From Phycomyces blakesleeanus NRRL 1555(-) (taxonomy: Eukaryota; Mucoromycota; Mucoromycetes; Mucorales; Phycomycetaceae), in assembly GCF_001638985.1 (NCBI RefSeq), contig NW_017265153.1:555776-619775 (forward strand): a stretch of 64,000 nucleotides of DNA. The letters run 5' to 3'. Position numbers and translations under genes: made by a program. Shown here one piece after another: positions 1 through 64,000 of this stretch. Under the pieces are notes generated by a model. The model saw only the letters and a program-made list of their open reading frames with translations, had not been told where the DNA came from and did not search any database. The first letter of the stretch is position 1. The number at the start of each line of letters is the position of its first letter.

Positions 1-434
1 TTGTTACATGATTTTCTACAAGAAAAATAAATTAAGATCTTAAAAGTGAGCCTTACACAAATGTTTTACTGTGTTTATAGGCCTAGTCTTGCTGATTTAA
101 TGTACATAATGACCCTAAACTTAAAATTTTCATCTTTCTTGTAAATTCCCTAACTGGTTTCTTTTATGCAAATACCTTAGTGTTAAATCTGACGTGAAAT
201 TCTCATAAGTCTAAGCACTCTCTAAGCAGCTCTATTTATTTAATTTTAAGAAAAAGCAAATTCCCTCTTTTTAAAGCTTTCGTCTGAGGATGAAATAGTC
301 TTTCGCGTTGGTTTTTAGCTTTGAGGTACAGCTATTTGTGTCGACAAACTCAGTCAAATACCTTTACTCAACTCAATTTAACAAAATTCAATTAGAAACA
401 GAAATAAATATAAAAATAAGCAAGTGCAGTATAG
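1..434. other. upstream intergenic DNA
   Basis: AT-rich sequence before the GPI10 start codon. I see no coding exon, RNA gene or clear promoter motif. An open frame at 308-520 has no similarity I recognise and overlaps the first GPI10 exon in another frame. Confidence 0.5.
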
Positions 435-2249
435 ATGCGATCTACCAAAATCTTTATAATCTGTGTCATATTTCGACTTGTGAATGCCATATTTACTCGT
501 ACTTACGACAATCCCGATGAATACTGGCAATCACAAGAAGTAGCTCATCAAATGGTGTTTGGATATCCTTTTTCAAATTGTATATATAAATCATCTATAC
601 ATTAATCAAATGCAAAATCATACTTCCTTGACGACTTCACACATATGGCTATGTGACCTGGGAGTGGCACGAAAGGATTCGTAGCTATACTCATCCCCTT
701 GTATTCGCCACACTTTATAAATGTATTCAACTACTTGGCCTAGAAGAGACTGATGCCTTGGTATGTATACAATAAGTATAGATCCATTAATATTAAGAAA
801 TACAAACTTGAATGTCTTTAAATAACTAAAAAAAATAGATCGTTTCTCCTCGCCTACTACAAGGGTTTTTCTCAGCAGTTGCTGACTATGGAACATATAC
901 ACTTGCTATTCGCATATTTGGTATCACAATCGAGCCTTATATCGTAAAGTATTATGAGTATTCTCGAGCATTGCTTGCCAAAAAAAAACTTATATTCTTT
1001 TTTTTTGGTAGTTATTTATGACATTATGCTCATGGTACAACTTCTTTATGGCCGGAAGAACTCTTTCAAATTGCATGGAGATGGTTCTTACTATTCTGGC
1101 TCTCAATTATTGGCCACTACAAAATTGCCCAGATCAAAACTGGAGAAAACACCTGAGATTTAGTCTTGGCCTCGCTTCTTTGGCATGCTTGATGCGACCC
1201 ACAAATGGAATCGTGTGGCTTTTTCTTGGTCTCCATTTACTAGCTAATAGACCTCGTTACAGATGGGAAATCGCGTTTGAAGCGGCCACGATTGTGTAAA
1301 TATTATATACATCTTCTACGTTAGCCTTACTTATATACGTGTAATTTTTAGATCAATTGCTGTGATCATAAACACATTGTTGGACACACATATATACACT
1401 GGATCATGGTATAATGTCTTCCACGAACCCGTAATTGCTCCATTGACTTTCTTTCGTTTAAACGTATTGGCTTCAGTATCTCTGTTTTATGGTGTTCATC
1501 CATGGCATTGGTACATATCCCAAGGATTACCAGTGATGACAACCACACTTTTACCACTTGTGGTGTACGGGGTTTGGCGTATACAAAAGTCATTCAATAA
1601 CAACACCAGCATCAGGGCGCTTCCATTTTTAAAGCTTGTACTCTGGGTAGTTAGTGTCTATAGCTTGCTATCTCACAAGGAATTTCGTTTCTTGTTTCCC
1701 ATATTTCCACTTCTACTGATATTTGCAGCATTCGGCTTGGAACAGGTGCCATCCAAAAAATGGCGTAGATGGATAGTAATAGGCTTAGTAGGTACACAAT
1801 TGCCACTGTCTATTTATTTATCGTTATGGCATCAAAGAGGCGTCATGGATACCATGTTGTGGTTACGTCAAGAAGCTCGGAATTCACCTATATCGATACA
1901 TGTATTGATGCCTTGCCACTCCACACCCTATCAATCTATTTTACACTCCAAATCTACCCCCATAAAATTCTTAACATGCGAGCCGCCACTTGTAGGTCAG
2001 TCGACAGCAGGTTATATGGATGAGGCCGATGTATTTTATGCCGACCCAGTGGCGTTTGTAAGCACTTTTGACACGTGGCCAACCCATATCGTGATGTTTG
2101 AATCCGTTCAAGCTCAACTCAAAAACACTCTACATCAATATGAGATATGCAAACGTTTCTTCAATAGTCATTGGCACGACGACTGGAGACGGCAAGGAGA
2201 TATACTAGTTCTGTGCAGAAATAAAGAGACAAGACAAATTCATGAGTGA
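435..2249 (+). CDS. GPI10: GPI mannosyltransferase 3 (PIG-B/Gpi10), GT22 family
   Basis: Adds the third, alpha-1,2-linked mannose to the GPI-anchor precursor in the ER membrane, from dolichol-phosphate mannose (family knowledge). I read five exons: 435-562, 643-760, 839-943, 1012-1295 and 1352-2249, all phases closing, for about 510 aa. The N-terminus has the GT22 signature YDNPDEYWQSQEVAH followed by VFG-YGYVTWEW. Later come PRLLQGFFSAVADY, LCSWYNFFMAGRTLSN, the luminal GSWYNVFHEPVIAPLTFF segment and HKEFRFLFPIFPLLL, all typical of PIG-B. The protein is polytopic and hydrophobic. The start is the first ATG in frame with the NPDEYW motif. Intron 1 is not GT-AG: it has a U12-type AT-AC architecture (separate entry). 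The remaining three introns are GT-AG of 68-78 nt or shorter. The length fits the family. Confidence 0.9.
563..642 (+). other. U12-type AT-AC intron in GPI10
   Basis: The intron begins ATATCCTTTT directly after GTGTTTGG and ends in AC before ATATGGC. Near its 3' end lies TTCCTTGAC (623-631), an exact match to the U12 branch-site consensus TTCCTTRAC, with the branch A 12 nt from the end of the intron. Removing 563-642 restores the conserved VFG-YGYVTWEW peptide. There is no AG dinucleotide before the required exon boundary, so a normal GT-AG intron cannot do this. Confidence 0.85.
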
Positions 2250-2578
2250 ATGCAGGATACAGAAAACATAGAGAATAGACTTAACTTTCCCCAACCACAC
2301 CTCTTTCTTCCCCCCCAACCCTTTTAGTCTCGGACGCTTCTCGCATGTAAAATGCTATAACAAAGGAGGCGTGCTTGTAAGATGGCCTGCATTGTTCTAT
2401 AAATCTTTTTGGTAGCCAGTAAAAACAGAAGGAGAGAAGCGCACTGTTACTCTAATGAAAAAGAAAAGTAAAAGGAAGAAAAAGAAAATATAAGAGAAAG
2501 AAAGAAGTAAAGGAAGAAGTAAAGAAAGAAAGAAAGGTTGAGGAGAATGTGTAGTATGGCATGAATGTATATAGGTTT
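2250..2578. other. convergent intergenic DNA
   Basis: 3' flanks of GPI10 (+) and OGT (-). It contains a purine-rich run of AAG/GAAAG repeats at about 2455-2535. No gene seen. Confidence 0.5.
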
Positions 2579-5500
2579 TCAGTCGTCCGGGTCGATGATC
2601 CATATACAGCCAGACTTGCTTGCTGGTGTCATGTCTTCAAATTCCTTTGCCGTGACCCACCGCCTCCATGCCTCAAGATATCCCTGTTCGAGATTTCTTG
2701 TCCATCTTTGAGTGTCAAACAACCGACTTTCTTCACGGGTCTCAAATAGACGTTTACGGAGATGCATCAATGCACCATGACCCCGCCGCTGCATTTCGCC
2801 TGTAGAATTAGGAGTATATGTGTAAGATAGTCCCTGGGCTAACTCAACTGCCCTGTCTTCATATTGCTGTTCATTAGAAACCACCATTTCGTCACCAAAT
2901 CCTGTAGCAAGAGCAATACTAGCTCCCACACGCGAGCACATCTTGTGTACATGTTTAGGGAAAGTAACGATAGGAGTGCCTGACCATAAGATATCTGCAG
3001 CTGTGGTATGAGCATTGCATTCGGGTGTATCGAGAAATATGTCAGCCACGCGACCACGATGAATGTGAATATGTTTAGGGGCGACATCTGTAAAAAGCAC
3101 TCGACGAGCAACTTGCGCTCCAGCCCACTCCGTAGCCCGCTGCCGCAGATGTTGCTCACCCGCAGGAGGAAAGCGCAACAGCCAGAGTACTGAGTTAGGT
3201 ACACGTTCGAGAATACGCAGCCACATACGGAATGTCGATGGCTCAAGCTTGTACAACTGGTTAAAATTAGCAAATATAACCATATCATCTGGTATTGTAG
3301 GGAACACCTCACGACGCATTGACCATCGCTTGTCTTCTTCGATAGCCCACTGCTGCTCAGGTGTAGTTCCATTGGTCGTAGAGTTCTCGCGGAATCCTTG
3401 TTTATGATCGTTGACAAAATAAGAAGCAGGCATGTAAATAAATTTTTCAGTATACACAAATTCGTCCGTGTCTTCTTCTGGGTCTACATCGCCTTCAAAG
3501 TCACCGTTTGTGTGGTCCAGTAAGGGGCGGGAGCGCCATAATTCACCACTAACCATCTCGGGTGGACAAACTATAGGATCAGCAATGATCCAATCACACC
3601 AGCCGCCTCCTAACGTGCCGGCAAACCCCATAAAAGAGCACTGGACAGGACTGGGGCGGGCAGCAAATATCTCATTACGGGCACCCTTGGTATATCCGTT
3701 AAGATTGATTAAGACATGGATACCATCTGCTACAATGCGCTCGACTACTTGTTGGTTGGACCATGTTGATACATTCAAAAACTGTTCAGCCTCACGTTCA
3801 ATTTTCTGGCGATAAGGAGAATTATCACTGGGCGTAGTCGCGTAACATATAATTTCATAATGGGTCTTGTCGTGGAATCCAAATACAGATTGCATCAGGT
3901 GAGCCAGTGGGTGGTTATTAAAGTCGGACGACACATAGCCTATTTTGAGGCGTGGGGATGGAGGAGGTGGAGGAGGATATACATGCTCTGGTAACCAAGG
4001 TGCTGACAAAATATTGTGAGATATCCGCAAGGCATTACGATGTGAGATAAGCCGCACTTGACGGGCACTCAGTGGGTAGGTGAACGTATGAAACGGTAGG
4101 ACAGTAGGGACAGGTGGAGCAGGCAGAGATGATGGGATATGTGGCCGAGCGTACTTTTGTATGAGGTTTTGGTTAATAAGCGTAGGGCCAGGATGTGGAC
4201 CATTGTTGACCAAGGTCATGCCATAATTTTCAATATACCAACTACGTTGCATGCGTCGAATAGAGCGTTCTATTAGTCTAATAAGCCATCCGCCCTCATT
4301 CTTCTTCTTATTCTTCTTATTAGCAGTATCAAAGAATGTTAGTCTAGCTCTCCATTGATCGGCAAGTCGCTGAGGAAGAACATCCGTATCATGAGGTACA
4401 GAATTCACCAGACACTCCACTATTTCTTCTCCTACGGTTTTTTCATGACGGCCCTGTTGCTTGAGGATGCCCGAGCCCCATGAAGCACCTTCATCCAATT
4501 GTCGTTCAACAATATCTACTACTCGGCCAATCCATCCACTACGAGCGTTCTTATCTTGGGTACTGGGAAAGAAGTTTCCAAATGCGTCTACAACTCCTTC
4601 ATCTCCAGCACCCCCGCGTCCACGCCAGTCGCACACACCACCGAGTGAGTTCACAAGCCCGCAAATCGCATCCACAAAATTTGGATTAACTTCAACTGCG
4701 CGTCTATACCATTGTACTGAGTCTTGCACACGCCCCATATCTTTGATTGCATTTCCAAGATTAGCAAGTGCAACATCGAAACGAGGATTAAATTCCACAG
4801 CCTTTTCATACATCGACACAGCCTCTGTAAGATGACCCATGTCTTTGAGGAGAGATCCGAGATTTGTATACAAATGCGGATGCCGCGGGTCAAGCTGAAG
4901 TCCGTACATGTAGTACTGCATGGCCAACATTGTTCCAGTAATTGGTGTCGATTGAGACTGCTGTTGAGCAGGGGTCATAAGAGTTACAGATTGTGCTGTA
5001 GCTACACTCGAGATGTTACTGAGGATTATACCCAAGTTATTGGCAGTGGAAGGGCTAGGGTGAAGGGCAAGACTAAGATAATAAAGTGGTAAAAGGAGTC
5101 CTAAGGTGGGAGCAACGGATGTATCGGATGCAGCTGCGGCCAAAGCAGGTGTTGACGGGCTCATAATATCTTGAAATAGCTTAGCAAGGGTAAGAAGAAG
5201 AGTAGATGTTGTCTGATTGGCCTGTTGGACCGTAGAGCTTGTAACTGAGCTTGTAGCAGGGGTTATGATACCAGCTGTGGCGGAACTGTCAGTGTGAGTG
5301 TTCACTCCAAGGCTAGCAAGCCCTGGAAGAAGTCCATGTGTAGTACCAAATGCTATTTGTAGTAAGCGAGATGTCTGCTCTGGCTGCAGAAGTACCAGAG
5401 GTAATGTTGATGGACTAAGTAATTTTCCGTATCGCTTGGCATCGAGTACTTGAGTGGAACCGCAGGCCAAGGCAAGATGATTTGTTAAATTTAATAAATT

Positions 5501-6376
5501 CATGCCAAAAACCAGCTCTAATCCACGTTCATAATCCTTTCGGGCACCTGGTACATCTCCAAGTGCATATTTGAGATTCCCTTTGGCGTAAAACAGGTTC
5601 TGTAGTCGCGGCAATTGGTGTATTGGCAAATGGCGTGGGCGTGACAGCACTTCGCTGTAGGATGGGAAAAAATACTGCTCCACAAATTCGCATACAGCCA
5701 ATGCCTCTTGGTAGCGCGGGCATGCCTTCTCTTCTTTGCTGTCGGAATGTAAAGGCGGTATGGTCGAACAAAGGACACCTACCAAATTTTCAACAGCATC
5801 CCAGTAGGCCGGCCTTAACTTGACTGCTTGGTACCACCATCTTTCAGCTTCTCCTGTACGGCCCATGCTGCGGAGTGTTGTACCAATGTTACTCATTGCC
5901 TCCACATAGTTCATATCATATTTCAGAATTAAATGATTATATTGTAACGAAGATTGATAGTCCTTGAATGTATAATACACACAAGCTAATAGCAATAAAG
6001 TTGGTAAATGGGTAGGAAATGCTTGATGAAGAGAATGTAACAAAGTTAAAAGAGATGGATCCTGGGGAGTGCTGTTATAAAGAGTATGAGCATACTGAAG
6101 CATATTCTCGCGGCACTCCTCGGTCATTTCTGGAGAAGAGAATAGGCCAACTCCTCCCCCACTGGTTGTATTTCCAATACCCGTTGGTGTATAAGGAGTT
6201 GAAGATTGGGCTCTACTTCCAGTATTAGCTATGAAAGGAAGAGTATTTGATGCTCTTCTTGGTACGTAAAGATCATGATGACGATGGTAGCTATGATGAT
6301 TAAGATCAAATGGTTGCATTTTAAGTTGCTGTTGTTGATGATGTTGATGATGTTGATGATGCTGGTGATGATGTTG

Positions 6377-6418
<42 letters not shown>

Positions 6419-6806
6419 TTGTTGTTGTTGTTGTTGTTGTTGAAGTTGTTGAAGTTGTACTTGCTGAAGTTGTACTTGCTGAAGTTGTGTCTGTTGAATT
6501 TGTACTTGTTGTGCTTGTTGCGCATGCTGTTGCTGTACCGCTTGTAACTGTACTTGTTGTTGTTGTTGTTGTATATATTGTTTGTGGAACTCAGGGTCAA
6601 CTCGACTAGAAAGATACTGCCGTCGTTTGGGATCATAATATTGATTTACCCATCCAGAAGAGCCTTCAAAATAATAGCTAGCCAATGTTGGCGATTGAGG
6701 GGGAACCATAATTGAAGGAGAATAAATTTGAGATACAGCTCTCTGTTGCTGCTGCTGCTGCTGTTGCTGTTTTTGCTGCTGCTGTTGTTGCTGTTGCTGT
6801 TGTTGC

Positions 6807-6851
<45 letters not shown>

Positions 6852-7182
6852 AAATGATGTACTTGCTGAGGTTGATTATGGTGTTGATCTTGAGGCTGAG
6901 ATTGCCAGTAAGGGTAAGGCGTGTTTAGATTATGTGCGAGGAATTCATGTTGAAAGTAAGCAAATGCTGCTGGGTCATCTTGTACAATATGATGTAGAGC
7001 CTAATAACTTGTTTATCAACAAAAGGCGAAAAAATAATTTCATTCTTTATTAATTTCATTTTACTCACAGCAAGCGTTTCTGGATTGGCATTGTGATTCA
7101 TTCGTGCACCTCCCATGACTGGAGGTTGAAGGTGTTTATCAGCAGAGAGATTGCCAGACGCACGGTGCTGATGATAAAGCAT
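2579..7182 (-). CDS. UDP-GlcNAc:protein O-GlcNAc transferase (OGT), polyQ-rich, 2 exons
   Basis: Transfers GlcNAc to Ser/Thr of nucleocytoplasmic proteins (GT41 family knowledge). The long exon is 7000-2579; an upstream exon, 7182-7069, joins it through a GT-AG intron (7068-7001) in phase 0, giving about 1511 aa. From the N-terminus: Gln tract 1 (about residues 88-125), Gln/His tract 2 (about 182-270), TPRs (clearest around 740-845, e.g. LGNAIKDMGRVQDSVQWYRRA), then the GT41 catalytic half from about 1055. That half contains KIGYVSSDFNNHPLAHLMQS (with the His matching human H498), INLNGYTKGARNEIFAARP, ANFNQLYKLEPSTFRMW (with the Lys matching human K842) and FLDTPECNAHTTAADILWSG. The key catalytic residues are present, so an active enzyme is likely. 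Codons are a CAG/CAA mix. Starting at the internal ATG 6709 would give 1376 aa but would discard an open 97-codon stretch with the first Gln tract. Confidence 0.92.
6370..6430. repeat. trinucleotide repeat (CTG/TTG), polyGln tract 2 of OGT
   Basis: Run of GCT/TGC and TTG trinucleotides, encoding polyglutamine on the minus strand. The flanking imperfect TGATGT/TGATGC repeats encode His/Gln. Length polymorphism is likely. Confidence 0.85.
6740..6852. repeat. trinucleotide repeat (CTG/TTG), polyGln tract 1 of OGT
   Basis: Nearly uninterrupted GCT and TTG trinucleotides; on the minus strand these are CAG/CAA in the same frame as OGT. They lie upstream of the first ATG of the long exon but downstream of the proposed first exon. 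Confidence 0.85.
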
Positions 7183-7412
7183 GCGTTGGATTTTTCCCTC
7201 AAGTAGGAAATCAAGAGAAGGAATGAAAATGAAAATGAAAAATAAAAAATAAAGGAGACCGGCTTTTTCTGTCCTTATGCTAAACTGGATTTTGTGTGTG
7301 TCCAAGTGTGGAACAATGATACGTCATGCCTAACCCCGCCCAGTACAAGAAGATTGAGTTTTTGATATATGATGAAAAAGACTCGGTGTCCTACCAACAC
7401 TATTTTTCTCCT

Positions 7413-8351
7413 TTAAGTTGTGTCTTTAGATATAATTTTGCAAATATCAGAGCGGCAGCTCTGACTACAAGTACGGTAAAGCACTGGAACCTGGCCTCTT
7501 GTTTGAGCTCCCATTCCTATTTCTACTTCCACTCCCACTTCCACTTGTACTTGTGCGTGTACTTCTTCTTCTTCTTGCGTGTGGGCGTGTGTTTGAATGC
7601 GGTGCGGAAGACTTTCCCGTCGTAGCACCAGGAGCCCTTGATGAAATAAAGGTTCTTGGCAATTTGAACATCTCGCAGTGAGGGAATCTGTTTGACTCAG
7701 TTGATTGGCTAATCGAGACGGTAACAACCACGGTTCGGTGTCCAGCTTTAGCCGGCCCGCAATCTGTGCACAGACGGCTCGCAACGAGAGAACTTTGGAG
7801 AGACGATCCGGATTGAGAGGACCAAATGGGTTCTGATCTGCCCAAAGTTGAGAGAGGGACATGGCCTTGACTTCCACAGGAAGATACATAAGATAATTCC
7901 CTGTCAGGTCTAATATCCTTAGTCGGACAAGGCTTCCTAACTGAGCAGGTATTGCACTCAATTGGTTGCTGTGTACATACAACTCTTCTAAGTTCACTAA
8001 TAGGCCTATCTCTACAGGGAGCCTTTTAAGACGATTACATCCCAAGTTCAATTCTCTTAGTCCAATAAGTCGCCAAAGTTCATCCGGAAGCTCAGATAAA
8101 CGATTGTTTTGTAAAGTCAAAGATGTCAATGTAGCTAGATATGGTACAGCTGGAGCAGCGATTGTCTATAATAAGCGAGTTAAATAAAATCATGTTTTGT
8201 ACAAATGTTTGTTTAGAGCTTATCGTTTTACCATTCGTTCGAGATGGCGGTGACTTAACACACCATTGCTTGTCAGTGTCTGTGTGTTTGTTGGTTTTCG
8301 GCGTCGCTTCTCCTTGGGTGATTCGGGCGTTTCTTCATAGAACGTTGCCAT
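7413..8351 (-). CDS. leucine-rich-repeat protein with C-terminal Cys pairs
   Basis: Exons 8351-8232 and 8165-7413 (phase 0), about 290 aa. After a basic N-terminus (KEKRRRKP) come five or more 23-residue leucine-rich repeats of the plant-intracellular/Ras-suppressor type, e.g. LRELNLGCNRLKRLPVEIG and LEELYVHSNQLSAIPAQLG. The C-terminal third has CSNCQEPLF and, after an insert rich in Glu, Val and Gln, PVLYRTCSQSC, suggesting a split zinc-binding pair. Such proteins are scaffolds or adaptors; no enzymatic motif is visible. The low-complexity insert (EEEEVHAQVQVEV) arises from imperfect dinucleotide/hexanucleotide repeats and splits the cysteine motif. It shares a 170-bp divergent promoter with the next gene. 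The specific function is unknown. Confidence 0.8.
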
Positions 8352-8521
8352 GCATCCTTGCAGATGCCACAGTACAACTGTATTCACAATAGCACTCATC
8401 AAAGAGAACTTGGTCAAGGTGGCTTGGCCAATTCGCTCCTCTTAAAACCCCATTCCTGCAACCCAAGCACACAACCTTGTTCCGCCCTTTTTCCTTCTCC
8501 TTTACTTCTCACCCAATTACT
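8352..8521. promoter_or_regulatory. short bidirectional promoter region
   Basis: Only 170 bp separate the divergent start codons of the LRR gene (8351, minus) and the Ser-rich gene (8522, plus). The plus-side leader is pyrimidine-rich. The shared promoter is inferred from spacing; no specific motif was identified. Confidence 0.4.
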
Positions 8522-10039
8522 ATGGAACACAATTATATCACGCGCAGAAACTATTCGCGCGCAAGTTACTCTGACGACGAAGACCAGCTCAACAGAATGT
8601 CAGACCTAGAAGATAAAGAATTTGTATCTCGACGTCGCTCATCCTCTGCTTCTTTAACAGCCTCACCTTCATCCTCCTACAAAATGAGCATTGACTCGGA
8701 CGACGCCAAATCCACTTCATCTCTCCCAAAATACCCAACATCTTTATATTCTCGTCAAAACACAGCACATTCTGCACAATCCTTTCTTTCGTCTGCAACT
8801 GAACTTGCTTCACGAAGACCACCGCTCAGTCGGTCTGTATCTGACCAGGGACTGCCTTGGTTTGACTATGCCGGATCCTCTTCCCGTAATGATCATCCAA
8901 TGGCAGATCCATCTCCAAGCTGCTCAGCTCGCTCCCGTAAACAATCCTCTTCACACACAAAAGCATCTCTTTCTATTGATACAACCGAAGGACGAAGAGA
9001 CCCCGAAAGACGAAGTGTACAACGTAGAAGTTCACTTATGGTATGATGGTTGATTTCTGCTCAATTTGATTAAGCTTCTTAATATTGTTATTATACATTA
9101 TCTATTATTCAGCCACGATCAAAAGCACTTGCACGAGTATTAAACCAAGCAGAGGTAAAGATAGAGAAAAACAAATCATTAGACGAGGATACGTTTTATT
9201 ACGGATATTGACTGATTAGCCGAATAGGAGGATACCCATTTGAGTGATTTAGAAATGCGCCGAGAACAAGAGACAACAAATCATATGAAAGAAAAAGACA
9301 AATCCCCAGCCGAAGGACAATGTATCAAAGATACTGAATGTATTGCAGTAAGTGTATTGTTTTATTGTATACCTCATGTTGCTTAATGTACACAATATAG
9401 CCTTCTCTTCCACCTGCATCTTGGGTGCGTGTCCGAGACGTAGACCAATCTCCAACAATGGCACCTTATCAATGTTCAAAACTCAATCCTGAAGTTGAGA
9501 TGGCTGTAAGCTTCGCTATTTCTTATTTTTAGACTATAAAAGTTTGTATATACATTTTTTTTAATATTCTTTTTGTTGTTGTCGTGGCAGCACTTTCAGT
9601 TGGAGAATTTACCATCTACACCTGTTCAACAAGGATTCCGGAGTATTAAGCGAAAAGGTAAATATAAATATCTTTAAAAAATCTATACGAAGCCATTTGA
9701 TTTTGAAACTATTTTTGACTTATATTGGTTTTTATTTTTATTATTATTATTCTTGATCAAACCTTGTAATCAGCCTCAGAAGACCGTTTGTATGAACCTT
9801 ATTCGACTGCAAGTATGAAGCGGAGAGCAGTCTCTCCCTCCGTTTCTGTATCTCCCTCTCCTATCCTGACCGGTATATCTAGTCCTCCCGCAGCTTATAT
9901 CCAATATGGTTCTAGTCCTACACACAGCGGAGGGAATGCTGCTGCAAGAGCACAGCAAAAACTAGTTCAACTGTCTACAAACACATTTAACTTACAAGAT
10001 GCAAGTGGTGGGCTTAGTAGAATGTCATTGAGCGAATAG
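8522..10039 (+). CDS. Ser/Arg-rich protein of unknown function, 6 exons
   Basis: Exons 8522-9040, 9113-9154, 9228-9347, 9401-9505, 9591-9657 and 9774-10039 join with closing phases to about 372 aa. I do not recognise the family. The protein is rich in Ser, Arg and Pro and looks mostly disordered. It has a basic stretch SIKRKASEDRLYEPY and then KRRAVSPSVSVSPSP near the C-terminus, resembling a bipartite nuclear localisation signal with Ser-Pro phosphorylation sites. RRRSSS and RRSVQRRSSL resemble basophilic kinase (PKA-type) sites. The start is the first ATG (MEHNYITRRNY). One alternative exon-3 acceptor reaches a stop after 7 codons, so the acceptor at 9227 is preferred. A regulatory nuclear phosphoprotein is only a guess. 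Confidence 0.7.
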
Positions 10040-11905
10040 CTTCTTGTATTATCTTTAGACATTTCTCATAACAAATATCAAAAACAAGTCGTTTTTTTGT
10101 TTATTATTTTTATTATATATTTGTAATTATCCAATTATTCTATTTTATATATTATATCTATTCCTGCAATATATCATTTTTTTTTCATATATGTCTATAT
10201 AGCTGTGTGCGTGTGCGTGTGCGTGTGCGTGTGCAGGCTTGTGTTTGTATTTATGTTTGTGTTTGTGTTTGTACACATGTATGTACATGTATTGATGGTC
10301 AAGAATGTCTTCCACAATATTTAAACATGAAAAAAAAAACTCTTGTCAATCAAGACTAACAGCGCAGAAAGCTTGGATTTGGTATTTTTGTTCAAGCTAC
10401 AGACTTGTGTAGAATATCATATATCCTACATGTATATATTTGAAGATATACTCAAGTACTTTTTCTTTATCTCTTTAACCATATTCTAACCCCTTTCTAT
10501 TTCTAATTAACAACAAAGTCCTTATTTATTAAGTAAATAAGGTACAAGACTAAAACAGGGGGAGACAGAGAGAGAAAAAGAAGAAAAGCAGGTGATACAG
10601 TTTTTTAAAGCTAAAATAAAACAAGACCAGCCGTAAATATGATACTTGGCACAAGAAATTATATATAAAAAAAGTGTAAGCATAATGTGTTGGCTAGAAT
10701 ATCCCTTTTTTTTTTTTAAATAAAATAATAATAAAAATCAAATATTTAGAAGTTTGAATTTGAGTAGAAAGAATGCATTTTGACAAGATGTTGTACTTTA
10801 CCTATAAGTGTCAAAGAGAAATGGGGTCATCAGAATATTTCTGCAAAGTTTTTATCATCGATTTCACTGGCCCTGATTTATTTACTCATTCTTTGGGCTA
10901 CTATAAAGGAGGGAAGGATAATATGACTGGTCAGGCTTTCATACTTTTGTCTTGAAACTAATTTCTTTCAACTTACTGTAAACATACGCCTTAAAAGCAA
11001 CAGTAGCTGGGCTTTTCCCATAATATATATCTTTTCATTTAATCTTACTTTTTGCTGAAAGTACAAATCATCCGAACCGTAGTTTATTAGTTGTTCACTA
11101 GACCCTAAAGCTTTCATTTTCATTACGATTTTTTAGAGTGCTTATCTTTGCCGGAAGGTGAAAGCCATAGAAAAACTACTACATTTTCCTCTTCTTCTTC
11201 TTCTTTAGCTGTAGTGTATTATTGTGGTAATAAAGTGACTTTATTTAGGGGACTGGCAATATTTGGCAATAGTATCAACACAACTTTTATGGTAGAGTCT
11301 CCAAAAAGAAACGAGTCATTTTTCTTTAGTAGCTGTTACACGTAATTACGTACGAGTATCCATCCTAGTGCTTACATGCTATGGTTAATATATATTCAAA
11401 GGGTCTTTTTCCCATTTTCAACAATAACAGTTAATATAGAGTAGACCAGTTTATGGCCAATGATAGATACGCAGTCATTGTTGTCCAAGAGTTTCAAGAA
11501 AGTAAAGTTTATATATAAAGACTTGTCGTACATTACTTTTGTGGTATAAGTTGCTAGCAAGGTAATTGGGTTGATTAGTCTTCAGTCTCTAGAGGTAGTT
11601 TTTTGTTTGCTTTTGTTTTTGAGGAAAATTTAATAAGGATTTCATCTATTCTTTATCAGCATTATGTGATTACTGCTTTTACTTTTTCTCTGAGTATAGC
11701 TTAGCCGTTGATCTTGTATGAGTAGCCAAACCGCAGGAAGAGGATTTTTTTTTCTGCACCCTTTTAGATATACGAGGGAAAGTAGTAGAAATGTATGCAG
11801 CAGAAAGTGTTTTAATAGTTACATTTTAAAATCATTTACTTTTGATGCATTTTAAGATGCACTCTCTTGTTTATTAAAATTTTAGACTAGAAAAAAAATA
11901 CAGCT
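10040..11905. other. long gene-poor intergenic region
   Basis: AT-rich with short open frames that lack codon-like composition. Contains a GTGTGC microsatellite at about 10203-10234 and several A/T runs. I see no supported gene here; a non-coding transcript or the UTRs of neighbours could occupy part of it. Confidence 0.5.
10203..10234. repeat. GTGTGC microsatellite
   Basis: About five units of GTGTGC, followed by degenerate GTTTGT units to about 10275. Confidence 0.8.
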
Positions 11906-12187
11906 TTAATAGGTTCCGTTGATAGTGAAATCAAAATGTACGCTTCGATCACAATAAAAAGTCGATAAGTTTATGAAGCTTCTTCCCGTTTCCTTGTTTC
12001 TAGTCTGTCGGTTGATTCCAAAATTAGGGCACATATCCATCTTATCCTTGTAAAAAGCTATTATAGTCTCCTTATATATAGTATCTACTTCAAGTATTAC
12101 ATGAAAAAAGAAAATAAACCATTCACCTGGCTCACCAACCAGTCCCACTGCCGCGGCCATGATGAGAGGATAAAGAAGTCTGCTCAT
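11906..12187 (-). CDS. possible small membrane protein (tentative)
   Basis: Candidate two-exon gene: 12187-12136 and 12084-11906, about 76 aa, intron GTGAGC...AAGTAG. Its N-terminus MSRLLYPLIMAAAVGLVG is a clean hydrophobic helix preceded by a pyrimidine-rich minus-strand leader, like small mitochondrial or ER membrane proteins. The second exon (IYKETIIAFYKDKMD...) is unconvincing and the true downstream exons may differ. No family recognised. Confidence 0.3.
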   Translation of the reverse strand: MSRLLYPLIMAAAVGLVGEPGEWFIFFFHVILEVDTIYKETIIAFYKDKMDMCPNFGINRQTRNKETGRSFINLSTFYCDRSVHFDFTINGTY

Positions 12188-12463
12188 TGTTCTCTTTTCT
12201 TGTTTTGTTTCCACTCCTTCTTTAGATAGTTTTATCAACTATACTTCTGTTTCTTCTTCTCTTTCTTTCGCTTATTTCCTTTGTCACACTGCTCATTGGG
12301 TCACCTAAATTCCCAAGTACGCAAGACCTCTAATAACCCTCAATAAAATATTTTTACCCGAGTACGCATATTTTTTTTTTAATTTTAAAAATTGTATTTC
12401 TACGGCAAAAGTACTTCCCCATATAAAAACGTAGATCAAGGTGCTCAAGGTTACTTATATTTA

Positions 12464-12854
12464 GTGTGGACAGACTAAAAGTTCAAAAAAAGGGCCAAAA
12501 AAAATGTAAAACAAGTTTATTCTGAACTTAATCAGACTAATTTATGACTGTCCACACTTTTTTTTTTAAAAAAAAATTCAAAGTTAGTTCAAAATACATA
12601 TTAGATAAAATTGTGCTTATAATTCCGTCTATGTAATCAAGTGAAAACCTTTTATTGCTAGTTTTTCTAGACCTCGCATAATATGGCACATGGTCTCCAT
12701 AAAAAAATGCTTTTCTTCTCAATCCTAGTGACCATGAAAGAAGACTAGCTAATCAGAGTAATTTGAAAAAGGCAAAATATTTTGCAAATATCATCCAATA
12801 ATACGGCTTACATTTTTGCCTTTTCATTTTTTGAACTTTTAGTCTGTCCATACC
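12464..12854. mobile_element. MITE, family A copy 1 (about 390 bp)
   Basis: Perfect 23-bp terminal inverted repeats at 12468-12490 and 12827-12849, beginning GGACAGACTAAAAG. The outer bases are imperfect (GTGT versus GGTAT in element orientation). The interior is non-coding. The reverse complement of the interior matches the element at 38745-39026 (shared blocks such as GTATTATTGGATGA and GG[T/C]CTAGAAAAA). This marks a dispersed non-autonomous DNA-transposon family. Confidence 0.8.
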
Positions 12855-12989
12855 AAATGTAAGACCCCCCAAACGTGTATACTTTACCTTTCGCCTTTAG
12901 CCAACCCAAGGATTTCTGGCAAGAAGAAAGACGGTTAAAAGCTCAATAAACGTGCCTTCTTTCGTATAAATTCTTGGTGCGTCACTGTC

Positions 12990-13181
12990 AAGAATCGTTG
13001 TGCAAGTAAGCCGAGAGATGTCCTTTCAGCCCTCGCAATTGGACTGATAGGCCTAAACTTTGTTATGCTTGGTGCCGCGCCATTTCCTCTTTACAACGTC
13101 AGCCAGATAACTGCTGAACATTATACAACAATAACATTTGCCTTTTGTACACGAAGAAACGATTTGGCAGTCAGGTTGTAG
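12990..13181 (+). other. open hydrophobic stretch, no gene model
   Basis: The frame reading KPRDVLSALAIGLIGLNF continues open to a stop after NDLAVRL. It is hydrophobic and has better codon texture than its surroundings, but no upstream start or convincing splice partners were found. It may be a relic or an exon of an unmodelled gene. Confidence 0.2.
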
Positions 13182-13350
13182 CCGTGGAGGTAAATTTAAA
13201 GTGTAGTACCAATGGCAGTATGAATCTTTCATTTATTAATTATTATTACCACGCCTTTTTTAAATAAAAACAAAAGTGACTGGCCATTTTTTGTGGGGAA
13301 GTAAAGGCACTCTGACGCTATAGTCTACATGTTAATGATCTTTTGATCAA

Positions 13351-14069
13351 ATGGCTCATTACCGAAACATCAAGACAGGTTCTCCACCTTCTGGATGGAC
13401 TCCCGAGGTTAAATATATTGAAAATGTAGTTTGGTCTTCAACAGTGCCAAAAGAAGTGCGAGATTTATACGAACCCAAGAGAGGAGCGCAAGAAACACGG
13501 ACAATCAACTTCTTGAAAGAACATGTCAACTTGACCGGTACTTATCCAGCAAACAAAGAACAGCGAAGAAACATCAAAATCAAAAAATTGACCGACAAGT
13601 CTCATCCGTGTTGTGGTGCATATGGCTTATTTGCCGCTCAGAATCTTCAACCACGCCAACTTGTATTAGATTATCTGGGTATTATTGAGTACAAAACCTA
13701 TGACTTGGCCTCAGATTATGTATTGCGACTCGGAGCAGATGTTTCTATTGATGCAGCATATTATGGAAATGAAGCTAGGTTTTGTAACGATTTTAGAGGA
13801 GTTAGTGCCGGGCCAAATGTTTGTTTCCAGAACTACATGGACTCTCAGACAAAGCATATCCGCATCGGTATATTTGTATTAGGAAACCGCAAGATCAAGA
13901 AAGGTGAAGAACTTGTAAGTCAATTGAATATAAAGTAGATACAACATCTCTATTTCATTCTTATATAGATATGCATCTAATATTCTATTAGCTGGTCACA
14001 TATGGAAAAGCATTCTGGTCTAACCGAGGGATAGATATGAGCCACCAAAATCATTCAAATCAACAATGA
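13351..14069 (+). CDS. SET-domain protein (lysine methyltransferase fold)
   Basis: Exons 13351-13914 and 13992-14069, about 213 aa. The core runs from GAYGLFAAQNLQPRQLVLDYLG (SET motif I, usually GxGxxA) to GNEARFCNDFRGVSAGPNVCF (motif III position) and GEELLVTYGKAFW (motif IV, with the catalytic-site Tyr). SET domains transfer a methyl group from AdoMet to lysine. The usual NHxC of motif III is replaced by NDFRG, a known variant. No pre-SET or post-SET cysteine cluster is visible, so this is a compact stand-alone SET protein. The substrate cannot be told from sequence. The start is the first ATG after a TTTGATCAA leader. Confidence 0.82.
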
Positions 14070-14243
14070 ATTTATCTACAAACCTCATAAAACACATTTC
14101 TTTCTTCTTCTAACAAAAAAATAAACAATCATAAAAACAATCATAAAAATAATAAAAGTATAAAGAAGTATTGAATATTCTTGTATCACGTGAGACAAAA
14201 GAATACCTTCAACAAATCTGTCCTTTCTTGTCATCTAGTATTC

Positions 14244-16918
14244 ATGGATTTCAACAGTTTATTTGACAATCACAACATCTTAAGCATTTGTGATTTTCTT
14301 CTTGACTACTGCAAAAATTGTCTCGTAGAACAAGCCGATCTTACACATCACCAAGCGACACCATTCTACAATTTTTTCCCTACTTTATTGAGTCGCATCT
14401 TTGGATCACCTACTACAAGGTACATTCATACCTTATGGCATGCTCAATAGTACCTTGTCCAAGATTCTCACGGACTTTCATTTCAGAGGATGGATGCACT
14501 CTGGAATAACACCCCCACAAACTAAAGCTATCCTATCTTTACTCAACGTGGATGGTTACTTCTTTCAGGCCATGCTAAGAATGAGTGAATACCCAGAATA
14601 TGAGTTTTACTTAATCAATTTAAACTTACCGGTAAGTTTTATAAAACAATAAACAATAAGCAATCGATTGCCCACTATTTAACTTATTACTTAGGCTGAT
14701 GTTCAAAATATCTTAAAAGAAGGCTGTATACAATATCTTCCGCGTGTTTATAGCCAGTGCGCGATTTCGAGAGGTCCATCTGACATTGGAGTATTGGACG
14801 TGCGCAAAGCTGCTACCGAACGCTCGTATATTACACCAATGAAACAAGAGTCAAACAGCCAAATACGTTTCAGCATGATACAATTCTACTTTCACTATGT
14901 ATTGAGTGTCCCTACTTGGCCAATTACACCATCGTACACACAATCCAATACATCGGCTTTTATTGGACCCACAGTCATTCCTAATCCATCGCAAACTAGA
15001 GACAATAGTATCCTGAACATTATCATCCATAAATATATCCAAATATTTATTACATGCTCATCATCTCCATCTAAAAGACGGTATCCTTTAATTGACATGT
15101 TCTTTCTGGATTGCTGTGTTGAATTATGGCTTCGAAATTCATGGATAAATCCCGGAGGAAGACTTGCACCAGAACTCATGGAAATTATAAAAATGCTTAT
15201 TAAACATATTGTGAAGCAAGATCTTCGATTCTGTACCTATAACTTTGGAAGAGAAGATGACTCTTCGGGATTTACCTATCGTATGGTTTACGATACCGTT
15301 CGCCCTGAGATAACTTTTCTTATTTCCCGACTCATTAGTACTTGGAGAATAGACCCTGATTTTAACGAGGTAACTATATAATATCTAAATATACGCACAC
15401 ATACTAGTCCGGTGTATATAAGTCAATAATACACACACACAACCAGCCTTGTGGACATACTGCTATATACTCACAAGCGAATTTAATCCTATCAAGGTCA
15501 TCAATTTATGGCTGCTATGGGTAAAGCCTTGGAAATATAAACAACTGCAAACAAATACACCTGTTTCCAATCATCTGAAAGTCAGTCCAGTAGATGATGG
15601 ATGGGCAGCGTTTATTGTAGAGAATGGGGCATGTTACATTTCGATAGTTGAATCCATCCTCAAAATAACAGCCACGTTTCGGTACATAGAAACACCTATC
15701 ATTTATCCGACACCCGTCAATAATACCTCCACCGCCACCCATCTAAAAAGTGCTCCAACTACCGCAAACACTTCCCACTCAATCTTTGGTAATACTTTTT
15801 CCAGCGCTATTACCAAGGCTTCGTGGCTGCTAGGCACTCCAAGCCCAAGACCTCGAAACAACCCTGAATATCGTTGGCAGCTGGATATATTTCAATCCGT
15901 ATTAAGCTTATTTAGTGAAACTGGGCTGGTACCTTTTTTACGATCGGTAGAAAAAGCTGTGAACATGGTCCAGCTCGAGATCATTGAACGATCAGCAACC
16001 AATGGGCCAGAGTTGAAGGAAGCTATAAGTGTAGTAGCAAGAAAATGCGTGCACGATTCAGAGAACTCTTACGTTCAAACCCATAAAGCCATTTTTCAAT
16101 TGTGTGGTGTAATAAGATCGATGGATTCCGCTTCATATAAACCTAAAAATATCTATGCTTTATCCACCGTACGTAATCCATCCTTGACTCAATCTAGCAA
16201 ATCTCTTAATGATGCTATTACAACTCAAAATTCAGCAGCAAATACTACACCAGGCAAGAATAATGACTACCTACACAAGCTTGTCTCGACAGCAAACACT
16301 TTTCAACAAATATTCATGGTATTTATTTATTCTTTGGACAAAGACGGGAGCTTTCTTGCACTTATTGACTAGCACTTTTGATTTACAACTTTTGTTTTCA
16401 TTAGCTTCCTGAGTCTGAAAACATGATCCGTACTTCTGCTTTGAAGCAAAACTCAAAAGAAAATATCATGTCGCCAAACATCACTACAGCTAAAAAAAGG
16501 GTTATAGCACCGCTTTCAAAGGCGAAGGTATATTATGAGAACGGTCCACTATGCCCGGAAGATCTAGAGAAAGTTAAAAAAGGTCTGGCACTATGCACAC
16601 CAAGTTTGACCAGACAAAAAGGAATTTTGTGTAAGGAAATGGCACGGTCCTATGAAAGTATGTGGGTTTTAAGTTGGATTATGCCCTTGGAACAAAAAAT
16701 AAATACTATGGTAAGAGTTAATGCAAGTCTTTATATTTGACCAGAAGCTTATACAAAATAACTAGTATCAAAAATGGGGACTATCGGGCAAATATCATCT
16801 TCCTAAGCGTTTATCCCTGAGGTTCTTTGCGGCATATGTTAATCTTGCCTGGATGTTTGGTCTTCCAGTTGTACTTTATGTCTTTTATTACTATATATAT
16901 ATGTACATATTCATTTAA
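14244..16918 (+). CDS. sphingomyelin phosphodiesterase 4-like protein (SMPD4/neutral SMase 3)
   Basis: Exons 14244-14419, 14451-14631, 14695-15369, 15497-16318, 16405-16710 and 16766-16918 give about 770 aa. Matches to the SMPD4 pattern are LSLLNVDGYFFQAMLRM..YEFYLINLNLP, FSMIQFYFHYVLSVP, MFFLDCCVELWLRNSW, VINLWLLWVKPWKYK and a C-terminal hydrophobic tail anchor AYVNLAWMFGLPVVLYVFYY. In animals SMPD4 sits in the ER/nuclear envelope and hydrolyses sphingomyelin to ceramide; whether the fungal protein has that activity is unproven, since no classical catalytic motif is evident. The first intron model is only 31 nt (14420-14450), exceptionally short. It may instead mark a frameshift or a different splice. 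Confidence 0.75.
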
Positions 16919-16989
16919 AGTAGAATTGCGTTTGCATTTTGAATAACAATAACAATAACAATAGTGACAAGTATGTAATATAAGCATTT

Positions 16990-18244
16990 TTAGTTTGGCA
17001 AAGGCCATTCTATTTCCTGATCGTTTTTATACGTTTCAAAATTATCCTTAAAATATGTCCAGCTAGACACACTCTTTATCATAGGATCATAAGCAGCTGG
17101 TGAATGAGAATATGCGTTCATTTTCTTCTCGATTTCTTCAACTAAAAGTGGTCCCAAATCTTTATACGTTGAGCCATGCGGCAATTTGCTACCTGTACAG
17201 TGGTAAATAAGATATCCTTCTGATGTACCCATCTTCATAAAAGGTGGGAATAAAGATATCCGAGTCCAATTGACTTGTACATCATCAATAGTTGTTTCAT
17301 TTAGCTCCTTTGTAGGACATGTGAATGTAAAGAATTCACCAGCTAAGTCCCCAAAATAATGTATATATAATTGTAAGCATATAGTTGTATAATGCAATGA
17401 TTAAAGATGTAGGGGTATTTACCTTGGTACATATTTCGGCTGTCATATGGATTGAATTTCTTATCTTTCGTGGATAATGGATTAGGATAAAACAATGGGA
17501 TCTAGTAAGAAGTATACACAAAGACACAGACACGCTCGCGGGTGTATGGACAAGTCAATTTTTTAAGGCATTATATTGCACATATTTATTTTTCTCTGTG
17601 CTCACCTCAGTAGTAAATGTAGTAGAGGTTCCCAAAAAATTATGTTTTGGCTCGAGTTTTATGGCCCAGGGAAGAGCCATCTGAACCGGATTATTGGCAA
17701 TATGAACAACTGCAGTTTTACACAATATACCCACTGAGCTTTATACTATATATATATCACTTTTACTGGTAAGATGGTTACCTGGGAGGCACTCATTTGT
17801 CCACGGATTAACCCAATGTGTCAACTTCTTGCGAGTGATTGGGTCAAGATAATAGGTCAACTCTCGACCCGTTACTTCGAGGACATCTTTTGGACTTTGC
17901 TCTTTACTATGAATTGCTTTTGATACGTTCATACCCACACATTCGAATATTTTTTTTGGGGGCTGGTTCGGTAGAAAGGCGCTAAAATAAAAAAAATAAA
18001 AAATAAGAAACAAAGGCTTACATTATGGCAATAATGTAATAATATGCCTACAAGACTGAACCACTCCATTCAAAAAAGGTTTCGCTATTTGGGTCAGCAG
18101 AATATCGCAAACGCTGAAGAAACTCGCCTCCGAAACTATTGTCTGGTTTTATCGAGTTGTTCAGTGGATTGTTTTTAACCAGTTGAATTTATGTTTTTTA
18201 AATAAAATTTAGAGAGTATGATATCGTCAATTACCAGAATCCAT
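16990..18244 (-). CDS. DUF1838 family protein
   Basis: Six exons on the minus strand: 18244-18235, 18142-18052, 17981-17782, 17709-17606, 17501-17423 and 17342-16990; phases close to about 278 aa. The DUF1838 signature is clear: FECVGMNVSKA, RELTYYLDPITRKKLTHWVNPWT, VVHIANNPVQMALPW and the late WTRISLFPPFMKMGTSEGYLIYHCTG. The biochemical role of this family is not established. The first coding exon is only 10 nt (ATGGATTCTG), inferred because the second exon has no in-frame start. Convergent with the SMPD4-like gene, whose stop lies 71 bp away. Confidence 0.8.
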
Positions 18245-20036
18245 AACTTAGATATAGATGTAGACAACAGAGAGTAAGAAGAAGGAAAGGAATAAGAAGA
18301 AAAAGCTCGTAATATGCAACTAAGATTCTATCGTTTTATTATCTATAATCAAATTATATACACTTACAATTATTACGGGGTTGGATAGGAGCTGCTTTAG
18401 TTGTATTTGCAATACAGGTATGGTGCTATCGGATTCAACTATCTATGTATAAGGGTCTTTTTTTTTTATTAAAAAAAAAGGTAGCAACTTTTGCAGAAAT
18501 TGATTTATTCGAAAACACTTCCTCAGAATCATAAAGAAGACTATACTTAATAATTCTATTGAAGCGATTTTTGATAACTGCTATAGATAAAAAAAAGTTC
18601 TTAACCTTCAAAATTTAGGTGTTCTGGTAAATTTATCGCGGAGTTTAAGTTTTTCTTTCAAGAAATTGAAATATTTTGATGGGTCCCATAGACTGTGCTT
18701 GAAAAAGTGTAACCTAAAAATAAAAGTCATGTAATCATAAAACTAGCCAGGCTTCAGGTTCACAGCCTTTTTCTTATAATTGGCGAAGATTGATTTTTTT
18801 ATATGGAAAGAAAATCAGAAGAAATTGAAACAAATCCAAAAACATAAATAATTATGCTGATTACACTATACTTGCTTCCTTTGTCAGCTTTTACTATTAG
18901 ATATTAATATCTTCTAATGTATCATATTATATCTCATGCTTGTTTTCAAATGCTGTTTCTGGATACAAACAGCTTGTTTTCATCTACATGGGCCATATGT
19001 ATACATCACAAAATATAAACCCTGTAACTAATATTAAATCGAGAAACAGCCTTTTTTTATAAAATGTTCGCAACTGTATACACCAAACCTATATATATAC
19101 TTATTAAAAAAAACGTTTTGGAAATATATGATATAGATTAGGGTAAACAATATGTGAGCGTAGTCTTGTTCAGTTTCTCGTTCTCACTGATTGATAGATA
19201 TTAGGGTTTTTAAGATAATCAGAACTTGATACAATATGTCTGTCAATCTTTTTGAAAAATTAAATAAAGATGCAGGGACATGTTTGATAAACCACATGTA
19301 ATTTCAGAGAATGACACATTTATTATCACCGTGAAATGAAATTGTAGGATTTATAACTAGTCTCATAAAGAATAGGATAACGTTAATCTCAAATGCTTTT
19401 CTGCAGGTCATAGCCAATTTATCAAATCAAATTAGCAAGTTGTAATAATAATGTCAAAAATTAGTGAATCTGCTGTTTTTCGAAAAGCCAACTAAAAAAC
19501 AGAGAGAGAGAAGAAAGTTGTAATTTTTATTGAATACATTGATTCTACAATCAGTCATTAATCTAGCTCGGCTTGTATTAAGAGGAAAGCCTTATGGATA
19601 TATAAAATAGATTCAACACACATAAAATAGATTAATCTGTTTCCAATAATTGGGACCTAGTGAAAAGTATTCGAGGTTAACGTTCAGTACAATAAGAAAA
19701 AGATTTTTCTCCAGAATCTCTCATTCGACCTTTTCCTTTAAATTCCCTCTTTTTCCCGTAGTTTTGGTACATAATTATATGTCAAGATGTTTAATATATA
19801 GAGAAAGAAATGCTTGTTTATAAATTCTATATTTTTAAGCTAAAAATCTAACATCTTGACAGGAAATGCTGAAATACTTGGTTTACTACAATAGATACTT
19901 ATTTATTCTTTGATAAAAAGACCTATTTTTTTTATCAAGGTTGTCGATTTAAAGATGTATCAATTATATAAATATATATATGAGTGAGTGTGTGTGTAAA
20001 TATTGTCGAAGAAAAGAAATCTAACGCACAGTTGGA
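18245..20036. other. long AT-rich intergenic region
   Basis: No exon chain, RNA gene or repeat with clear ends was found. A few GA-rich microsatellites (about 19500-19520) and TA runs are present. Confidence 0.5.
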
Positions 20037-23000
20037 TTATTTTTGTCGAAGTCTTTCAATTTCCTTTCGTAATGCATCATTTTCTTTTGTGAGTTTTTCC
20101 TTTTCCTTGTTTGAGATTAACAAGAGGTGTTGCAAATGTTCCTGTGATAAATAAGCAGCGTAGTTTAGTATCTTCACAAGAAATTCTAAACGGATTATAG
20201 TTACTTACAACGGTAGAAGAAATTTCGTGAGATAGAGAGCTAGATTTGTTGTTTTGAAATTCAGAAAGCTCAAGTGGATCATTATTTGCAGATTTTCTTG
20301 TGTCTGATGATGCCCTGCTACGAGAAACAAGAATACTAGTTGGCGTAGAAGGAGGATAAGAAGTAGGAAGGGAAGGGAGAGCGGGATGTGAAGGTGTGGA
20401 ATTGAGAGTTTGTATGGCATCATGTAAAAGAACCCTTTGAGTTTCGGTGTACCGCAGAAGCTCTTCCATACGCGCTTTCATCAGATCGGCCTTTGCAGCA
20501 TCAAGGAGGGTAGATTGTCCTCTGAGTAGAGAATTACAGGGTGATGTTGAGGGTGATCCTATTAAAGATGACTGAGAAGAATCGCCACATACTAATGAAA
20601 AATGATAAAAAAGAAGCACAAATGAAATATATTAAAAGATAAGTAGGGGTTTTGTTTCGAGATTCGTTCTAGTTTTTATTCCTTTATTTACCTTCTCGGT
20701 CTATTCTTGATGTTTCGATTGGAGTCAAGGGAGCTGATTGACCACCCGTAAGTTCAAATCTCCCTTTCTTGCGACATTCTGGCGGGATGGGTTGTGGGAC
20801 AGAAGTTTCAATTTGGGGATGGGGCAAAGAGGCTGAGTCTTTGCCTTGCTCTTTTTCTACAGAAAATCGACTAACTTTTCCATTGAGGGACTCGCGTGAG
20901 AGCGAGAGTACAGAAGAATGTGAACTCTCACGAGAGATCGGGAAGGTTTCGAATCTGACTTGGGGGGTTGATTTCTCCTGAGGTGGAGGTGAGGTCGACT
21001 TGTGCGGAGCGTCGTTACTATCCTCGCTCATGGATCGGGGCGTCTGGTTCACACTAAATCGGCCCTTACGCACCTCCCCTTCTTGTGGAGTTTGGTGTGC
21101 CATGATGCCCAAACCCACGCTGGGGCTTTCGATAGTAGTTGGCGAGCCAACATCAGAACCTGTTCCCGGATAGGCTGCGTCAGATCCGCTTGGTGTAGAA
21201 GACAAAATGGGGGTTGTTATTAATGAAGGTGTTGGTCCAACTGCTGTTGGTACTGATGCTGCTGAAGATGACGAGTCTTCGCGGCCATCATCTACTACAA
21301 AACGCGATTTTTTGGGTGTTTGCGAAGATATTGTAGTCTGGGGTGAGTAGGGTGGGCTCTCGACTACTGGCCCATGAGACGCTCGGGGAACTGGGTCTCG
21401 AATGACAACGTCGCCAAAAGTGATGTGTTTCCGCGCTGGGGGCGGTGCATCGACAGACAGCTGAGATTTGTCGCTCTGGGCTCCCTCAGAATCTGACTGA
21501 GTGTCAAAATCCCATTGTTCTGTGGTTTGAAAAGATATCTGCTTTAGAGGCATCTTTTTGTGTGGACGTTGCTCCAATGGTGAAACGTGTGCTAGTACTG
21601 CTTTGATGAGATGATCCTTCTTCTTGGCTTGTTTAAAGAAAGGATGTTGCAAAAGTTTTTCTGCAGAAGGTCTATATATACATACATAGATATATTTATT
21701 TATTTATTAAAGGAGTTCAATCTTACAAATGTATATAAAGTGAAGAATTTTGTTACAATAATAGTACCTTTTAGTGGGGTCTTTTTGAAGACAACTGTCT
21801 ATCATTTCTTTGAAACCCTTTGAGTATTTGTGCCGTGTTGTGTCACGATTAAGAGTAGGTGGGTCTTTATTAATAGTCATCATAAGAACCTATGATCAAA
21901 CATCATGAGTGTTACATAGCTTCTTGTGGGCAAGGTAAGTTTTGCTTCTATTTCTTTTTTTTTATTTACCTTGAGAGGCGGGTACTTTGCAAATGGGGCG
22001 TGTCCTGTAGCAAGTTCAATGCAAGTGATTCCAAAGCTCCAAATATCAGCTTTGTAGTCATACCCACTCGTAGACTGTTCCATGACCTCAGGTGCCATCC
22101 AGCAAGGCTATTAACATTTGAGATGCAAGATACAAATATAATTTGAGTTTTAGTTTCAAAATAATAATTAAAAATGAAGAAACTTACAGTGCCCACAAAT
22201 GTCTTTCTTTTGTCTCCATTCTCGGACAGGGAACTGGATACCCCAAAATCTGCCAACATAACAGTGCCCTGCTCATCCATTAAAAGATTTCCACACTTGA
22301 CATCTCTGTGAATGTGTCCATTCTTGTGAATATAGGCTAGTCCCTCAAGGGCCTGCTTGAGGATGGTCGCAATTGTGGTCTCCTCAAATCCGTCAGGGAA
22401 AGATGTCTTCATGATGTCCAGACATGATCCTAGGTAAACACATAAATACAAAAAGTTATAGATAGATATATAATTATATAAATCCCAGTTTTAAATATTA
22501 ATCACAATGTTAATGCTAATGATAAGGATAGTAGCCATTATACATCCAACAGATACATGTAAAAGTGTACAGATATATAGTTATTTATTTATTTATTTAC
22601 CTGCCGATAGATAGGGTGTAACAATGTATAGTTTTGACCCACTTACAAATGAGCCATAAACACGCAATACATTTGGGTGTTTTGATAGCGCCATCAGTGC
22701 TGTTTCTCTCTATTGTGATGTGTCGGTTGAAATAAAAATTAAGATGTCATGCCAATACTCAAAAGATGTCCCCTGTGCACTTGCCCGCAATTCATCGATT
22801 TGATTACGCTCAAACATATCCAAGTCCAATATCTTGATGGCTACTCTCTTGTTGAGTGGTTTATAGACGGCTTCATACACCACAGCCGAAGAGCCATATC
22901 CTATATGATAATAGAATGTTCAAAAGATTATTAAGTGATGCCCGTTTTATAACGAACTCCTTTATGCTATCCCATTCTATTTTTTTTTTGTTATTTACCA

Positions 23001-23332
23001 ATGGGATGCTTCATATCAAAATCTTCTATTCTGTTGGCCCAGTTGGTTTCGGATACTTGTGCTAGGGTGGGGGTTGAACTTGTCGCTTGAGATATTTCAC
23101 TAGAGGGGTCATGATGGTAAAATGTAGAGCGTTGTTGTCCATCTGAAATGCTCATTGAGCGACGGATGGTTGGCGATGCTCTTCCGCCGTTGGAAAGAGG
23201 AGCATTGTGGTGGGAGACAACTCGCATGAGACTGCTGGATCTCGCACGGTGGGATGGAGACGCAGGCTGGTCAAAGGTGGGTGTCGACAGTTTCGCAAAA
23301 GTCTGAGGAGTGTTTAGCGGCTTTTGAGTCAT
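20037..23332 (-). CDS. STE20-family kinase of the FRAY/OSR1-SPAK group
   Basis: Nine exons: 23332-22999, 22900-22785, 22709-22601, 22429-22188, 22107-21970, 21889-21768, 21671-20692, 20591-20209 and 20141-20037; about 842 aa. After a disordered N-terminus the kinase domain (about 105-375) has [12 protein letters not shown], the VAIK lysine, [34 protein letters not shown] and [13 protein letters not shown], closest to OSR1/SPAK/Fray. In animals this group acts downstream of WNK in osmotic signalling; here the role is inferred. The long tail is Ser/Pro-rich, carries RFVV, two RFSV and RFEL motifs, and ends in a coiled coil ([20 protein letters not shown]). No CCT domain is visible. Intron 2 has a GC donor (GCAAGT, 22784-22779). 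The start is the only ATG before the N-terminal open frame. Confidence 0.9.
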
Positions 23333-24364
23333 CAATAGCGTAGGAAATATAGCTTATCCACTGTTGCGCTCTTTCGAAAATGTTCATTCGATGTCTAAAA
23401 GGTGAAGCAAAGCAAAGTAAAAACCCAGAAAAAAATTTCAGAGGTCAACCAAAAAAAAAAAGAAAAAAAAAATGCAAAAAAAAGGCGAAAAATAAAATGA
23501 AAAATAAAATGAAAAATAAAATAAAGCATTGGATGTGTAAATAATAAAGGCAGTAAAAGAGCCAAAAATAGAGAGCGAAACAGAGAAACAGTGAATTACT
23601 TCATACTCAATTCATTTCAACACATACACAATAGAATAAAATACAATACATACATATCTAAGTATATATTAAAAGCATTTCTTTGTTGAACGTTCGAATG
23701 GCTAACTGAATAACTGAATAACTGATTGCTTGTAAAAATAAAATAAAATCATACTATGTACGCATATTTCTGTACGTGTTTATAAATGTGTGTGTGTGCG
23801 TTTGTCTATCAGCTAAATTTTTCACTTTTAATAGCTACAATAAATACACAGACCTATTACACTACAAAATACATTACACTATTTCTATTAGATTACCTTA
23901 CATTTTACACATGACATTTATAACATTTTCCTTTTCTTTTTCATTGGTTTAATTCACAAAACAATTTATATACATAAATTATTATTATTTTATTATTGGT
24001 GTTCTTATTAATTACAATACCTAATATTCTAAAAGATTAAAATATATACGACATAGAAAAAAGAAAACAAATTTATAATATTTTTATATACTAACATTAG
24101 ACATACGAGATAAGCTAAAGACGCACACACACACAGACACACAGACACACACACACACCGGACCATTATTATATAATCGAAGCGCATAGTATCTTAAAAC
24201 AATAAAATAAAATAAAATAAAATATATTGAGTTTAATAGTCCGACAGAAATTTATATAAAAAAAAACATTTGAGTGGCTTGGAGGTGTAAAGAACAAAGA
24301 TCACATAAAAGGGATTGAATTTGTAGATCCAGTATTTCTCTTTCCTTTTCATTAATTATTCAAA
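23333..24364. other. divergent promoter region, kinase/RPS4
   Basis: Shared 5' region of the kinase (-) and RPS4 (+). Very A/T-rich with AAAATAAAATG repeats (about 23495-23525), an AC microsatellite at 24124-24158 and AAATA runs near 24200. No coding potential seen. Confidence 0.5.
24124..24158. repeat. AC microsatellite
   Basis: Imperfect CA/ACAG dinucleotide run between the kinase and RPS4 genes. Confidence 0.8.
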
Positions 24365-25665
24365 ATGGTGAGTAAACTCAAACCGAATCCACTCAAATCC
24401 AATCCATCCATCTAATAATCAATCATATTCTTTTAGGGTCGCGGTCCTAAGAAGCACATGAAGCGTTTGAACGCCCCCAAGCACTGGATGCTTGACAAGC
24501 TTTTGGGTAAGCACATAACTTCATAACAAAAATTGTATATGTATATAGATGTATGTATAGATGTGTATTGTACAAACAAACACATCTTTAAAAAAAAGGA
24601 GCGAATATATTATATGATGAATTTAAACAAAAGCAAAAGTCAAGCTCAACAATCCGATCTTTAATGACGATTCCTTTGTACCTGATTTTATTCACCTTTA
24701 ATACAATATGCATCTATACATATATTTACATATATACATATACACAGCCAAATCACTTGTACTCGATCAATTGTCTAATTATTGTTTTTACAATTTGTTC
24801 CTAACCAGGCTCCTACGCCCCTAAGCCTAGCTCCGGTCCCCACAAGACTCGCGAGTGTTTGCCTCTCATTGTCTTCATCCGTAACAGACTCAAGTACGCC
24901 TTGAACGGTCGTGAAGTCCAGTCCATCTTGATGCAGCGCCTCGTTAAGGTCGACGGTAAGGTCCGTACCGACTCTACATTCCCTGCTGGTTTCATGGGTA
25001 AGTGATAATAAAATTGCTTTTGCAATTGTGGGTTTGGGTATTTTGGAATATATATATGAGCGTGTGATTGATGGCGAGAGCTTTGGCGAATCCCGGATTT
25101 TTCTTTTTCCTTTTCCTATTGGTGGATTCTGACAGATGTCATTTCCATTGAGAAGACTGGTGAGAACTTCCGTCTCGTCTATGACGTTAAAGGTCGCTTC
25201 GCCATCCACCGCATCACCGAGGAGGAAGCCAAGTACAAGCTCTGCAAGATCAAGAAGGTTCTTGTTGGTGCCAAGGGTATCCCCTACGTCGTAACCCACG
25301 ATGGACGCACCATCCGTTACCCCGATCCCTCCATCAAGGCCAACGATACCGTCCGCTTCAACATCGAGGAGAACAAGATCGCTGACTTTGTCAAGTTCGA
25401 AACCGGTAACGTCGTCTTGGTTACTGGTGGTCGTAACATTGGTCGTGCTGGTGTTATCGTTCACCGTGAGCGTCACGTTGGTGGTTTTGAGATTGTCCAC
25501 ATCAAGGATTCCCTTGACCGTGTCTTCGCTACCCGTATCTCCAACGTTTTCGTTATCGGTCAGGGCTCCAAGCCCTGGATCTCTCTCCCCAAGGGTAAGG
25601 GTATCAAGCTTACCATCACTGAGGAGCGTGATCGTCGCAGAGCTGCCGCCGCTGCCGCCAACTAA
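24365..25665 (+). CDS. RPS4: 40S ribosomal protein S4 (eS4)
   Basis: Exons 24365-24367 (only the ATG), 24437-24506, 24809-24997 and 25136-25665 give 263 aa, the exact eukaryotic S4e length. The sequence follows human RPS4 throughout: [93 protein letters not shown]. Structural protein of the small ribosomal subunit, with S4 and KOW RNA-binding segments. Codons end mostly in C, typical of very highly expressed genes and unlike most neighbours. The start codon is alone in exon 1, a common feature of ribosomal-protein genes. Confidence 0.98.
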
Positions 25666-26040
25666 ACAATTTTTTTTTCTAACCCATTCAATATATTATG
25701 TGTAAAATAAACGTGATCTTTGAATGGATTCATTACTGTACATATAATTTTCATCCATCTATTCTTTCATACTTTAACTATATATCAAAAGATATATATG
25801 TTTATATACTTAATAATTTATATCAAAATTTAAACCAAAAACTATTACAACTGATATGTGGGTGTGCTTTAATTTTTTTTATGCTTTGCTACCTACACAA
25901 ATTACTACTCCTATTATAACCAATACTATACCAAGCCAGGCATCTTTAAAGAAATATATAAATATTGAACAAAAAATATGAAACATTAAAGAAACGTTAA
26001 TCTCTTCTTCCCTGCCTTTAAAAGGATGTTCTTTTCAGAG
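25666..26040. other. convergent intergenic DNA
   Basis: 3' flanks of RPS4 and the TMEM234-like gene. AT-rich; no gene seen. Confidence 0.5.
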
Positions 26041-26681
<641 letters not shown>

Positions 26682-26867
26682 TGAAGAAATTAAGAATGAG
26701 ACAGAAAGAGAGATAGGAAGAGAAAATAAAAATAAAATAAAAAGAGAGCTAATGGTCTGTGTGACGTATAAAAAGGTATATTTAATTGAGTAAAGGAATT
26801 GTTATTGCTTCTTTTCTTCCACTTTCTTATTTCTCAGATTTGAAGAATAACCAAAATAAATAAATAA
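26682..26867. promoter_or_regulatory. short bidirectional promoter region
   Basis: 186 bp between divergent start codons (26681 minus, 26868 plus). Contains purine-rich repeats and ACGTATAAAAAGG (about 26763-26775), which may act as a TATA element for the plus gene. This is inferred from position. Confidence 0.4.
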
Positions 26868-27310
26868 ATGGATCAGGGTGTTTCAAACGATACAGAACCA
26901 TTGTTGCCTACACCAGCAAGTCAGACAGTGGTCAAGCAACGTGCCTGGTATTGGCTATGGCTAGTGATTTTGTGGAGAATCTTGATATTTTCTATTACTG
27001 GGTCCTCTAGTGTAGTCGTCACTAGGTTCCTTGTGAGACGTGGATTGGGATTAGAGCGTAAGTAGGATAGGGAAAATAGAATTTTGTAAAGGTAACAAAG
27101 ATTGTGGCTCTGTTTATAGCTCCCTATTGGTTTTACTATGCCGTATTCTTTATACTCGAGTTACTGGTATATACAGTGATGATTGTTCTAATTGGTTCCT
27201 GCCTTGGCCAGTGGCGCTTCTTTTGCACAGTTGCTTTTCGAATGTGGTATTATGTCTTGCCTCCTTCTCTACGTCACAGAATACATTCTAAACTACACCC
27301 ATCTACTTGA
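26868..27310 (+). CDS. small membrane protein, DUF6787-like
   Basis: Exons 26868-27057 and 27120-27310, about 126 aa. Two hydrophobic helices (YWLWLVILWRILIFSITG and YWFYYAVFFILELLVYTVMIV) are separated by a basic loop FLVRRGLGLE. The C-terminal block GQWRFFCTVAFRMWYYVLPPS resembles DUF6787-type small membrane proteins. The N-terminus has EPLLPTP, an acidic dileucine-like sorting signal. Function unknown. Confidence 0.75.
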
Positions 27311-27757
27311 ACATTATAATACCTACTGATTGACAAACACTTGTACTCAATCAGAAAAATAATAACAACAAAACACACCCCACTCTGTAAATAACTAAAT
27401 GATTAAACAAATATAATAAATCTTGCAATATAACATTTATATATATGTGTGCTGCTCGCCAGCGTATGCGGTACAATGTGTCATATTTATAAAGCATTTT
27501 TTATCAATTATCTGGTTGAATTAACTTGATGTATAGCCGCATATATTGACGAACAGAACTAGCCTAGGGATATCGAATAAATAAAGACGAAGATAGGGGA
27601 AAGACGAAAAAGTATTTGCAGAAAAAAGTGGTCTCATTGAAGCTTATTTACGTGGGCATAACACATTTTGCCCCATGGGAATCGACCTGGAGAGTGATTG
27701 AAAGGGATCTATATATATATATATGCATGCATTTAATATCCTGAATCTTCAAGAGCC
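27311..27757. other. intergenic DNA
   Basis: 3' flank of the small membrane protein gene and start of a transposon-relic region. TA microsatellite at 27711-27723. Nothing else recognised. Confidence 0.4.
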
Positions 27758-28561
27758 TTGGAAGTGGATGCCTCCCATTCGCAATCGCATAACAGTACTA
27801 GTGAGGATAGCGGAAATCGTGGAAATTACGATAAAAATAAGGGCTATAACGACAATAGCAAGAATAACAGTGGAAACAACAAGTTCAGCATTGACAAGGG
27901 CAGCAATGAGAATGATGTCAACAGTGATGATAAAGCAAGTTACTATGTAAATGTTAGACATAAGAGAGACCACTGCGGTGAAGTTATGGCTTTTTTCAAG
28001 GATAGTTTATTGCTCATGTTAAAATCGCTCATGAGTCTTGAAGATCCCCATAATGATAATTGCTATATTCAAGAATTTGTTACAATGAAATGGCAATTTG
28101 AATTGATGAAGACTATTTTCCTGCCACTTGAATCCTGCTGCACGATAAGCCAATTTAAGTATTGGAACAGTCGAGCTGGAATAAGGGGTACTACAAAAAA
28201 AACATACAATCAATGGCGTCAAGGTTTCTGGGTGCGATTTATTGTTTGTTAAATTACAATATTGAGGTAGGGCAATAATGTCATTATCAAACTAAAACAC
28301 GTGTATTTCTGTAGCACTCCTGGCAGGCAACTGTAATTCGATTTCAGCATGTTGGTCCCATTTACAACAAACACGAAAAACCCCGGTGTTATGATAATTG
28401 GATATGCAAGGAAATCTCCCACCAACGAAACAAAGCATCAAGAGTCCGTCTCCTACAAATTATGATCGATAAACTATATCTTAATGGCAAATGCGAGGAG
28501 GTGTTTATTAGTTCTTGCTATTTGGCGTTTGAGCAACAATCATTTGGGGTATCGCATGGCT
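27758..28561 (+). pseudogene. low-complexity ORF and open exon, probable transposon accessory relic
   Basis: An Asn/Ser/Asp-rich ORF (27758-28252, starting MEVDASHSQSHNS) is followed, after a possible GT-AG intron (about 28232-28314), by an open stretch HSWQATVIRFQHVGPIYNKH to SFGVSHG and a stop at 28559-28561. No family is recognised. It lies directly 5' of a decayed Harbinger-like transposase on the same strand, so it may be that element's companion gene. The splice is tentative. Confidence 0.35.
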
Positions 28562-28719
28562 GAGAAGCTGCTTGTTACCAGCCAGGCATCATGCCACCAG
28601 CTTACCATGCGGTTCCTAGATGCTATGAGCTTTTCTCATCTGAAGAACACTAGCAGGTAGCAATAGGCGGATGAGAAGTATAGAGAGCTTATGGTATGGT
28701 TTGTAGTTCCTTAAAAAAC

Positions 28720-29683
28720 AAGATAACCTCATTTGAAAGAGTGTATTGAAACAATTAATGACAAGATGATAGTTGTTCAAACCCCATCAGACTTTGACTG
28801 TAGCTGCGTTGGTAGGCATGGTCAACCATTAATTTCGTTGATAGCTGTATGTGATAACAGAATGAGGTTAACCAATACTAGAACTTGAATGCCAGGCATA
28901 AGGTTATCTTACAGTATATTTATTTAAAAGATAGCTTACTGTAATATATTATAATTAGGAAGCCAGCATGATGCACATGTGTTTAAATCAAGTAATTTCT
29001 ACGCAGATATCATTCATGTACAGAAATTAAATTTCCTGTCGAGTCATCCTACCTAGTTTGAGGTACCTCTATGCTACTGTTTTAATATTGTATAGTGTTA
29101 GTAAATTGATGATTTTGCTATCATTAGTATTATTATTTCTTACATTAAACTTGGTTTATCCCCTCATAAAGAAGGTCTTGATTCCTTTTCAGACTTCTGC
29201 TCGAATCACAGAAAGCTAGACAAATTAAAACACCATTCATTTACCTAGCAGATTCATCATAGACATACAATTAGCTAGCTCGTAGCCATATGATGGTTTA
29301 TTTACAAGCATTTGGACGTTCTTGCAGAGGAATTAATGATGAAAGTAGTCATGGTGTGCTATATCTTGCACAATCTATACATCGGCTTTGGTGACTTGAA
29401 AATCTACTTGCAAAGGCTAGTAAGACATAATAGTGATGCTTTCAAAACAGAGCAAACCCCATTAGATTGGTATAACCGTGCCAACGATGTTGATAATGGT
29501 CCTTTGGCTGTTGAAGATGTACCTCGTGTTCCTGAAAGATCTCATTCGCACCTTCTCCCAAAATCCTCATCCTGGCATGGCCAACGTCACGACAAATGCT
29601 TAAAAGCAAGACTTTCTAGGGATGGAAGAGTTAGACGAGATGAAGTTAGCCTATCTCTCCCAATACCACCCACAAATAAATAA
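28720..29683 (+). pseudogene. decayed PIF/Harbinger-type (DDE_Tnp_4) transposase
   Basis: Conceptual reading of the plus strand gives FDCSCVGRHGQPLISLIAVCDNRM (about 28791-28864), then MPG and, after a roughly 60-nt insertion with inverted TTACAGTA/TACTGTAA arms, SQHDAHVFKSSNFYADIIH. These match the Harbinger catalytic pattern in which D..H..G..S...QAVCD.. precedes PGS.HD..VF. Further on, 29312-29683 is open and contains VVMVCYILHNLYIGFGD, the typical C-terminal CCxLHN(I/L) block. Stops and frame changes interrupt it, so no functional protein is possible. Confidence 0.55.
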
Positions 29684-29689
29684 GTGTTT

Positions 29690-30172
29690 TGGTTTTTATA
29701 AAGTAACTTGAATTTTATTGCATAATAATATTAAAATGAAATAAAAAAGAGAGAAGATACGTAAGCATTTTCTTAAAGCAAATATAATTCTCCTCATAAG
29801 ATGTATGCAACGAAAAAGGTTCCTTAATATTACATCTTGTTGACAGATCAAGGTATTGTCTTTTGACATTTCTGTCAACCTCAGCCATTCTCTATCGACT
29901 GGCCATTTCCAGAATATAGACCCCAGTGCGGGAGAATCTATTGTGATCAACAGTTGATTTGATATTCAATCGGTAAAGGTAGCGCTGTTCAGATGTATCA
30001 GCTATAGACCAAACATAGTTTGTTTTGAGTTTGCTAACTCCTAAAGCAATTCTATCGAAATTTGCTTCGATAAATTTCTTATGTCTGATATAATTGTTAC
30101 CAAATATCTACTGCAAATACAAATCAATTTTCCTGCTGCTTTTTGGCGTTGGTACTGGTTTTAATGCTAGTA
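29690..30172. other. intergenic/relic DNA
   Basis: AT-rich; no gene or repeat recognised with confidence. Confidence 0.4.
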
Positions 30173-30174
30173 TA

Positions 30175-30536
30175 CAGTCAAAGCTCGATATAGTGATATG
30201 GATGGTGGACAGAAATTTTATCACTATCACTATATCGAGCGTGTTTTTTTCTTACTCCGCACATTATTTAGTGATATTTCTAATGCCGCTGTGAGTGACT
30301 ACTGTTTTCTAATAGGATTTATAGTATTTTGTCTAAGAAACTGGGCTTGCTTTAAAATGCTAAATAAAATATATACTACATTTATTTTTTTATAGTACAA
30401 AAATAAACTCAGAGCTCGATATAGTGATACTGGTGGATTCAAATTTTATCACTATCACTATATCGAAAAATAGTGATAATAAGCAGGCACGGGCCCAAAT
30501 TTTCCAAAAAATTATCACTATATCGAGCTTTGACTG
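30175..30536. mobile_element. 362-bp Tc1/mariner-like MITE
   Basis: Terminal inverted repeats CAGTCAAAGCTCGATATAGT (30175-30194 and inverse at 30517-30536) are perfect for at least 20 bp, and the element is flanked on both sides by TA, the Tc1/mariner target site. Two further internal copies of the repeat core (AGCTCGATATAGTGATA at about 30413-30429, and inverted TATCACTATATCGA at about 30224 and 30454) make four related arms. It has no coding capacity. Confidence 0.85.
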
Positions 30537-30539
30537 TAA

Positions 30540-32700
30540 AAGCTGGTGTTGAGGCAATAGCGGCTGATCTTTGAGTATATCTAGGTAAAGCTAGCGATAA
30601 ACTAACACCAAGATGGGATGTAGTTGTGAACATCCTTTCTGAAAATGAATTGTGCGTAGCAGAAAGTGTCTCTACATATGTGGCATCATATGTATTTCCA
30701 TCTTTTTGGCGAATGTAAATAGTGGTATCGAAATTACACCGTTTCTAACCAAAGACGATTCACCAACAATCTCCTTGCCAGAAAGAAAAGTTGCTGGATG
30801 CAACAGTCTTCATGCCTTCATAAAATTCAAACTGTCTCTCAGGTAGGTGCCCACCAGACCCAGTTATTCCACATAACTGACTACTTCTCTGAAGTCTCAC
30901 GTCCAATTCTGGAATTTTCCTTTCACATATCCCACACCTCTCTAATTTTGAGCAAATCTTTCGCCATCAAGACTTTCTGCAAACTTAACAGCTTCATGTT
31001 CGACAACGAAGTGTCTGTGAAAAGCTTCCCACAAAACTCTCTTTCCGTGGAAATCACTTTTTCTGTGCTCATTATAATTTTTTTTTCTAGTATGCATCTC
31101 AAAATCACTCCAGTCAATGTATTATCCCATTCACCTCGACGACCCAAGACTTGAAGATATACCCATTCTTGCTTTATTAGCCCAGAACATTACTGTTATT
31201 ATATCCCTCTTCGCGAAGAGCTTGTTGCTCGTGTGGAAGAGGTTTTAAACTATTGCTAATTAAGTGAAAACGATTTTTTCTTAAATTCCATAGCTCATCT
31301 TATTGACTTGTGTAGTTGTAGTGGTAAAAGGAAAGGAAGTGGAAGTAAAAAAGAAAAAGAAATAATCCATTAAAACAATTATTGTCATGAAAAGCAGCTG
31401 TGTAACTATGACTGTTTAGTATGCTGTATATGGGACGTTATTTCCCATTCTACTTAAAATCTTGTACATTTCAAAGATGTATTTTTACCTACGAAATACA
31501 TTCGCTTTTTATCATTTTGGAAATTGCATGTTACATAATTACCATATAAATCAATTCCCTGCGTGTAACGCAAAAACATTAAGCCAGTGGAACTCCAAGA
31601 CATTATTCTAGATACAAGAAGAGCGTCTTTACTCTATAAGTCAATCGAAGTATTATAAGCAGCATTATTATGAGCGGTATTTTGAAACCAAATAATTTTG
31701 CTCTATAAAACAGTAGAAGCTTGCCGAACATGCAAAGATGCGTTAAAGAACATTTCTTGCAATTCTACAAAAATGTTTTTGCTGTTAAGAAATTTACCTA
31801 TTGGCTCTAATAAGATTGATTCCGTGCCTCAGGAGGCGGTCCTGTCAAAATAGAAAAAAACCTGACATATGTATATATGCGCAAATACCATATAAATTGA
31901 ATGTGAGGATGTTAAAATATGCTATCAGATTGTATTACTACAAAATTTATAGAAAGCTATTAGCGAATACAAGATAACCCAACATTGCCATTCAAAATCT
32001 CTGGAACCGAGACTTTAATGCCTATACATAAATACAGTCAGCTATATAATTAAAAGCCGTTAGTTATTTGCAAGTACTTTATATATATATATATTACTAT
32101 CTTGATTGATGTAAAGCCAGCAAGTTAATGCTCGATTTTCAAAAGAATTTTTTTAAAGATATCTCGAAAGGGGAAGTGGTTGTTGATTTGGTAATTGAGT
32201 TTTTGTGTGAATCAATTGAGTAGATTTAATTGGGTGCTTACTCAGTATAAAAAAATACTATTGGGAAAATAAGTCAATTAATCCATTAATTAATTAAGTT
32301 ATTTATTTACTTATTTTTGGACTGAACGAATATTTTATGACAATACAATACTTAGTACTTTTATCTTTATTAATCATTCAACTCCTCCTCCTCCTCCTCT
32401 TCTTCTTCTTCACTTTCTAGGAAGCTACTAACAGCTTACATGATATAAAATCTTGATTATCCTCTTAAAAGTTCATTTTGTTTTGTATTATACAGAATAT
32501 GTATGAGTGGGTGTGGGTTCGTGTTTTCTTGTACTTGTACTTGCTTCTGTGTATATGTGTGGGTGGGGCGTAATTCGTATGTTTATAAAATGAGATGCTT
32601 ATGTGCGTTTATTGATTTATTTATTTTTTGGAATTAAATTATTATATTTATTTTTTAATTATGATACAAAATCACCCAATGCTAATTAACCATTACAATT
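30540..32700. other. gene-poor region with short relic frames
   Basis: Short open frames (30652-30846, 30798-31154) have no recognisable domain. The sequence either side of the MITE may once have been one reading frame. TA microsatellite at about 32081-32093. A CTCCTC/TTCTTC pyrimidine run lies at 32381-32413. Confidence 0.4.
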
Positions 32701-33666
32701 CTAGTTTGAGTCATGGCGCCTGTTGAATCTTCTCGGATCTTCTTCTAATGGTTGATCTGATGATCCACTACTGGTGGACATTGCGTCCTGCATGTCAGTA
32801 GTTTGTCCATCATCATGAGCTCTGAGAATATGATAAACCAGACCTTCGCGTGTGGCATAGTGTCTTGGGTGAATGCAGTGTTGGAACATACAACGGTATG
32901 GCTCTTCTCCATGATGATCTTCGGTGAGGTGCTTAATTACGTTTGTTTTTCGATTGAATGTCTGGTGACAGGCAGGGCACTGAAGTGGAGGATATGCTGC
33001 ATTAAGGGCGTCTTCTGAATTTTGGGAGAGAATTATTTTTTTGGATCCTCTGGGTGCTCTTGTAGAGAAAACAAGATGAGGTTTGAATGGCGGTGGTGGA
33101 GACAAGGATGCAACAGTGTAGGTAGGTGTGTGTGTAGGCGTAGGCTTAGGTGTGGATTTAGGAGTAGGAGTAGGAGTTGGTGTAGGAGTTGGTGTAGATT
33201 TAGGTGTGGATTTAGGTGTTGGTGTTGGTGCAGATGCAGATGCTGAAGTTAAAGATGTTGATTTGGTTGATGATGGAGGAATTGGTAAGGTGAAGTTGAG
33301 ACAAACAGAGTGCGCATGAGAAAGATGAAAACGAAGAGCACCTCGGGAACCAAAGCGCATGTCGCAATGTGGGTGGAGACATAGGAAACGAGGGGTTGAA
33401 GGGTGGTGTATGCGGAAATGAATAGAGGAGTCACGACGACTAGGAGATACAAAGTCGCAGGCAGTACACAGGAGAGGAGGGTAGGTTGCGTCGATGAGTG
33501 ACAGGAGAGAGCCGTACCGGTTCTCTACTATGGCCGATCCGGAAGAAGACGGCCGATGTGGGACCGGTTTAAGTGAAAGGTGGTCTTTTACAGCAGACGC
33601 CTTTCGACGTCCTCGCTTTGCTTTTGTTTTATTTTCTTCGTTTGGTGGTCGAACAGCCTTTGTCAT
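32701..33666 (-). CDS. C2H2 zinc-finger protein with Pro-Thr repeat linker
   Basis: Single exon, 321 aa from ATG 33666 (the longer frame from 33699 starts upstream of any good context). N-terminal basic region KAKRGRRK, a finger-like CTACDFVSPSRRDSSIHFRIHH, a second CLHPHCDMRFGSRGALRFHLSHAH, then a (PTPTPKST)n linker at about residues 145-190. A C-terminal pair follows: CPACHQTFNRKTNVIKHLTEDHH and CMFQHCIHPRHYATREGLVYHILRAH. The Cys and His spacing fits DNA-binding C2H2 fingers, so a nuclear transcription factor is likely. The C-terminus is acidic and Ser-rich. No target can be inferred. Confidence 0.85.
   Translation of the reverse strand: MTKAVRPPNEENKTKAKRGRRKASAVKDHLSLKPVPHRPSSSGSAIVENRYGSLLSLIDATYPPLLCTACDFVSPSRRDSSIHFRIHHPSTPRFLCLHPHCDMRFGSRGALRFHLSHAHSVCLNFTLPIPPSSTKSTSLTSASASAPTPTPKSTPKSTPTPTPTPTPTPKSTPKPTPTHTPTYTVASLSPPPPFKPHLVFSTRAPRGSKKIILSQNSEDALNAAYPPLQCPACHQTFNRKTNVIKHLTEDHHGEEPYRCMFQHCIHPRHYATREGLVYHILRAHDDGQTTDMQDAMSTSSGSSDQPLEEDPRRFNRRHDSN
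33131..33232. repeat. imperfect hexanucleotide repeat coding the Pro-Thr linker
   Basis: GTAGGA/GTTGGT/GGTGTA-type units repeated on the plus strand; they encode PTPTPKSTPK on the minus strand of the zinc-finger gene. Confidence 0.8.
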
Positions 33667-33880
33667 GACGCTAATGAGCAACAACAGCAGCAGCAACAAA
33701 AAAAACTTTGGCTAAAAAAATCAAATCAAATCAAATTAAATTAAATCAAATCGAATCAAATCAAAATAACATAAAATAAAATGATAATAAAAAAAATAAG
33801 TAATAAAAAAATAAATAATAAATAATAAATAATAAATAATTCAATAATTAAATAAATAATAATAATAATTTGTGGACGTA

Positions 33881-33911
<31 letters not shown>

Positions 33912-34303
33912 CAGCATCAGGAACAAAATGTGACTTTTTTTTAGAAAAAAAAAGAGAATGTGAAAAAAAATACACCTTTAAGAAGAGATACACTTCCCCT
34001 AACAAAGAAATATCATCTTGTATACATGTTAAAGAAGTCAATGACTGAGTTGAATTATTGGTCTGTGTGCGGACCAATTACATTTGCCGTATAGCACCCA
34101 AAACTAGCAGGCCAATTGTTGGTTTTATTTTACTTTATTTTTTTTTGAATATAAATAGAGCTTTGGTTTGTTCCAGAAGTTAAGGGTTCTACCCTCTTAT
34201 CTCCTCCAATTCAAATCTCATACCTTTCTCTTCCGCTTCCTCTTTCTTCTGTTCCCCTTCCATTTCCTTTTCTGTCCATTTAAATAGCAAGCAAAAGAAA
34301 GAA
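33667..34303. other. divergent intergenic DNA with simple repeats
   Basis: AAATC/AAATT pentamer repeats (about 33720-33765), AATAA repeats (to about 33870) and a poly-A run of about 28 nt (33884-33911) upstream of the zinc-finger gene. The downstream half holds the pyrimidine-rich 5' flank of the small plus-strand gene. Confidence 0.6.
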
Positions 34304-34702
34304 ATGTTCTCGAGAACCAGGCCAAAAATAGCATTAAATCCACGTCCGTGCCGCCGAATGGCTTCTGTATTGATACAATTGCCACCAATGCCTCTATCAT
34401 GTCAGCCAAGTCTTGACTTGTCCCCCCACATCGTCACACCTGCAGCATCTCCGCTCACCACCCCTTCTAACAACTACTTTCACTCCTCCAACATTCCACA
34501 AAAGTCCAAGGCACGCCTAGCCCTTATTGAACTCCAGCAGGTCCTTAAATCATCCAAAGATATTCTTGCTGTACTCCAGAAGGCCTATGTAAACCATGAA
34601 AAGGACACCGAGGACGTTTTGTTGCTACTCAAAGAACTTCAGAAGAAACAGAAAGCCCTAGAGTCAAATTTGTTAATAGTAAAGCCCAATAAGACAGAAT
34701 AG
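34304..34702 (+). CDS. small protein with C-terminal coiled coil, unknown function
   Basis: Single exon, 132 aa. The N-terminal half is Pro/Ser-rich. The C-terminal half (about residues 68-128) is a Leu/Lys/Glu heptad pattern (SKARLALIELQQVLKSSKDILAVLQKAYVNHEKDTEDVLLL, in pieces) that predicts a coiled coil. I do not recognise a family. The upstream leader is long and pyrimidine-rich, as in other genes here, which supports a real gene. Confidence 0.6.
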   Translation: MFSRTRPKIALNPRPCRRMASVLIQLPPMPLSCQPSLDLSPHIVTPAASPLTTPSNNYFHSSNIPQKSKARLALIELQQVLKSSKDILAVLQKAYVNHEKDTEDVLLLLKELQKKQKALESNLLIVKPNKTE

Positions 34703-35111
34703 AATATAATAGATTTCAATTCAATTCAATTCAATTCAATTTAATAAATGAATTTTTATACAAGATTCCTATTTTGTGTATAAAAGAATCCTATTTTCAT
34801 CCAGATGATCCCAAACTTGCTGAGCCTCAATCATGACACAATCCTAGACACAAAGGAAACCAACCGAAAAGGAGGAGGCTTTTTTTTTCTTTTTCAACAT
34901 CAACGCTAGGGCGGAGTGCAAGCGTGCTTTGAATACCTCGAGCCAAGTCTCCCAATCGTTCTCCCGCGTCACAAGAGGGGACTCTCATCCTTTTGGACAC
35001 CACATCGCCCTTAAATTCTCAGCCCTTGTCTTGGCGTCCTATATCCTTTCTTCTTCTTCTTCTTCTCACTCTTTTCTCCTCTAACCTCTCTAACTTTTAC
35101 ATCTATCTAAC
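34703..35111. promoter_or_regulatory. actin promoter and leader region
   Basis: About 400 bp between the small coiled-coil gene and the actin ATG. The last 80 bp are strongly pyrimidine-rich (TTCTTC/CTCTAACC), typical of highly expressed fungal promoters. A TTCAA repeat (34718-34740) belongs to the preceding gene's 3' flank. Confidence 0.45.
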
Positions 35112-36562
<1,451 letters not shown>

Positions 36563-36629
36563 GTGTACAGTGTTTTTTATATATCACAGCATTTATCTCT
36601 CTAAAATATATATATTTTTCATAAATCAA

Positions 36630-38217
36630 TCAATTTTGTTTGTCTTTGAGATCTTCAATTGGCCATCTTGGCAAAGTTGTGATAGTGTAGTCATCTAAAA
36701 GACCTGCTCGGAGTCTTTCCACCCCAGTCCATGCAATCATGGCACCGTTATCAGTACATAGCTGAGGGGGTGGGCATATTAATGGAAGTCCATACATTCC
36801 AGCTACTGCTTCGAGTCTACACAAAGAAGTAGTATTATACGAAATTAGATTTCATTCATTCTTCCATTCTTTCATTCTTTCATTATTAATATTTAAGCTT
36901 CGCGGCACACGCGTTTGTGTGTGTGTGTATTTTATTTTATTTTATTTTGTTTTGTTTCCGAGTATGACACCACCACGTTTGTTCTCTTACCTCGTGCGAA
37001 ACAACGCGTTACTGGCAACTCCGCCACTTACTACCAAGCACGTCAAAGGCTTGTGGCGTTGATTAACCTCGAGGTCAAGGGCAAGGTGCAGCTTTTGTTC
37101 CAGGTGACGGATACAGGTAAGTTGAAATGCGGCCGCTACATCACACATATCCTTCTCCGTATTTACTTCCTCAGCCTCCACTAAACGCATGACCGATGAC
37201 TTGAGGCCTGAGAAACTGAAACCGATTACGGATTTGTTACGCTGTAACATTGGCATCGGAAGGCGTCCAAGGAAACGCTCTGGATCTCCTTTTAGTGCTG
37301 CTGCCTCGAGGGCTGCTCCAGGCCCACCTCTTCGACCGGGCAACCATTTCAATCCCAATAAACGGGCTGTTTTGTCAATCGCTTCTCCGACTGCATTGTC
37401 CTGTGTTGTTCCAAGTGTGTCATAATCTCCCAGTGAGTTTGCACTAAGCAACAGGGTGTGGCCACCAGAAATTAGCAAGGTCATAAAAGGAAATTCAGGC
37501 CAAGGGTCACCCGTAACCAATGGTGTAGTCAGTCGTGCTGTCAGAGCATGAGCTTCCTACATTATTATTATTATTATTATTATTATTATCACTATTACTA
37601 TTGATATCGTATATTGTTTGATTCATTCTAAAGACATTTTTATAAACATAGTCAAAAATTCAAAAGTACATCTTTCCTCTACAGTATAATAAAAACTAAC
37701 TAGATCCCAAAATAAAAACCAGAAATACAAAAAAAAAATACTCTATTTTTGTTCTATTTAGGTTCATTTTTGAGTTTACCATGTGGTGTACTCCAATCAA
37801 AGGCTTCTTGTGCACCGCAGCCAAAGTCTTGGCTGCATTCAGCCCCACTGGCAAGCACGGTGGCAAGCCAGGTCCACGCGTGACAGCAATTGCATCGAGA
37901 TCTTGGACTGTCAAACCAGCCTGATCTAGAGCATCGCATATAACCCCAGGCATGTTGCGCGAATGCGCTAAACTTGCCAAAGTAGGCACAATTCCACCCA
38001 TAGGCTGATGGAGATCTTGTTGACCACGCACAACTTCGGACAGAATCTTTCTATCCGAGGTCACAATTGCAGCTGAAGTGTCATCACAAGAAGTCTCGAT
38101 TCCCATCACAATCAAGGGGCGAGGTGTGCTGTAATTTCTAAGAGCTGGTTGACATGAAGAGCGTAATTGTCCCCGAGAGAGGAATGGACGTACTGAGTGG
38201 TAAAAGTTTTTGGTCAT
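36630..38217 (-). CDS. QRI7: mitochondrial tRNA N6-adenosine threonylcarbamoyltransferase (Qri7/OSGEPL1)
   Basis: Exons 38217-37780, 37556-36991 and 36816-36630, about 396 aa. Transfers the threonylcarbamoyl group to A37 of ANN-decoding tRNAs (t6A) in mitochondria. Visible motifs: [32 protein letters not shown] (the HMxAH metal-binding site, rebuilt across intron 1), [35 protein letters not shown] and [18 protein letters not shown]. The N-terminus is basic with Ser/Arg and no acidic residues before [10 protein letters not shown], consistent with a mitochondrial presequence. This separates it from the cytosolic Kae1 paralogue. Confidence 0.95.
37560..37588. repeat. ATT microsatellite in QRI7 intron 1
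   Basis: About ten ATT units directly upstream (gene sense) of the exon-2 acceptor region. Confidence 0.85.
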
Positions 38218-38744
38218 TATACTCAATCCTTGGTAGTTCTATCCCTTTTTGTTTTTAAGTAATTCTGAAACTCTCTAAAGCGAAGTATATATATATATGC
38301 GTGTGTCTGTCTGTCTGTCTGTGACCGGAAATTGTTAATCACTATACCCAGGGTCTTTCATACTATATTTTCATTAGTAACAACCATAGAGAAAAAAATT
38401 TCAAGAAATATTAGGAATTCTCCATCTCTATTTTATATCTTGTTGAAAAAAGAAAGAAAGAATAATAATAAGAAGAAACAAGAGAGATTGTGGGTGCAAC
38501 TAGGATTTCTGTATCATCCTTTCATTTTAAAGAGTGGCTAAGAATACTGGAGAATAAATACTTTGACTTGATGGTTCTTAAAGAATAGAGCGGTTCTGTT
38601 AAAACATACACACATATATACACAGTTAGTGGGATTACAATAAACCTAATGTTAATGATAAGAACAAAGATATTTGCAGATAAATTAAAGACATTCACTC
38701 TTTTTTATTTATTTACATATTATTTATCCTGCGCAAGGTACTGG
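38218..38744. other. upstream intergenic DNA of QRI7
   Basis: Contains TA and GTCT microsatellites (38288-38321). No gene seen. Confidence 0.5.
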
Positions 38745-39026
38745 GGGTGGACAGACGAAAAATTCAAGAAAAGTTCGAAATGTAATTTGTATTATTGGAT
38801 GAGAGTTTTTTTTTTAAAAAAAGAGTCTAAATGACTGACTGGCTAAACTTCTTCCATTGCCACTTAGATTAAGAAGAAGAGTATGCTTTTGATAAAAAAG
38901 TTGTGGTATATCATGCAAGGCCTAGAAAAAATCTGCACTAAAAGATTTGCACAAAATGGAAGAAATAGTACTATGAACAATCGATTTTCTCTAATCTTTG
39001 TTTAAACCTTTTGGTCTGTCCGTACC
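38745..39026. mobile_element. MITE, family A copy 2 (about 280 bp)
   Basis: Ends carry GGTGGACAGACGAAAAA and, inverted, GGTACGGACAGACCAAAAGG, matching the termini of copy 1 at 12464-12854. Interior blocks also match copy 1 in inverse orientation (GTATTATTGGATGA; GAAGAAGAGTATGC; CAAGGCCTAGAAAAA). The terminal repeats are less perfect here, so this copy looks older. Confidence 0.75.
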
Positions 39027-39827
39027 ATATATATATATATGTGTGTGTGTAAAGGGTTAGAATTAGCTCAGTTAATCAAAGCAACTTTTCTTTGTCTCTT
39101 ACCCAGCTTACACAATCACCCGATCTACATTTAAAGAAATCAAACTGTCTGGTCTATATGATGGTACATTTACTCTTTTCTATTTCTGTTGGCTTTAATA
39201 GGATATAATCAAAATAACCAATGATATCCGAGAATTTAAATGATTTCCTAATTTTTCAGAACGGTGTCCCCGGTCTGTTTTTCTTTATGCATCAAATCCG
39301 ATTTAACTTTGATAAAGACCAGTAAAAAAATAGGTGGTCTTTTACTAGGCCGTACATATCGAAGAATGAACTTTTTGATTATCCAAAATACTACTCCGAA
39401 TATGTAGTGCAATGTAATTTTCAATCTGGAAATGTTTGATAACTCTCTATATTCATTAACATTAAATGTTTCAATTATGTTCTTCAAAATATGCTTTGTA
39501 TTGGCTAAATGAAAACATATTTATTACTAATTATTATACCCTATAGAAAAAAAAAGGCGATTTTAGTGAATTGTTGCAAGTTTTCTAGGGTTTAAAGTGA
39601 TTTTTTTATAGTTGAATTTCAATTACCAAATTTTCTCTCTTTTATATATATCCCACTTTCTACGCCACCAAGTGTTTGCAGTCAATGCAAAACATCTTTT
39701 TCTAGCTTCTTCAACCCAGTACAAGAATTAAAGCCAATAAAATTATTCAAAGCTAATAGCTTACAATCAGTATCTTGGGTGAATCCTAGGCGGTAGCCAG
39801 GACAATTTTTTTTATCTTCTTTGAATT
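39027..39827. other. intergenic DNA
   Basis: AT-rich sequence between the MITE and the Fanzor relic; it may contain the latter's 3' end. No coding exon recognised. Confidence 0.4.
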
Positions 39828-41429
39828 CTAGTCAGTCTTTGTCTCAAACGACGACCCTCCTGAAGATCTTCTAATACGTCCAATCTGAATAACGCGGGTG
39901 AACTTTTCAGGTATAATGCTATTATATCTCAGTCGGTTAAGTATATGCCAGAAGTTCAAGACTGCAGTAAGCTCCCGATTCCACAAACGATTCCTATCCT
40001 CTGACCCATCCGTCTTCTTTAAACAGTTTAGATTTGTATATCTAAAAGTACTTGTCAGAATAAATGATGATAAAAATGGAGTGGTTGTAGAATTTGCCTT
40101 AGGAGACCATGGCGTGTCACAATTGGTATTTGGGCGCGGTGATATGGGCTCAGGTTGAGGACTTACTTGACGGTCTGAAGGGACGGCTGGAAGCATCTCA
40201 GACAGTGTCTAGAGGCACCATACGCATCGATCAAAAAGACATCAAATCCGTGTTTGTAAATTAGCTTCCTCATTCCTACGCCCTAGATTGGCTCGTGGTA
40301 TCTATTGTGAGGGGCAGACCAGCTTCCCATAACCAAGACACAATCTTGGCCAAACTTAGCACGAATATATTTGGCTAGACGTTCGTTGGCTTTACGTTTG
40401 TTGATGTATGAGGAGAGACGAAGCTTGCGGAACAAAGGTTTCTGGGTGGTACGACTTACGGTGTTAGTATAAAAAGAAGAGAGGATAGAGGAGTTGGCTG
40501 CTTTGACTGAAGTATGAAAGGCAAAGTCTGTGATGTTATTGGATCGTTCCGACGTTTGGGAAATTTCATGTTCTGCAGCAATAACATTGGGGGCTTGAGC
40601 TTTGAGATCCTGAAGAATACGACGAAACTTGGTTTTCTTGAGTCTGATGTTCTGTTGGTTGGAGGTGTACCGGTAACATCTCGGTGTTTCCACCGTAGAC
40701 TCCTCGTGCATGCAGTATAAAAGGTCTCTTCTTCCAGGATCGATAAGAACACAACACCCGCGGATTCTTTCCTGCTATTCTGGGGACAAGTCATGAATGT
40801 AAGGAATGTTTTCAGGGTTGATTGTGGTAACCTTTCTGGAAAGTGGTCCTTGGGTGGTGTCTTGGTTCTGCTTGATAATAGAAATACCAACACCATCGGT
40901 CTGGATTGTTCCTCTGAACTTCATCACGCCGTTCTGCTAGTCACGGAAAGCCTTTTCGTCCAAGTCCACCACTATTCCCCACAGCTCTAGCTTATCCGCT
41001 CCTTCTGACCAAGTTCTTCTCAAAAGTTGCTGGCATAGTATCCTGGTGTCAATTTGCATGTAGCCTGGTGACCAGGATCGGCGAAGAGGAAAGCAGTTGA
41101 AGGATCCACGTCCAAGGTGTTCTAAGAGTTGGGCCATACGGAAGAAGGCGAGGAAGTGGTTGTGTGGAGAGGCTTTTGAGTCATAGTATATAGAGTTCTT
41201 TTGGAACTTGTATCTTTCAGGATATGCGGTCAAGATGAGAGAGATTTCCATGAAGGCTTTTCTGTGTCCCTCTTCGATGAAGACATCTTCAAGTTGGCGA
41301 GGTGACACTCCTTCTTTGAACATCCTGGCGGGTTTGAAGATATGCTCTGTTAGCATTCTTTTGATTCGTTCCTCGGTTGATCTTTGGCTACGCAGGTATT
41401 GGGTAAGTATATATGATGTAGGCCTGTTA
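39828..41429 (-). pseudogene. decayed Fanzor (eukaryotic TnpB-like, Cas12f1-like TNB) nuclease
   Basis: Minus-strand conceptual reading from about 41429: EERIKRMLTEHIFKPARMF, KFQKNSIYYDSKASPHNHFL, FNCFPLRRSWSPGYMQIDT, MKFRGTIQTDGVGISII, CVLIDPGRRDLLYCMHEES (RuvC-I Asp), RKLRLSSYINKRKANERL, DCVLVMGSWSAPHNRYHEPI, then DVFLIDAYGASRHCLRCF (half a zinc ribbon) and WNRELTAVLNFWHILNRLR (RuvC-III, with Glu where Asp is expected). These match the Mucoromycota Fanzor/TnpB-like family of RNA-guided nucleases from transposons. In-frame TAG codons lie at 40939-40937, 40777-40775 and 40285-40283, a TAA at 40165-40163, and a frameshift follows before RuvC-III. It is clearly dead. The element's outer ends were not found. 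Confidence 0.75.
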
Positions 41430-42518
41430 ATGGATTACTTACAAGAGTAAATGATAAAGGTGTGTATAGTTTAAGATTCTTGCCTGTCAATCGTGTTGCC
41501 TTTTATAAACTTTTATGATTGATTGATTGATATATATAAAAGACCAATAGTATTTAATAGTAATGTTACTCCAAGACGTGTACTCCAAGAGTGTAGTATT
41601 TTAAGAGGTTAATAGACTTGACAAAATAAATATAAAACCAGTAACCAACCAATCCTGAATCCGGATTACATCCTATTTTATAACGACACAGTCTACAACG
41701 ATCTCGAGAAATCCTATAAACAGTTCAAGTCTATTATGGTATAAATGAAATTCATTCTTTTAATTTATCAAGCCTTGGCAGCCATAAAAATGTTGTCACA
41801 GCAATCTTACGGGGACGACGTTTCTTGGCAGGGTACGACATTTCTATCTAGTCGGACTAATTAATTGTGACCACCTGTCCGGGGTCCGGTATATTTCTAT
41901 AATATTTCAGAGCAAAACGGCGTGTCCTGAAAACAAATACAATACATTCATTGTACGTATTAGCATATTACCTTGTTCCCGCACTTTGTGTATTGATCAA
42001 TCGCTTGCCAGACACCTAGGTCTTCTTCTTTTAGGAGGTACGGTCTGTTTTTGGGCAATTTAATAATAATAAAAAGGTATGTAAATGGGTGATCGTTTTA
42101 CTGTTCAATTGAGGGAAAAGGGCAAGAGATGATCCATAAATGGATATGTCTATGCAGACTAAGAATTGGTTTTTAAATCATTGGACACACTCGGACATTG
42201 ATAAGAAAAAGGAGATTTCAGAATGTTACACGACGTGTTTATATAAAAATCAATTGGAAGACGAATAATGAATTTTTAAGATGCACAATAAGCGAATAAA
42301 TTAAAAAAAGGAAAAGGAGGAAGTATTAAGAAGTATTAAGTGAAACAAAGCAAAACAATAAAGAGATAACGTTAGGAGAGTAGTAAGGTTTGAATAAAAG
42401 GTGAATTTTTTCGGCTGGACATGTATATAAGAAAAGAAGAGAGACATTTGGATATGAACAGTAGCATTCATCTCTTAATCTTCTTTTCTTTCGTTCCTTA
42501 CAGATTTGGCTAGAATAT
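41430..42518. other. intergenic DNA, possible 5' remainder of the Fanzor element
   Basis: A minus-strand ATG at 41841 begins MSYPAKKRRPRKIAVTTF, a basic nuclear-localisation-like start that could be the Fanzor N-terminus, but it cannot be joined with confidence to the downstream frame. The rest is AT-rich and non-coding. Confidence 0.35.
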
Positions 42519-44044
42519 TTACTTTTTCTGGATATTATTCATAGCTAGGGCCAAGGAATTCATGCAATGAAGTGCGCGTTGAAGATGATCGAAATCCGGT
42601 TGAGTATATATCGAATGCTTTTTGAGATCTAAAGATTACAATAATAAATAAATAAATAAATAAATAAAAACAAAAAACAAAAAACAAAAAACAAAACCCG
42701 CCGATTGGATTATAGCCCCAGAAATTCTTCCTTGCTTTCTTTACCTTTGAGTAAGAGACAATAGCGTGTAATTCGCTGAATTGGAGCAATCATGTAATCT
42801 GACAATCCCATCCGGTTGGTCTCTTTGTTGCGTAATGAATCCTTTAAAAATAAGGTTATTTAGTAAGAAGAGACGTATATTTAATAAAAACAAGTTCCCT
42901 TATTAGGATTTCCTTGGAAAATAAAATAAAATAGTATAGTAAACAAGTGTGAACTTACATGGGCTAGTTGCCGATAAAGTGTATTCCGATCTGCTTTATA
43001 GAGACACTTTTGTAGTTTTGGGAAATTTACAGCGTAGAATATATAGACTTCAAAATCGTTTTCCAGACTTGAGAATACGCTCCCAACCCGTTCCATTTCG
43101 CTTTCCATCGTGTCACGAAGACTGTGTACAAGACTGGTCGAAAGCATGATCAATTGAGGAACAAAGGCAAATATAGGTTGAATATCTCGCAAGTTTACGA
43201 GTGGCCTTGTGTCATTAGCAGCATTTATCAGGGGATCCATGAATGCCTACTGAATTGAGATTAGCCGACAATAACCACAAAGATTTCAATTAAACAAATA
43301 ATGTGGTTCTTTACATGCTTAATAATCTTAAGGTGCTCAAGATAAGTTATTTCAGTTGTTAGCAATTCGGCTGTAATAAATCGTATCAATTGAGCTGACC
43401 GACTTGAATGTGGCGTGTGCTGTTGGGGTTTGAGATATGATAGTAGCAAGAAAATTAGTAATGATAGATATATATATATATATAATTTAATAATAATAAT
43501 AATAATAACTAACCTTGTCTGTAAGGGGAGTCAAGAGGTATGATTCAAACGTACGTCGCCATATAATTAATCCTTCGCGTTCTTTAAAGGTCAGAGATCT
43601 CTGCTTTCCGCTCCGAGATCTATCGAGATATATATCGACAAGAGATAAATGGGGGAGACGAGAAGAAATAGAAGGGCGGGGTGATATTGGGGACGAAGAG
43701 CGGGTAGAAGAAGTATCGAGATCGGGGATACTGCAATCGCTGTCAGAAATTGTAGGAAGGGTGTACGAAGAGTGGCTGGCGGAACGATGAGTATTTGAGC
43801 GCGTTATTGTTGCAGAATTGAGGAACTGGTTTGATTCGAATAGGGATATAGAACGACGGATAGGATTTGAAGGTTTCAACAATTGAGAGGTGTAGGACGT
43901 TGTTGGTGTTGTTGGTGTTGTTGGCGTTGTTGGCCAAGGCTCAAACGTAATGGGTTCTCGGTCTGTGAAGAGACTATCGACGGTGAGAGAAGCCCAGGTT
44001 TTGGTTTCAGTAGTCTCAAACAAAGGAACAGACGACTGAGGCAT
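42519..44044 (-). CDS. RhoGEF (Dbl-homology) protein without PH domain
   Basis: Five exons: 44044-43514, 43419-43315, 43246-42959, 42841-42745 and 42628-42519, about 376 aa. The N-terminal 180 residues are Ser/Thr-rich and disordered, with a PTTPTTPTT tract and basophilic kinase-type sites. The DH domain follows: CR1 QLIRFITAELLTTEITYLEHL, CR2 around DIQPIFAFVPQLIMLS, CR3 GLSDYMIAPIQRITRYCLLL, then LQRALHCMNSLALAMNNIQ. DH domains catalyse GDP release from Rho GTPases in polarity and cytoskeletal control. The protein ends right after the DH domain with no PH domain, which is unusual for Dbl proteins. The start ATG is MPQSSVPLFE. Confidence 0.82.
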
Positions 44045-44313
44045 ATAAGATTTAGACGTTCTCAATAGAGATATTAAATGTAATATAGGATATTAATGGA
44101 ATTGAGTGGCAAGAAGAAAAGAATAAGAAAGAGAAGAAAATTAAGAATAATAATAATATATAGAATAAAAGAATAAGAGAAGAATATTAAGTTTCTTTTT
44201 CTTTTTAAAGGAAAAAAAAAACAAATACAGAGAGATTATGTGTGTGTGTGCAAGTAAGTTTGTATGTGTGTAAATGTGTGCGAGTACTAAAAATGAAAAA
44301 AAAAATTGCAATT
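44045..44313. other. intergenic, GA/AT-rich
   Basis: Short spacer between tandem minus-strand genes with GAAGA and GTGT repeats. Nothing else seen. Confidence 0.5.
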
Positions 44314-45754
44314 TTAAAAATCCGTGAATAGGTGACTAAAGGGATCGCCCTTGGGAAGGTCTTCAGGTTGTTCAGCGGGATACTTTTCAAAATTACTCGT
44401 GTCACATTCGTTTGCATGAGAGGGTATAAGTGGGGCCTAAATAACACAGGTTTAAATATGAGAAGAATTGCTCATGACTGATATTACAGATTATTAAGGA
44501 TAATACTTACTCGAACAGTCTTGTTGAGTAGACCGTGCCAATCTGTGTGACGTAGCCATTTGTGCCGCTTGACATCTTCAGCCCCGCCTGCCAAGTTACC
44601 TAGACGACGATTGCGATCTCCTATGAGCAGTCGCTTGATTAGGTCCTTGGCTGCACTGTCCATATAACTCGGGTATTGTGCTTTGCCACTAAGAATACGT
44701 TCATAAATTCCGAAATGATTATCGTCATAGAACGGCGGGTGACCAGCCAACATTTCAAAAATCAGAATCCCTAAAGACCACCAATCCACTGCACGACTAT
44801 GGCCCTTGCTTTGGATAATCTCTGGTGCAAGATACTCTGGTGTTCCACACAATGTCCATGTTCTACCTTGGACTTTTTTGGCAAATCCAAAGTCTGTGAT
44901 CTTAATATGTCCCTGGCTATCCAATAAAAGATTCTCTGGTTTCAAATCTCGATACACAATTCCTTTCGAGTGCAGATATTCTATTGCCAATACAATCTCG
45001 GCCGTGTAAAATTTTGTCATATCGTTGGTAAATCGACCCGCACGTCTCAAATGTCTAAATAGCTCCCCGCCAATTACATATTCCTGAACCATGTAAAGAT
45101 GCACATCGTCCTGGAAGGTCGAATAACTATTAAAAAAAAACACACACACACAACATTTATAATCGTCAAGACTTCATGTCACTCATCTAGAAATACAACA
45201 AAAATACTTGCAGCTGTACAACAAATGGAAAGTTGACTTCGGAAAGAACCTGGCGCTCAGAGTTGATATGTTCAACTTGTTTCAAACGTACAATCTCGGC
45301 CTTTTTCAATACTTTTATTGCATAAAAACGTCGGCCGCCTTTTTCTTTGGCCAGATATACCCTACCAAAAGTACCAGTGCCTATTATACATATACACATA
45401 TTACATATTTTATAAGATAATAGGTCATGTAGGATTTGAGATCTTCTACTTGCCTAATGTTTCCAGTAAATCATAATCGTCCACACCGACTGAAGATTCA
45501 GATTGGAACACAGGCGGTTGATTGTGCCAATGCTGTTTTAATTCTAGCTGATGTTGACTCAAAGGCCCTTGATCGGGATTATGTGTATCGCCGTCTTCCT
45601 TTTTAACCCACAAGCCGTGTACTGTTGCTGTTGAGCTAAAACCAAGCGAAGGCGATGATTGAGGTCGAGATGACTTTGGTCCTTCTATGCGCTGCTGTTC
45701 TGGTGTACGTCGGAGAAGGCTGGAGACAATAGAAGAAATGAGATGGAATGGCAT
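44314..45754 (-). CDS. cAMP-dependent protein kinase catalytic subunit (PKA-C)
   Basis: Four exons: 45754-45454, 45380-45212, 45126-44511 and 44436-44314, about 402 aa. AGC kinase: glycine loop LGTGTFGRVYLA, YAIKVLKKAEIVRLKQVEH, YMVQEYVIGGELFRHLRR, YRDLKPENLLLD, DFGFAKKV, TWTLCGTPEYLAPEI and the C-terminal hydrophobic motif DPFSHLFTDF, close to the canonical FxxF end of PKA. It phosphorylates RRxS/T substrates on cAMP release from the regulatory subunit. The N-terminal 85 residues are a low-complexity extension common in fungal PKA-C. Introns 1 and 2 both need GC donors (GCAAGT at 45453-45448 and 45211-45206): no GT site keeps the glycine loop or the QLYSTFQDD segment in frame. Confidence 0.95.
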
Positions 45755-46483
45755 TTTTCTTAAGCAGTCCAGATATTGACTGACTCAAGTAGAGTGTAGT
45801 AAGCAAATAAAAAAAAATAGAAAAGAAAGAAAAGAAAGAAAAGAAAGAGAAAAGGGAGAAGGAGTATTGTTTTAGGTAAGATAATAAAATTATATATTAT
45901 AAAAACCCTAGTTGAAAAGCGTAAAAGAAAAGCCAAAGCGAAAGAGACCATGGTCCCTTGCCCCAACCCCAGCCTTATTTCTCTTTCTTATTTTGCCCCT
46001 TTCCACTTTTCCATCATCTCTATGTTTTTACTAGCACATTTATATTTATTCACCACAATTTTTTTATAAGGCTTCTGCTTTCACAGCCTTTTCCATAGAT
46101 AGACAATAACTATAAAGGCTATAGTCGCCACATGATGTGGAGCTAAGCCTGGATCACCCCACGTTAAGCTTACAAGTGTAGATCTTCACGTGGGTATAAA
46201 TGAAGTATTAAAAACAATTAGAGCAAGAGCGAGAGCGAGAGAGAGAGGGACAGATATATATATATATATAAGCTATTGAATACATTCCAAAGGTCGGTAT
46301 ATATATATATTTACATTACTAAAATGATACACAATTTAATAGCAAAAGAGAGAGAGAGAGACATATTAAAGTTGACATTGTTTTAAAGTAACAGTTAAAG
46401 AACTGGATTGATTTACTTGTGATTTTGTGCCTGGCACTGTTCTCCGCATAAAATACAATATGTTTTGATACAATAAATGAAAA
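45755..46483. other. intergenic DNA, PKA promoter and NADK 3' flank
   Basis: Contains AAAGAAAG runs (45810-45860), a GAGAGC/TATA microsatellite (46223-46270) and GA repeats (46348-46361). No gene seen. Confidence 0.5.
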
Positions 46484-48308
46484 TCATGGGGTTTCCTTGA
46501 GTTTATCTCTTCGTAATTCTTGTTCAGACCATGGCAAAAGATCCCAAGCTGCATTTTCATTATTATCATCATCTTCTGTATCCTGATTCTGCGCCGTCGT
46601 GCTGTTATTCTTTAGGCGAGACTGAATACACGCAAATAAGTTGTCCTTTTCAGATAAGGAAGACGAATTAGCCAAGTCTTTTTCACACGACTCAACTACC
46701 ACGAAAGACTTTTGACGTTGGCGAACATTCCATTGGAGGCACTTTTGAAGAGACATAAACCAGTCATTACTAGTGTTTATATTGCAGATAGTAGGAAGTG
46801 CATACTGAGATGCTGTTATCTTAACATGATCTCCCTCTAAAAGTGAGTAAGTTTTTCAACAGTGTATGAATGGGGTCATAGTGAGTTACTTTACTTTTCA
46901 GTTCAACCCGGTTACGGCCATCAAAGCTGCAGTATGCTGTTTCTCTAGAACTTAATGGGACCACAATACGAATAGACATAGAATCAGGGAGCATCATGGG
47001 TCTAAAGCTAAGTGTGTGAGGACAAATAGGTGTCACCAGAATACAACGGACATCTGGGTGAGTCAATGACCCATTAGCTGAAAGCTACAGACACATAAAT
47101 CAATCAATATATCATTATCATAATACCCAACTCAAGCCAGATCTTTCACTGTATATATGCTTATATACATATATGTAGATGTAAATGGTTAAATAGAATA
47201 TTACCGAGTAAGCAGTCGACCCAGTTGGGGTAGCGATACACAAACCATCTGCTTGAACAGTTGTTAAATGTCGCTCATCACCAAATAATTCCAAAGCCGA
47301 CATATATGCACTAGGTCCTCTGTCGACAACAATTTCATTTAGAACCTCAAAGGTTTCGCTAGGCCAGGTTGTATAGCAGCGAACATGGTCTTCAATAAAT
47401 TCCTCTCTATCTGGAGGAATATTCTCTAATCGACTGTACAACTGCTGCCTCATCCATGCAGTTTCCAAAAGGGACCATTTATCTACAAGAGAGGGTGAAT
47501 TGTGAGGCGACATGTTTTTTGTCCACAGTTCGCCTGTGATTGAATTCTGCCTAACACGTCTTTGTGGGGAAGGCGAGGTGCTTTCTTGGAATCTATACAC
47601 AGTGCAGCTCAATCTCATCCGTACAGTCTTGTCGATACGGTTCGACCCAAACAGTGCATCTAGCTCCTCTCTAAACGATTTATAATAAAAGGGTGTCAAG
47701 AAACTCAATGACCCCAAATGAAACGGCATGATCGGGGGCACCTTGGATTGAAACAACCAAGATGTAAATAGCACTGTGCCATCTCCGCCAAGCTGTGGGA
47801 GGATAACATATCTTTTAGCCAAAAGTATTTCGTTGCCTCAATCACTATGGCTTCCCAAAGGGAATAACTTGCCGTGATAATGAGATCAAATAGCCCTGGA
47901 TTATTTTGACACAACTTTGGTGTCCAAAACTTAATCCTGTTTGCCAACTCTGAATTATTCTCCTTGAATGACTTATAGTCGAATATCTTGGATTGTTCGA
48001 GATGAGCGTCTACATAGCTGCAAAAAAAAGAGTGTTAGCAGGGAACTTGATTGTGAATACACCATGCTTTTTCTTTTCTTCTTATTCTTGTATTACACAA
48101 TAAAAGGATACTTCTTGTCAAAGCGTGGAGTCGTAACAAGCCATTCGGTTATCTGACGTGTGTAGCATACTAGTTTGTTTTCACGTGCTTTGGTGATAAT
48201 AAGGATCGTTTCCTTGGTTTTATCCCATAAGAAAGGTATTTCCGGAGCCGTTGATAAGGATGTATTTGGGGTTTTATCAACATGAGTCTTTGGTTTAGCT
48301 TTTGACAT
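46484..48308 (-). CDS. NAD kinase (ATP-NAD kinase)
   Basis: Five exons: 48308-48112, 48017-47873, 47792-47205, 47084-46895 and 46836-46484, about 490 aa. Phosphorylates NAD to NADP, the source of the cell's NADPH. Motifs: LGGDGTVLFTSWLF (GGDG nucleotide site), PPIMPFHLGSLSFLTPF, EIVVDRGPSAYMSALELF, QADGLCIATPTGSTAYSLSANGS and LVTPICPHTLSFRPMMLP. No mitochondrial presequence is obvious, so it is likely cytosolic (Utr1-like). The C-terminus has an acidic/Asn extension (DTEDDDNNEN). Intron 1 has a GTATCCTTTT donor resembling the U12 type; intron 2 needs a GC donor (GCAAGT at 47872-47867) to reach LGGDGT in frame. Confidence 0.94.
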
Positions 48309-49510
48309 TATGTATTATAGTGGTTGTGCTAAAAAAGAAAAAAAAAACGGTCAAGAAATATTTAGGGATCTTTTGACAGCAAGCCCAAATAGAAATTTGT
48401 AGAAAAAGTCAAGTAGTATAAACTGGGAAAACTTATTGAGGCGGGGAGGGGTTTTTTTTTTGGTTTTGAGAATGTGAGGGGAAAAGAAGTTTGGCATATA
48501 CTGAGAATGATAGCTGCCAGAATATACACATATTACAGATTCAGAATGTGAAATTGTAATTTATCTTAGAAGATAGGAATGTAAAATTAGGTGTGGGTAA
48601 GGATTTCATATAATAAACAAAAAAGTATATTCTCAATAAATGTAATTTCAACTCTTGAGTACTTCTTTAGACCAATAAACTCAAATATATATCTGTCGGT
48701 TGATTTCCAATTATCAAGGCAATATTTAGGCCTTGTTGGCTTTACATATAAGAAGATAAAAAAATAAGCTTAAGAATCAAACAGGAATATTTCGAAAGAA
48801 GAGTAAGTCCATTTAACGAATTTATCTAAATAAAGGCATTGTATTTTCCAACCGAAATCTGTTGTAGATAATGTACACAACTTTGTATCCAATTTCAAAC
48901 CTATTGTCTTTGTAGGGAATAAACCCGATTCTTTTCAGAAATTTTCTTTTGTATAATACCTAAATTGAAACACACTCGGGTACCACCATAAAGAAAGACT
49001 GTTCAAGGAACAAAGACAATGATGTGCGGACCTTTAACAGTTCGAGGCAAGGGCCAAGAAAGGTGGCGTGACATCATATTGTTTTTTTCCATAGCACTCT
49101 TCCTGAAAAATTACAGTAAGGTTTATCATATTTATATACACACACACGTTCATATAATACACACACATATATATATATAAGTGTGTGTGAGGGCATACAC
49201 ACACACACACATAGATATATATGTATATATGTATATACACACACACAGATATACTGATATACTGATATAAAGACATATACATTCAAATAGACGCATATCA
49301 TTACGCATAACTAAGTATCTTGGCCAGAAGGAAAGCAATATACCTAACCGTCCCTAGCTCTTTCCAACTTATTTGCCATACAAATTTCAGACGTTTAAAA
49401 AGCTGTACGACCTTTTATTATTAATATTATATTATAAAAAAAAACAACTTTTTTTTTTTTTTTTTTTTTACCTTTTTGTTGGGAATCGCACGATCTGACA
49501 GCTTTATTCC
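48309..49510. other. intergenic DNA
   Basis: Region between divergent NAD kinase and PPR genes. Contains AC/TA microsatellites (about 49137-49275) and a poly-T run (49449-49469) just before the PPR leader. No gene recognised; minus-strand frames here are microsatellite artefacts. Confidence 0.5.
49137..49275. repeat. AC/TA compound microsatellite
   Basis: Alternating (AC)n and (TA)n tracts separated by short unique bases. Confidence 0.85.
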
Positions 49511-51994
49511 ATGCGACCTACCCTTGCCCTCCCTACCAGAGGAGGCAAGACCTCATGCGCTTTCAGTCAACAACAACAAAAGCATTGGCTTTCTTACTTC
49601 CAAACCGTATTTGCACCTCAAAACACCTCTAAAAGACAACTCGGCTCACGAAAAACGCGCTATAATCAACATCACAACCTTTCACTCCCCTGGCTAATTT
49701 CTGAAAAATATGTCACATGTCCCAAAGGCACATCACCAACCCATCACCAACCTTGCCACAGGTTCAGCACAAACACTTCTCCTGCCTTGACAGCTTTTCC
49801 TCTACCTCATCCTAAAGACAATTGTACGGAGGACCACTTTAACAACGAAATCGATTCTAATTTACCAAAAACCATTGAAAAACATCATCCTCGGCACATC
49901 AACTCCTCAAAAGACATTGACGAATTTCTCTCCTACTTGAATGTGCATGCACCAACTCTGGGACCGGAGAAAGTTTTCAGATCTCTTAGGACAGCATTAT
50001 ATAATGCAATAGATTACAACTATGACAAAGCATGGTGTATTTACGAAACTATATTGGAAAAAGGTGTCGGGCACTTGATGAGAATCAACAACTACAACCA
50101 TTTACTCAACATCCTAAAATTCTCGTCTGACGAACACGCACCTGCACGCATGTTCTTGGTACTGAATCACATGCAAAACTCACCACACAACCATCCAATC
50201 GTAATAGGACCTTATAGCTATGGACAGATTTTGTTCGCGCTCGAAAGACGAGGAGATGTTGTGTCTATTAGCAAGGTTATGGACACCATGGAACAGCGTG
50301 GCATTGTTATTCCTCAAAATTTCTATACACTCCTTGCTTTTGCTGCTCGACGCAAGCAAACTGATGAAAATATTCGAGTAGCCGCAAATATTATGACGCA
50401 TGCCATGAAGAAGAACGTGATGCTGGAGCAGGATGCATGTGCGATTATAATCAGCTTGATGTCTCGCCTGCCAACCATCACCGAGACTGTTGATTTCTTG
50501 CAAGGAATGGATCTCATCACTGCCGACACCAATAATACCCCTACATCAGTTACTGCAAACAATTGCGATGCCGATGTCCCCAGACCGCTTTACAGCATCC
50601 ACATTTACACCTCTTTAATTGCAGGATTGGCTAGGAAAAGTGATGCGACTAATGCAATGCGACTATTTCGAGAGATGCGGAAGCAAGGTTTGAAACCGAC
50701 AATAGTGACATACTCTGCTCTTATTGAAGCACATGCAAAGGCGGGCGACTTTGATACAGCCACAAGAATATTGAGGAAGCGCGTGTCACGAAAAGGCAGT
50801 GCCTCCAAGTATAGTGTGGCATTTACATCTATAATAACTAATGCGATACGGCACGGAAAACTGGATCTTGCAGAAGAGCTCGCTACGTCATTTCTTGAAC
50901 AATCCAATGTTAAGAGTGAACACATGGAAGCCCGATTTCGTACTGCTCTGCTGTGGTGCCGAACAAAGAGATGCGTTAAGGATGGTCAGGCATTCTTTGA
51001 TAGTTTGTGGAAAGAACACCCTGGATTTTGCAATGAGTTCATGATCAACCATCTTATAAATGCTTACGGAAACGACGAAAACAAAACAAAGGTTTATGAT
51101 ACATATTCACTTCTCCAGCAATTAAATACAGAAGAAGCATCTATGTTCTCATACCACCACCTCACAAATGCACTTTTTAAATGTTCCGATGTACCGGGTG
51201 CAATGGTTAGCTTTGGAATGTTGCGCAAACAGGGTATACCGGATGACATTTCGCTAGCTATGGTAATCCGTGGATTAGTGACGAACAACGAAGGAGAGGT
51301 GGCCTGGCGTTTGTTCAAGATTCAACGTGAACGAGGAATTGAGCCGAATTTGCACGCATACACAAGTATTATCAAAGCATTTGCTAATAAGAAAGCTCAC
51401 ATCACTCGTCCCGGCTCCCTGTTAACACCTGATATCCTCGAAGCAGCCGATATCCCTACTAAAGTCTCAACTGAGTTTAATAACGCAAACATCCCCGGTT
51501 CCGTTCAATCATACAATATTTTCAAACAACTGACTGGATTTCAGAAACCGAATGTATACATCTATACCACCCTCATTGCCTGCTTTTCAAAAACCAACAT
51601 CAAACAGGCGGTAGAAATTTATAGACATATGCGATCTAATAACGTTGAGCCTACCGTTGAGACATACACAGCCCTTTTGCAGGGTTGTGCTATTTTTCGA
51701 GATGCCACCATGTCACTCATTATATTTAAGGATATGCGAGAACAAAAGATTGTTCCCAACAAGCATACCTGGCGATATCTTCTCAAGTCTATGATCAGAT
51801 CACACATTGATAAATCCAAGGTTGATAAGATTGCCGCAATAGCCAAATCCGAATTATCAGGACTCACAACCCCTCTCCCTCCTCTCAAAACACCTCCCCC
51901 TCCCCCTAAAACCCCTTCCAAATCAAAAAAGAAAAAATATAATCCTAAAAAATCGACGAGGCCGTGGTTAAAAAAAAATAAAACCAAAAAGTAA
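49511..51994 (+). CDS. pentatricopeptide-repeat (PPR) protein, probably mitochondrial
   Basis: Single exon, 827 aa. Multiple PPR motifs of 35 residues are visible, e.g. IYTSLIAGLARKSDATNAMRLF/REMRKQGLKPTIVTYSALIE, KIQRERGIEPNLHAYTSII, NVYIYTTLIACFSKTNIKQA and HMRSNNVEPTVETYTALLQG. PPR proteins bind RNA in organelles in a sequence-specific way. The N-terminus is rich in basic, Ser and Gln residues with few acidic ones for the first 100 positions, fitting a mitochondrial presequence. The C-terminus has a Pro-rich stretch (TPLPPLKTPPPPPK) and a strongly basic tail. The RNA target cannot be told. The start is the first ATG; the absence of introns is notable beside its intron-rich neighbours. Confidence 0.9.
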   Translation: MRPTLALPTRGGKTSCAFSQQQQKHWLSYFQTVFAPQNTSKRQLGSRKTRYNQHHNLSLPWLISEKYVTCPKGTSPTHHQPCHRFSTNTSPALTAFPLPHPKDNCTEDHFNNEIDSNLPKTIEKHHPRHINSSKDIDEFLSYLNVHAPTLGPEKVFRSLRTALYNAIDYNYDKAWCIYETILEKGVGHLMRINNYNHLLNILKFSSDEHAPARMFLVLNHMQNSPHNHPIVIGPYSYGQILFALERRGDVVSISKVMDTMEQRGIVIPQNFYTLLAFAARRKQTDENIRVAANIMTHAMKKNVMLEQDACAIIISLMSRLPTITETVDFLQGMDLITADTNNTPTSVTANNCDADVPRPLYSIHIYTSLIAGLARKSDATNAMRLFREMRKQGLKPTIVTYSALIEAHAKAGDFDTATRILRKRVSRKGSASKYSVAFTSIITNAIRHGKLDLAEELATSFLEQSNVKSEHMEARFRTALLWCRTKRCVKDGQAFFDSLWKEHPGFCNEFMINHLINAYGNDENKTKVYDTYSLLQQLNTEEASMFSYHHLTNALFKCSDVPGAMVSFGMLRKQGIPDDISLAMVIRGLVTNNEGEVAWRLFKIQRERGIEPNLHAYTSIIKAFANKKAHITRPGSLLTPDILEAADIPTKVSTEFNNANIPGSVQSYNIFKQLTGFQKPNVYIYTTLIACFSKTNIKQAVEIYRHMRSNNVEPTVETYTALLQGCAIFRDATMSLIIFKDMREQKIVPNKHTWRYLLKSMIRSHIDKSKVDKIAAIAKSELSGLTTPLPPLKTPPPPPKTPSKSKKKKYNPKKSTRPWLKKNKTKK

Positions 51995-52457
51995 TGTTAA
52001 TAAAAGTAATATAATCTTGTCAAATTCCACCTTACACTATATTCGCATATGTTTTATTATATTTTATTTAAAGTCTTTCAATCGACAGAAAATTGGATGC
52101 TTGTATTAAAAGAAGCAATTTAAGCATAAAGCTTCTTTTTTTCTTTTGATAAATGAATAAATCATACATATATTTCATAAGTATACACGAACAGTATATG
52201 ACAAACACCTTTGTAAACCCAATGCCATAATTTCAAGCAACAGTGGTTATTTTATTTGACAAAGAAAGAATATATGATATTAAAATAAGTTAATATATAT
52301 ACATATGTATACTGGTTGTATCCTTTTTACTCTACAACTTATCACTATTTGATGTCGACCTCTTGTCTTCTCATATTAACTATATATATATATATATATA
52401 TAAATGTTACTACTTACTGTACGCTGGATTATGGCGAATTGATGCATTCTTTTTATG
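51995..52457. other. convergent intergenic DNA
   Basis: AT-rich 3' flanks with a TA run at 52382-52401. No gene seen. Confidence 0.5.
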
Positions 52458-53831
52458 TCAGAAAGGAGCCTTTCTTTTCAACGCCTTATTGAATCCAAGT
52501 CCAAGTAGATACATGTAATCCACCTTGCCTTTCAAATACAAAGGTCCCTCCAGATTTATCCAGTTGTACTTAGCTCTAATCAAATTCTGTTGTTCAGACG
52601 GCTTGTTCCACAAAGGAAGAATGTATGTATGTGATGGATAATAATCTTCGTTGGCTTGTTTTAGGTTTACTTTCAATATCATGCCTTGTTCAATTGAAGG
52701 TTTTGAATAAGCAATAACTGTGATGTCCACATTACTTCCTATCCCTCCAAACGGTGTATAGTTGCTCGCTGGCAGGCGAGTATTAAGAATAACCATATTT
52801 CCAAAGTACTCTGGCTGCTCTCCCCATACGTGATGTTTTTGTCGTCTGCTGCTAATGGCGTTCTGGTATATATCGTTGTATGATGAAAGAAGACTTTCTG
52901 TCGTGCTTTTAGTTAACTTGATAATGATGCCTGATGGTACATCTGTGAGAGACACTTTCATTCTCTCTAGACCCTTTTCTCGGCATATCTTGTTGTATGA
53001 ATCCAGTATACTTTGAACAACATTATGTTCCCATTCTGGATTGTATTTTGGCCTGATGCCTTTTATATAAACCACGTTGCCATTCTTAATGATTCTCTCG
53101 TCTTTTAATTGTTTCACAAATGCTGAAAATTTCTTGACGTGTCCAATTCTGTCATCAAACATTGTAATCGAGCATAAGCTAGGCACACGGCTGAAAATAT
53201 TGCGTAAGAAAGCCAGCTTGAACGACATAGTAGAAGTAAATATTGACGGCTGACAATTAAAGACGAGTTCGCCACGCAATGGATCCACAATGGCGCCTGT
53301 ATCTGGCCTTATTGGATCTGGCCTCAGCCCAACCAAATCAAATTGAAGGCCTTTACTTTCTAACATGGGTAATACCACCTTATTAAAAGGATGGAACCGA
53401 CGGCCAGTTAATACAACAGTCATAGTTAATGGATCGGATATTGCTTTGCGGGCATTTGAAACTATATTTTCATTCCAAAAGCCTTCCCAGGCTGTGCGTT
53501 TGAGTTCTTCTTCATCCCCAACTTTCAGGCTACGTATATCTCTCCACCATCCAGGCCCAAGCAAATTTTCGCTAGTCAAGTTAGTGATGAAAAGTTGATT
53601 CCAGATTGAAGGGCTGAGTCCTGGCGAGAGAAAGAGTGTCGAGTCAAAGTCAAAAACGACAAGTTTTGTAGGCGACTGTCGCTTGGTATTTGACAATAAC
53701 TCTTGCGCAAAAGGTGATTGGTCGAATTGGGTCCGAAGAATGTCCTGTGTTGTATATGTAAGTATTATAATACCCATTGATGCACCTTGGTTAATAATTT
53801 TTTATCCACATGCCTGTTCTGGCGAAGACAT
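52458..53831 (-). CDS. HAD-superfamily protein, Swiss-Army-Knife RNA-repair-like HAD domain
   Basis: A main exon 53744-52458 joins an 18-nt first exon (53831-53814, ATG TCT TCG CCA GAA CAG) through a GC-AG intron, giving about 434 aa; alternatively translation begins at ATG 53777 without splicing (439 aa). The HAD motif I is LVVFDFDSTLFLSP (DxDxT), with motif II TVVLTGR and a late acidic MFDDRIGHVKKF, matching the fungal HAD_SAK family proposed to act in RNA repair or processing. The activity is not demonstrated. The C-terminal half (PFGGIGSNVDITVIAYSK to the end) is a separate domain I do not recognise. Confidence 0.78.
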
Positions 53832-54281
53832 TCTATACTTTTATGCGCTTGAATCGGATTAGTAAGAGGGTGAAAGATTGAAAGATGTCGTATGTTTTGG
53901 TGCTTACTTGCGATAGTCTATTGACTGTGAATCAAATTAGTGTAGATGGCTTGTGAGTGTGACGTAAAAGAAAATAAAATAGGGGGAAGAAGGGGCTGAC
54001 ACAAAGAGCCATACTCATTTACACCAAAGGTGCTCACGGAGTAGGACTACGTAGTGAAAAATCGCTATTGATAGCAGATTAATCTTCCATTTTTAGAAGT
54101 ATACATTATTATAATTTGATTTAGGGAAGGACTATACCCATCATTAATTTCTTTTGAATTGTTTATTGTACGTGGAAACCGCGTAAATGAGAGAATTAAT
54201 CAAAGTCAATTTAATTGTCTTATTTCTACAAGTATCTTACAATGTGAGGATACTTAAATATGCCCCCCATTTTTGTATGTT
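53832..54281. other. intergenic spacer
   Basis: Spacer between tandem minus-strand RAD54 and SAK-HAD genes. No feature beyond AT-rich runs. Confidence 0.5.
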
Positions 54282-57200
54282 TCATTTCATCGAAGACACA
54301 AATTGGAAGACATAAGATACAACACCTTTGTTTCTTTCGTCTCCAAGAATAAAATCAGGAATTCTATTAAGATCCTTGGTGAAGTGATTCCAACTAATCA
54401 ACGATATCTTGACCATGTTAAAGGAAAGATACTTGCGAAGTGAGAGCATTTATATTCTTTTTAAAACTTACGTGCTGCAGTCACCATAATTCATTGATTC
54501 AGCTTCCTTATATTGTTTTCCACTAATACATCTCTTGCCTAGATTTTTTACAGTTTTCCATTAGTTTGGTTATAACTATATTAAGACCCATACATATATA
54601 ACGAGAATATACTAACATTTAAAAGTATCATGAGTTTCGCATTCACTTTCTGTATTGAGCTGGAACAGTTGGCGCATATCTGCAACTGAGAAGTGTCTTT
54701 CTGATTCGGTAGCCTCATCTACTACACAGTTGGATAATGATTGTTTGTGCGATTGTCTTTGAAAAATCTTTTCTTCTATAGTGCCAGCTCCAATTAAACG
54801 ATAAATAAAGCCTTTTGAAAATTGATTAGTTAAACTACTATAATAGATAATTATAGGGACCAAAAAATTCCCATCACAGCCTCCGAAGCTTTTACTTACA
54901 ATCTTTCTTTTGACCATCACGCCAAACTCGAGCAAGTGCCTGCTGATCTGCTGCTGGGTTCCAGTCAGGATCAAACAATACTAGTCGATTAGCACCAATC
55001 AGGTTTAGCCCACAACCACCAGCCTTGCTACTTAAAAGAAAGATAAATTCTTCGCCCTCTGGATCATTGAATTGATCCACGAGTTTCTGGCGCTTCTTTG
55101 CATTTAAGGTACCATCAAGCCGTAGAACACCGTAGCTAGAGTTTTAAAATTATTATTATTATTATTAGTCTTAAAGACAGAATAGATCACACATACCGTT
55201 TTTGTTGGCAATACGATTCAAACAAATCAAGAGTTTGGGTGTAATTGCTGATCAGAACAATCTTGTCTTTTGTTTCGTTTTTAATCTTTGATAGCATACT
55301 ACAGAACATTTGGTAGCCGATGAGTGAGCAGCACACTTATTTCTTGTTTAAGCCGGAAAAATTGTCAGTATAGTTTACCGTTCAAGTACCATGAATTTCC
55401 CAGAAAGTGAAGCATCGATATTTGAATTGTGATTGCTTTTAGAGATGTACCCACTAGGTAATATTTTTTCTGAACCTTCTATTTCTCTCGGGAGATCAAG
55501 AAGACCGGGGTGATTACACAGTTTTTTAAGCATTGTGATATACTGTGATAAAATAAAGAAAGATATAGTTAATAAAGTATGGATCATTAATTTAAGGGTT
55601 CTGCGTTACCTTTAAAGGCTGAGCTCCTGTTCCTTGCAGCAGCTTTTTGGTCTCAGGGGAGTCTAAAAATGTCTTGTATAAACTCTTTTGAACAGGAGCA
55701 AGTTGACAAAAGACAACATGCTCATACTTCACAGGGACTGTAATAAAACAAATGTTAAAGCTTTGCCCATATTTGCTTTATGAAAATAAAGGTAGAAATA
55801 GCATTAGTACATACGATATTTAGTCAAAAGGTCATTGGTTCGGCGAATAGTGAATTTAGACACTATTGACCAAAATTCAGCGACCTTTTTGTCACTTTTT
55901 TCTCGTTCTGCATCTGATGCATCCGCATCTCTGCCTTTAGCAATAGGATTTTCGTAATTTCTGCGGAACTCTGTTGGTGTTCCAAGTAGTCCAGGATTAA
56001 CAAAGTTAAATAGCGAATAGTACTCGTTCAAATCATTCTATACGATGGATTTTAGTATTTATTTTAGTTGTAGTTTGTTAACTAATTTTACTTGAATTGG
56101 TGTTCCTGAAAGAATAACCCTACGCTTGACCTGCAAGCGATTGAGCTCCTGGAAAAGTAATGAATCTAGATTTGCGGACAAAAACAAGAAGAAGAAAATT
56201 ACATATATATAAATATGTGTGTATGTGTGTGTACGCAATATAAATATAAGTAAAAAGCAAAATGAAAATAAAGATAAACAATATACCTCCATTCTTTAAC
56301 CGATGTCCTTCATCACATAGTAATAGCCCAATGGGGCATTTCGACAAGCATTTGCCGTAAGCACGAAGACTCTCGTAGGATATAATAAGTACTAGATGGT
56401 TCCATGTAGTTTTAGTATATATGCATTTTTTTATCCGTGTACTAGTTATAGACTAACTATGTACCTTACCTGGATTTGCTAGCTGCCCTTGTTTTGCTGC
56501 CCATTGTTTTAATTCGGCTGTTTTTTCTTTGCTATCTGTGTTATTAAGTACGAGTGGTCTAATAGCCATTTCTCCAAGCCATTTTACTGGCATAGAATAA
56601 AATCGTAAAAAAAACAGGCATTGTGATAAGTCAACATATTGAGGTGAAGTTTCTCTCTCTCTCCCTCTCTCTCTATCCATCTCTTTGTATCGATAAATAC
56701 CGAATTCGTTTGCCCAGTTGAGCACAAGGCTTGAAGGACAAGTAATTATAATTTTCTGGACGGTAGGTTTGCCTAATACTTCCGATTGTCGTAAAAGTGT
56801 CCAAATGAGCGCAATACATTGTAACTAAAGAAAGAAAAAGGATGGTAATGCCAGATGTAAGAATTTAATATTAATTAGAGTAAACAGATATATATATATA
56901 TAGAGATATTCTTACTGTTTTCCCTAGACCCATTTCATCGGCCATTATGCACCTGGAAATCAAAAGAAAAAATTGAGTATATAGTGCATAGAAGCACCGA
57001 TGTTAAGTAGAGGATGGAACTTACCCAAAGGCATCTTTATTTACTTTTCCAGTTGTACAACGGTAAAGGAATTTCAGACCTTCGACTTGATGAGGCCGTA
57101 GAATCTTTACTAGGTTGGGGTCAACTACAACATGAGTTTTCTTTGCCTTGGATTGTGCTAATCCAACCATCTCTGCTATGGATTTGTTCGGACGGCCTCC

Positions 57201-58010
57201 CCATATCGGTGTTGGCTCTTTATCCTCATTCTCAATAAGCTCTTCCGGTACTACATCTTTTTCAGGATCCCATAATATAAGCGCTCCATCTGCATTAAAG
57301 TCATACATCGGTCGAGCTTCTGCCCGACGTCGGGGCATACCAAGCGTTCTTTGGAGACCAAAGCCAGACATGCTTGGTGTGCTTTGTTCTTTATTTTTAA
57401 ACGGTACGACAAAGGGCCGTCGTAAGGCAGACACAGGATTGTATCCATGAGTAATTCGTGACATGCGTGGTAGGCCTTTTCCGGGGATACAGTGGAGTCT
57501 AGTGTGTTTTATTTGATTGTCTTGTTCTTCATTCTGGTCTTCATTTTCATACTCATCATTACTTTCGACCGTACGTCTTTTGGTATTTGTAGAGTGTTTA
57601 GGCTGTTTACGTTTTGGAAGAGTTTCATCGTCAAAGTCTGACTCACTGCTACTTTTGATATTGCATTGCTTTCGTTTTTGAGCGATTGAAGCGAATGGCG
57701 TGTCTTCATCTTCCGAATTGTAGATGTCTATAGCCTTTACTGACTTAACTAACGCTTTTTTAGATTGCAATCTACGAGGAGCTATTACTAGATCATCGTC
57801 AGAGTTGTCTTGTTGGGAGTGATCAATTTTGGAGTAACTCATTGCTAAAGTCTTTTTTTCTGCAGCAACAGCCGCTGCCCTCTTTGATTTGGCTCTCTTT
57901 TCTTGATTTTGTTTGTTGCTTGATATTGTGTCAGCAATAATTTTAGAGTTTCCTCTGTTGTAATTGATTTTATAATCATTCTCGCGAGAATTTACGTTCA
58001 TAGCAGGCAT
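54282..58010 (-). CDS. RAD54: RAD54-type SNF2 DNA translocase (homologous recombination)
   Basis: Fourteen exons rebuilt with closing phases: 58010-57025, 56952-56916, 56824-56701, 56586-56470, 56391-56287, 56165-56092, 56037-55815, 55737-55610, 55542-55379, 55298-55197, 55135-54900, 54811-54617, 54538-54472 and 54393-54282; about 889 aa. RAD54 remodels nucleoprotein filaments with Rad51. Motifs: [15 protein letters not shown], Walker [14 protein letters not shown] (II), [16 protein letters not shown] (III), [18 protein letters not shown] (V) and [14 protein letters not shown] (VI). The tail DTHDTFKCKRC-type motif is regained only by splicing the last three exons ([13 protein letters not shown]); the unspliced frame stops after DTFKC. 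The N-terminal 250 residues are acidic/basic, disordered and Lys/Arg-rich. The true start is ATG 58010 ([11 protein letters not shown]). Confidence 0.95.
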
Positions 58011-58505
58011 TGACAATTGATTAAAGGTTGAAAGCTAATTAGAAGCGCAGCATAACGCACTATTGCAGATCAGGGAGTTATATGGTAATTTATAACCAGT
58101 CACAATTGAATATTAAAGCTCACCAATCATTCATGTACTGAAATCTCATACTGGAAAAAAATCGGGGTTTTTATTCCTGAAAGTTTTTCTGAAATGCGAA
58201 TCTTGAGTGTCACATCAGGCATCAGGCATAAGATATGTCTACCTTAGACTACTATATAGACTATATGATACTCTATTTATCAAATCTATTCATTTTTCTA
58301 TTATTTTTCTAATTTCAACATCTTTTAAAACTACTCGTCACTACGGGAAAAAAAGAGGTGCCCCTGGGGGTTCTCTGGAGGCCGCCCAGGGGGAGCTTTT
58401 CATTCGACTCCTTTCCCACTTCCTGCCTGTTATGGATTATTACATAACTCTGCTATCTAACATATGTGAGATTTTATTCATTTACCAATACACTTTTTTG
58501 TATCT
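58011..58505. other. RAD54 upstream region
   Basis: Promoter side of RAD54 and entry to a repeat region. A GC-rich imperfect inverted repeat (GGTGCCCCTGGG ... CCCAGGGGGAGC) lies at 58354-58396, in stark contrast to the AT-rich surroundings. Confidence 0.45.
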
Positions 58506-58926
58506 TATAGGTGTTCACGGAATTAGTTATTGATATAAAATTTCTTATTGATTACTTTACTAAACACCATATTTAGGATAGTGCTAATTATCAAGTATAG
58601 GTGCTATTTACGTAATTTTGAGTCAGTGTTGTAATCATTACTACACTCAAGAGATATGATCTTGTTTGAACATATAGCATATTTAAATCAATTGTTTTTC
58701 CCATTTCTTGTTAAAGAAGTACAAACTATACTGCTCGGAACAGTATACTTTATTTAAAATAATGTATTGCATGCTTCTCTAAAAAATATTAATTTTAATA
58801 TATATAAAAAAGCTTAGAAAATGGGATAATATAGTAAAAACAAGATGATTCATACACGCAGTGTTGATAGGAATTATGGAAATCACCATATATAGGTATT
58901 AATTATTTTTTCCCCCTGCTCTCTAC
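58506..58926. repeat. diverged partial copy of the adjacent inverted-repeat element
   Basis: Starts with AGGTGTTCACGGAATTAGTT and continues with blocks (GTGTTGTAATCATTACTACAC; GAACATATAGCATATT) that align in order with 58927-59110 (GTGTTATAGTCAGTACTATAC; GAAAGCATATT). It looks like an older, degenerate copy lying head-to-tail before the better-preserved one. Confidence 0.6.
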
Positions 58927-59945
58927 AGGTGCTCTCGGAATTGTTTTTCGATAAAGAATTCTTTATCGAAAAACAATAATGTTCCTTTTTTAGAAGATTA
59001 ATATATGCCAAATATAGATGTCGTGTAATAAATAATACGTTGGTGTTATAGTCAGTACTATACTCCAAAGATATAAACTTATTTGAAAGCATATTAAAGG
59101 AATGCTTTTCTTGTGGCATTATCACTATGAAGAAGCATGTAATATTCGATTTTAAGCAAAGCACTTGGTGCAAGATAGCATACCATGTACTATTTTGAGT
59201 TGAAATTACCGGTTTGTATAGCAAAAAAGACCCTAAAAATAATATATAACAGTAAGATAAAAGTGATTCTCCAATAATGCTCTGATATAGTAAAAATATA
59301 CATCTATATTTGGATATTAAAATTTTTTTATCCCTTGAGATGGTGGGCGTGGTGGTTGGTGGCCACCACACTGCGGAGAAAGTGAGAAGTGGCAAGAGGA
59401 GACTGAAGTAGATGTAGAGTAGGTAGACGAAGTTGGCAGAGGAGGCCATTATCAGAGGAAGTTTAGTAAAGAACAATAAAGTAACCTTTTTACCTCGTTA
59501 AAAACACTTTCCCATTTTTATTCATTTTGACAACTGATTTCATCCCCATACGCCTAGTCATAAATATTATTTGACACCCCTAATTAAATACTGGGTGCAG
59601 TTCTATTGTCTTGAGAACGTTTCCTCTTAACTGTAGTTTATTGACCCTCATTACCACGCCTCCAATTGGGAATACAACCCTTGCTAGCTAGTAACCCGGC
59701 TATAAACACTATTCAACTAGAGCGTTCTTCCTCATAGTAGACTTGTAATTAGTTACACCTGCTCCCTCAAGTACCCTACGTGTCACCATGCTAGAGAGCA
59801 GGTATAAAAATTATGGTCTTTAAAATTATTGTTCCTTTTTTAAAAAAAATATACTTCTAAAATAGGAACATTATTGTTTTTCTATAAAAAAATTCTTTAT
59901 CAAAAAACAATTCCGAAAGCACCTTACCAGGAGAAAAATTCATAG
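58904..59945. mobile_element. about 1-kb inverted-repeat element with palindromic termini
   Basis: The left arm (about 58904-59005: CCTGCTCTCTACAGGTGCTC, GGAATTGTTTTTCGATAAAG, AACAATAATGTTCC) recurs inverted as the right arm (about 59838-59945: GGAACATTATTGTTTTTCTA, AACAATTCCGAAAGCACC). Each arm is itself near-palindromic. The interior is non-coding except for a weak minus-strand frame. The family is unknown; it resembles a foldback or Mutator-like non-autonomous transposon. Confidence 0.65.
58941..58976. repeat. 36-bp perfect palindrome centred on GAATTC
   Basis: Begins TTGTTTTTCGATAAAG and is its own reverse complement over all 36 bases. It sits inside the left arm of the 1-kb element; the right-arm counterpart (about 59873-59910) is an imperfect version. 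Confidence 0.9.
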
Positions 59946-61049
59946 ACTTTAAAGCGAAACAGTCTTTTTTGAATTTTGGAAATCACTACACACCCACTGA
60001 GATTTCTTCTAAATATGGAAATTTCTTGTCAAAACCAAATTTTCTATTGGCTTAGAGTATGAATTGAGATTAAACATGAAAAGCTTCACATTTAGGGGGG
60101 GCAAAATGATGAGACATATGCCAGAAAAGGATGAAATAATATTTTCGTGTATCATAAATAAAATTCAGATGATATAAATGTATAAAATGGGGGGAGAATG
60201 ACAGAGAGTTGGAAAACAGAAGATTTAATTGGACAAAATTTATTGGAAAACATAATTTTTCTCTAAGTCATTTTCATCATTTGTGTTTTTTTGCCATGTC
60301 ATTGAACATCCTCAACTGCATGCCATAATATACAGCATTAAGAAATATTTTTTATTATTTTTTGAGTAATAGAAGTAAATAACAATGGTTTAACTAATGC
60401 CAACATTACTATAGTAGATTTTAATGAGAACTATATTATATATATTTGCATTGTCACAGTAATTGTCAGCAATAATGACAAAAGTTTACATTAATTTTGT
60501 TGCTATTATATTATTTTTGATGTACCATTAATATTATTATATTCTTCTATAATCATTTAGACTTTCTTTAATAGTAATACTGCTAAGAATAAAACAAAAA
60601 AGTACTCATATACACTGATTCTTGACATAGTGCCATCACTTATAAGATCCCGAGACTGCTAAAAAACAAAGGGACATAATAGACTTTAGGCTAATTTTCT
60701 AGTTGCTTACTTGTCTCTTTTTTCATTATTTTTATATCATCGTTTAAAAATAAACCGCAAGTGTAATCTAGCCAGATAATATTATATTGTGGAAGTTTAT
60801 TAAAGTGCACTGCAAAAACACCTTAAAATAATTGAATTCCACTTACCTGGAATTATCGATAATAGTAGCCAAAAAATTACAACCCAGGTCATTTCCTGTG
60901 TTTAGCAGCGAGAATATATTTAAAGACATATCATTGGCCTAATATATATCAGAGTCCCTGAGAGAATTTTTTCAAAATAATAAAGACAATTATAATAAGC
61001 AACGGCTGTTACACACTTCCTTTATTATTAAAAAAAATTAAGTGAAAAA
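59946..61049. other. AT-rich intergenic DNA
   Basis: No exon chain or repeat ends recognised. Poly-G hexamers GGGGGGG (60097) and TGGGGGGAG (60187) are isolated. Confidence 0.5.
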
Positions 61050-61330
61050 ATGTTTTCCATTGCCAATCCCGATGAAGTTCGTTGCAAATGCACAAGATGC
61101 AATCGCAATCCTCTTGGATACACCATGACAGATAAAAGAACTGCCAAGCGTCATGCCCAGAATGATAATGACAGGAATATGGATAAAACCATTAATGGTA
61201 AATTAAGTTATCAATTTTTCATTTATTTATATGATGTATTCTAATCCATTAGAACAAATAGTTTTGACAGCCGAAGTAAACACTGGTGAAGCTGATATGG
61301 ACGTAGATCAAATTGAAGAACATATTGAAT
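61050..61330 (+). pseudogene. orphan 5' end of a transposase-like gene (Cys-rich N-terminus)
   Basis: Exons 61050-61197 and 61253-61330 join in phase: MFSIANPDEVRCKCTRCNRNP (split here to RCKCTRC), LGYTMTDKRTAKRHAQND, then EQIVLTAEVNTGEADMDVDQ. The CxCxxC...RT..RH pattern resembles the short zinc-finger N-terminus found on CACTA/Plavaka-type transposases of fungi. It then meets a GTAATA donor-like site but no continuation is found; the following sequence is the 3' end of an opposite-strand transposase. Probably a truncated copy. Confidence 0.5.
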
Positions 61331-61703
61331 GTAATAGTATTTTATTTTTTATACACCACCAGAGATTTTTGTTATCATTTTGGGTGAAAATTGGCACCTA
61401 AGCAATATGATTGGCTTAGAGGCCAAAATATTGTAATTTGTTTTCGTACTCAATTTTTTTCATCCGAATAAAGGATAAAATTAAGTTCAGTACTACTTGT
61501 GGGCTTTTAAAGTAAGAAAAAAAACTGTTAGGGAAGTCAGAAAGTGTTCAAGTGAGACAAAGGATTTATTAAGGAAAGTTGGGGGTTCGTTTGAGTAACC
61601 AAAAAATGACTTCACAGAAATTACGCAAAAAAATTGATGTTGAGAAGAAGAAAACAGAAGGTTCAAATAATAATTATAATAATAATAAAGAAGTAGCATC
61701 ATT
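61331..61703. other. spacer between opposed transposon fragments
   Basis: AT-rich with ATT/AAT runs at 61662-61690. No gene seen. Confidence 0.4.
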
Positions 61704-64000
61704 TTATTCATCAAAAAGAATATTATTGAAAATGAACCAGTAGGAACCGAACTTGCTCAAATTTACAATGTAAAATGGGTTGCGGAAAATGTGTAAATCT
61801 AACTTACAAACGAGATTCATGTTAGCAACATCAGAATGCTCACCTGTCATTACAGCCTTGGCATAGTTATTGTTTCTGTCATTATCCGTACGAGGAACAA
61901 TGCTAAGAAACTTAACAACAGAGCCTGAGACAAGTCCTATACGAGGGCGAGAGATTGGATCATCTTTAAAAACAAACGCGCCAAAACTGTTGTTTTGGAC
62001 GGCGTCATCTTCAATATCTCCAGTGTTGTTGTTGTCCTTTAGCTCTCTCGAGCCGCCAAAGAAGGTGTAATAGAACAAAGATTCATTGTTGTCCTTAATG
62101 AACCTCTCTATTCCAGTTCCAGACTTCTCTTGGTTGCCAGAGCTATTAATCCACGACCCGCCGTCAATTACATGTTGCAATGCTACCTGCTTTGCAAACT
62201 TTAGGCAAACATCCCTGGAAGTGTTTTGGCGATTTGTATGAAACAGATGTTCGCGAATGTGCTTATTGAACTGTTCGCCCTTTTCTGTTTCATAATTGAG
62301 GGCTGGGCCAAAACGAATTATATCTTCCTTGAGATGTGTCAAGTAATGAACTTTCGGCTTGGTGCAATATGCCTTGTGGAGCTCGTTCTTGGTTCCTTTA
62401 TTGTAGTCAAATAATGCTCTGATCAAGCGCTTCACTGCATTATCTACTCTGATAATATAGTTATCAAAGTCTGATGTCACCTGACGAACGAATACCAGAG
62501 AACACAATCGGCCAAGTTCAACAAAGCATGGTATTACAAGGTCTAGCTCATGATTTCCAGAGAATTCTGTAATTAGAATTACAGGAAGTATTTGAAGCAG
62601 AACCTTGAAATCTCTACTGAGGAATGAACTACTATGTCTCAAGTTTCGGGTGAACTTTCTTGATAGACCAGTTGATCGCGTGTAATCTGTCAAGAATTCT
62701 GAAAGTCTTGCTATTGTGGCTGTGTCATTCTTAAGCACGACCTTAACCAAGTCAATTACCATATACTTTGCAACACCAAGAAGTATCGTGTGGAGGATTT
62801 CCACTGGTGTATCCTTTTCTGGATCAAACGACTGCAATTCTAATAAGCAGCCAGTTGAACGATCTCTAAAGCTTATCTCATTTGCAGGCGTGTTCATTCC
62901 AATTTTCGGAGCATTTGGGATCTCAGTGTCTCTGCCAGGTGACGAGTTTGCAAGAACATAGTGCTCTCGAGTTCGTCTCTCATGGCACTCACAGAAGTAG
63001 GACAAGTCCTTCACAAAGTCTTTTGCACGTCTAAGTTCGATGTAGCATCTTCTGCAAGGAAATGTGGTGGCCGGCCCAAGCAATCCGCAAAGTTCCGAAT
63101 GACATGGCGTGTCAGCCTCAATCCAAAGGATGGGAGCAACAACCAGAACATACTCATTGTCTTCAGCGGAGAACATTTTTACACCTTTCTCGAGTTTCTT
63201 AAAGTCATCAATGATTGCTGGCAGAAGAGACATACCATTTGTACCATCTTTCTTAGGGATTGTAGAAAGAAACTAGATGTTTGCTATCGAATTTCGATCC
63301 TTAAAAGGCAAGGCAGCGCATCTCATTAACCAGCTTTCAAATGGATTGTACTGCTTTGAACGATTGCCGGAAGTGTCGTCTGTAAAAAGGATGATTGAAA
63401 CAATCCTAACTTTGTAAAACACTGCATCGCGATCTACATTACCGGGCAAAACAGAAAGAGGCATAGACTTCTTCATTGGATGAACTCCAAAAAGAAGAAA
63501 GTCATGAGCAGGACTCAATCTGGTAAGGCTACTTGAGATACTGTAGTAGTGATCTCTTTCAACAGGAGTGGTGTCAACGTGAGAGATCTGCTCTACTCTA
63601 AGATCGGTAACAGCAACCTCAACGCCATAGCATACAATCGAAATCGCTCTGACCAGATACCCTCTCGCAAAAATGTTTTTATTTGCCATGTGGAACAATT
63701 CAACCAAAAAGCGGATGCTGCAATCGTTTGTCTTCAAGTAAACGATGTTTCCAAACCAGACATCTATACCATTTACAGTGTGCATAGGCTGCTGAAAGAG
63801 ATGGTGGGTTCTCCACTTTTCACCTTGTTCCAAACAGATCGATTGGTTTGGGGTACGATCGGGCATGGACAAGATCAACTTGGATTTCTTTGGGTTTGCC
63901 ATAAGAAATCTCAAGTGATCAGACAGAAGGTTAATGTGGGCGAATGCGTTCCCGTTTGATCCAGGTACTGATATTCTTTGTGAAGGAAAGACAGGCATCT
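61704..64000 (-). pseudogene. large transposase, CACTA/Plavaka-like, with one in-frame TAG, runs off window
   Basis: Two minus-strand frames, 63998-63276 and 63272-61704, lie in the same frame separated only by a TAG at 63275-63273 (...RNSIANI-stop-FLSTIPKKDG...). Together more than 760 aa, with the N-terminus outside the window. Conserved blocks: IILFTDDTSGNRSKQYNPFESW, VVAPILWIEADTPCHSELCG, CRRC, DTPVEILHTILLGVAKYMV, KVHYLTHLKEDIIRFGP and NYETEKGEQFNKHIREHLFH. The order (D..SGN.SK..N.F.SW; DxPxxSE; HxxLLG; HLLTHL; E..E..N..IR) matches the fungal Plavaka/CACTA transposase family. Coding texture is otherwise intact, so it is either recently inactivated or has a sequencing error at the TAG. 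Confidence 0.75.

What the first reader, a model, noticed from the sequence alone, without database searches (positions are those of the whole stretch)
563..642. U12-type AT-AC intron in a fungal GPI10 gene
The only way to join the conserved peptides VFG and YGYVTWEW is an intron running from ATATCCTTTT to a terminal AC. It carries TTCCTTGAC, the exact U12 branch consensus, 12 nt upstream of its end. All three signals of a minor-spliceosome intron coincide with the protein-conservation boundary. Minor-spliceosome introns have been reported in Rhizopus-type fungi but are lost from most fungi.
Basis: partly seen in the sequence, partly recalled or inferred. Interest (0 to 1): 0.85.

Follow-up and report, generated by a model that had tools for sequence, protein, structure and literature searches.

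The report
Minor-spliceosome intron in Phycomyces GPI10
A mould gene for building the lipid anchors of surface proteins is interrupted by a rare kind of intron that needs a second splicing machine; the call holds up, but such introns were already known in this species, and the main surprise is that animals seem to carry one at the same codon.

Summary
Confirmed. Window 563-642 (80 nt, phase 2) is a U12-type AT-AC intron in GPI10/PIGB of Phycomyces blakesleeanus. Removing it with three GT-AG introns gives an intact 510-aa protein matching Pfam Glyco_transf_22 across the junction. In-frame GT-AG alternatives exist, but each deletes conserved ...YGYVTWEW residues. A further GT-AG intron (540-675) with an out-of-frame ATG reproduces the public P. 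blakesleeanus protein exactly: that model is broken by this intron. P. nitens has the expected junction. The genome holds U6atac and U11 genes above Rfam cut-offs and a U12 gene below its cut-off; U4atac was not found, which is inconclusive. A looser AT-form pattern is enriched genome-wide, 23 vs 5 control. Eleven of 300 homologous protein models read x-Tyr-Pro exactly at this junction (five fungi, six vertebrates), as reading through a phase-2 RTATCC intron start would give; the intron probably predates the animal-fungus split (inferred, no DNA seen). U12 introns and snRNAs were reported for P. blakesleeanus in 2010, so this is a new member of a known kind. No RNA evidence was available.

The parts
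435..562 (+). GPI10 exon 1 (starts at ATG 435; ends ...VAHQMVFG, phase 2)
   Evidence: homologue alignment
563..642 (+). U12-type AT-AC intron, 80 nt, phase 2, 26% GC
563..572 (+). U12-type 5' splice site ATATCCTTTT; with the following bases it forms a predicted 8-bp duplex with the 5' end of this genome's U11 and another with its U6atac
   Evidence: (duplex prediction)
624..632 (+). U12-type branch site TTCCTTGAC; presumed branch A 631, 11 nt before the intron end
   Evidence: duplex with this genome's U12
641..642 (+). 3' splice site AC
643..760 (+). GPI10 exon 2 (its first base completes the split Gly codon; then YGYVTWEW)
761..838 (+). ordinary GT-AG intron (GTATGT...ATAG), phase 0
839..943 (+). 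GPI10 exon 3
944..1011 (+). ordinary GT-AG intron (GTAAAG...GTAG), phase 0
1012..1295 (+). GPI10 exon 4
1296..1351 (+). ordinary GT-AG intron (GTAAAT...TTAG), phase 2
1352..2249 (+). GPI10 exon 5 with stop codon
   Evidence: Pfam Glyco_transf_22 on the spliced protein, residues 6-410
540..675 (+). GT-AG intron implied by the public gene model (protein P0002), with an out-of-frame ATG at 484; judged a prediction artefact
   Evidence: (exact reproduction of P0002; 541-676 gives the same protein)

Best explanation
Window 563-642 is a minor-class (U12-type) AT-AC spliceosomal intron in the Phycomyces blakesleeanus GPI10/PIGB gene (third GPI mannosyltransferase). The inferred mechanism is the standard one. 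U11 pairs with the 5' splice site and U12 with TTCCTTGAC, leaving A631 as the branch nucleotide. U6atac then replaces U11 at the 5' splice site, and splicing joins G562 to A643, restoring the conserved FG-YGYVTWEW peptide. Shown here: the sequence signals, the protein-level junction, the U11, U12 and U6atac gene candidates and their predicted pairing, and the failure of the public GT-AG model. Inferred: the splicing itself, and the descent of the intron from the common ancestor of animals and fungi.
For: Exact ATATCCTT (8/8) and TTCCTTRAY (9/9) with the presumed branch A 11 nt from a terminal AC. The spliced protein is intact at 510 aa, Pfam E 8.9e-100 across the junction. The P. nitens protein (83% identical over the whole length) has the same junction. 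Best GT/GC-AG alternative keeps 34 of 44 flanking residues. The public model is exactly a GT-AG 540-675 with an out-of-frame start. U6atac 58.1 bits (cut-off 33), U11 56.3 (cut-off 39), U12 46 (cut-off 53) in the same genome. Predicted 8-bp duplexes (one G-U each) of U11 and U6atac with the 5' splice site and a 6-bp one (one G-U) of U12 with the branch site. Genome-wide excess of ATATCCTT..TCCTTRAY, 23 vs 5 in the reversed control, including junctions bridged by Pfam DCP2, Npa1 and, below cut-off, LSM12. Eleven of 300 homologous models read x-Y-P exactly at the junction. U12 introns and snRNAs published for this species.
Against: No RNA reads were available. U4atac was not found by the Rfam search at E 0.001 or 10, nor by a 3-mismatch pattern; one search warned that its miss does not show absence, and the weak control rings were in bacteria and archaea, all below the cut-off. 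PMC4133162 (passages) reports U4atac missing in the related Lichtheimia but present in other basal fungi. The U12 gene is below Rfam's gathering score; the same paper says U12 is structurally reduced in all basal fungi. CENATAC (CCDC84) was not found, in a search with no working control. The U11-48K candidate finger resembles Gametocyte-specific factor 1 more than U11-48K, and the same family search also rang in Sulfolobus.
Confidence: 0.96

Rival explanations
1. A normal GT-AG intron (540-664, 555-664, 557-675 or 557-684, or the public model's 540-675 with another start) is used, and GPI10 lacks part of the DEYWQ..TWEW region.
For: The first four exist in the sequence without stops in the GPI10 frame. 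The public protein P0002 is 540-675 joined to an ATG in another frame.
Against: Each of the four, and the GC-AG form 543-664, deletes part of VFGYGYVTWEW, a spacing kept exactly in 253 of 300 homologues including P. nitens. P0002 has no DE-x-W/Y-Q motif, which 277 of 300 carry.
Confidence: 0.02
2. The gene is a pseudogene, or an assembly error put a spurious 80-nt insert there, and the U12 signals are coincidence.
For: No RNA was seen; the frame is interrupted in the raw DNA.
Against: The rest of the gene is intact over 510 codons. The strict pattern has 4 distinct places in 53.5 Mb and 0 in control, and one falls exactly on the needed junction. Protein models of other fungi and vertebrates stumble at the same codon.
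Confidence: 0.01
3. An AT-AC intron removed by the major (U2) spliceosome rather than by the minor one.
For: U2-dependent AT-AC introns exist (established knowledge, not tested here). The table lists 31-32 'other AT-AC' introns in P. blakesleeanus that were not classed as U12.
Against: U2-dependent AT-AC introns typically have a U1-like 5' site (recalled). This one has ATATCCTTTT and TTCCTTGAC and is predicted to pair with the genome's own U11, U6atac and U12.
Confidence: 0.01

Closest known systems
U12-type introns of Phycomyces blakesleeanus and Rhizopus oryzae (Bartschat & Samuelsson 2010, PMC2846911; passages and section 11 read; supplement with the intron list not available)
   Same: Same species; they report 8-9 AT-AC and 8-12 GT-AG U12 introns from ESTs, and U12 snRNAs marked present
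   Different: I could not see whether the GPI10 intron is in their additional file 2
U12-type introns of Rhizophagus irregularis and Basidiobolus (Larue & Roy 2023, PMC10639083; passages read)
   Same: Early-diverging fungi with minor introns, minor snRNAs and the same consensus; they cite about 20 for P. blakesleeanus
   Different: A search of the main text for words beginning with 'PIG' gave 0 occurrences; their data files were not seen
Inferred minor intron at the same codon of vertebrate PIGB
   Same: Same position and phase; read-through peptides K/G-Y-P fit RTATCC
   Different: Inferred from mis-predicted protein models only; DNA not seen, and subtype AT-AC or GT-AG not fixed by the peptides

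Membership tests
U12-type (minor) spliceosomal intron | 5' splice site RTATCCTTT | tested here: met
   ATATCCTTTT at 563-572
U12-type (minor) spliceosomal intron | branch site TTCCTTRAY | tested here: met
   TTCCTTGAC at 624-632
U12-type (minor) spliceosomal intron | short branch-to-3'-end distance (about 10-13 nt, recalled) and no polypyrimidine tract | tested here: met
   A631 to 642 is 11 nt; the sequence after the motif is GACTTCACAC
U12-type (minor) spliceosomal intron | AT-AC or GT-AG ends at a protein-supported exon junction | tested here: met
   AT...AC; junction FG|YGYVTWEW with the spacing of 253 of 300 homologues
U12-type (minor) spliceosomal intron | U11, U12, U4atac and U6atac snRNAs in the genome | tested here: inconclusive
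   U6atac and U11 above cut-off, U12 at 46 of 53 bits; U4atac not found
U12-type (minor) spliceosomal intron | minor-spliceosome-specific proteins | tested here: inconclusive
   One CHHC finger, PF05253 35.2 bits on C3, but the search also rang in Sulfolobus, and the finger is closer to Gametocyte-specific factor 1 than to U11-48K in the PDB; PF14968 none and without working control; other U12-specific proteins not searched
U12-type (minor) spliceosomal intron | spliced RNA dependent on U6atac/U12 | not testable with these tools
   no RNA data and no bench work
GPI10/PIGB mannosyltransferase | Glyco_transf_22 domain and closest match to GPI mannosyltransferase 3 | tested here: met
   PF03901 335 bits, residues 6-410; hits named 'GPI mannosyltransferase 3' such as Spinellus P0004, 59% identical

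The most novel reading that the evidence does not exclude
The intron is an orthologous minor intron kept at the same codon and phase of PIGB/GPI10 since the common ancestor of animals and fungi. It still hides in automated gene models of Mucoromycota, Glomeromycotina, a chytrid and vertebrates, because predictors refuse AT-AC ends.
Probability: 0.8. Interest if true: 0.4.

Novelty: new member of a known kind. Interest (0 to 1): 0.3.

Why it matters
It is a clean example of an ancient minor intron in an early-diverging fungus, in a conserved gene whose public model is wrong because of it. If the same-codon intron in vertebrates is verified in DNA, PIGB becomes a minor-intron gene traceable across roughly a billion years (recalled date), useful for testing why such introns persist. 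In practice, re-annotating this junction would repair GPI10/PIGB models in several fungi and animals.

Tried and rejected
Public GT-AG model: rejected, since it drops conserved motifs and starts out of frame. U4atac: Rfam search at E 0.001 and at 10, and a 22-base pattern with up to 3 mismatches built from complementarity to the U6atac in L009 plus the recalled U4atac 5' end. The pattern gave 27 hits against 5 in the reversed control: one was the U6atac antisense itself, 17 were copies of one repeat, and 9 were others. cmscan of 9 of the 27 hit loci found no U4atac. CENATAC search: nothing, control silent. GT-form pattern: 4 vs 1 control, little power; one of the 4, prefoldin-like, bridges a Pfam domain. 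Of the 22 AT-form candidates other than GPI10, six picked by eye for an open frame across the junction were sent to Pfam: three matched (Npa1, DCP2, and LSM12 with the LSM domain below its cut-off), three did not; the other 16 were not tested further. For those three the GT/GC-AG alternatives are not as clearly excluded as for GPI10 (best keeps 43, 39 and 42 of 44). A compensatory change between U12 snRNA and branch sites was considered and left as a side note (before TCCTTRAY, 12 of 27 pattern hits have A, 8 T, 4 C, 3 G; no control). PDB relatives of GPI10 by sequence: none. Papers: PIGB with 'minor intron', GPI10 with U12, and PIGB with 'AT-AC intron' gave 0; PIGB with 'U12-type' gave 1, judged unrelated by its title only. 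The 2008 snRNA inventory paper is not held. PMC3033335, PMC4133162 and PMC5604411 were checked by passages only.

Full report
What is there. The window lies in a 53.5-Mb genome of 60 contigs at C20:555776-619775. The spliced GPI10 protein is 100% identical over 90% of its length to a Phycomyces blakesleeanus protein (P0002) and 83% over its whole length to one of P. nitens (P0003), so the organism is taken as P. blakesleeanus, Mucorales (for lineage). Exons 435-562, 643-760, 839-943, 1012-1295 and 1352-2249 join to 510 codons plus stop, and the protein matches Glyco_transf_22 at residues 6-410, E 8.9e-100. The first intron, 563-642, is AT-AC with phase 2; the other three are ordinary GT-AG introns.

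Is the intron as described? Yes. It starts ATATCCTTTT and ends CACAC; TTCCTTGAC occupies 624-632 and its A at 631 is 11 nt before the last intron base. The strict pattern ATATCCTT-N25,55-TTCCTTRAY-N4,18-AC returned 5 rows, 4 distinct places, in the genome and none in the reversed control; one of the four is this site. The other three places were not shown to be introns. In the window a relaxed U12 pattern hits only here.

Alternatives. One search lists 70 stop-free combinations of allowed ends, among them 4 GT-AG and 1 GC-AG; these five all delete conserved residues of the block. Some of the 65 with other ends keep TWEW (for example AT-AC 584-642) but insert or delete residues and lack the consensus 5' site. 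In a search within 60 nt the best GT/GC-AG alternative keeps 34 of 44 residues around the junction. The public protein P0002 is reproduced exactly by ATG 484 in another frame plus a GT-AG intron 540-675 (541-676 gives the same protein). It lacks DEYWQ and YGYVTWEW. This is what an annotation pipeline that refuses AT-AC ends would produce (inference). The P. nitens model has FGYGYVTWEW.

Machinery. Rfam searches of the whole genome found U6atac on C7 (58.1 bits, cut-off 33), U11 on C5 (56.3, cut-off 39) and U12 on C1 (46, cut-off 53) (alignments). U4atac was not found (and pattern with cmscan of 9 of 27 hit loci). The tool scores only some candidates, its warning says a miss does not show absence, and P. 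blakesleeanus is marked positive for U12 snRNAs in the table of PMC2846911. PMC4133162 (passages) says U12 has an atrophied third stem and a shorter last stem in all basal fungi, which may explain the low U12 score, and that U4atac is missing in Lichtheimia though present in the other basal fungi; PMC5604411 (passage) reports U4atac and U12 absent from Apophysomyces assemblies. The U11 start AAAAAGGG and the U6atac segment AGAAAGGA each form a predicted 8-bp duplex (one G-U) with the 5' splice site, and U12 a 6-bp duplex (one G-U) with the branch site. A CHHC finger of the U11-48K family was found on C3, but that search also rang in Sulfolobus, and the finger's best PDB relative is Gametocyte-specific factor 1 (E 9.7e-9) ahead of U11-48K (E 0.006), so the protein is undecided. 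CCDC84/CENATAC gave nothing, with no working control.

Other introns of the kind in the genome. ATATCCTT-N28,58-TCCTTRAY gives 23 rows against 5 in the reversed control; the GT form gives 4 against 1. Of the 22 AT-form rows other than GPI10, six picked by eye for an open frame across the junction were sent to Pfam. Three match a domain that spans the junction: Npa1 (58.8 bits), DCP2 box A (111.2) and LSM12 (LSM domain 24.2 bits, below its cut-off of 29.5, with an AD domain downstream); three match nothing. A GT-AG candidate in a prefoldin-like gene spans Prefoldin (51.6 bits, joined by eye). For Npa1, DCP2 and LSM12 the GT/GC-AG alternatives are less clearly excluded. These are supporting, not decisive.

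Same codon in other lineages. Three protein searches gave 300 homologues including the public P. blakesleeanus model (only the best 120 of each list are visible). Counted by motif, 253 of 300 have exactly the spacing of the spliced protein. A looser rule flags 27. Of the 27, three (P0084, P0265, P0270) are rule artefacts and three (P0138, P0172, P0206) look like natural variants, leaving 21 models that fail at this junction. Of those, 11 continue with x-Y-P exactly where the intron would start: Umbelopsis nana (P0030), U. vinacea (P0033), Rhizophagus irregularis (P0036), R. clarus (P0057), Phlyctochytrium arcticum (P0042), rat (P0145), sea bream (P0178), mallard (P0186), storm petrel (P0188), hoopoe (P0190) and a frog (P0196). 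Reading GG or AA followed by RTATCC in phase 2 gives G-Y-P or K-Y-P, so this is the expected trace of a U12-type 5' splice site read through. A second R. irregularis protein (P0050) has the clean junction. The other 10 failures skip the junction or carry other residues. The DNA was not seen, and the peptides cannot tell AT from GT, although predictors would normally have spliced a GT. The reading is therefore an inference: a shared minor intron at this codon older than the animal-fungus split.

What is known. U12 introns in Rhizopus oryzae and P. blakesleeanus, with snRNAs, are in Bartschat & Samuelsson 2010 (PMC2846911; passages and section 11 read). Larue & Roy 2023 (PMC10639083; passages read) cite about 20 for P. 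blakesleeanus and predict 205 in Rhizophagus. Whether this intron is in their supplementary lists could not be checked. Searches of the paper library for GPI10 or PIGB with U12 or minor-intron terms found no paper on it.

Verdict. It is a new or unremarked member of a known kind in a species already known to have such introns. The parts that add something are the demonstration that the public gene model is broken at this intron and the trace of the same intron in other fungi and vertebrates.

Noticed in passing
L011:1501-1796 (G000:C5:1047381-1047676, minus strand): The U11 gene candidate is 296 nt long, with a 161-nt stretch where the Rfam model has 2 positions; it is pyrimidine-rich then purine-rich, looks able to form a long hairpin, and is also hit by microRNA models below their cut-offs. 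PMC4133162 describes an extended U11 stem in Lichtheimia; whether it is the same stem was not tested.
   Followed up: no
L010:1501-1698 (G000:C1:273513-273710, minus strand): The U12 candidate reads GUAAGGAU where the Rfam consensus has GUAAGGAA in the branch-pairing segment, so an A rather than a T before TCCTTRAY would pair best. 12 of 27 U12-pattern hits have that A and 8 have T; the GPI10 intron has T. No control was run.
   Followed up: partly
L035, L028, L038, L070: Further U12-type intron candidates bridging DCP2, Npa1-like, LSM12-like and prefoldin-like reading frames; branch-to-end distances in the three AT-AC ones are 15-19 nt, longer than the 11 in GPI10.
   Followed up: partly
2579-7000, minus strand: 1473-aa open frame: TPR repeats plus Glycosyl transferase family 41 (O-GlcNAc transferase type, recalled) with long polyglutamine runs near its start.
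   Followed up: partly
L071:1420-1584 (G000:C3 near 1113072, minus strand): A CHHC zinc finger of the U11-48K family; two neighbouring open frames have no family match over its cut-off. Could be U11-48K or a Gametocyte-specific-factor-like protein.
   Followed up: partly
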